A stretch of 33,071 bases of DNA from a virus, in the IMG/VR virus record IMGVR_UViG_3300044530_003077, positions 1 to 33,071 of that record. The stretch is one strand, 5' to 3'. This document shows positions 1 to 33,071 of the stretch, one piece after another. Numbering within the stretch: position 1 is the first letter of the stretch; the number at the start of each line of letters is the position of its first letter. Position numbers and translations under genes: made by a program. The notes beneath the pieces were generated by a model. That model did no database searches, was not told the origin of the DNA, and saw only the letters and a program-made list of their open reading frames with translations.

Positions 1-240
1 ATAGATTTACTACTGAATCCTAATCCACAGCTTGATTTGAGTCCACAAACAATTATACTTTTGAGAAATAATATATTCTATATAAAGAACTTCAAAAATA
101 TATATGGTATATCATTAGAATTAAGTACCCATCTTAATTACAGCTTAAAAAATAAACTTTTTAACCAAAAAGTGGAAATCGAAGATGAAATTCAAGAAAA
201 ATTTGATATCGAAGATAGATTTTTAGTGTGTTTTTTATAA
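1..240 (+). CDS. 3' end of an unknown phage gene (5' truncated)
   Basis: The frame is open from the first base and ends at a TAA at 238-240, so about 79 C-terminal residues are visible. A TTG at 37 could act as a start, but the frame is already open before it and no promoter or leader precedes it, so I read this as the tail of a gene that begins outside the window. The visible part is rich in Asn, Ile and Lys, has an acidic stretch (VEIEDEIQEKFDIED) and ends in a hydrophobic LVCFL. It is followed after 6 bp by a late-type promoter motif, so it closes a transcription unit. I do not recognise the family. Confidence 0.6.
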   Translation: MDLLLNPNPQLDLSPQTIILLRNNIFYIKNFKNIYGISLELSTHLNYSLKNKLFNQKVEIEDEIQEKFDIEDRFLVCFL

Positions 241-246
241 GTCTTT

Positions 247-260
247 GATATTTATAATAA
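247..260 (+). promoter_or_regulatory. Candidate phage late promoter
   Basis: GATATTTATAATAA matches the motif that recurs before several genes in this window (see 13646, 15575 minus, 21354, 30370). It lies 40 bp upstream of the ATG at 287. The role as a late promoter is inferred from recurrence and position. Confidence 0.5.
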
Positions 261-286
261 ACAATTAACAGTTAAAAAATAAAAAA

Positions 287-433
287 ATGGCTTGCACTTC
301 AACTATTGGTCGTGTTTTTCCTTATGGATTATGCGTTACTCCTGATAAAAGAACTAACTACAAATACCCTCAAGATGTACCATCTTTGAATGCAGTTGCA
401 TTATTTAGAAATAAGTATGGATTTAACCTGTAA
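287..433 (+). CDS. Small unknown protein (48 aa)
   Basis: ATG at 287 starts 48 codons ending in TAA at 431-433. The leader is A-rich (AAAAAATAAAAAA), the usual form before starts in this window, and a late-type promoter motif lies 40 bp upstream. The product begins MACTSTIGRVFPYGLC, contains two cysteines and has no transmembrane segment. The next gene starts 4 bp after the stop, so the two are probably co-transcribed. The beginning MACTST loosely resembles the start of the 95-aa membrane protein at 23205 (MACSTC), which may be chance. No family is recognised. Confidence 0.55.
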   Translation: MACTSTIGRVFPYGLCVTPDKRTNYKYPQDVPSLNAVALFRNKYGFNL

Positions 434-437
434 AATT

Positions 438-614
438 ATGGAAAAGGAAAAAATAGAAGCAGCATTTGATAACTTTTTGAATCCTGAAGGAACAAAAGAA
501 GAAACTAAGACTGCTACAGTAAAAAGTAAAAAAATTAACAAAAAATCTAACGAAATCATCGAACATGTTGAAAAGAAACTTGTCGTTGAGGATGGAAGAG
601 AATTACTACTCTAA
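438..614 (+). CDS. Small charged unknown protein (58 aa)
   Basis: The chosen ATG at 438 lies 4 bp after the preceding stop. An upstream in-frame ATG at 390 would overlap the 48-aa gene by 44 bp and is not preferred. The product is very rich in Lys and Glu (MEKEKIEAAFDNFLNPEG at the start) and ends EDGRELLL. It has a low-complexity centre of Lys, Thr and Asn and a predicted helical C-terminus. It lies between two other small genes and 1 bp before the ATG of the 241-aa coiled-coil gene. Translational coupling is likely. Function unknown; it could be a scaffold or virion accessory protein, but nothing in the sequence proves that. Confidence 0.6.
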   Translation: MEKEKIEAAFDNFLNPEGTKEETKTATVKSKKINKKSNEIIEHVEKKLVVEDGRELLL

Positions 615-615
615 T

Positions 616-1341
616 ATGCGAAATTTAGACATTGACAAAATAAGCAAAAGATTGTTCGTTATTTCCGAATACGGTGTTCGTGAAAGCATGTATAATCCAT
701 TTAAAGATGAAACTTTAACTGAACAAGACGCAGACCCAACTGCTGAAGATACAGCATTAGCAGGTGAGCTTGATGCAATTACTGCAGGAGCTACACCTCC
801 TGCCGAAGGTGCAGCTCCTATGCCTGATATGGGTGCAGCTCCTATGCCTGATATGGGTGCAGCTCCTATGCCTGATATGAGTGCAACAGGTGGAACTGAA
901 GAAGATGAGGTTGAAGTAGATGTTACAGATATTGTCAGTGGAGTAAAAAAAGCAGAAGATACTGTTGAAGAATTAGATGACAAAGTTGAAGGTTTAGGAA
1001 GTCAAGTAAATGATTATATTGAGAAACTTCTTCAAGCAAATGAAACTTTATTAAACAAAGTAAGTGAATTGGAAAAAAACATGAACAAGCAATTTGTTCA
1101 AAGAACACCAACTCCTTATGAGCAGTTAATGCTTCGTTCAATGTCATCTTATCCTTATACTCAACAGTTGACAGATTATTGGGCAAATGGTACAAATAAA
1201 GATATGTATATTTCTAATAAGACTTTAAAGCAATCTGAAGAAGAGGAAAATATGGAAGACGAAACTCCAAAGGAATACAATTTGACTTATAAGGATATTA
1301 ATGACACTTTTTCTGACGTTGATGTTAGAAAAACTTTTTAA
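616..1341 (+). CDS. Coiled-coil protein with GAAPMPDM tandem repeats (241 aa)
   Basis: Several starts are possible. ATG at 616 lies 1 bp after the preceding stop and is preferred; an ATG at 592 would add eight residues and overlap the previous gene. The order of parts is: a basic N-terminus (residues 1-25), an acidic region with Ala, Thr, Pro and Gly (35-65), three copies of GAAPMPDM (65-88), an acidic stretch (90-105), a long heptad-like coiled coil (about 110-155, with repeated Val, Leu and Glu), then a Tyr, Thr and Pro-rich part and an acidic tail. The layout suggests an elongated oligomer with a flexible Pro-Ala hinge, as in many phage structural or scaffold proteins. No family is recognised. 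It ends just before the promoter of the SSB gene. Confidence 0.65.
   Translation: MRNLDIDKISKRLFVISEYGVRESMYNPFKDETLTEQDADPTAEDTALAGELDAITAGATPPAEGAAPMPDMGAAPMPDMGAAPMPDMSATGGTEEDEVEVDVTDIVSGVKKAEDTVEELDDKVEGLGSQVNDYIEKLLQANETLLNKVSELEKNMNKQFVQRTPTPYEQLMLRSMSSYPYTQQLTDYWANGTNKDMYISNKTLKQSEEEENMEDETPKEYNLTYKDINDTFSDVDVRKTF
808..879 (+). repeat. Three tandem 24-bp units
   Basis: Three consecutive copies of a 24-bp unit beginning GGTGCAGCTCCTATG occupy 808-831, 832-855 and 856-879, in frame with the gene at 616-1341, each encoding GAAPMPDM. The copies are identical in DNA, so the expansion is recent or kept uniform by slippage. Confidence 0.9.
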
Positions 1342-1358
1342 AAAAAATATTAGTTTTT

Positions 1359-1391
1359 ATTGCAACTTAATAAAAAAAATCATTACCTTTG
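1359..1391 (+). promoter_or_regulatory. Bacteroidota-type promoter for the SSB gene
   Basis: ATTG at 1359-1362 and TACCTTTG at 1384-1391 are 21 bp apart, matching the -33 TTTG and -7 TAnnTTTG boxes of the Bacteroidota primary sigma factor. The start codon is at 1443, giving a leader of roughly 45 nt. Similar sites lie at 5671, 19712 (minus) and 21321 (minus). Confidence 0.6.
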
Positions 1392-1442
1392 TGATGATTA
1401 TACTACTTAACAATTATAAACAACTTAAATTTTTTACAACTT

Positions 1443-2555
1443 ATGGCTTTAGGAAATCCAAATGCTACAAAAGGTAGCAAAAAAAATGAATCCCCTTTCA
1501 AAGGGTTTGAAAACTACAATGTTCAAGTTTATACAAAGAACGGAGATAACTTTTTCAAAGTTGAACGCAGTTTCATCATGAATGCGCCAACCGAAGATTA
1601 CTTTGAAAATGAAGAAGATTTTCTCCGTGCAGAAGCTGAACATAAAAAGTTGATGAATAAGTACAATAAGCACCTATCTAAATGGCTCGAAAATCCTACA
1701 GATAGAGAGAATGCTTACTACTTAAAACAGCACGAAAGAAACATGAGAATTTTATCTGAAAACGATGGTAAAGTTGCTTATGGCACATTTCCTGCTGATG
1801 CCCCCACAGTTTCAAGTTTAGATGGTGTTATTTATAACATGTCACAAAAACTTGACATCATTGTTTCAACTAATCAAAAAACTGAAAAGTTGTATTTTGA
1901 TATGGTTGATTTCAATAACAAACAAATCTATAGAATCAACTCATCTTTCTCAACTGCAACTCGCAATTGGCTTGATTGTATTATGAGACTTGATTCTTTA
2001 AAAACTCCAATTCAATTGAAATTTGAAACAGAAATGAAACCTGAAACAAATTTCAAAGAACCAAAAATGAAAGATGGTAAACCTATTATCTCTGCAGTAA
2101 TGATGAGTGAATTTAGGGATGGTTACTATCGTAAAAAAGTAAAACCTTTATACTACAACTACGATAAAGACCGCAACCACCTTTGCGAAGAGGGTGATGC
2201 AAAAGAATACAATGATGCACTTCAATTTGCAATCAAAAAAGGTTTCAATGGAGATATCATTCAGTTTTTTGTAGAAAAGGCTAATAATCTTATAATTCCA
2301 AGTCTTCAAAAGGAAATGAAATCTTTCTTTAGAGAAATGGGATTCGAAGTTGAATATCTGAAAAATGATAAAATTGGATTGTTTGTTCCAAATTTCAAAA
2401 AAGAAGGTTCTGATGATTCTGATGAAGATTTTGAAGATTTCACTCCAACAAAAAATGAAGTATTGGAAACTCCAAAGGATACTGTAGTTGAAAAAGGAGT
2501 TAAGAAATCCAAAAAAGCTTCCTCTTCTGCAGATGATGAAGACCTACCGTTTTAA
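1443..2555 (+). CDS. Probable single-stranded-DNA-binding protein (gp32-like role)
   Basis: A 370-residue protein probably coating single-stranded DNA during replication and recombination. The strongest evidence is the C-terminus: an acidic stretch (about 325-340, Asp, Glu and Ser) followed by a Lys-rich linker and the tip ADDEDLPF. This resembles the DDDIPF tip that bacterial SSBs use to bind partner proteins. The centre (about 110-300) alternates beta-like strands with aromatic and basic residues, compatible with an OB-fold. T4 gp32 is 301 residues and has a zinc site; I see no such cluster here. It has its own host-like promoter and a terminator, as expected for a highly expressed early protein. 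Genes downstream include an RNase H-type nuclease, as around T4 gene 32. The assignment rests on the tail and context, not on a clear domain match. Confidence 0.6.
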   Translation: MALGNPNATKGSKKNESPFKGFENYNVQVYTKNGDNFFKVERSFIMNAPTEDYFENEEDFLRAEAEHKKLMNKYNKHLSKWLENPTDRENAYYLKQHERNMRILSENDGKVAYGTFPADAPTVSSLDGVIYNMSQKLDIIVSTNQKTEKLYFDMVDFNNKQIYRINSSFSTATRNWLDCIMRLDSLKTPIQLKFETEMKPETNFKEPKMKDGKPIISAVMMSEFRDGYYRKKVKPLYYNYDKDRNHLCEEGDAKEYNDALQFAIKKGFNGDIIQFFVEKANNLIIPSLQKEMKSFFREMGFEVEYLKNDKIGLFVPNFKKEGSDDSDEDFEDFTPTKNEVLETPKDTVVEKGVKKSKKASSSADDEDLPF

Positions 2556-2578
2556 TTCATGAATTTTTAACTAACCAC

Positions 2579-2606
2579 GCTCACCTCATCTTCGAGGTGA
2601 GCTTTT
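2579..2606 (+). terminator. Hairpin terminator after the SSB gene
   Basis: GCTCACCTC (2579-2587) pairs perfectly with GAGGTGAGC (2594-2602) across a six-base loop and is followed by TTTT. No new promoter is evident before the next gene at 2621, so partial read-through would be needed to express it. Confidence 0.8.
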
Positions 2607-2620
2607 AAATTTTTCTTATT

Positions 2621-3127
2621 ATGTCATTATATGAAATAAATAATCAACTCCTAAGAGGAAAAAGTCTTGCTGATGGAGATTTTAGTAACAAAGTACTCGA
2701 AACTTTAATAAACATTTTTGAAGAAGCTGCAAACTATAATGATAAAGTTATGCACAATTCAGATTCTGATTTAGATTATATTTCTGCAGACGAAATGGGT
2801 GTCGCTGCTTATATCACAACCGTAGGAATGGCAAAATCAATTGCAAAATCTGTTCTTGAGAACAAACTTTCAGTTGCAGATGAAAATTGGAGAAAGAATA
2901 ATTTGAGCGATTATAAACAATCTTCAAAATCTTCAACCATTCATATGAATAACTTGAGAGGTTTAACTGAAATTATGCCCTTCAATCAAATAAATGAGCT
3001 TCTCACGACACTTTATTACGATTTGAACACTAAGTTCAAGGCATTGCAATCTATTGCCTCAAATCGAAAATTTGAAATCGAAAAAGGTTTGGTAGAATAT
3101 ACTATTAGAAAAAGAATTACTAAATAG
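2621..3127 (+). CDS. Unknown 168-aa protein between SSB and the 5' nuclease
   Basis: The ATG at 2621 follows the SSB terminator by about 15 bp. The product is mostly helical with mixed charge and no membrane segment. An acidic middle (about residues 45-60, with DSDSDLDY) precedes a Lys and Ser-rich stretch around 95-108, and the C-terminus is basic (YTIRKRITK). I do not recognise the family. In T4 the genes for the helicase loader (gp59) and the late coactivator gp33 lie between gene 32 and rnh. Position alone therefore makes this a candidate for one of those roles; the sequence does not show it. Confidence 0.6.
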   Translation: MSLYEINNQLLRGKSLADGDFSNKVLETLINIFEEAANYNDKVMHNSDSDLDYISADEMGVAAYITTVGMAKSIAKSVLENKLSVADENWRKNNLSDYKQSSKSSTIHMNNLRGLTEIMPFNQINELLTTLYYDLNTKFKALQSIASNRKFEIEKGLVEYTIRKRITK

Positions 3128-3132
3128 TATTA

Positions 3133-3148
3133 TGTTCCACGTGGAACA
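3133..3148. promoter_or_regulatory. Perfect parS-like palindrome
   Basis: TGTTCCACGTGGAACA is a perfect 16-bp palindrome that fits the bacterial chromosome-partitioning site parS (TGTTnCACGTGnAACA) at every defined position. It lies in the 51-bp gap between the genes at 2621 and 3179. It could bind host ParB. A five-base-pair hairpin with an ACGT loop is the alternative, but there is no U-tract after it. Confidence 0.65.
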
Positions 3149-3178
3149 ATTATTCAATAACTATTAAAAATAAAAATT

Positions 3179-3424
3179 ATGTTAGCAGAAATATTAGAAA
3201 AATATCCTGATGAAGAATTCCTTTCTGCTGATGGGTTTAATAATGCCATATTAGGTGTAGAAGAAAAATCTATGAGGCTTATTTACTCTATAGCCAAATG
3301 TATAGAAATTCTAATGGAAGATATGTCAGAAGAAGAGGCTTTTGAATATTTTGATTACAATGTTAGTGGAGCTTACATGGGAGAAAAAACTCCAATTTGG
3401 TGCGATGACATTTTAAACTTCTAA
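3179..3424 (+). CDS. Small acidic unknown protein (81 aa)
   Basis: ATG at 3179 follows an AT-rich leader (AAAAATAAAAATT) and the gene ends 1 bp before the ATG of the nuclease gene at 3426, so the two are coupled. The product is acidic, with conserved-looking segments SMRLIYSIAKCIEILMEDM and YNVSGAYMGEKTPIWC near its end. Small phage proteins with an EAFEYFDYNVSGAY-like segment are common, but to my knowledge have no assigned function. In T4 the equivalent position holds small transcription or replication factors. No domain can be named. Confidence 0.65.
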   Translation: MLAEILEKYPDEEFLSADGFNNAILGVEEKSMRLIYSIAKCIEILMEDMSEEEAFEYFDYNVSGAYMGEKTPIWCDDILNF

Positions 3425-3425
3425 T

Positions 3426-4475
3426 ATGAAAACTTTATTGGTCGATGGTAATTCTTTATTAAAAAATTCATTTGAAGCAACGATTTCTACTGAAGAATAT
3501 AAAAAGAATTTCAATGGAATCTATTTGTTTCTTTTGAAATTGAGGATTATTCTTGATTCAGATTCATACTCTCATTTAAAAATAGTTTTTGATGGAGAAA
3601 AAAGTGGTTCTTTGAGAAGGGAAGTTTATCCTGAGTATAAATTAAAAAGACATACAAAGGAAAAAACTGAATTTGAAAAAGAAAAATCTTTTAAATTTAA
3701 TTATCAAAAAACTGCTTTAAAAGAATATCTATCATATTTCTGCAATGTTTATGAAGATAAATGTGTTGAAGCTGATGATATCATAGCCGAATATATTAGA
3801 AGAAAATCTTCAAATGAAAGAGTTACAATAGTAACAGGTGATTTTGACATATTAAGCCAAATCTCTTCAATGGTTGACATCTATTACTTAAACAAGTCTT
3901 TTAAATATAAAACAAGAGTAGTTGAAAGATATGAAAAAGAAGGGATAAGAAAAAATTTGATAATAGACCATAAAAATTTCAAAAAAATATTTGGATTTCC
4001 TTATGAAAATATTATATTAATAAAAACAATCTGTGGTGACAATTCAGATGAGATAAAAAATGTAAAAGGTGTAAAAGAAACAAGTTTATTTAATTGCTTC
4101 CCTGACATTCAAAAGAAGCCTCTTAAAATAGAAGATATTTTAGAACAATGTAAGATTATTAACGAATCAGATACAACAGTTCTAAAGAAAATAAAACAAA
4201 ATATTTTAGAAGGAATTACTGATGGATTACAAGGGAAAGATATATTGAAAATAAACAGTAGAATTGTAGACCTCTCAAATGAAGAATTTATCACAGAAGA
4301 ATGTATTAATAATTTGAATGAAATTGGTTTTTTCTCTAAAGAAAAGTTTGTTCCTAAAGATTCAACTTTGATGGTAGAAAAAATGAAAGAAAGCGGATTA
4401 TTAGATTTTATTAATTACAAGTCAAAAAATATCAAATATTTTTTTAAACCCTTTTTAAAAACATTTAATAAATGA
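3426..4475 (+). CDS. 5'-3' exonuclease / flap endonuclease (T4 RNase H family)
   Basis: A 349-residue metal-dependent nuclease of the FEN1/T4 RNase H family, expected to remove RNA primers and 5' flaps on the lagging strand. Metal-binding motifs are in order: VDGNS with Asp7, VFDG with Asp56, a basic segment RREVYPEYKLKR (64-75) that contacts DNA, VEADD (Glu115, Asp117, Asp118), TGDFD (Asp139, Asp141) and GDNSDEIKNVKGV (Asp205, Asp208), which is the start of the helix-hairpin-helix. T4 RNase H has 305 residues, so this one has a longer C-terminus that is Lys-rich. It lies in a probable replication operon with the SSB gene upstream and overlaps the next gene by 4 bp (ATGA). Family assignment is firm. 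Confidence 0.9.
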   Translation: MKTLLVDGNSLLKNSFEATISTEEYKKNFNGIYLFLLKLRIILDSDSYSHLKIVFDGEKSGSLRREVYPEYKLKRHTKEKTEFEKEKSFKFNYQKTALKEYLSYFCNVYEDKCVEADDIIAEYIRRKSSNERVTIVTGDFDILSQISSMVDIYYLNKSFKYKTRVVERYEKEGIRKNLIIDHKNFKKIFGFPYENIILIKTICGDNSDEIKNVKGVKETSLFNCFPDIQKKPLKIEDILEQCKIINESDTTVLKKIKQNILEGITDGLQGKDILKINSRIVDLSNEEFITEECINNLNEIGFFSKEKFVPKDSTLMVEKMKESGLLDFINYKSKNIKYFFKPFLKTFNK

Positions 4476-5590
4476 GAGATTACTCAAGAAAACCGAATCG
4501 TTTTACTTTTAAATTACTTTATAATAACGAGGTAGTAACTGCAACAGATAATTATGGAAATATCAGACCTGCAGAAAGACATTTTGATTCTCCTTTTTTC
4601 GAACCTTATAATCTAAATCCTTTCTTGGATAAGAAAATTTCTTTAAGAGATGGTGAAACTGCAATGGATTATTTGAAATATACAAAACTGTTTGAAAATT
4701 CATGGGAATCAGTTGAACTCGGAGAAGCTGTTTCTGATATCTTCAGATTGATTTTGAGACATGGTACAGAGCAATATCTTTATGATATGCAACGTAATGA
4801 AAAATCGATTATAATGGGGCAAATTATGGCTGTCAAAGATGCTTCCAAAAAGATAAAAGTTGAAAGCGATGCAACTCAGGATTATGAAGCTTATAAAAGT
4901 GAAATTGATAAGTGGGCTAATAGTAAGAAAAATACTTACACTTTTGTAGTTATCGACAAGAAATCCCCTATCAGAAATCAAAAAGGCTATTTCTATGATT
5001 TGAAAGAACTTGCCAATTCTGTAGATGTACTACATGAAAAAATGAAATTTGGTAAACTAACTGAAGAGGAAGAAATCACACTTTCAAATAATGAAGCAAA
5101 ATTAGCTGCTCATTATATAGAAAAAGAAATTTTCAGATATTCAATCAGTGCAGATGATTTTTCTTACAATGGAAAAGATTTCACTCCTCCGATTGCAATT
5201 ATTTGGAAGGATTTCAATATTAAATTTCAATCCTCTTATGAAGATGGAAAAGGTTCTTTGGAATACCGTGATATTGGCGAATTCTCAAAGATTAGCGAAC
5301 AGCACACAAACATGAAATTCAGAATTGAAACGCTGAAAAAATATATAAGTGAAATTGAAGATTCAGGAGATAATATCAAAATTGCTTCTATTGAAAAAGA
5401 TGTTAGAAGATTGGAATCTGAAATGTTCAAATTGGAAAAAATCTATTTCAAAGGAATCAGAACTCTTGTCAAAGAATATTTGAATATGGATGATTATGAA
5501 AATCGTTTTTTAAATATTCGTGAAAAAAATTGTAACTATTTTGTCAATAGTTCTGAAAGAGAAATAAGTAGAGAAGCCATGTTATTGTAA
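4472..5590 (+). CDS. Unknown 372-aa protein between 5' nuclease and helicase
   Basis: The ATG at 4472 overlaps the stop of the nuclease gene (ATGA), so translation is coupled. The product is soluble, with aromatic-rich segments near the N-terminus (RKPNRFTFKLLYNN), a Lys and Glu-rich middle, and a long helical stretch with heptad character around residues 280-330. A terminator and a new promoter follow before the helicase gene. Its place between an RNase H-type nuclease and the replicative helicase suggests a replication accessory role such as a helicase loader, recombination mediator or nuclease partner. No motif supports any one of these. Confidence 0.65.
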   Translation: MRDYSRKPNRFTFKLLYNNEVVTATDNYGNIRPAERHFDSPFFEPYNLNPFLDKKISLRDGETAMDYLKYTKLFENSWESVELGEAVSDIFRLILRHGTEQYLYDMQRNEKSIIMGQIMAVKDASKKIKVESDATQDYEAYKSEIDKWANSKKNTYTFVVIDKKSPIRNQKGYFYDLKELANSVDVLHEKMKFGKLTEEEEITLSNNEAKLAAHYIEKEIFRYSISADDFSYNGKDFTPPIAIIWKDFNIKFQSSYEDGKGSLEYRDIGEFSKISEQHTNMKFRIETLKKYISEIEDSGDNIKIASIEKDVRRLESEMFKLEKIYFKGIRTLVKEYLNMDDYENRFLNIREKNCNYFVNSSEREISREAMLL

Positions 5591-5620
5591 TTTTTTTTAA
5601 TTGTATTTTATATTTTCTTG

Positions 5621-5652
5621 AAAATGCACTCATCAAAAGGGTGCATTTTTTT
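5621..5652 (+). terminator. Hairpin terminator after the 372-aa gene
   Basis: AAAATGCAC (5621-5629) pairs with GTGCATTTT (5641-5649) and runs into a T-tract ending at 5652. It separates the nuclease operon from the helicase gene, which has its own promoter at 5671. Confidence 0.8.
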
Positions 5653-5670
5653 ATCTTTTTTTGTGAAAAA

Positions 5671-5702
5671 TTTGGTTTTCTGATATGTATTTCATATGTT
5701 TG
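5671..5702 (+). promoter_or_regulatory. Bacteroidota-type promoter for the helicase gene
   Basis: TTTG at 5671-5674 and TATGTTTG at 5695-5702 are separated by 20 bp, the clearest match in the window to the Bacteroidota -33/-7 pattern. The helicase ATG at 5726 lies 23 bp after the -7 box, leaving a short leader. Confidence 0.7.
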
Positions 5703-5725
5703 TAGCACAATCTTAAAAAGACTCT

Positions 5726-8191
5726 ATGAAAAGTTTTGAAGACAAATCTCTTGCTTATTTTGGTAAAGATTATGAACTTAAAGTTCTAAAGAATCTTATA
5801 GGTACTTATGAACAAAAAGGGAATGGTGTTTTAAGAGATGATTCTTTCGGAAGAAAGATGATAAATAAAATGACTGCTGAACATTTCACAAATGATTTGG
5901 CAAGAAGAATTTTTGTCTTTTTGAAAAACTATTATGCTTCTAAGAATAAAATACCTTTCTATGATACCATATCTTCTTTTGTAAGAGCTAAAGTGGAAAA
6001 TGAATATGAACAAGAAATGATTTTTCAATACCTTTTAGACATTGAAAAAGTTTCTATGGAAGATTCCGAATGGGTTCAAGAGAATACTATCAGTTTCATA
6101 AATACAAAGAATCTTATTTCCTCTTGGAATAAATGTCTTGAAAATTATATCAACAAAGGAAAATATGACAAGTATTCTGAGATATCAGAAATAATGACAG
6201 AAGCTATCGTTCAAATGAACGATGAAGCTCCTTTGGAGGCATTTGTTGCAGGTGACTATAGACACTTAGAAGAAGGAGAAAGACATCCTATTCCTACAGG
6301 AATTGAAGCACTTGATATTGATATGAATGGTGGGTTAGCCTATGGAGAATTTGCTTTGGTTATTGCTCCTTCGGGAATTGGTAAAGCTCAACCTTCTTTT
6401 TCAAAAGTTTATACTCCTGATGGGTATAAATTAATGAAAGACATAAAAGTTGGAGATAAAGTTTTTGGTTCTGATGGTAAACCTCAAACAGTATTAGGTG
6501 TTTTTCCTCAAGGTCAAAAAGAATACTATAAAGTCACAATGAATGATAATTCTTTCACATATTGTTGTAAAGAACATTTATGGACTGTTTATAAAGAAAA
6601 TAAAAAGTTTACTTTACCATTAGAAAAAATAATGAATGATTTAAAGTATAATGGTAAAAGAAAGGCATTAAAAAATAGAATACCTATAACTCCTGCAGTT
6701 GAATATGGTAAAAAAGATAATTATATTCATTCATATGTATTAGGAGTTTTATTAGGGGATGGTTGTTTATATGAAAATGGCAGTATAACTCTTTCTTGTA
6801 ATGAAGATGAAGTTATAAAAGAATTTTCTTCAAAATTAAATAAAGGATGTTCTTTAAATTATAAAGATAGATATGATTATAGAGTCATTTGTATAAAAGG
6901 ATATGCAAATCCTATAAAAACTTGTTTAAGAGAATTAGGTTTATTAGGTAAAAAATCTGATACTAAATTTATACCTGATAGTTATATGTTTACTTCTATT
7001 GAAGATAGGTTAGAATTATTAAGAGGATTAATAGATTCTGATGGATATGTTGGAAAAGGTGGGTGTATTCAATATTCTTCAGTTTCAATAAACCTTATAA
7101 ATAATATAAGAGATTTAATTAAATCGTTAGGTGGACATTGTGGTAAAATAAGAGCAAGAAATAAAAAATATACTTATAAAGGTCAAAAAAAAGATGGCAA
7201 AATTTCTTATAATATTGCGTTTACCTTTAATGATGATATAAAATTATCTTATATTCAAAGAAAACAAGAAAGAATTAAACCAAGAAATTTATATAGTAAA
7301 AGTAAATATATTAAAGAAGTATCTTTAGAAGGTGTAGAAGAGTGTTATTGTATAAAAGTTTCCAATGAAGATAGTCTTTATGTTACAGATGATTTCATTT
7401 TAACTCATAATACCACGTTTGCCACACATACTGCAAATAACGGTGCAAAATTTGGCTATAATGTTCTTCAGATATTCTTTGAAGATACTGTTGAACAAAT
7501 CAAAATGAAGCATATTTCCAAGTTAATTGGAAAACCTATCAATTTTTCTTCTAACAAAAAGAACAGAAAAACTGTTATGAAAGAAACAGATTCTAAGTTA
7601 GAGAAAATAAGAAATAGCGGAGGGTGTTTAGTACCATTATCAATGGATTCAACAGAAACAACTGTAGAAGACATTAAAAAGGTATATAAGAGAGCAATGG
7701 AACAAGGGGTTTATTTCCCTGATACAGGCGAATTGAAAAAGATAAAATTTGACTTAGTTCTTATTGACTATATAGATTGTATTAAATCTAAAAGGCATTA
7801 TGAAAAACAATGGGAAGGTCAAACTGAAATTGCAAGGGATTTAGAAAAACTTTGCGGAAAAGAAGAATTGAATTTTGCATGTTGGGTCTTCACTCAAGGA
7901 ACAAAAGGTTCTTTGAATACAAAAATAGTTACAGGTGAACAAATGGGCGGTGACTTTGGAAAGTATAAAGTAGCACATTTTGTTATGTCTTTTGCAAGAG
8001 ATTTGGAACAACAATCACAAAATAAAGCAAATGTTACAATTCTAAAAAATCGTATGGGAAGAGCAGGAATTCTATATGAAGATTGTATATTTGATAATGG
8101 TAATATGTTAATAGAATTTAACAAAGAAGAATTTTTGACTGAAAAAACTGTAAATGATACGCTTGTATCTTATTCAAATTCTTATGAATAG
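5726..8191 (+). CDS. DnaB-type replicative helicase (gp41-like) with intein
   Basis: The 821-residue precursor encodes a hexameric replicative helicase that unwinds DNA ahead of the fork using ATP. Removing the intein (residues 221-562) leaves 479 residues, close to T4 gp41 (475). The N-terminal part (1-180) is a helical domain. The RecA-like core follows: SGIGK (216-220) ends the first half of the P-loop and Thr563-Thr564 complete it as GIGKTT after splicing. The Walker B strand is DLVLIDYID in the C-extein. Later segments include an EQMGGDFGKYK loop and ILKNRMGRAG, typical of DnaB. Unspliced precursor cannot form the P-loop, so splicing is needed for activity. A host-like promoter precedes the gene and a hairpin follows it. 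Extein codon use is mixed (TTG, CTT, TTA for Leu), unlike the intein. Confidence 0.9.
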   Translation: MKSFEDKSLAYFGKDYELKVLKNLIGTYEQKGNGVLRDDSFGRKMINKMTAEHFTNDLARRIFVFLKNYYASKNKIPFYDTISSFVRAKVENEYEQEMIFQYLLDIEKVSMEDSEWVQENTISFINTKNLISSWNKCLENYINKGKYDKYSEISEIMTEAIVQMNDEAPLEAFVAGDYRHLEEGERHPIPTGIEALDIDMNGGLAYGEFALVIAPSGIGKAQPSFSKVYTPDGYKLMKDIKVGDKVFGSDGKPQTVLGVFPQGQKEYYKVTMNDNSFTYCCKEHLWTVYKENKKFTLPLEKIMNDLKYNGKRKALKNRIPITPAVEYGKKDNYIHSYVLGVLLGDGCLYENGSITLSCNEDEVIKEFSSKLNKGCSLNYKDRYDYRVICIKGYANPIKTCLRELGLLGKKSDTKFIPDSYMFTSIEDRLELLRGLIDSDGYVGKGGCIQYSSVSINLINNIRDLIKSLGGHCGKIRARNKKYTYKGQKKDGKISYNIAFTFNDDIKLSYIQRKQERIKPRNLYSKSKYIKEVSLEGVEECYCIKVSNEDSLYVTDDFILTHNTTFATHTANNGAKFGYNVLQIFFEDTVEQIKMKHISKLIGKPINFSSNKKNRKTVMKETDSKLEKIRNSGGCLVPLSMDSTETTVEDIKKVYKRAMEQGVYFPDTGELKKIKFDLVLIDYIDCIKSKRHYEKQWEGQTEIARDLEKLCGKEELNFACWVFTQGTKGSLNTKIVTGEQMGGDFGKYKVAHFVMSFARDLEQQSQNKANVTILKNRMGRAGILYEDCIFDNGNMLIEFNKEEFLTEKTVNDTLVSYSNSYE
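6386..7411 (+). other. Class-3-like intein with LAGLIDADG endonuclease in the helicase P-loop
   Basis: The intein is 342 residues, from Ala221 to Asn562, between Lys and Thr of GIGK|TT. It starts with Ala, not Cys or Ser, so it lacks the normal N-terminal nucleophile. The WCT triad that marks class 3 inteins is visible: Trp286 in the block B segment KEHLWTV, Cys542 in the block F segment CIKVSNEDSLYVT, and Thr563 at +1. It ends in LTHN. Two LAGLIDADG motifs, LGVLLGDG (339-346) and LLRGLIDSDG (431-440), each keep their acidic residue, so a homing endonuclease may be active. Leucine is almost all TTA and Ile mostly ATA within the intein, while the flanking exteins use TTG and CTT as well, a sign of later acquisition. 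Confidence 0.88.
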
Positions 8192-8229
8192 TTAAATAAT
8201 TTTTTTATCCCCTTTTTTGAAAATTCTTT

Positions 8230-8245
8230 CTATATTTATAAAAAC
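8230..8245 (+). promoter_or_regulatory. Weak late-type promoter motif upstream of nrdB
   Basis: CTATATTTATAAAAAC resembles the late-type motif but lacks the leading G. It lies 82 bp before the nrdB ATG, farther than the other examples, and an apparent terminator hairpin lies between the two. Confidence 0.35.
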
Positions 8246-8264
8246 ACAATTCAAAATTTAACCG

Positions 8265-8297
8265 AAGATTTCCATTTCCCTATGGAAATCTTTTTAA
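8265..8297 (+). terminator. Hairpin between helicase and nrdB
   Basis: AAGATTTCCAT (8265-8275) pairs perfectly with ATGGAAATCTT (8282-8292) across TTCCCT and runs into a T-tract (8291-8295). It fits an intrinsic terminator for the helicase gene. No promoter is evident between it and nrdB at 8312, so it may instead be a leaky terminator or a leader structure. Confidence 0.75.
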
Positions 8298-8311
8298 TCT
8301 AAATTAATAAC

Positions 8312-9262
8312 ATGGAAGAGAAAATTTTAACAGAAAGCAAAAACCGATTTGTATTATTTCCTATTGTACACCAAGACATTTGGAATTTTAGAGAACTTCA
8401 TTTGAATGCATTTTGGACAACAAAAGAATTAGATTTGACTAATGATATCCGTGATTGGGAGAAACTGTCTGAAAACGAAAAATTCTTCATAAAAAATGTA
8501 TTATCATTCTTCGCAGCAAGTGATGGAATTGTAAATGAAAACTTAGCATTGAATTTTTATAATGAAGTTCAATATTCTGAAGCAAGGTCTTTCTATTCAA
8601 TGCAAATTGCAATGGAAGATATACACTCTGAAACATATAGCTTACTTATTGATACCTATATCAAAAATTCAGAAGAAAAAGATGAATGCTTCAATGCGAT
8701 TGAAAGATTACCTGCTGTTGAAAAGAAAGCTAAATGGGCTTTAGATTGGATTCAAAATGCCTCTTTCCAAGAAAGATTGATTGCTTTTGCTGCAGTTGAA
8801 GGGATATTTTTCTCAGGTTCTTTCTGTTCAATCTTTTGGTTGAAATCAAGAGGATTGATGTCAGGACTTTCTTTAGCTAATTCATTGATTTTCAAAGATG
8901 AAAATCTTCACTGTGATTTCGCTATTCATCTTTTGAATAATCACATCGAAAACAAGCCAAGTGAGAAAAGAATCAAAGAAATCTTATTATCTGCTTTAGA
9001 AATAGAAAAAGAATTCATTACAGAATCATTACCTGTTTCTTTGATTGGAATGAATTGCAATCTTATGAAACAATATTTAGAGTTTGTTGTAGATGGATTG
9101 TTGGTTAAACTTGGATGTAAAAAACATTTTAACGTAGAACAGCCATTCAAATTTATGGAACAGATTGCAGTAGAAACTAAAGGTAATTTCTTTGAATCAA
9201 GAACTACAGAGTATCAAAAAGCAAAATTGAACGAATCATTAACATTTACTGAAGACTTTTAA
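8312..9262 (+). CDS. nrdB: Ribonucleotide reductase class Ia small subunit
   Basis: A 316-residue R2 subunit that holds the diiron-tyrosyl radical cofactor used by NrdA to reduce ribonucleoside diphosphates, supplying dNTPs for phage replication. The metal ligands are Asp71, Glu102, His105, Glu163, Glu197 and His200, all present. The radical Tyr109 lies four residues after His105 in EDIHSETY, the normal spacing. The segment EDIHSETYSLLIDTYI resembles eukaryotic and viral R2 more than E. coli NrdB. It is followed 10 bp later by nrdA, so the order is B then A and the two are co-expressed. Length is a little below E. coli R2 (about 375). Confidence 0.95.
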   Translation: MEEKILTESKNRFVLFPIVHQDIWNFRELHLNAFWTTKELDLTNDIRDWEKLSENEKFFIKNVLSFFAASDGIVNENLALNFYNEVQYSEARSFYSMQIAMEDIHSETYSLLIDTYIKNSEEKDECFNAIERLPAVEKKAKWALDWIQNASFQERLIAFAAVEGIFFSGSFCSIFWLKSRGLMSGLSLANSLIFKDENLHCDFAIHLLNNHIENKPSEKRIKEILLSALEIEKEFITESLPVSLIGMNCNLMKQYLEFVVDGLLVKLGCKKHFNVEQPFKFMEQIAVETKGNFFESRTTEYQKAKLNESLTFTEDF

Positions 9263-9272
9263 ATAAAAACTT

Positions 9273-11438
9273 ATGTCATTAAAAATTCAAAAAAGAAACG
9301 GAGAAATCACAGCCTTTAATCCAACTAAAATCCACAATAGGATTAAGAAGGCTGCAAAAGGATTAAGTGTTAATTCTGATGAGATTTTTATTAAAGTAAT
9401 TACTTCAGTTCCTACAGAAGGTGTAATTACTTCTAAACAAATTGATAATTTGATAGCAGAAATTGCTGCATCTTATACAGGAAGTCATTATGACTACTCA
9501 AGATTGGCTGCAGTAGTTTCAATTTCTTCTTATCACAAAGAAACAAAAGAAAGTTTCTGTGATACTATGGAAGACTTAAATAAAACAGGTGTTATTAATG
9601 ATGATATGATAAATATTATCAAACGTTATGGTAAAGAAAATATTGATAATGCAATCAATAGTAATAACGATTACAACTTTGACTTTTTTGCTTGGAGGTC
9701 TTTGTTTGAAATGTATCTTCTAAAGATGCCTGATGGCACTACAGTAGAAAGACCTCAGCATATGTACATGAGAGTTGCCTTATGGATTACAAATTCCTTT
9801 GAAGAGGCTATTGAGTACTATAAATCATTATCGGTTCAATTGATTTCACCTGCAACTCCTATTATGATTAATTCAGGAACAAAAATTCCTCAATTAGCAT
9901 CATGTGTTCTTCATTTTAATGATGGGGATTCAAGAGAAGGTTTATTGGATACAATGAGAGATATTTCAACTTATTCTGCGGATGCTGCAGGTATTGGTCT
10001 TTGTATGTCAAATATTAGAAGCAAAGAAAGTAGATTGAGTTCTTCAGGAGGATTTGCAGGAGGGTTGTTAAAATATCTTAAAATTGTTAATGAATCGTTG
10101 AGATTTTTTAATCAACAGGGAAGGAGGCCAGGCTCGGCTGCAATCTACATCGAACCTTGGCACAAAGATATCTTTGACCTCTTGAACATCAAAAAGAATA
10201 CAGGTGCAGAAGAACTCAGAGCAAGAGACCTTTTCACTGCCATTTGGATTCCTGATAATTTCATGAGAGCTGTAAAAGAAGACTCTGATTGGTATCTATT
10301 TTGTCCTAATGATGTTGTTAAAGCAGGTATCAAACCTCTTCAAGATTGTTATGGTTTGGAATATGAAGCCAATTATCAAAAGGCAATTGAATTAGGTCTT
10401 GGGAAACAAGTGAAAGCTCAAGAGGTTTGGAATAAAATCATTGAATCCCAAATCGAAACAGGTGTTCCTTATCTTTTATCAAAGGATAATGTAAACAAGA
10501 AAAGTAATCAAAAAAATATTGGAACTATCAGACAATCAAACCTTTGTGCAGAAATTGTGCAATATAGTGACGAATCTAACTTTACTGCAATATGCAGTCT
10601 TTCATCAATGATTTTGAAAAACTTCATTATGGATGGAAAATTCAATTTTGAATTATTGCATTCTGAAGTGAGAAAGGTAATTAGAGCTATTAATAAGGTT
10701 ATTGATATCAATAATTATTCTACAAAAAAAGGTGAAAGAGGTGGATTGAGTCAAAGAGCTATTGCAATAGGAACTCAAGGTTTGGCAGATGTATTTTATC
10801 TAATGGACTATGAGTTTACTTCAAATGAAGCAAAGACTTTGAATAAGGAAATATTTGAAACAATTTATCATGCTGCTATCACTGAAAGTATGGAACTTTG
10901 TAAGAATAATATTTATAAGCCTTATGAATATTTTGAAGGTTCTCCAATATCAAAAGGTATATTCCAATGGGATATGTGGGAGTTAAATGAATCAGATTTA
11001 TCAGGGAAATGGGATTGGAATTCTTTAAGAAATGATGTTGTTACTTATGGAGTTTGCAATTCTTTGACTACTGCACAAATGCCTGTAGCTTGTCAAACTT
11101 CTGATACCAAAATCATAACTGAAAATGGAATTATGTCTTTCAGAGAAATTTGTGAAATGAATGATATAGATGTAGATTCTATTGAAAGTAATAAAGAAGG
11201 TGGAATTTGGTTTGATTTCAAAAATCCTATTAATGTTAAAACTATTGATGGATATTCTGCTTCAAATAAAATTTACTATAATGGTCATGCAGAAATTTTT
11301 GACATTGAAATGGAAGATGGTACACATTTCAAATGTAGCTCTGAACATAAATTTTTAGTGAATCGTGATGGTGAAAAAGTTTGGGTGAAAGTGAAAGATT
11401 TATTAGAAAATGATGACATTATAAACATTAATGAATAA
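9273..11438 (+). CDS. nrdA: Ribonucleotide reductase large subunit, N-terminal part fused to split intein N-half
   Basis: The 721-residue product is the first 606 residues of class Ia NrdA plus a 115-residue intein N-half. An ATP-cone occupies about 1-90 (begins LKIQKRNGEITAF). Catalytic features are Cys211 (LASCVLHFND), the NLCAE motif with Asn423, Cys425 and Glu427, and Cys441. PGSAAIYIEPWHKDI (286-300) is the usual core segment. At MPVA|CQTSD the extein ends and the intein starts with Cys607. The rest of NrdA is encoded 1.5 kb downstream at 12905-13597, so protein trans-splicing is needed for an active enzyme: 606 plus 194 residues gives 800, a normal NrdA length. The break falls in the conserved MP-T/V-A-S active-site loop. 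Confidence 0.93.
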   Translation: MSLKIQKRNGEITAFNPTKIHNRIKKAAKGLSVNSDEIFIKVITSVPTEGVITSKQIDNLIAEIAASYTGSHYDYSRLAAVVSISSYHKETKESFCDTMEDLNKTGVINDDMINIIKRYGKENIDNAINSNNDYNFDFFAWRSLFEMYLLKMPDGTTVERPQHMYMRVALWITNSFEEAIEYYKSLSVQLISPATPIMINSGTKIPQLASCVLHFNDGDSREGLLDTMRDISTYSADAAGIGLCMSNIRSKESRLSSSGGFAGGLLKYLKIVNESLRFFNQQGRRPGSAAIYIEPWHKDIFDLLNIKKNTGAEELRARDLFTAIWIPDNFMRAVKEDSDWYLFCPNDVVKAGIKPLQDCYGLEYEANYQKAIELGLGKQVKAQEVWNKIIESQIETGVPYLLSKDNVNKKSNQKNIGTIRQSNLCAEIVQYSDESNFTAICSLSSMILKNFIMDGKFNFELLHSEVRKVIRAINKVIDINNYSTKKGERGGLSQRAIAIGTQGLADVFYLMDYEFTSNEAKTLNKEIFETIYHAAITESMELCKNNIYKPYEYFEGSPISKGIFQWDMWELNESDLSGKWDWNSLRNDVVTYGVCNSLTTAQMPVACQTSDTKIITENGIMSFREICEMNDIDVDSIESNKEGGIWFDFKNPINVKTIDGYSASNKIYYNGHAEIFDIEMEDGTHFKCSSEHKFLVNRDGEKVWVKVKDLLENDDIININE
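11091..11435 (+). other. Split intein N-half (IntN)
   Basis: 115 codons from Cys607 of the NrdA-N precursor to the stop. Block A begins CQTSDTKIITENG and block B is seen as GTHFKCSSEHKFLV, with the Thr and His of the splicing site. The half ends at KVKDLLENDDIININE. The matching C-half is at 12905-13012; together they form a 151-residue mini-intein without a built-in endonuclease. Confidence 0.9.
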
Positions 11439-11473
11439 GGTCTGCCATTTGCGTGTTATATTTTTTTAAATGA

Positions 11474-11490
11474 GAATATTTATATATAAA
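11474..11490 (+). promoter_or_regulatory. Late-type promoter before the endonuclease gene
   Basis: GAATATTTATATATAAA is 21 bp upstream of the ATG at 11495. It gives the endonuclease and the downstream nrdA C-part their own start of transcription between the two intein halves. Confidence 0.5.
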
Positions 11491-11494
11491 AAGT

Positions 11495-12915
11495 ATGAGT
11501 AATTTATCATTTAATAATTGTAACATTAAAACAGTTAATGGGTTAGTTAATTTTTTTATAAGCTTAGAAGATGAATCTATAGATATTAATGGCGATGTTT
11601 ATGAAATTTTTAAAATTTTCGAAATTAATGATAATACATTAACTCCTGAAAGTTTAATTAATATTTTCGTTAGCCACAAAAAAAGTATTAGAAGTATTTC
11701 AAAATACTTATCAAACAACAAAAATTTTATAGATATTGATAGATTAAATTCATTTATAAGCTACAAATTAACTAACCCAAATGACTCAAATAGTAAGACA
11801 TTCTTAACATTAATGTATGGGGAAAAAATAGGATTAGAAAAATTCTCTCAACAACAAAATAAATTTTCAAAATATTATAATATAAAAATAAAAAATCAAC
11901 CACCATTGATAATTTTATAAAAAAATATGGAGAAATTAAAGGTGTTGAAAAGTATAATGAGTATGTAGAAAAAAGTAAAAATACTATTAGTAATTTTAAG
12001 AAGAGATATGGTGAACAATGGGAAGAAAAATGGATAAAATACACAAGTAAAGATTCTTCATCAAAATCTTGGGCATTAAAAAAATCTAATGGGGATATTA
12101 CTCTTGCAGAAAAAATATTTAAAGAGAGAATAGAAAAAACTACTGTTAATTTAGATTTCCTAATAAAAAAACATGGAGAAATACAAGGTAATATTATATG
12201 GAATGAAATAAAGAAGCAAAAAGATGGCAGTAGTTTGAATTACTATTTATCAAAATATAATGACCTCGAAATTGCAACAGAAGAATATAAAAAAAATAAT
12301 AAAAGAAAAGATAGCAGCAGTTTAGAATTTTTTATTAAAAAATATGGTGACAAAGGACTAATCAAATATAAAGAAAAATGTAAAACTTCTGATAACAAGT
12401 CTTTAAACTTTTTTCTTACTAAATACAATAATTTTGATGAAGCACTTTTTAATTATATTGAAACTCAAAAAAATCTAAAGGTAAAATTTTTAAAAGCGAG
12501 TAAAGCAAGTTTAAAAATACTACAGCCTCTTTATACTTTTTTAATTGATAATAATATTTTCGATAAAGATGATATATTCTTAGGGATTGAAGGCGTTAAA
12601 GAATTTTTTATAAAAACTGTAAACAATATTTATTTTTATGATTTTACAATAAAAAGTAAAAAAATAATTGTAGAATACAATGGTAAAGCATGGCATCCAA
12701 ATTGGGAAAAATACTCTATAGAAGATTGTATTAAGAATTTCTCTAATAAAAAAATTGATGCAAAAAAAGCTATTGAAAAAGATAAAAATAAAATAAATAC
12801 TGCAAAAGAAAATGGATTTAACGTTTTAATTTTATGGGAAGAGGATGGATACGATTATAATCAACAAAAATTAAAAAATTTTTTAATTCAAAACAATATA
12901 AATTATGAAAATTAG
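11495..12915 (+). CDS. Free-standing Vsr-like homing endonuclease, requires -1 frameshift
   Basis: The gene is open in one frame from ATG 11495 to a stop at 11918-11920, and continues in the -1 frame from 11896 to 12915. The second frame has no ATG near its beginning (first TTG at 12235), so it is not a separate gene. Joined at AAAAAAT (11890-11896), the product is about 473 residues. It has about eight degenerate repeats of 25-29 residues (FFIKKYGDKGLIKYKEKCK-like), lying on both sides of the shift, which shows that the parts belong together. Near the C-terminus, FYDFTIKSKKIIVEYNGKAWH followed by NGFNVLILWEED resembles the Vsr/EDxHD nuclease fold. It probably cuts intein-free nrdA. Disruption by a one-base deletion is the alternative to programmed frameshifting. 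Codon use is extremely TTA, ATA and AAA-rich. Confidence 0.75.
11890..11896 (+). other. Candidate -1 frameshift heptamer A AAA AAT
   Basis: In the zero frame the bases are read A AAA AAT, fitting X XXY YYZ. Slipping back one base lets Lys and Asn tRNAs re-pair as AAA AAA and enter the frame that begins TCA ACC ACC ATT. There is no obvious strong downstream stem. A deleted A in the six-A run would give the same picture. Confidence 0.5.
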
Positions 12916-13012
12916 AAAAATCACTAAATTAGAAGAGACACAACCTGTATGGGACATTGAAGTTGAAGATGTTCATCACTATGTTACAGAAAATGGATGT
13001 GTTAGCCATAAT
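12905..13012 (+). other. Split intein C-half (IntC)
   Basis: 36 codons from the ATG to Asn36 (VSHN), followed by AGT for Ser+1 at 13013. The pairing partner is the N-half at 11091-11435. Penultimate His and terminal Asn are intact, so splicing chemistry should be complete. Confidence 0.9.
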
Positions 13013-13597
13013 AGTTCTGCAAAAATCACAGGTTCTTATGAAATGACTGAACCTGCTCATTCGGCTATCTTCAACAGAAGGGTTGTTGGAGGTGAAATTT
13101 TGATAGTAAATAAATACTTGATATCAGACTTTGAAAAGATTGGCATTTGGAGTGAAGAGTTGAAAAATGATATTATTATGAATGAAGGTTCAATTCAAAA
13201 TATTAATTTCAATAGCTATTTAGACCCTGAAGATAAAAAGTATGATTCAAAGGTAAAAAGGATTGAACATTTGATTAAAAAGTATAAGACGATATGGGAA
13301 ATCTCTCAAAGGGAGCTTATTGATATGGCTGCAGATAGAGCTCCATTTATTGACCAATCTCAATCGATGAATATCTATATGTCAAATCCGACTTTATCAA
13401 AAATAACTTCAGCTCATTTTCATGGATGGCAAAAAGGATTGAAGACCTTATGTTATTACCTTAGAACAAAAGCGATTTCAACAGGGGCAAAACATCTTGC
13501 TTTGGATATTTCAAAATATGAAAAGACTGAAGCTCCAACAATAGTTCCAACGAAGCCTAAAGATTCTCCTTTTGACTGTTTTGGTTGTTCCTCATAA
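12905..13597 (+). CDS. nrdA: Split intein C-half fused to NrdA C-terminal part
   Basis: The ATG at 12905 overlaps the last 11 bp of the endonuclease gene. Residues 1-36 are the intein C-half, with block F WDIEVEDVHHYVTENG and block G CVSHN; the penultimate His and final Asn are present and the +1 residue is Ser37. The C-extein (194 residues) continues the reductase with SSAKITGSYEMTEPAHS, includes the LSKITSAHFHGWQKGLKT core segment and ends DCFGCSS, the redox-active Cys pair reduced by thioredoxin or glutaredoxin. Start at residue 1 gives a 36-residue IntC, a usual length for split inteins. A strong terminator follows at 13605. Trans-splicing with the product of 9273-11438 yields full NrdA. 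Confidence 0.93.
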   Translation: MKIRKITKLEETQPVWDIEVEDVHHYVTENGCVSHNSSAKITGSYEMTEPAHSAIFNRRVVGGEILIVNKYLISDFEKIGIWSEELKNDIIMNEGSIQNINFNSYLDPEDKKYDSKVKRIEHLIKKYKTIWEISQRELIDMAADRAPFIDQSQSMNIYMSNPTLSKITSAHFHGWQKGLKTLCYYLRTKAISTGAKHLALDISKYEKTEAPTIVPTKPKDSPFDCFGCSS

Positions 13598-13604
13598 AAA
13601 TATT

Positions 13605-13638
13605 GGGAGATAATGGAAATTATCTCCCTTTTTTTTTG
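13605..13638 (+). terminator. Strong hairpin terminator after nrdA
   Basis: GGGAGATAAT (13605-13614) pairs perfectly with ATTATCTCCC (13619-13628) across a GGAA tetraloop, followed by ten T residues. Confidence 0.92.
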
Positions 13639-13645
13639 AACATTT

Positions 13646-13662
13646 ATATTTATATTAAAAGA
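13646..13662 (+). promoter_or_regulatory. Late-type promoter for the gp25 transcript
   Basis: TATATTTATATTAAAAG lies 22 bp before the ATG at 13668 and directly after a strong terminator, so it probably starts a new transcript carrying the 64-aa gene and gp25. Confidence 0.6.
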
Positions 13663-13667
13663 ACAAT

Positions 13668-13862
13668 ATGGGATACTATAATGTAAATGAATGTAGTGGA
13701 GCTGTCTGTGATGGCAAGAACACTAAAAATCTTTTAGGTAAAGAAAACAATGAGGAAACTCAGCGTTTCGTTGATTTGTTTCGTAACAGATTCCAAGAAT
13801 GTTGGCAAATGGAAAACAATGAATGTTGGCAACAAGAGAACGGTGAACCTTGGTATAAATAA
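13668..13862 (+). CDS. Small Cys/Trp-rich protein (64 aa)
   Basis: ATG at 13668 follows a late-type promoter; the stop lies 7 bp before the gp25 ATG, so the two form an operon. The C-terminal third holds a short repeat, ECWQMEN then ECWQQEN, followed by GEPWYK. There are four Cys in all, two near the N-terminus (NECSGAVC) and two in the repeats. No membrane segment. Being transcribed with a baseplate gene, it is likely made late and could be a small virion or assembly component. The family is not recognised. Confidence 0.65.
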   Translation: MGYYNVNECSGAVCDGKNTKNLLGKENNEETQRFVDLFRNRFQECWQMENNECWQQENGEPWYK

Positions 13863-13869
13863 TTAAAAT

Positions 13870-14253
13870 ATGGCGGATATAAATAATTTAGGTATAACAT
13901 TTCCTTATCAAGAGGACTTGACAGGAAAGTTTTTGAAAATGAATCAAAATGATAAGGATGAATTGAAAAGCAAAATTGCATTCCTTATTACCACTCAAAA
14001 GAACCAAAGACTTTACAAACCTGACTTCGGCTTAAATATTGAACAGTTTCTATTTATGCCTATGGATGAAATGACTTACAATCAAGTGAGGCAAGAAATC
14101 ATTAATACTGTTGAGAAATACTTAACAGATGTAAAAATTGAAAACGTTCAATTGGATGTTAGCGAATCTCAAAATCTTATTGGACTTCAAATAAGATATT
14201 CTATCACTGATGGAATTTTGAAAGATAATGATGAATTAAAAATATTATTCTAA
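13870..14253 (+). CDS. Baseplate wedge protein gp25-like
   Basis: A 127-residue protein of the GPW/gp25 family, which joins the gp6-gp7 core of the baseplate wedge in contractile tails (and phage-derived injection systems). The family signature is clear: a helical N-terminus, LITTQKNQRLYKPDFG (about 38-53), then IEQFLFMPMDEMT and a C-terminal beta part ending GLQIRYSITDG. Length is close to T4 gp25 (132). A late-type promoter serves it with the 64-aa gene. Its usual partner, the gp6-like protein, is 7 kb away at 21377, beyond a minus-strand module. Confidence 0.92.
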   Translation: MADINNLGITFPYQEDLTGKFLKMNQNDKDELKSKIAFLITTQKNQRLYKPDFGLNIEQFLFMPMDEMTYNQVRQEIINTVEKYLTDVKIENVQLDVSESQNLIGLQIRYSITDGILKDNDELKILF

Positions 14254-14260
14254 AAAAGAA

Positions 14261-14308
14261 ATGCTCCCTTGAAAGAGGGAGCATCGACTTTGAAATACTA
14301 TTTCAAAG
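14261..14308. terminator. Two hairpins between convergent genes
   Basis: ATGCTCCC (14261-14268) pairs with GGGAGCAT (14277-14284). A second hairpin pairs CTTTGAAAT (14288-14296) with ATTTCAAAG (14300-14308). On the minus strand the first hairpin runs into TTCTTTTTTA, a proper U-tract, so it terminates the minus-strand module. On the plus strand the pair probably blocks transcription from gp25. Confidence 0.75.
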
Positions 14309-14312
14309 GGGG

Positions 14313-14807
14313 TTATTTTGCCTGAGTAGTACCTGCAGCAGGAGTTGTAGTCTGAGCCGTTGCAGCTTGTTTATTAGCTAAACCTTGAGAGTTTGCGCTT
14401 CTTTGCATTCCTGCAACTAAACTATAAAATTTCATCCCTGCAGCTCTTATAGTTTGTATGGCATTTAAATATTCATCGGATGTAGCAAGTAATGTATCAA
14501 TTTGCGCTTTATATTCAGGAGCACCATTAGTTTGCAAAGCAGATATGGCTTGTTTAAATTTAGTAACTTCAATCAATCCACTATTTAATGCTGTTGAAAC
14601 ATTACTATACCTTGTAAGTACCTGTGTTGCATATTTTTGGATTTGAGCATTATTTTTGTCAGTCCTAAGACGTGCACCTAAACCTGCAGCGATTCCTTGT
14701 AATTTTGCATTAACAGCATTAATTACATTTTCCTGTTTAATACTTTTTTTCTCTTCTTTAATAACTGTTTTTACAATTTGTCTGAGTTCTCTTAGTGTAA
14801 TCTTCAT
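14313..14807 (-). CDS. Unknown 164-aa helical protein, possible virion protein
   Basis: ATG at 14807 with a late-type motif 22 bp upstream. The N-terminus MKITLRELRQIVKTVIKE is a basic amphipathic helix. N-termini of this kind (MKIT..L.. IVK..I.E) are often found on phage head or internal proteins that are later cleaved. Residues 25-140 are Ala-, Leu- and Gln-rich and probably all helical. The C-terminal 25 residues are Ala, Thr, Gln and Pro (AATAQTTTPAAGTTQAK), a flexible tail. There are no membrane segments and no cysteines. It is the last gene of the minus-strand module, separated by about 45 bp from the phosphatase gene. The virion role is inferred from promoter class and N-terminus only. 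Confidence 0.65.
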   Translation of the reverse strand: MKITLRELRQIVKTVIKEEKKSIKQENVINAVNAKLQGIAAGLGARLRTDKNNAQIQKYATQVLTRYSNVSTALNSGLIEVTKFKQAISALQTNGAPEYKAQIDTLLATSDEYLNAIQTIRAAGMKFYSLVAGMQRSANSQGLANKQAATAQTTTPAAGTTQAK

Positions 14808-14813
14808 AATATT

Positions 14814-14829
14814 TTTACTAATAAATATC
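14814..14829 (-). promoter_or_regulatory. Late-type promoter on the minus strand
   Basis: Read on the minus strand, GATATTTATTAGTAAA lies 22 bp before the ATG at 14807. It matches the motif at 21354 on the other strand almost base for base (GATATTTATTAGAAAA). Confidence 0.6.
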
Positions 14830-14850
14830 TTAATGTTTTAGAATATTGAA

Positions 14851-15555
14851 TTATTTTTTATAATAATATTCAGTATTTTTACTTTGGATATACTGTTTTG
14901 TATCAACATCCATAAGAGTCAATTTACCACCACATTTTATACCTGTATCAACATTAATAAGGTTTGATACAAAATCAGGTTTAAAATTTCTTGTTGTGGA
15001 ATGACCGATAAAAATTTCATCGATAATAATTCCTGTGTCTTTAAATGATACAGGAATTTTTCTTTTTTGTTGATGATAAGTCTTCGCAAGGGAGTAAAGT
15101 TTTCTATTCAAAGAAAACTTTCTTCTTCTTTGGGAATCTATAGCTCTCTTAGGGTTAAATCCTCCATGTAAGAAGATTTTGTTATCATGTACATGATAGT
15201 AGTCAGCTTTTGAAAAATATGTCTTTAGATTGGAAATTATGTGAGGATTATTTAATTTCTCAATAGTGCTTACTCCTCCTGAAGGAATCCATTCTTCATT
15301 TATTGTTCCATATTTAAGAAACTCCATAAGGAAAAAATCGTGATTTCCTATGATGGGTATAAAGTTGTCAAAAGATAACAACAGTTCTAAGCATTTATCA
15401 AAATCAGGGAGTCCATCAGCTAAATCCCCAATGAAGATTATTTTATCATCTTTTTTATTAATATTTCCTTTGGTTAACAAATCTTCCAAAGGTAAATAAG
15501 CACCATGTATATCACCTATAACATAAGTTTTACTTTTAGATTTTCTACCTTTCAA
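14851..15555 (-). CDS. Ser/Thr protein phosphatase-type metallophosphatase
   Basis: A 234-residue phosphatase of the PPP/lambda-phosphatase family. The metal and phosphate motifs are complete: GDIHG (14-18), GDLADG (43-48; the usual GDxxDRG has lost Arg), GNHD (70-73), FLHGGF, and GHSTTR followed by NVDTG near the end. It may dephosphorylate host or phage proteins or cleave cyclic-nucleotide-like substrates; the substrate cannot be told. The start is TTG at 15555: no ATG lies upstream in frame before a stop (about 15562-15564). A late-type promoter motif overlaps the end of the primase-helicase gene and ends 4 bp before this TTG. A second, different metallophosphoesterase opens the same module at 21270. 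Confidence 0.88.
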   Translation of the reverse strand: MKGRKSKSKTYVIGDIHGAYLPLEDLLTKGNINKKDDKIIFIGDLADGLPDFDKCLELLLSFDNFIPIIGNHDFFLMEFLKYGTINEEWIPSGGVSTIEKLNNPHIISNLKTYFSKADYYHVHDNKIFLHGGFNPKRAIDSQRRRKFSLNRKLYSLAKTYHQQKRKIPVSFKDTGIIIDEIFIGHSTTRNFKPDFVSNLINVDTGIKCGGKLTLMDVDTKQYIQSKNTEYYYKK

Positions 15556-15558
15556 ACA

Positions 15559-15575
15559 CTTTTAATATAAATATC
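15559..15575 (-). promoter_or_regulatory. Late-type promoter before the phosphatase gene
   Basis: On the minus strand, GATATTTATATTAAAAG begins 20 bp before the TTG start at 15555. It is nearly identical to 30370 on the plus strand (GATATTTATATTAAAAT) and so helps define the motif. Confidence 0.65.
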
Positions 15576-18500
15576 AAAAGGGTAGAGCATACTCATCATT
15601 TTTCATGCAAACTTGATAATTAAGATTGTTCATAGAGTCTTCCATAAGGCATACTTTTCTTTCCTCATCAGTCATATCCTCTAAGTGTTTATTAGCTAAA
15701 TCCACTTTTCTCAAAGGAATAATTTCATATTTGGAAATTTCTTTTGGTGAAAGATTGGTAATAGCATAAGTGTTCACATTTTTATTTTTTACTTTCTTAG
15801 AACCAACTCTTTCAAATTCATAATAGTCATGAATCAATCTCATAGAGTTTCTGCTATTAAGTTTATACATACTGAGGATAGGTAAATCACTTCTGAATTT
15901 ATTTAGTCTATTAGCCAATTCTTCATTTGTTATAGCTCTACCATTTTCATATAATTCATTAGCCCATTTTTGCAACTTCCAAGTGAAACTTGCAACTTCA
16001 TTTATAATCTTAATACCATTTATTTGATAATGAATACCATCATCTTCTAAAATTTCTTCAACGTCAAAAAACTGTTTTATAACTTTTACAGATTCCTCTT
16101 CTCCGCAAAGGTTATCTTTAAGTTTTATCTTTATATTATTTACAAGGTCTTTGATACTTTTTACATCTAAACTAAGATGTTTTTTATCTTTTTTGAGCGT
16201 CTTGAATTTAGCAATCAATTCTTTGGCAAACTCAGAAGTATTATCTTTTGCCTTATCAAAAGATTTCAATTTTCCTGTAAGCTGTATTGTTATTTGGCGA
16301 GTAATTTTATTCCAAATCCTATCGCTCATTTTATGGTCATTTATCCACTCTTCTACCAAATCGCAAGCAGAATCAAATTCCATATTATTACATAGATATT
16401 TTACTTTAGCTCTTAAATTGACTTGATAAGTAGGTCTTGGAAGTTTTTCCAATTCAAATACTACATCATCTTCAACTTTGTTACAACATTCAATTTCACC
16501 TTCATTTCTGATTTGTTCTAATATTTGAAGAACATCTTGTTGTAATCCTTCTTTTCTTTCAGCTTTTAATTTCTTAATAGTTTCTAATTCTGCAGAATTA
16601 ATTTCTTCACTGATAATTATTTCATCTTTAAATTGCCAATTGTATTCATGTAATAATATCTGCATGAATTCTATGTTCTTATTGGCATAGATTTTTTCTT
16701 CTTTATAAGCCATATTTGCAATAGAAAGATAATCTATTTCCCAAACGCCATTGTTATTTCTATATAGCCCACTTTTACCGAACAATTGTTGGTTAAAAAC
16801 TTTTATACCTGATTTATAACTTAAACTATCGCCTGTGATATAAGCTTTAGAAAAAAGCTCTAATCCTCTTTCAGCAGTTTCAATAAGTTTCTTTTGAACT
16901 TCGATAACATCCACATGGTCTGTATCTTTTTCTCTTACAGCATCAATAGGATTATAGATATAAATCATCGAATCAGAATCCATACTTTTGGTATAGATAC
17001 TTCTCAAACGATTTACCATTTGTTCCATATTGATAGAACTTTCAGAAGTCATAAAATGTACCGTTTTGAAGTCATCATTTTTAATATTAACCCCTTCCAC
17101 AATAACTGAAGTACAGATTACAATTTGAACATCGTCATCAACAGCTTGATTTCTCATCAATTTGTTAAAATTTTCACTGTTCTTTTCATCTGCATTGATA
17201 CACCATATTTTCTTTTTGTTCCAACCTTTCATAATAAGGTAGTCCATCAAAGCACCCATTTGACCTTCTTCTTTTTTGTTTTGAAGATAAATCAAATTTT
17301 TACCTTTCTTGGAAAGATTTTGTTCTATTGCATAAAGAATATTTGTATATTTCACAGGAGTGCAGGATTTCACAGGAGTCTGTTTCCAATTCACTCTGAC
17401 AATTTCAAAATCATTGAAAGCAGGATGCAATACAGGAAACTTTGTTCCTGTGAGCAATCTTCTACTTTTGAAAAGATGCATATTATCAACGATAAAATTT
17501 AATTCAAATCCTCTAAATTCAGGATTAGAACTTACGGCATTATTATGTTCTTCATCGATATATAATGCATAATCAGAAACCTTACAATTTTCCCATTTTT
17601 TCATTTGTTTCAACAAATTAGGGAAACTGCTATATGTACATACAATAAGTTCATCACCCTCATGTACATTCTTTTTATCTCTATAGAAAACTGAAGCATT
17701 ATAATCGTTATCAATATTCATTAGAAGTGGGATAATTGGCACGAGAATCAATCTTTTTCCTTTTGTGTGCTCACATATCCAAGTTGTCTTTCCTTGACCT
17801 GTATTACCCCAAATAACTTGATTGTCCCTATCAGGAATATTGAGTTCATTTATATAATGACCATTCTCTAAAAAATATTCTTCAGTTATATTGAATCTTG
17901 AGCGGATTTTTTCAGGAGTTAAAACTTTGATAGTTCTTAATCCAAATTTCCAAGTGTCATTAAGGTAAATTTCATTTGAAACAAAATCACAAACAGACTT
18001 CAATTTCTGAATGAAGTTTTTCTTTTCAAAAGTAGAAATCTTATTATTGATACGAATGATATCGTTAAAGTTTTCATCTGAAATAATGTCTAAGAAATGA
18101 TTCAAAGAATCTTCTTTTGAAATAGCGTAAGATTTTGAATTCTTATAATAGTAGTTGAAGTAATGGTAAATATTTTCATTTGAAATAGATTGGAAAATAT
18201 TGTTAGCCTCATCAACTAATTTGTTAAGAGTTTTATTCAAGTCTCCACTAAAAGTTCCCATTTCGAGAACTTTCATTGAGTTTTCATTAGCCCATTTGAT
18301 AAATGATTCCTTTTTGGATTTTAATCCTTCTTCATTGATAACTTTTACAACTCCAAAGAGAATATTACTATCCCCATAGATTTTATCAACTATTTTATAT
18401 AAAGAATCATCGAAATCAAGAATTGCCTCTAAGAATTTAAGAACAGGTTTTTTAAGAATACCATGCTCTTTAGCAGTTCTTACAAACATGCTTATTTTTT

Positions 18501-19620
18501 TATTTTTTTCGTACAGTTTTCCTTTAATGTTATTCCAAGTATATTCAAGTTTTAAATCTATATCGCTTGAATATTGCTTATATATGGAATAGATAGTATA
18601 ATCTTTATCTTTAGAAACAATCTTTCTTAATCCAAATTGATTACTATAATATTTTTTAATATTTGAAACTATTTCAGAATTTACTGCATGGATATCCCTA
18701 TGCTTAAATAAAGCAGGATAGTTGTTGACATTTTCAATCAAATAATTCAAAGCATCATCCAAATCAATACCCATTTGATTACAGAATACAAAGTAATCAA
18801 AATAAAATTTGTAAGATATATGATTGTTAGACCAAGAGGAATCTTTTCTGTATAGGGAATTTAGTTCATACTTTAGAACATCTGAAACAATTTCCAAAGG
18901 AATTCCACTTGTTTCGATAGTAATAAATTTTTCAGTTTTAGGTTCAACTGCATCAAAAGGAATAATATTTTGTTCATCTCTTATAAAAATTGTTGTGTCA
19001 TATGGTAAGACATTACATCTTGTAATATCTTTTGTTTGTGGGTCTATTACAATATTCCATTGTAAAAACATCTCATTTAATGCTTTCCAAGTAGAAGTAA
19101 AGTTATTCAAATTAATATCTGTAACTTTCACAAGAAAGCCTAATCCATCTCCGCCAAAAGAATCCCAAACAGCTTTAACAAATTTCAAACTGTTTGAAGA
19201 AAGTTGTTTTTTTACATAGTCTTTAGCTTCAGTATTATTTGCAGCTTTACCTGAGTTTATCAGTTTAGAAAAATCATCAACATCACAATAAATATATCCT
19301 GAAGGAGCTTGAATTTTATCCTTCATTCGTTTTTCTTCTACAAAGCAGTTCCATGTGACAACAATACATTCTTTTTGTTTCACATGAGTATAATAATTTC
19401 TTCCGACAAATTTAAATTCTCTTTCTTTAGAATCCCAAAGTCTATCTTTGAATTTTATCAAAGGGTTTTTTTTGCCACCTGTTTCAGGATTAAATTTACA
19501 ATCCGAAATTAAATCTTTCTTTGGGTTATCTTTTATATAATTTAATGCTTCATCTATGGTAAAGCTACCAATGGGTTTCGAACTTTTATCTAAACATTCA
19601 AAAGTTGATATTTTTTGCAT
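15574..19620 (-). CDS. Primase-helicase fusion (AEP-like plus SF2 helicase), 1348 aa
   Basis: A 1348-residue enzyme probably making primers and unwinding DNA at replication start. Residues about 100-210 resemble the archaeo-eukaryotic-primase-like BT4734/VirE N-terminal domain: YCDVDD (111-116) holds the metal Asp pair, WDSFGGDGLGFLVKV (152-166) is the S-G-G-x-G substrate loop, and DPQTKDITRCNVLPYD closes the domain. A helical linker (250-590) follows. The superfamily 2 helicase core has the P-loop GNTGQGKTT (605-613), DEEH (689-692), LTGTK (723-727) and QMVNRLR (867-873), a set like herpesvirus origin-binding UL9. About 450 C-terminal residues have no recognised domain. The start is ATG at 19620 with a host-like promoter upstream. 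The phage also has a separate DnaB-type helicase. Primase assignment is weaker than the helicase. Confidence 0.75.
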   Translation of the reverse strand: MQKISTFECLDKSSKPIGSFTIDEALNYIKDNPKKDLISDCKFNPETGGKKNPLIKFKDRLWDSKEREFKFVGRNYYTHVKQKECIVVTWNCFVEEKRMKDKIQAPSGYIYCDVDDFSKLINSGKAANNTEAKDYVKKQLSSNSLKFVKAVWDSFGGDGLGFLVKVTDINLNNFTSTWKALNEMFLQWNIVIDPQTKDITRCNVLPYDTTIFIRDEQNIIPFDAVEPKTEKFITIETSGIPLEIVSDVLKYELNSLYRKDSSWSNNHISYKFYFDYFVFCNQMGIDLDDALNYLIENVNNYPALFKHRDIHAVNSEIVSNIKKYYSNQFGLRKIVSKDKDYTIYSIYKQYSSDIDLKLEYTWNNIKGKLYEKNKKISMFVRTAKEHGILKKPVLKFLEAILDFDDSLYKIVDKIYGDSNILFGVVKVINEEGLKSKKESFIKWANENSMKVLEMGTFSGDLNKTLNKLVDEANNIFQSISNENIYHYFNYYYKNSKSYAISKEDSLNHFLDIISDENFNDIIRINNKISTFEKKNFIQKLKSVCDFVSNEIYLNDTWKFGLRTIKVLTPEKIRSRFNITEEYFLENGHYINELNIPDRDNQVIWGNTGQGKTTWICEHTKGKRLILVPIIPLLMNIDNDYNASVFYRDKKNVHEGDELIVCTYSSFPNLLKQMKKWENCKVSDYALYIDEEHNNAVSSNPEFRGFELNFIVDNMHLFKSRRLLTGTKFPVLHPAFNDFEIVRVNWKQTPVKSCTPVKYTNILYAIEQNLSKKGKNLIYLQNKKEEGQMGALMDYLIMKGWNKKKIWCINADEKNSENFNKLMRNQAVDDDVQIVICTSVIVEGVNIKNDDFKTVHFMTSESSINMEQMVNRLRSIYTKSMDSDSMIYIYNPIDAVREKDTDHVDVIEVQKKLIETAERGLELFSKAYITGDSLSYKSGIKVFNQQLFGKSGLYRNNNGVWEIDYLSIANMAYKEEKIYANKNIEFMQILLHEYNWQFKDEIIISEEINSAELETIKKLKAERKEGLQQDVLQILEQIRNEGEIECCNKVEDDVVFELEKLPRPTYQVNLRAKVKYLCNNMEFDSACDLVEEWINDHKMSDRIWNKITRQITIQLTGKLKSFDKAKDNTSEFAKELIAKFKTLKKDKKHLSLDVKSIKDLVNNIKIKLKDNLCGEEESVKVIKQFFDVEEILEDDGIHYQINGIKIINEVASFTWKLQKWANELYENGRAITNEELANRLNKFRSDLPILSMYKLNSRNSMRLIHDYYEFERVGSKKVKNKNVNTYAITNLSPKEISKYEIIPLRKVDLANKHLEDMTDEERKVCLMEDSMNNLNYQVCMKNDEYALPF

Positions 19621-19681
19621 CTTGCTATTTTTTGCTTTTTATAAATAACTACCCAATTGAGAAAATCGGAGAAATTCACAA

Positions 19682-19712
19682 CAAAGATAAAATCTTTTTT
19701 CTTAAAACCAAA
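19682..19712 (-). promoter_or_regulatory. Bacteroidota-type promoter for the primase-helicase
   Basis: On the minus strand, TTTG (19712-19709) is followed after 19 bp by TATCTTTG (19689-19682). The start codon is at 19620, leaving a leader of about 55 nt. Within the leader, TTATTTATAAAAAGC around 19650-19636 weakly resembles the late motif. Confidence 0.6.
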
Positions 19713-19713
19713 A

Positions 19714-19729
19714 GATATTTATTAAATTT
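19714..19729 (+). promoter_or_regulatory. Late-type motif pointing antisense to early genes
   Basis: GATATTTATTAAATTT on the plus strand matches the late motif core. No plus-strand gene follows; only a 16-codon frame starts at 19747. Its direction would give a transcript antisense to the minus-strand genes from 20054 onwards. Confidence 0.3.
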
Positions 19730-19742
19730 TTTTTGGAGACCT

Positions 19743-20054
19743 TTAAATGCCTTCAGTCAAATATTTTTTGTACAGATTTCTGCTTATTTTCTCATAAGAC
19801 TTTTCTTCAACAGTTTTATGAGCAGATTCTATGGTAGCAAGGAATCCGTATTGTTCTTCCTGTTTTTTACTTTTAGAAATTTTACTTTTCAAATATTGTA
19901 TGTTTAACCAAAAGTGACCTCTTTTTTCCCATTCAACCTCAATGACATATTTGTAGGTTTTAAATTCACATAGAAACAAATCTCCTACTTTAATATCTTG
20001 AAATTTACTTTTAGGAGGCTCTTCTATAAGAATTTCTTTTTTCTTTCTGCCCAT
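19743..20054 (-). CDS. Small basic unknown protein (103 aa)
   Basis: ATG at 20054 lies 4 bp after the Nudix gene's stop, so the genes are co-transcribed. The product starts with a very basic MGRKKKEILIEEPPKSK, then a beta-rich segment (VGDLFLCEFKTYKYVIEVEWEKRGHFWLNI) that resembles a small SH3- or Tudor-like barrel, then a helical basic end. Such a fold often binds nucleic acid or proteins. It is followed by the 122-bp promoter region of the primase-helicase. The family is not recognised. Confidence 0.65.
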   Translation of the reverse strand: MGRKKKEILIEEPPKSKFQDIKVGDLFLCEFKTYKYVIEVEWEKRGHFWLNIQYLKSKISKSKKQEEQYGFLATIESAHKTVEEKSYEKISRNLYKKYLTEGI

Positions 20055-20058
20055 TATT

Positions 20059-20514
20059 TTAAAGTTCTAAAGAATCAACAATTTTTTTCACTTCTAAAAA
20101 CATTTTCATTTGGGTATCATGGATATTTAACATTCCTTTAAGAATTGAATCAAAATCTACCCATTCTATTTTATCAAATTCAGGCAAAGATTCGCCTTCT
20201 TCGGTATCAAAAAAAGAATTACATTTTAAATCCTTACATTTTTTATTAGATGCTATTGCTAAATACGGTTTTAAAATTTTTCTTCTACTTTTATAAGGAT
20301 AAGCATCCAATCGATAAACTTTACATTTCTTGATATATTCGCTATCAACATTAGTTTCTTCTTTTAGTTCCCTTAAAGCTGTTTGATAATCATTTTCTTC
20401 ATCTTCTTTTTTTCCTTTTGGGATAGACCATTCACTTCCTGAACGAGTTGCTCTACCCATAAGGACACTATTGGATGGTTCGTGAAAAATTACAAAGCCA
20501 CATGATATTTCCAT
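20059..20514 (-). CDS. Nudix hydrolase
   Basis: A 151-residue Nudix pyrophosphohydrolase. The Nudix box spans residues 34-56: Gly34, Glu40, Arg48-Glu49, Glu52-Glu53 and Val56 are present, while the box's last Gly is Asn (EETNV), a common tolerated change. The preceding SGSEWSIPKGK is the usual lead-in for dinucleoside-polyphosphate or dNTP hydrolases. Possible roles are cleansing of nucleotides, trimming RNA 5' ends (NudE or RppH-like) or destroying a signalling nucleotide; the sequence does not choose. It lies 9 bp after the metallophosphoesterase stop and 4 bp before the 103-aa gene, an operon-like layout. Confidence 0.9.
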   Translation of the reverse strand: MEISCGFVIFHEPSNSVLMGRATRSGSEWSIPKGKKEDEENDYQTALRELKEETNVDSEYIKKCKVYRLDAYPYKSRRKILKPYLAIASNKKCKDLKCNSFFDTEEGESLPEFDKIEWVDFDSILKGMLNIHDTQMKMFLEVKKIVDSLEL

Positions 20515-20523
20515 TATTTTTCA

Positions 20524-21270
20524 TTATAAATAGTAGAATTCCTCAATATTTAGCAGTTTTGCTATAACTTTTTCTTCAACATTTTCAGTTTTTGAAGCAT
20601 GAAAATGCCCATAGAACCAATATTGAGGCATCATTTTATCATAAAATTTTTCATAGAGATTTTGTACCAAATTTCTTTCAAGTGTCAAATCATAAATCAA
20701 CATAGCATCATCTTTTGCATAGTGATTTACAATGTTATTAAAGTTTTGTGGATAAAAAATCTTAGGAGCTGTATGAGTAACTACAATATCTATATGTAAT
20801 TTCTCAAGAATGTTATCGATTTCTACTTCGTTATAATCAAATTTTTCATCTTCCCACCATAAGTTTCTTCCGATAACTATACTTTGTTCTTTTGAAACTC
20901 TTCTATCTATAGAAACAGCTCCTCCAACACAAAGGATATTATGAATACTATTTTGAAGAATTGAATAATCTTGTAAAAAGATAATATTTGAATATAAATC
21001 TACATTTGATGCTTGAAAATAACTTGGGTCATCATGATTTCCTCTGATGATATATAAAAAGTTATTTCTTTTCTTTAAATTTGAAGATAATTCTTTTAAT
21101 AGACTTGATTCCTCATCTTTCTTTTTATAGCCTATACCAAAATCACCAACTTGAATAAGATTTGTATTTGAAATATCATTTTTTTCAAAATGGTTTTGAA
21201 TTATGCTCCAATTACCATGTATATCTCCTAAGAAACTTAAAGGATTTTCATTTATTCTTAATACGTTCAT
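20524..21270 (-). CDS. Calcineurin-like metallophosphoesterase
   Basis: A 248-residue phosphoesterase. Metal-binding motifs are GDIHGN (15-20), GDFGIG (42-47), GNHD (77-80), THTAP and GHFHAS. The ATG at 21270 (MNVLRINENPLSFL) is chosen over an in-frame ATG at 21378: the extra 36 residues would be basic low-complexity, and the host-like promoter at 21321-21290 lies inside them. It heads the minus-strand module and faces the gp6 gene, whose late promoter lies in the same 106-bp gap. It may act on cyclic nucleotides, protein phosphate or nucleic-acid ends. It differs in sequence from the second phosphatase at 14851. Confidence 0.88.
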   Translation of the reverse strand: MNVLRINENPLSFLGDIHGNWSIIQNHFEKNDISNTNLIQVGDFGIGYKKKDEESSLLKELSSNLKKRNNFLYIIRGNHDDPSYFQASNVDLYSNIIFLQDYSILQNSIHNILCVGGAVSIDRRVSKEQSIVIGRNLWWEDEKFDYNEVEIDNILEKLHIDIVVTHTAPKIFYPQNFNNIVNHYAKDDAMLIYDLTLERNLVQNLYEKFYDKMMPQYWFYGHFHASKTENVEEKVIAKLLNIEEFYYL

Positions 21271-21289
21271 AATTTTTATTTTTATTTTA

Positions 21290-21321
21290 CAAATATAGCA
21301 AAAAAATTTAGTTTTTCCAAT
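21290..21321 (-). promoter_or_regulatory. Bacteroidota-type promoter for the minus-strand module
   Basis: On the minus strand, ATTG (21321-21318) and TATATTTG (21297-21290) are 20 bp apart. The start at 21270 is 19 bp after the -7 box, giving a short leader. Confidence 0.65.
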
Positions 21322-21353
21322 TTTTACATAATTTAATATAAAATCGGTTTTTA

Positions 21354-21369
21354 GATATTTATTAGAAAA
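21354..21369 (+). promoter_or_regulatory. Late-type promoter for the baseplate/tail operon
   Basis: GATATTTATTAGAAAA starts 23 bp before the gp6-like ATG at 21377. It faces the divergent host-like promoter at 21290-21321, so early and late transcription diverge from the same gap. Confidence 0.65.
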
Positions 21370-21376
21370 ATTTGAC

Positions 21377-23200
21377 ATGCAAAAGAAAATTAATTATTAT
21401 ACAAGAGATTTTGCAGGAATCCGTGCAGAACTAATTAATTATACTAAAAAACATTTTCCTAATACTTATACAGAATTTGATGATGCCTCAATAGGTATGC
21501 TTTTGATAGAGTTGAATGCAGCTTTAGGCGATATGCTTTCATTTAATATTGATAAAGTAGCTCAAGAAAACTTGATTAGCTATGCTCAAGAAAGACGCTC
21601 AATTTTAGCATTAGCAAGAACATTTGGGCTTAGAGTTCCTTACAAAAGACCTGCAGTAACTATTTGTGATTTTAGTGTAGAAGTCCCTACAAATTCTGAT
21701 ACTTTTGATTTGAATTATGCTCCTTTGATTATTAGAGGTGCTGAAGTTTTAGGTGGCGGCCAATCTTTTGAAACATTATATGATATTGACTTTTCTTCAC
21801 CTTATAACGCTCAAGGCGTATCTAATAGAATTATTATTCCAAATGTAGATAATACAGGTGGAATAGCAACTTATACTTTGACTAAGAGGGAATTAGTTGT
21901 TGCAGGAAAAACTAAGTTTTTCAAAAGAGCTATCACTTCAAGTGAAGTTACAAAATTCTTTGAAATAGATTTACCTGATAGTGATGTATTATCTGTAGAA
22001 TCAATTATTTCTTTAGATGGAACAAATTATCAAAGACTTCCAACATTGTCTGAACAAACTGACCCAAATAATCTTTGGTACAATGTTGATTCGTTGGCAG
22101 AAAGTAAAATATTCATAGAGAAACCATTGCTTCCTTCGGATAAGCAAGGTGTATTGGTGGGAAGTTGGGAAACAATTACAAGAAGATTTATGTATGAATA
22201 TTCTGATAGAGGATTTGTCACTATCAGATTCGGTAATGGCGTTCAAGATACTTCTACTTCAAGCGAATATGTAACTGATTCAGATGTATTTTTGAAATCA
22301 ATACAAGATTATGTATTCGATAACTCATTAGGAGATATTCCTAAAGCTAATTCAACTTTATTTGTAAAATATAGAGTAGGTGGAGGTTTAACAAGTAATA
22401 TTGGTGTTAATACACTTACTTCTTTAGGAAATTATACTATTTTCGTTACAGGTCAAAATAATGGTACAAATCAAAGAGTAAAATCTTCTTTAACAGTAAA
22501 TAATCCTTTACCTGCATTTGGAGGTTCAGATGAGCCTTCTGTAGAAGAAATGCGAAATATTGTAAGATACAATTTCGCTGCTCAAAATAGATGTATTACT
22601 CTTCAGGATTACTATTCAAGGATTTATCAAATGAGTGGTAAATTTGGTGTTCCATATAAAGCTTCTGTAGCTAAGATTGCAAATAAAATCGAAATATCAA
22701 TTCTTGGGGTTGATTCAGATGGGAAATTGACAAATCAATCAACCAATACAATGAAAGAAAATCTTTCAACGTATCTTTCAAAATTCAAATCTTTGAATGA
22801 CTATATTTCAGTTAAGGATGGTAAAATATTGAATATTGGTTTTGAATTTGATTTATTTATTGACCCTAACTTCAATAGAAACGAAATTGCTTCAGAAGTA
22901 ATAAATGCTGCAAGTAATTTCATTCAGGAACAAAATTTAATAATGGGTCAAGACATTTATTTATCACAACTTGTTGAAATTATAAACAGTATAGGAGGGG
23001 TATTAAATGTTATTGATTTTAGAGTTTATAATAAAGTCGGATTTGGTATATATTCATTGAACACAACAGGTCAACCATTGACTGATGCAACAACAGGTCA
23101 AATTGATTTATTGGGTCAAAATGCAATATTTTCGGATTACGATGAAATTTTTGAAATAAAATACCCTGAAAAGGATATTAAAATAAGATTCTCAATTTAA
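21377..23200 (+). CDS. Baseplate wedge protein gp6-like (baseplate J family)
   Basis: A 607-residue wedge protein of the T4 gp6/baseplate-J family, which dimerises to form the ring around the tail hub. T4 gp6 is 660 residues. Recognisable features are the N-terminus (YYTRDFAGIRAELINYTKK), the acidic helix DDASIGMLLIELNAALGDM (36-54), the RRSILALARTFGLRVPYKRP segment (73-92), the central beta domain, and GGSDEPSVEEMRNIVRYNFAAQNRCITLQDY (about 387-417), typical of the family. The end repeats the usual VINAASNFIQEQNLIMGQDIYLSQLVEIINSIGGV. It starts the structural operon that continues to the window end, with 4 bp to the next gene. Confidence 0.9.
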   Translation: MQKKINYYTRDFAGIRAELINYTKKHFPNTYTEFDDASIGMLLIELNAALGDMLSFNIDKVAQENLISYAQERRSILALARTFGLRVPYKRPAVTICDFSVEVPTNSDTFDLNYAPLIIRGAEVLGGGQSFETLYDIDFSSPYNAQGVSNRIIIPNVDNTGGIATYTLTKRELVVAGKTKFFKRAITSSEVTKFFEIDLPDSDVLSVESIISLDGTNYQRLPTLSEQTDPNNLWYNVDSLAESKIFIEKPLLPSDKQGVLVGSWETITRRFMYEYSDRGFVTIRFGNGVQDTSTSSEYVTDSDVFLKSIQDYVFDNSLGDIPKANSTLFVKYRVGGGLTSNIGVNTLTSLGNYTIFVTGQNNGTNQRVKSSLTVNNPLPAFGGSDEPSVEEMRNIVRYNFAAQNRCITLQDYYSRIYQMSGKFGVPYKASVAKIANKIEISILGVDSDGKLTNQSTNTMKENLSTYLSKFKSLNDYISVKDGKILNIGFEFDLFIDPNFNRNEIASEVINAASNFIQEQNLIMGQDIYLSQLVEIINSIGGVLNVIDFRVYNKVGFGIYSLNTTGQPLTDATTGQIDLLGQNAIFSDYDEIFEIKYPEKDIKIRFSI

Positions 23201-23204
23201 AATT

Positions 23205-23492
23205 ATGGCTTGTAGTACTTGTAACAAAAAAAAGAATGTTAAACTGAAACAAAGTTTAAACAGTAATGAAAATGGTGATTTTAGTGAATTGGTTGCAAAT
23301 GCAACAACAAATCAAGCTATCTTTAGCGGAAGATTAGGAAAATTTTTCTTCTTTTTAATTTTATTAGTTTGTGCATTAACACCAATTATAAATTTAGCTG
23401 CAGTGTATGTATTTTACATAGCAGTTTACGGAAAAAATACAAAAAAACAAAAGAATGTCACGGAACATACGAATACAGACGAAACCGAATGA
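23205..23492 (+). CDS. Small membrane protein with Cys motif (95 aa)
   Basis: ATG at 23205 lies 4 bp after the gp6 stop. The N-terminus has MACSTCNKKK with a CxxC pair. One long or two short transmembrane segments occupy about 44-76 (FFFFLILLVCALTPIINLAAVYVFYIAVYG), and the tail is polar (KKQKNVTEHTNTDETE). The gene overlaps the next by 38 bp, so it is likely translated with it. A membrane protein inside a baseplate operon is unusual. It could be an injection or holin-like factor or an anchor for assembly at the inner membrane, but no family is recognised. Confidence 0.65.
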   Translation: MACSTCNKKKNVKLKQSLNSNENGDFSELVANATTNQAIFSGRLGKFFFFLILLVCALTPIINLAAVYVFYIAVYGKNTKKQKNVTEHTNTDETE

Positions 23493-26400
23493 TGGAGACA
23501 AGTATGTAAAAGTTAAACTTGAACATTCATTTGATTTTCTTGAAATTTTATCATTAAGATTAACTCAAGCCGATGTATATAGAAAATTTGCAGCGGACTA
23601 TGGTGTTATTGTGGGGAGAGTTATTGCAAATGGAGGATTTGGTATTCCAAATGCTAAAGTTTCTGTTTTTATTCCTTTGGATGCTAATGAAACCAATCCT
23701 TTAATAAAAGAATTATACCCTTATCAAACAACAAAAGACACTAATTTTGATGGAGTAAGGTATAATCTATTAGAAGATACCGCTCAAAGACCCTGCCATA
23801 ACCCTGTTGGAACTTTTCCAAATAAAAGGAAAGTATTAGATAATGATGTATGGCTTGAAATATATGATAAATATTATAAATTTACAACCTCTACGAATTT
23901 CGCAGGGGATTTTATGATTTTTGGTGTTCCTACAGGAAACCAAAATATGCATATGGATGTAGATTACAGCAATATAGATTATGTTTCTTTAAAACCTTAT
24001 GATTTAATTGAGCAAGGTTATACTGAAAATTTATTTGAATCAAAAACTACATTTAAAACAGGAACTGATTTAGCTTCTTTAGTGCAAGTTCAATCAAATG
24101 ACTATGCTGTAAATGTTTTACCTTTTTGGGGAGATTTAGAAGAAAACGAAATAGGAATAAATAGAGTTGATTTTAATTTGAATACCGAGATTATTCCTAA
24201 TGCAACATTTTTTGGTTCTATATTTACAGATTCAAAAAAATCCTCCATTAGAAAAAAATGTCAGCCAAGGAAGACTGTAGGTAAAAACTGCGATTTAGCA
24301 ACAGGTATAGGTAGAATAGAGATGATTCGAAGAGTATCTGATACTTCTAATGAAGTTGAATACATGGAAATTGAATCTAAGCAAATTGATGAAAATGGAA
24401 ATTGGGCATTTACTGTTCCAATGAATCTAACTAAATTAGTTACGGATGAATTTGGCAATTTAATTCTTTCTGAAGACCCAAATGTAGGAATTGGTACAAC
24501 TGCTAAAGTAAGATTTAGAATGGCATTGGATGAACAAAAAGATGCTATAAAATTTAGAAGTGCGCATTATTTAATACCAAATATGTATAATAATTATCAA
24601 TTTGGTAGCGACACTGAAGATTTTGATTTCTTTGATATGCGTTGGAAGAAGACTTATACTGTCACAAATTATATTCCAAGATACCAAAAAGCTACAGGGA
24701 GTGCAACAAGATTGCATACAGGAATAAAAGATATTGGAGAATGTGAAAATACGCAGTCTTTTCCTTTTAATCGATTAGATTTAAATCCAACATTTCTTTT
24801 TACAATTCTTTGTATTTTTATTACGTTTTTTGCATTTGTTATCAATATTATAAATAGATTACTTCGATTAATTGTATTTGGTGTTGTTTTAAAATTTGTA
24901 TGTTATTTAAAACATTGGAGAAATAGTGCAAAAAGAGGTGCGTGTAGATGCAATGCTTGTTTTGAATTGGAAAGCGGTCTACAAGAGCCTCCAAGTCCTT
25001 CATTTCCTCCTGCTTGGCTACCATCGGCAACTTCTCCATGTCCCGATTGTATAGAATGTGCAGTATGTTATGATGCAAGTGATGATGGCACTACATCAAG
25101 CTCATCTTATTCTTTTAAACCAAGTCCCACAACTTTGTTGCCTCCTTCTATAGCAATAACTGTTGATGGTGGTGGACTTTTAGGTATAAGTCAAACAGCT
25201 ACAGTAGGGAGTGGAAATTTCAGTTCAATATCCCCTGTACCAACAAATACAGGTTATCAATTTATATTACAAACAGATGGAAGTGGGTATTTATCTAAAG
25301 TACTTATTATTAATCAATCAGGTTTAGGTACTATTCCTTCAACTTATAGTACAAATTATACACTTACATTAACTCCTGCTTCATATGTTAATCCTGCATT
25401 TTGGGGAACTGCTACAAGTGTTGCATTTACATTAACTCCACAAGAAATTATTATTTTAAGTGACCCTGCAGATGCTGCTGCTGCAACCTATAGTGGAATT
25501 GATGACACAATGTATACATATGGATTAGGAAATGGAGGTGGAGTTGTATTTGAAGTGACTATCAATGCAGATGGGCAATTACAAAATATACAAGTTTTTA
25601 ACCCTAATGAGGGTGATTTGTATTTTCCATATAATTCAACCTTTCCAACTTTAGAAGTATTTACAATTCCTGCAATAGATTTAGGTGCAGTAAGCCCTAA
25701 ATCTTTTGGATTTTCATATGATGCATTTCAAACCGTAACAGTAGTAGATGGTATTACTGTTGATTGTGAAAATTTTGATATTTCAGATTGTGAAGGTGAA
25801 TGTGATAGTTGCCCTATTTCAATAATTGAATTAACATGTGATGCTAATGGTATTACCTATGAAAATGTTTATGATTGGGCAAACTGTGTAAAAGAAAATT
25901 TAGCAGAAAACTTAGGAATAGTTAAATTTGATTTTTATAATGATTGGGTTATTGGTTCATTGTATTCAAGACTTTTTGATTATAAATCTAAATTTAAAAA
26001 GAAGGGAAAATCTCTTGAAAGATATTGTGATTACAATTGTAGAGCTCCAAATGTTAGTGTTTCTGCATTTTGCCCAACATCACCACCTGAAAAAGACCCT
26101 AATTATAAACGTAGAAGAAATAGATGTTATAATGCATATATTGCAGAAAGTTATATTTTCAATGATGAACCTCGTTCAGTTTGTAATGAAGATGTTAATT
26201 TGTGGGAAATGACTGAAATATATTCCCCTGAACAATCACAACAACAAGGAAGAGGTTTAGTAATTGAATATGATGGAATATTATATTATGCTGCAAGACA
26301 TGATATTGATATAAATACTGTTACAAATGCAAATTTGAGTGCTAACACTTTAACAGTTGCTGAAAAATATAATTTACTTTTTGCTACCAATTTAATTGAA

Positions 26401-27018
26401 CTCGGAAGTATGGTTACATGTGATAGAGATGGAGAACCTTTTGTAGTTAATAGTTTAGAATCTACAACCTATCAAAAAGACGATGGAATAGGGGTATTAT
26501 ATGATTATTCTGATTGTTTTACTTCATGTCCTATAAATAGATATGGAACTCAACTAATGAGTCAAGCAGGTATCGAAATAGCATTTGCTGAGGCAGGAGA
26601 TAACCCAATTTTGATTGGCGATGATGGTGAACAATATAACTTAGTTGGTGCATTATCTCCTGCTAATGAATATGTACCTGATTATGATGAAAATAATGGA
26701 ATTATAATTTTTGATAGGGCTGATATAGTTTTGAGAAGGTTATTATGTGAGAATTTTGATTATTATGGTGTTTCAAGAACTTATACATCAACTGAAATTC
26801 CTGCGGATGACCCATTAGCTTCTTATGTAGAAGAAGTTTCACTTGATACTGACCCTAATGATATTTTAGAATTTACAATAGATGAATGTACAGGATTTGA
26901 TGATGCAGCAAAACCATCAGAAAAAATGCCACCATACTATATGTATTTTGGTATAAGGCAAGGACAGTCTTCTTTAGATAAATTAAGAAAAAATTATTTT
27001 GACAGATGTATTGATTAA
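23455..27018 (+). CDS. Large Cys-rich tail or baseplate protein with internal hydrophobic segment (1187 aa)
   Basis: ATG at 23455 overlaps the previous gene by 38 bp. Residues about 45-170 contain a beta-sandwich typical of carboxypeptidase-regulatory domains (VIVGRVIANGGFGIPNAKV to GVPTGNQNMHMDVD). Residues 445-490 are strongly hydrophobic, enough for one or two membrane passes, with a Cys-rich block (CRCNACFE) immediately after. Residues about 540-770 form a Gly, Ser and Thr-rich Ig-like region, with more Cys clusters from 775 to 930. The C-terminus ends YFGIRQGQSSLDKLRKNYFDRCID. Position after gp6 matches gp7 (T4: 1032 residues), but the domain content does not prove it. A structural protein with Cys and membrane segments is unusual. 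Confidence 0.7.
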   Translation: MSRNIRIQTKPNDGDKYVKVKLEHSFDFLEILSLRLTQADVYRKFAADYGVIVGRVIANGGFGIPNAKVSVFIPLDANETNPLIKELYPYQTTKDTNFDGVRYNLLEDTAQRPCHNPVGTFPNKRKVLDNDVWLEIYDKYYKFTTSTNFAGDFMIFGVPTGNQNMHMDVDYSNIDYVSLKPYDLIEQGYTENLFESKTTFKTGTDLASLVQVQSNDYAVNVLPFWGDLEENEIGINRVDFNLNTEIIPNATFFGSIFTDSKKSSIRKKCQPRKTVGKNCDLATGIGRIEMIRRVSDTSNEVEYMEIESKQIDENGNWAFTVPMNLTKLVTDEFGNLILSEDPNVGIGTTAKVRFRMALDEQKDAIKFRSAHYLIPNMYNNYQFGSDTEDFDFFDMRWKKTYTVTNYIPRYQKATGSATRLHTGIKDIGECENTQSFPFNRLDLNPTFLFTILCIFITFFAFVINIINRLLRLIVFGVVLKFVCYLKHWRNSAKRGACRCNACFELESGLQEPPSPSFPPAWLPSATSPCPDCIECAVCYDASDDGTTSSSSYSFKPSPTTLLPPSIAITVDGGGLLGISQTATVGSGNFSSISPVPTNTGYQFILQTDGSGYLSKVLIINQSGLGTIPSTYSTNYTLTLTPASYVNPAFWGTATSVAFTLTPQEIIILSDPADAAAATYSGIDDTMYTYGLGNGGGVVFEVTINADGQLQNIQVFNPNEGDLYFPYNSTFPTLEVFTIPAIDLGAVSPKSFGFSYDAFQTVTVVDGITVDCENFDISDCEGECDSCPISIIELTCDANGITYENVYDWANCVKENLAENLGIVKFDFYNDWVIGSLYSRLFDYKSKFKKKGKSLERYCDYNCRAPNVSVSAFCPTSPPEKDPNYKRRRNRCYNAYIAESYIFNDEPRSVCNEDVNLWEMTEIYSPEQSQQQGRGLVIEYDGILYYAARHDIDINTVTNANLSANTLTVAEKYNLLFATNLIELGSMVTCDRDGEPFVVNSLESTTYQKDDGIGVLYDYSDCFTSCPINRYGTQLMSQAGIEIAFAEAGDNPILIGDDGEQYNLVGALSPANEYVPDYDENNGIIIFDRADIVLRRLLCENFDYYGVSRTYTSTEIPADDPLASYVEEVSLDTDPNDILEFTIDECTGFDDAAKPSEKMPPYYMYFGIRQGQSSLDKLRKNYFDRCID

Positions 27019-27021
27019 AAA

Positions 27022-28659
27022 ATGGAATCTAACGAAAGAATAGTATTAAACTCCTTTAAATCAAAAAATGATGTAAATCTTGACATTCAATTGAAACAAG
27101 ATTTTCATCAAACGCATAACCTTGTTCCAATTGAACCTATTGATGAGGAAATAAATGTTCCTGATTATTTTAGCATTGAACGACAAAATTCTACTATATA
27201 CAGATTTCTTGGTAATATAAATACTGTAGCATCAAATGTTTTATTCAATTGGGATGGAGCTCAATCATATCAAAACGTATTAGCATTAATGGATTATGAT
27301 ACAGGAGAACTTGATTCAACAGATGAATATGTTTTTACTCAGGATGAAATTTTAAAAGAAAAAGATGGTTGGTTTTATTATAATAATACAGGAGATACTA
27401 TTTCCTGTGATAAAGTTTATTTAGAGCCTGTACCTGATAGATTTTATCCATATAATCTTGATGGGGAAAATAATTGGAATATTTGGTTAACTTATCCAAA
27501 AGAAATTGATTTAGTTGCTTTAGAGTTTAATGGTGTTCCTTTAAGTGATGGAATTGCGATATATTCAGGAACAACTGTCACTATTGATGATAGACCAATG
27601 ACAGCATTAATATGTTCAATTAATCATGGTTTATCCGTAGGAGATGAAATAATCATAAGAAGTAATCCAATTTTACCTGCAACAGATACAGGATACGAAG
27701 GAACTTTTAATGTTTATGCTTTAGGATTTGGAGATGGTACTTATGAATCAAATACATTTATCATTGATTACGTTATCCCTGTATTTCCTGCACCACCTGC
27801 TAATGTATTTGCCAATACAAGAACTTCTTTCAAAAAAGTTATTGATGGGCAAGAATCTGAATATCATGGAAGATGGTTTGAAAAAATAACGAAACTATCC
27901 GATATTGAGCTTTATAATACTGCATTTGCAACCAATATATATAACGACCAAATTTTCTCATATAATTTCAAAAAAGATATTGATTTAAATTTATACCTTG
28001 ATTATTTAGGAAGACCATTGACTGAAGTTTATGTTTCCTTTGCAAAGAGACAAGATTATTATCCAAGTGGAGGTCAAGTATGGACTTTAGTGGAAAGTGG
28101 TCTTAAAACTGTTACAATAAATACTGAATACGATATCAATACTATCACTTCAATTAGCTTAAATGATTCTATTGAAAGTAATGTAAATGCTATAACTGAT
28201 TATTTATTTGGAGATATTATTGAGTATAACAAAGTTTCACAACTTGAAAGGGTTTTAGAGGTTGCTTATCATCGTTTCAATACTGTCAATAGGGAAGCTA
28301 ATAATTTCTTAGAAGGATATTATTATAAAGTACATTATAAAAATCAAATTAGAAAATTTGCAAATTATTTAAATGTAGAATTTGAAAACGCTGAAACTAT
28401 ACCTTTTTATACAGTTAATATGGGAGATGGTAGATATATATGGAGAGATATTGAACCAAATGATTTTAGTAATGGAAGCACAATACCATTTTTAAATGGT
28501 TGTCATTATATTTACAATAATATAAATCTACTTATTCAAAGGCAAGACCCATGTAATATTTATTTTAACCAAAATATTAATAAAGTTACAGGTATATGCG
28601 GTGATGGCACAAATGAACAATTTACAGAGGTAGTTCCAACAAATAATTTCTGCGATTAA
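27022..28659 (+). CDS. Probable baseplate/tail structural protein (545 aa)
   Basis: ATG at 27022 lies 3 bp after the previous stop. The product is beta-rich, with many aromatic and acidic residues and no membrane segment. Residues about 180-260 (VTIDDRPMTALICSINHGLSVGDEIIIRS) resemble a small beta-barrel often seen in tail proteins. Residues about 400-460 are helical with HRFNTVNREANNFLEGYYYKV. The C-terminus has four Cys. Its stop shares one base with the next ATG (TAATG), so translation is coupled. Position suggests a wedge component, for example a gp8 counterpart, but no family signature is visible. Confidence 0.65.
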   Translation: MESNERIVLNSFKSKNDVNLDIQLKQDFHQTHNLVPIEPIDEEINVPDYFSIERQNSTIYRFLGNINTVASNVLFNWDGAQSYQNVLALMDYDTGELDSTDEYVFTQDEILKEKDGWFYYNNTGDTISCDKVYLEPVPDRFYPYNLDGENNWNIWLTYPKEIDLVALEFNGVPLSDGIAIYSGTTVTIDDRPMTALICSINHGLSVGDEIIIRSNPILPATDTGYEGTFNVYALGFGDGTYESNTFIIDYVIPVFPAPPANVFANTRTSFKKVIDGQESEYHGRWFEKITKLSDIELYNTAFATNIYNDQIFSYNFKKDIDLNLYLDYLGRPLTEVYVSFAKRQDYYPSGGQVWTLVESGLKTVTINTEYDINTITSISLNDSIESNVNAITDYLFGDIIEYNKVSQLERVLEVAYHRFNTVNREANNFLEGYYYKVHYKNQIRKFANYLNVEFENAETIPFYTVNMGDGRYIWRDIEPNDFSNGSTIPFLNGCHYIYNNINLLIQRQDPCNIYFNQNINKVTGICGDGTNEQFTEVVPTNNFCD

Positions 28660-29504
28660 TGGAAAAATATAAATTAAGTTTAAATAATTTAAGTCAAGAA
28701 AATAACTTTATAAAAATTCCCATAGGACAAAATTTTTCTCCTATGGATAATTCTGAAATTGCCGAAAATCAGTTTCTTAATGATGCAACAGGTGAATCTG
28801 TTAATCCTATTGACGATTATGAAAAAGTTAGATTCTATCCTTTTAATGGAATAAATGAGATTATTATAAATTTGAATAATTTTGGAAGCACCCCTCTTTA
28901 TTATGGGGATACAATTCCTACTTCAACTTTCAATTTAGGTTATTCAGATAGCGATGTTAAATTCTTTAGAAATCGTTTTAAAAATTCTTTTATTAAATTA
29001 AATTTTTATGATTCGGCAAATCCTTCTGATAAACGATTAATGTTTCAACAGATAATTTATAATCAGTTAAACGAAGACCAAAGAGATATAAACGGCAATT
29101 TATTATCAGTTTCGGCAATGCCGATTTCTTATAGATTGGTTGACCCTGTAACTATAAGAAAAGGCTTATCTGAAGGCTATTATCTTTATTGGTTTAAAAA
29201 CACTTCTACATCTTATCCAAAGAAGTTTTATATGACTGCAACATATAACAATGCTGCAGATGGTATAATCACTCCTTTGATGGCATATGATACTACAGAT
29301 GGTTTTGTGAACCCTTTTGCCCCAACTTTACCTATAAATTTATATAACAATTATAATAGTGTAAAATATTTGTTATCGAGCATAAATAATAATAATGTTT
29401 ATTCAATAACAAGTTTAGACTCATCAACAGGAACAAATTATAGAACTATAAATGTAACAGGTAACACTTTAACAATAACATTGTATCCAATTAGAATTTC
29501 ATGA
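28659..29504 (+). CDS. Probable structural protein (281 aa)
   Basis: ATG at 28659 overlaps the previous stop by 1 bp and the stop overlaps the next ATG by 4 bp (ATGA), so the operon is tightly coupled. The product is Asn-, Tyr- and Ser-rich with mostly beta character and no Cys cluster or membrane segment. Segments such as PISYRLVDPVTIRKGLSEGYYLYWFKN (about 165-190) suggest a compact beta domain. The family is not recognised; context makes it a tail or baseplate component. Confidence 0.6.
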   Translation: MEKYKLSLNNLSQENNFIKIPIGQNFSPMDNSEIAENQFLNDATGESVNPIDDYEKVRFYPFNGINEIIINLNNFGSTPLYYGDTIPTSTFNLGYSDSDVKFFRNRFKNSFIKLNFYDSANPSDKRLMFQQIIYNQLNEDQRDINGNLLSVSAMPISYRLVDPVTIRKGLSEGYYLYWFKNTSTSYPKKFYMTATYNNAADGIITPLMAYDTTDGFVNPFAPTLPINLYNNYNSVKYLLSSINNNNVYSITSLDSSTGTNYRTINVTGNTLTITLYPIRIS

Positions 29505-30352
29505 TAAAAATATATAAAAAAATATCATTAGAACCTTTTATAAATAGGGATTATCCTATAATCAGAGCAGGAATAGATACAACTGTTAATACTGATGAAC
29601 ATGGGAATCATATTGAATCAGTACCTTTAGGTGCGGATGCATATGTTAATAAAAATGAAAAATATGGGAAAATAGATAGAAGTTTTATTTATTTTCCTAT
29701 TTATTTTACTCAGACATTTGAGAATATAGGCTTATTCACAAATGAAGAATTTATTGCTGCAGATGATTTAATTAATTCAGAACCTGATTATTTCACAAGA
29801 AAAACAGGTTTGAATGTTGAATACTATTATACTTTTGATGAATATTTAGTTACAGGTACAACAGAATCTCAAATAGAGTTTGTTCAAATGTATAGTCAAA
29901 ATAATCCTTATGTTGTAGGGTTAAATGTTTCTGATAGTCCTTCTGATGAATTCACAGGAGTTTTAACTATTACAACTGACAGTATCATTTATGTTATTGG
30001 AGGGCAATTAGATAATTCAGGAAATTATGTTACTAATACAGGAATTATTTATGAAACATTTTTATACAATAAATTGGTTCAAAATCCTTTAACAGGTGAA
30101 TATTCAGAAGTACCATATACAACTTTCAAATATTACACTAAAGGTTTTAGAGATTATAATACTGTGCTGATGGCTCTAATTCATGAAGAAAAATATTTAA
30201 ATGTTGTAGCAGAGCCTACAATTGAAAATGAATTACTTTTTGATAGAGGAACAGTGAATGTAAATGAAAGACATTTAAGGATGTCTGAAATAGATTCTGT
30301 TGAACAATTGGTAAGATATAATCAAAATTTCTTTAATGTAAAAAAATTTTGA
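29501..30352 (+). CDS. Probable structural protein (283 aa)
   Basis: ATG at 29501 overlaps the previous stop by 4 bp. The product is beta-rich and aromatic, beginning MIKIYKKISLEPFINRDYPIIRAG and ending VRYNQNFFNVKKF. The central part has several TYTF, YVIGG and TFKYYTKGFRD-like strands. No membrane segment or Cys motif. A late-type promoter follows at 30370, so this is the last gene of one coupled block. The family is not recognised; likely tail or baseplate by context. Confidence 0.6.
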   Translation: MIKIYKKISLEPFINRDYPIIRAGIDTTVNTDEHGNHIESVPLGADAYVNKNEKYGKIDRSFIYFPIYFTQTFENIGLFTNEEFIAADDLINSEPDYFTRKTGLNVEYYYTFDEYLVTGTTESQIEFVQMYSQNNPYVVGLNVSDSPSDEFTGVLTITTDSIIYVIGGQLDNSGNYVTNTGIIYETFLYNKLVQNPLTGEYSEVPYTTFKYYTKGFRDYNTVLMALIHEEKYLNVVAEPTIENELLFDRGTVNVNERHLRMSEIDSVEQLVRYNQNFFNVKKF

Positions 30353-30369
30353 TTTGAAATTTGAAATTA

Positions 30370-30386
30370 GATATTTATATTAAAAT
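30370..30386 (+). promoter_or_regulatory. Late-type promoter before the 300-aa gene
   Basis: GATATTTATATTAAAAT begins 29 bp before the ATG at 30399. It splits the structural run into two transcripts and matches the minus-strand copy at 15575 in 16 of 17 positions. Confidence 0.65.
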
Positions 30387-30398
30387 AAAAAAAACATA

Positions 30399-31301
30399 AT
30401 GGCAACAGGCGTATTTGGAACAAAAAGAAGTGCTGATTTTAGAGTACAAGATTGTGAAATTTTTTATATGTACAGTACTGATAGAGCAACTAACACTACT
30501 GAAGTTTTATCTTTAAATCCTGCACAAGTTTTAGAAAAACTTGATGACCCTACGGATTCAGGATTAATTCTTGGAGGATTATACAATCTTATTTTACCAA
30601 CTTCTATATTTAATAAAAAAGGATTTTATAATATTATTATAAGACCAAGAAGATTAAGAGTAAGAATTACAGATTGCGGTGTATTAGCTTCAAAACCTGA
30701 TATCAGAGGGGTGTTATTTGATTTATCATCAATTCCTGCTGAAGATGTTTCTAAATTTGAAAATAGTAATTTAATTGGATATAGAATTGAGTATGTGACT
30801 ACAAATACAAGTGCGGATGAAAAGAAAATTCAAAATCTTTTTAGAATTATTACATCTAATAACAAAGTAGAACCTATAAGTGAAACTTTGAATAATACTA
30901 ATCAGAAATCTGTAAAATATCGATTGAATGATAATAGCACTTTAGTTTTTTGTACCGTAACGCCATCTTCTGCCCCTTCAGTAAAACCAAATGCAGTGCC
31001 ATTTATTGGATTGCCGAATCAAGAAGTATTTTTGATTCCTACAATATTTGACCCAATTCATTTGGAAATAGAATTAGTAGAACATGACTTTGATACATTG
31101 GCAATTGGATTGTTTGGAAATCAAACTAAAGCTGTTGCAGATGGAACAAGAACTTACTATAATGAGAATAATCAGATTTACAAACAGTTTACTGAATATG
31201 TTATCAAGGATGAGGTTGGCGCAGAAAAATTGTATGAAGTAAAAGAAGAAAAAGAAACAATAGACTTTTCAAAAGATTTCAATAATATTAGTAACTTATA
31301 A
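30399..31301 (+). CDS. Probable structural protein (300 aa)
   Basis: ATG at 30399 follows an A-rich leader (TAAAATAAAAAAAACATA) and a late-type promoter. The product begins MATGVFGTKRSADFRVQDCEIF and is beta-rich. The segment RRLRVRITDCGVLASKPDIRGVLFDLSSI (about 84-112) and the late VFLIPTIFDPIHLEIELVEHDFDTLAIG segment suggest a baseplate or sheath-adjacent fold. The C-terminus is acidic and helical (YEVKEEKETIDFSKDF). The stop shares one base with the ATG of the next gene. I know similar sequences only as unnamed phage proteins. Confidence 0.65.
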   Translation: MATGVFGTKRSADFRVQDCEIFYMYSTDRATNTTEVLSLNPAQVLEKLDDPTDSGLILGGLYNLILPTSIFNKKGFYNIIIRPRRLRVRITDCGVLASKPDIRGVLFDLSSIPAEDVSKFENSNLIGYRIEYVTTNTSADEKKIQNLFRIITSNNKVEPISETLNNTNQKSVKYRLNDNSTLVFCTVTPSSAPSVKPNAVPFIGLPNQEVFLIPTIFDPIHLEIELVEHDFDTLAIGLFGNQTKAVADGTRTYYNENNQIYKQFTEYVIKDEVGAEKLYEVKEEKETIDFSKDFNNISNL

Positions 31302-33071
31302 TGGCTGAAAAATATGTAGGAGAAGTTCCACACAAAACTAATGACTTAGCACTAAATAATACCGCAACTGTAATATCTACAATTGGCGGAGTGGAAGTCA
31401 CTACAAATTTAAATCCACCAAGAGCAAGAACCTTTTTACCTCCAAAATTCTCTACGTTTTACACTTTAGAAAACGTAGAGACTGTTTCTTTAAAGAATAC
31501 TGTATTCAATCCTGAGAAGTCATTAAAACTTTATTTGGATAAAACAAATCCAAAGTATTTTTCAAAGTATAGTTCTCTTTTGGAATTAGTAAGAGTTTCT
31601 TTAGAAACAATTCTTTTAACATATCCTGCATCTATATACTCAAAAACAAATGTTTTAGGAGTTATAGGTCAAAATATAATTAATTCGGGATATTATTTTA
31701 TTGATGAAACAACTACATTTTCTGCAAATGTAAGTTTCTTTTCAAATCCTTTTGGAATCTATCATCAAAGCAATCCTGACTATAAATTTCCCGATGAAAG
31801 AATTCCTTCATTAAGAAATTTAACCAAAAATTTTAATAAATATGAATTAGTAGTTGATGGAGTGAAATATCCTATTTTGAATTTCACTCCTTCTCAAACA
31901 ACTACAAACGATTTTGTCAAAATAAAAATCAAAGGAAATCCTTTTGACCTTGGAAACAGTTCTAAAGAATTCTATATTAAACCTATGGATTCTGAGATAA
32001 ATCTTTTTTATGATTCCTTAGATGATTTTGAAGCATATCTTTTGAACAAAGATAATAATTTCAGCGCAATCTTTCAAACAACTGAAGAAGTTGATGGTGG
32101 ATTGTTTTTAGATTATAACTTGGAACTACAATTTCCTAAAGCAGATGATTATAATCTTGATATAGTTTCAGCTTTTTATGATATCTATGTGGCAGACTTA
32201 GTTGAATTTGCTAAAAAATTTGATGATAAAAAGGGTAATCTCTTAATGAGAAAATTAGTCCCCGAAAGTGTGCAAAGTGTTACTTTGGAAGACCTTAATG
32301 CAGAATACCCCACTTATGGCGAAGTCAATAGACTTTTAATAGTATATGGAAGAAATTTAGACGATATCAACTATTATATAGAAGGTATTAGAACTTTGAA
32401 TTCAGTAACTTATACAAAAAGAGATAGTATGCCTGAAGCATTGCTTTTTGATTTTATTAAATCTTTAGGATGGGACATGAACATTAATCCACCACTTCCA
32501 AATGATTTATTGAGATTATTAGCATTAAACTCTGCTTGGGTATTTAAATCAAAAGGAACAAGGAATGCTATAGATTTTATGTTAAATTTCTTAGGGATTC
32601 CTCAAGAAATAGTTGATTTTAATGAATATGTCATCAGAGCAAAAAAACCTGTAGACGTTGATAAATTAAGATTTTATTATAACCTTATAAACCCAAATGT
32701 TACATTTGATATTAATACTCTACCTATAGATGAGGAAGGTTATCCAAAATTTTATCCTGATAACGAAATTGATTATTTTCAAAGATACGGTAAATTAGAT
32801 AGAGGTTTATCATATTTTTATAAGTATGTAAATTTATTCCCAAGTGAATTTACAGGAACTACTTTAACTTATACTGAAAATGTAGAAAGTTATAAAGTTC
32901 TTTTTGAACAAAATTGGGAAATGACAGGAGTTAATTTAGCTTATGATATAGTTGATAACAATTTGATTCATAATGAATGTTTCACTGTTTCAGGTGAAAC
33001 TGTTACAGACCCTTATCCTGAAATATTTTTGGATGATTGTGGATGTCCTTTACCTATTTCAGATAAAGTTT
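31301..33071 (+). CDS. Tail or baseplate protein, 3' truncated by window edge
   Basis: ATG at 31301 overlaps the previous stop by one base (TAATG) and the frame is open to the last base, giving 590 codons. The segment FIKSLGWDMNINPPLPNDLLRLLALNSAWVFKSKGTRNAIDFMLNFLGIP (about 390-440) resembles the SKGT-x-x-A-I-x-F-L-L-x-x-L-G-I segment of phage tail proteins of the tail-protein-I group. The N-terminal half is beta-rich. A Cys-containing DDCGCPLP segment stands near the visible end. It continues the late structural run. Confidence 0.7.
   Translation, partial: MAEKYVGEVPHKTNDLALNNTATVISTIGGVEVTTNLNPPRARTFLPPKFSTFYTLENVETVSLKNTVFNPEKSLKLYLDKTNPKYFSKYSSLLELVRVSLETILLTYPASIYSKTNVLGVIGQNIINSGYYFIDETTTFSANVSFFSNPFGIYHQSNPDYKFPDERIPSLRNLTKNFNKYELVVDGVKYPILNFTPSQTTTNDFVKIKIKGNPFDLGNSSKEFYIKPMDSEINLFYDSLDDFEAYLLNKDNNFSAIFQTTEEVDGGLFLDYNLELQFPKADDYNLDIVSAFYDIYVADLVEFAKKFDDKKGNLLMRKLVPESVQSVTLEDLNAEYPTYGEVNRLLIVYGRNLDDINYYIEGIRTLNSVTYTKRDSMPEALLFDFIKSLGWDMNINPPLPNDLLRLLALNSAWVFKSKGTRNAIDFMLNFLGIPQEIVDFNEYVIRAKKPVDVDKLRFYYNLINPNVTFDINTLPIDEEGYPKFYPDNEIDYFQRYGKLDRGLSYFYKYVNLFPSEFTGTTLTYTENVESYKVLFEQNWEMTGVNLAYDIVDNNLIHNECFTVSGETVTDPYPEIFLDDCGCPLPISDKV

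What the first reader, a model, noticed from the sequence alone, without database searches (positions are those of the whole stretch)
9273..13597. Ribonucleotide reductase large subunit is split across two genes by a natural split intein with an endonuclease gene between
NrdA N-part plus IntN (9273-11438) and IntC plus NrdA C-part (12905-13597) contain a complete set of intein blocks and all NrdA catalytic residues; the exteins add up to 800 residues. An endonuclease gene lies between the halves with its own promoter. This is the 'fractured gene' arrangement described for phage-like metagenomic sequences (including NrdA). Here it sits in a T4-type phage, with class 1 chemistry: Cys1, His-Asn, Ser+1.
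Basis: partly seen in the sequence, partly recalled or inferred. Interest (0 to 1): 0.85.

Follow-up and report, generated by a model that had tools for sequence, protein, structure and literature searches.

The report
Phage nrdA split by mobile intein
In this phage an essential DNA-building enzyme is made as two separate proteins that should weld themselves together through a split intein, with a homing-endonuclease gene lodged between the halves; this is a clear new example of a known arrangement ('fractured genes'), and its endonuclease is broken in this particular genome.

Summary
Confirmed. nrdA-N plus a 115-aa IntN (9273-11438) and a 36-aa IntC plus nrdA-C (12905-13597) join to an 800-residue class Ia R1, collinear with solved R1 proteins. 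In 77 of 80 related viral contigs the two exteins abut at exactly this junction with nothing inserted. The intein is class 1 by sequence. The gene between belongs to the Vsr/EDxHD homing endonucleases: the best structural match is the I-Bth0305I catalytic domain (Z 9.5). It has a late-type promoter motif. This is the 'fractured gene' arrangement of Dassa et al. 2009, so a new member of a known kind. New from relatives: the same site also occurs empty and as a contiguous mini-intein. A second site beside the catalytic cysteine carries split inteins with GIY-YIG endonucleases at every stage of decay, and at least four genomes break nrdA at both sites, giving three chains. In all 19 fractured loci measured, the open endonuclease frame ends at or just past the IntC start codon, which suggests translational coupling. 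Trans-splicing itself remains untested.

The parts
8312..9262 (+). nrdB, class Ia RNR small subunit, immediately upstream
   Evidence: Pfam PF00268 E 1e-101
9273..11090 (+). nrdA N-extein, 606 aa (ATP-cone, all-alpha and most of barrel domain)
11091..11438 (+). IntN, 115 aa plus stop: Cys1, block B SSEH; acidic (net -12)
11439..11494 (+). 56-nt gap with late-type promoter-like motif TATTTATA (11477-11484) and conserved element CATTTGCGTGTTA just after the IntN stop
11495..11920 (+). 5' part of endonuclease gene, open frame 141 aa, then out of frame
11869..11886 (+). position of the 61-bp deletion relative to L003, between short imperfect repeats; breaks the endonuclease frame
11905..12915 (+). 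rest of endonuclease gene in the other frame: helical repeat region then nuclease domain
12499..12912 (+). Vsr/EDxHD nuclease domain, 138 aa
   Evidence: AlphaFold pLDDT 94.6; I-Bth0305I 3r3p Z 9.5, Vsr 1cw0 Z 8.4; profile hits Vsr and 3r3p
12905..13012 (+). IntC, 36 aa: own ATG, blocks F and G, ends His-Asn; ATG lies 11 nt inside the end of the endonuclease frame
13013..13597 (+). nrdA C-extein, 194 aa, begins Ser+1; carries YYLRT and C-terminal CFGC
13605..13637 (+). terminator-like hairpin and T run closing the nrd operon

Best explanation
A homing-type mobile element (IntN, endonuclease, IntC) sits in the substrate phosphate-binding loop of nrdA (MPVA|SSAK) and has broken the gene into two cistrons. 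The two chains (721 and 230 aa) should meet through IntN and IntC. The folded intein should then carry out the class 1 reactions (Cys1 acyl shift, transfer to Ser+1, Asn cyclisation) and leave an uninterrupted 800-aa NrdA that works with NrdB. The intact endonuclease would cut intein-free nrdA of co-infecting relatives so that the whole cassette is copied in. It is transcribed from its own late-type promoter, and its reading frame ends on the IntC start, so translation of IntC-NrdA-C is probably coupled to it. In this record the endonuclease is frame-broken, so this allele can probably splice but not home by itself. Shown: architecture, empty sites, family assignments, conservation. Inferred: splicing, cutting, promoter use, coupling.
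For: Exact coordinates and domains. 77 of 80 contigs intein-free with abutting exteins. Gap-free alignment of the joined exteins to R1 structures at the junction. Intein matches gp41-1, DnaE and RadA inteins. Four further contigs with the same fracture: a twin, two relatives near 75%, and L110 with the same coordinates and proteins at the locus as one of them. Non-synonymous change well below synonymous in IntN, IntC, exteins and endonuclease, though dS is near saturation. Same intein contiguous in relative L093 and in Campylobacter CPt10. Nuclease domain matches I-Bth0305I and Vsr. Promoter motif before 6 of 27 genes versus 16 of 1224 ATGs, p about 4e-7. Endonuclease stop within -2 to +47 nt of the IntC start in 19 of 19 loci. 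Basic N-terminus of IntC in split forms but not in the contiguous L093 form.
Against: No experimental evidence of splicing. The window is a 33-kb fragment, so an intact nrdA elsewhere in this very genome is not excluded. The endonuclease frame is broken here, and whether that is a real mutation or an assembly error cannot be told. Overlapping genes are common in phages, so overlap alone does not prove coupling, and the 19 loci are related and partly selected by pattern.
Confidence: 0.9

Rival explanations
1. NrdA works as two separate chains that associate without splicing, as in Aeromonas phage Aeh1, where the mobE endonuclease splits nrdA.
For: A two-piece working NrdA is known for Aeh1 (discussed in PMC3653736; cited in PMC10448857). 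Both halves here carry conserved residues.
Against: Here both ends at the break carry intein halves with all catalytic positions, conserved across diverged relatives. Unspliced tails of 115 and 36 aa would sit in the substrate phosphate-binding loop.
Confidence: 0.04
2. The locus is a decayed, non-functional nrdA (pseudogene), or an assembly artefact joining pieces.
For: The endonuclease frame is broken, and some phage nrdA genes with inteins have been called degenerating (PMC3653736).
Against: Both halves and both intein parts are open and constrained. The same layout occurs in separate contigs down to about 75% DNA identity, including a 162-kb one, and in isolated Klebsiella phages.
Confidence: 0.03
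3. The intein is really contiguous: a frameshift or stop read-through joins IntN, endonuclease and IntC into one precursor.
For: Contiguous inteins occur at the same site in L093 and CPt10.
Against: The IntN stop, a 56-60 nt gap with a promoter-like motif and a separate ATG for the endonuclease are kept in WIN, L003 and L108, and the layout (with a weaker motif) in L004. The IntN, endonuclease and IntC reading frames are not continuous.
Confidence: 0.02

Closest known systems
Fractured genes with split inteins (Dassa et al. 2009, NAR 37:2560; includes nrdA loci)
   Same: Enzyme gene broken by a split intein, free-standing Vsr-type endonuclease gene between, phage context, control element accompanying the endonuclease
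   Different: New locus and sequence; endonuclease broken in this record; relatives show both-site fractures and all decay stages. The paper itself could not be read here; its content is from my own knowledge plus the citation in PMC3653736
Klebsiella phages phiKp_21 and KP13-7 nrdA (LC768485, OP617745)
   Same: Fractured at the equivalent site with IntN, a middle gene and an overlapping IntC; KP13-7 also fractured at the catalytic-Cys site
   Different: Only about 34% identical IntN; the middle gene appears to be of HNH type by eye, not Vsr; annotated only as nrdA pieces and hypothetical proteins
Campylobacter phage CP21 / CPt10 nrdA inteins
   Same: Same insertion site; CP21 fractured, CPt10 contiguous
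   Different: About 34-37% identical IntN; CP21 middle gene is a broken endonuclease of apparent HNH type
gp41-1 split intein (PDB 6qaz)
   Same: Class 1 split intein fold by sequence match (E 1e-4)
   Different: Different host gene (helicase) and low identity
I-Bth0305I (PDB 3r3p)
   Same: Catalytic domain fold, Z 9.5 over 95 residues
   Different: Intron-borne in a Bacillus phage (own knowledge); 21% identity; different N-terminal region
Aeromonas phage Aeh1 nrdA split by mobE
   Same: nrdA in two genes with an endonuclease between
   Different: No intein; chains stay separate

Membership tests
Fractured gene (split intein + free-standing endonuclease) | Conserved enzyme gene broken in two, each part carrying one intein half | tested here: met
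Fractured gene (split intein + free-standing endonuclease) | Free-standing endonuclease gene between the halves | tested here: met
   Present but frame-broken in the window; intact in twin L003 and in L004, L108
Fractured gene (split intein + free-standing endonuclease) | Protein trans-splicing restores the product | not testable with these tools
   Needs co-expression and mass spectrometry
Class 1 intein | Cys1, block B His, block F Asp/His, terminal His-Asn, Ser/Thr/Cys +1 | tested here: met
   Sequence; alignment; PDB intein matches
Vsr/EDxHD homing endonuclease (I-Bth0305I type) | Vsr-like fold and conserved acidic/His residues | tested here: met
   Z 9.5 and 8.4; profile E 0.001-0.004 to Vsr, 0.003-0.02 to 3r3p; D48, E59, G62 invariant, E35, H66, K98 nearly so in 47 sequences
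Vsr/EDxHD homing endonuclease (I-Bth0305I type) | Cuts the intein-free allele and drives homing | not testable with these tools
   Empty alleles exist; cutting needs an assay
Class Ia RNR large subunit (NrdA) | ATP-cone, barrel domain, catalytic cysteines, NLCxE, C-terminal CxxC, partner NrdB | tested here: met
T4-type phage | T4-like structural genes | tested here: met
   gp25 and gp6 in window; gp23 in related 162-kb contig

The most novel reading that the evidence does not exclude
Fractured genes follow a general life cycle in which the endonuclease frame doubles as a translational relay: its stop lies on the IntC start, so decay is tolerated only while the frame still delivers ribosomes to IntC, until deletion brings IntC directly behind IntN. 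Two such cycles can run in one gene, so some phages build NrdA from three chains by two separate trans-splicing reactions next to the active site.
Probability: 0.35. Interest if true: 0.65.

Novelty: new member of a known kind. Interest (0 to 1): 0.48.

Why it matters
Natural split inteins of this kind are among the fastest known and are widely used tools; this adds a new phage nrdA pair. More important, one clade of related phages shows empty, contiguous, fractured-with-intact-endonuclease, fractured-with-decaying-endonuclease and fractured-without-endonuclease alleles across two sites of one gene. That makes the origin and fate of split inteins directly testable.

Tried and rejected
Full-length endonuclease structure from a two-sequence alignment was poor (pLDDT 49.6) and not used; the nuclease domain with 47 sequences worked. 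Pfam gives no match over its cut-off for the endonuclease. Sigma-70 promoter scan finds no more than shuffles, so the promoter claim rests on the phage's own motif. The scan of bacterial and archaeal genomes gave no relative of IntN. The primary papers on fractured genes and metagenomic split inteins are not held. Literature searches for a natural gene with two split inteins found nothing in the held library, which is weak evidence. Aeh1-type two-chain NrdA, pseudogene and contiguous-intein readings were considered and rejected.

Full report
What is there. The window is a 33-kb virus record, GC 29%. Downstream of nrdB (8312-9262) lies nrdA in two pieces. ORF 9273-11438 encodes 606 residues of NrdA followed by a 115-residue IntN. 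ORF 12905-13597 encodes a 36-residue IntC followed by 194 residues of NrdA. Pfam assigns ATP-cone, all-alpha and barrel domains, and the barrel model ends at position 391 in the first ORF and resumes at 390 in the second. The joined 800-residue sequence aligns through the junction without a gap to yeast and human R1. The break lies between Ala and Ser of the MPTAS loop, which binds the substrate phosphates (function of the loop from general knowledge). Catalytic motifs (first active-site Cys, SNLCxE, ICSL, YYLRT, CFGC) are all present.

Is the break an insertion? Yes. Of 80 viral contigs found with the C-part, 77 have the two exteins directly adjacent, at 66-77% and 81-86% identity for most; one is too short to tell; two (L003, L004) carry the split intein. 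So the empty allele is common and the insertion point is exact to the residue.

The intein. It has Cys1, a block B histidine, block F Asp and His, the terminal His-Asn and Ser+1, that is, class 1 chemistry by sequence. It matches solved DnaE, RadA and gp41-1 inteins (E 3e-6 to 1e-4). Across four relatives non-synonymous change is well below synonymous in IntN, IntC, exteins and endonuclease, although dS is near saturation. The split forms have a basic IntC N-terminus, which the contiguous relative L093 lacks, in line with electrostatic docking of split inteins.

The gene in between. In the window it is not one frame: 11495-11920, then another frame to 12915. L003, 99.9% identical elsewhere, has 61 more bases and a 493-aa open frame. 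L004 and L108 have open frames of about the same size, so the window form is the derived, broken one, with the deletion between short imperfect repeats. Whether this is a real mutation or an assembly error cannot be told here. The C-terminal 138 residues, modelled with 47 sequences at pLDDT 94.6, match the I-Bth0305I catalytic domain (Z 9.5, rmsd 2.7, 95 residues) best, with a Vsr-like Neisseria protein (3hrl, Z 8.6) and Vsr itself (Z 8.4 and 8.1) next. The profile search points the same way. This is the Vsr-related homing endonuclease family. The region before it is helical and repeat-like and may bind DNA (inference).

Expression. A motif TATTTATA lies within 40 nt upstream of 6 of 27 genes, against 16 of 1224 ATGs over both strands (p about 4e-7). 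Several of these genes lie in or beside the structural region, so I read it as a late promoter (inference). It stands 18 nt before the endonuclease start, and the motif recurs before the endonuclease in most fractured relatives at both sites. A terminator-like hairpin closes the operon at 13605-13637. In all 19 fractured loci measured, the endonuclease frame ends between 2 nt before and 47 nt past the IntC start. These loci cover nrdA, what look by eye like topoisomerase and DNA polymerase genes, and more than one kind of endonuclease. Partly deleted endonucleases keep this frame (L103, L113). I propose translational coupling. The window's broken frame and L163 are the exceptions that could test it.

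The wider series. At the same site relatives show: empty, contiguous mini-intein (L093), fractured with open endonuclease (L003, L004, L108), fractured with broken endonuclease (window). At a second site, directly after the catalytic Cys of NLC, they show: fractured with a full GIY-YIG endonuclease (L098, L100, L106, L108, L111, L114), with an internally deleted one (L103-L105), with a remnant (L113), and with none, IntC starting 14-30 nt after the IntN stop (L004, L112). GIY-YIG is assigned by eye from the motif. L004, L108/L110, L115 and Klebsiella phage KP13-7 are split at both sites, so NrdA must come from three chains. The 162-kb contig of L108 has no other nrdA.

Comparison. The arrangement matches the 'fractured genes' of Dassa et al. 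2009 in every feature I could test. A later survey states that they reported seven nrdA cases (PMC3653736). I could not read the paper itself. Isolated phages with the same nrdA fracture are in GenBank: Klebsiella phiKp_21 and KP13-7, Campylobacter CP21. Hence: new member of a known kind. The both-site fracture and the endonuclease-IntC overlap may be new observations, but I cannot exclude that they have been reported.

Verdict. Splicing, cutting and coupling remain inferences.

Noticed in passing
window 5726-8191: DnaB/gp41-like helicase with a contiguous LAGLIDADG intein in its Walker A motif (GIGK|A...THN|T); first residue Ala, Trp in block B and Cys in block F suggest a class 3 intein.
   Followed up: partly
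L004, L108, L110, L115, KP13-7 (L090): nrdA broken at two sites by two different split inteins, so NrdA must be assembled from three chains.
   Followed up: partly
L098-L114, site after catalytic Cys: Series of GIY-YIG endonucleases between split-intein halves from full length to internally deleted, remnant and absent.
   Followed up: partly
window 11439-11460 and relatives: Conserved 13-mer CATTTGCGTGTTA just after the IntN stop (CATTTACGTGTTA in L108), and ACAAATAGTCGTTT after the IntN stop at the second site in most loci; no explanation.
   Followed up: no
window, upstream of 11495, 13668, 15555, 19620, 20514, 30399: Phage-specific late-type promoter-like motif TATTTATA (often GATATTTATATTAAAA) on the coding strand.
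   Followed up: partly
L091 (Desulfovibrio phage) 3200-4400: Repeat-plus-Vsr-type endonuclease beside what looks by eye like a fractured DNA polymerase gene.
   Followed up: no
L194, L199, L211, L229: Vsr-type endonucleases followed by an IntC in apparent topoisomerase and DNA polymerase genes, with the same endonuclease-IntC overlap.
   Followed up: partly
L090 1199-1895 (Klebsiella phage KP13-7): A further interruption of nrdA with a small endonuclease-like ORF and no visible intein; possibly an intron.
   Followed up: no
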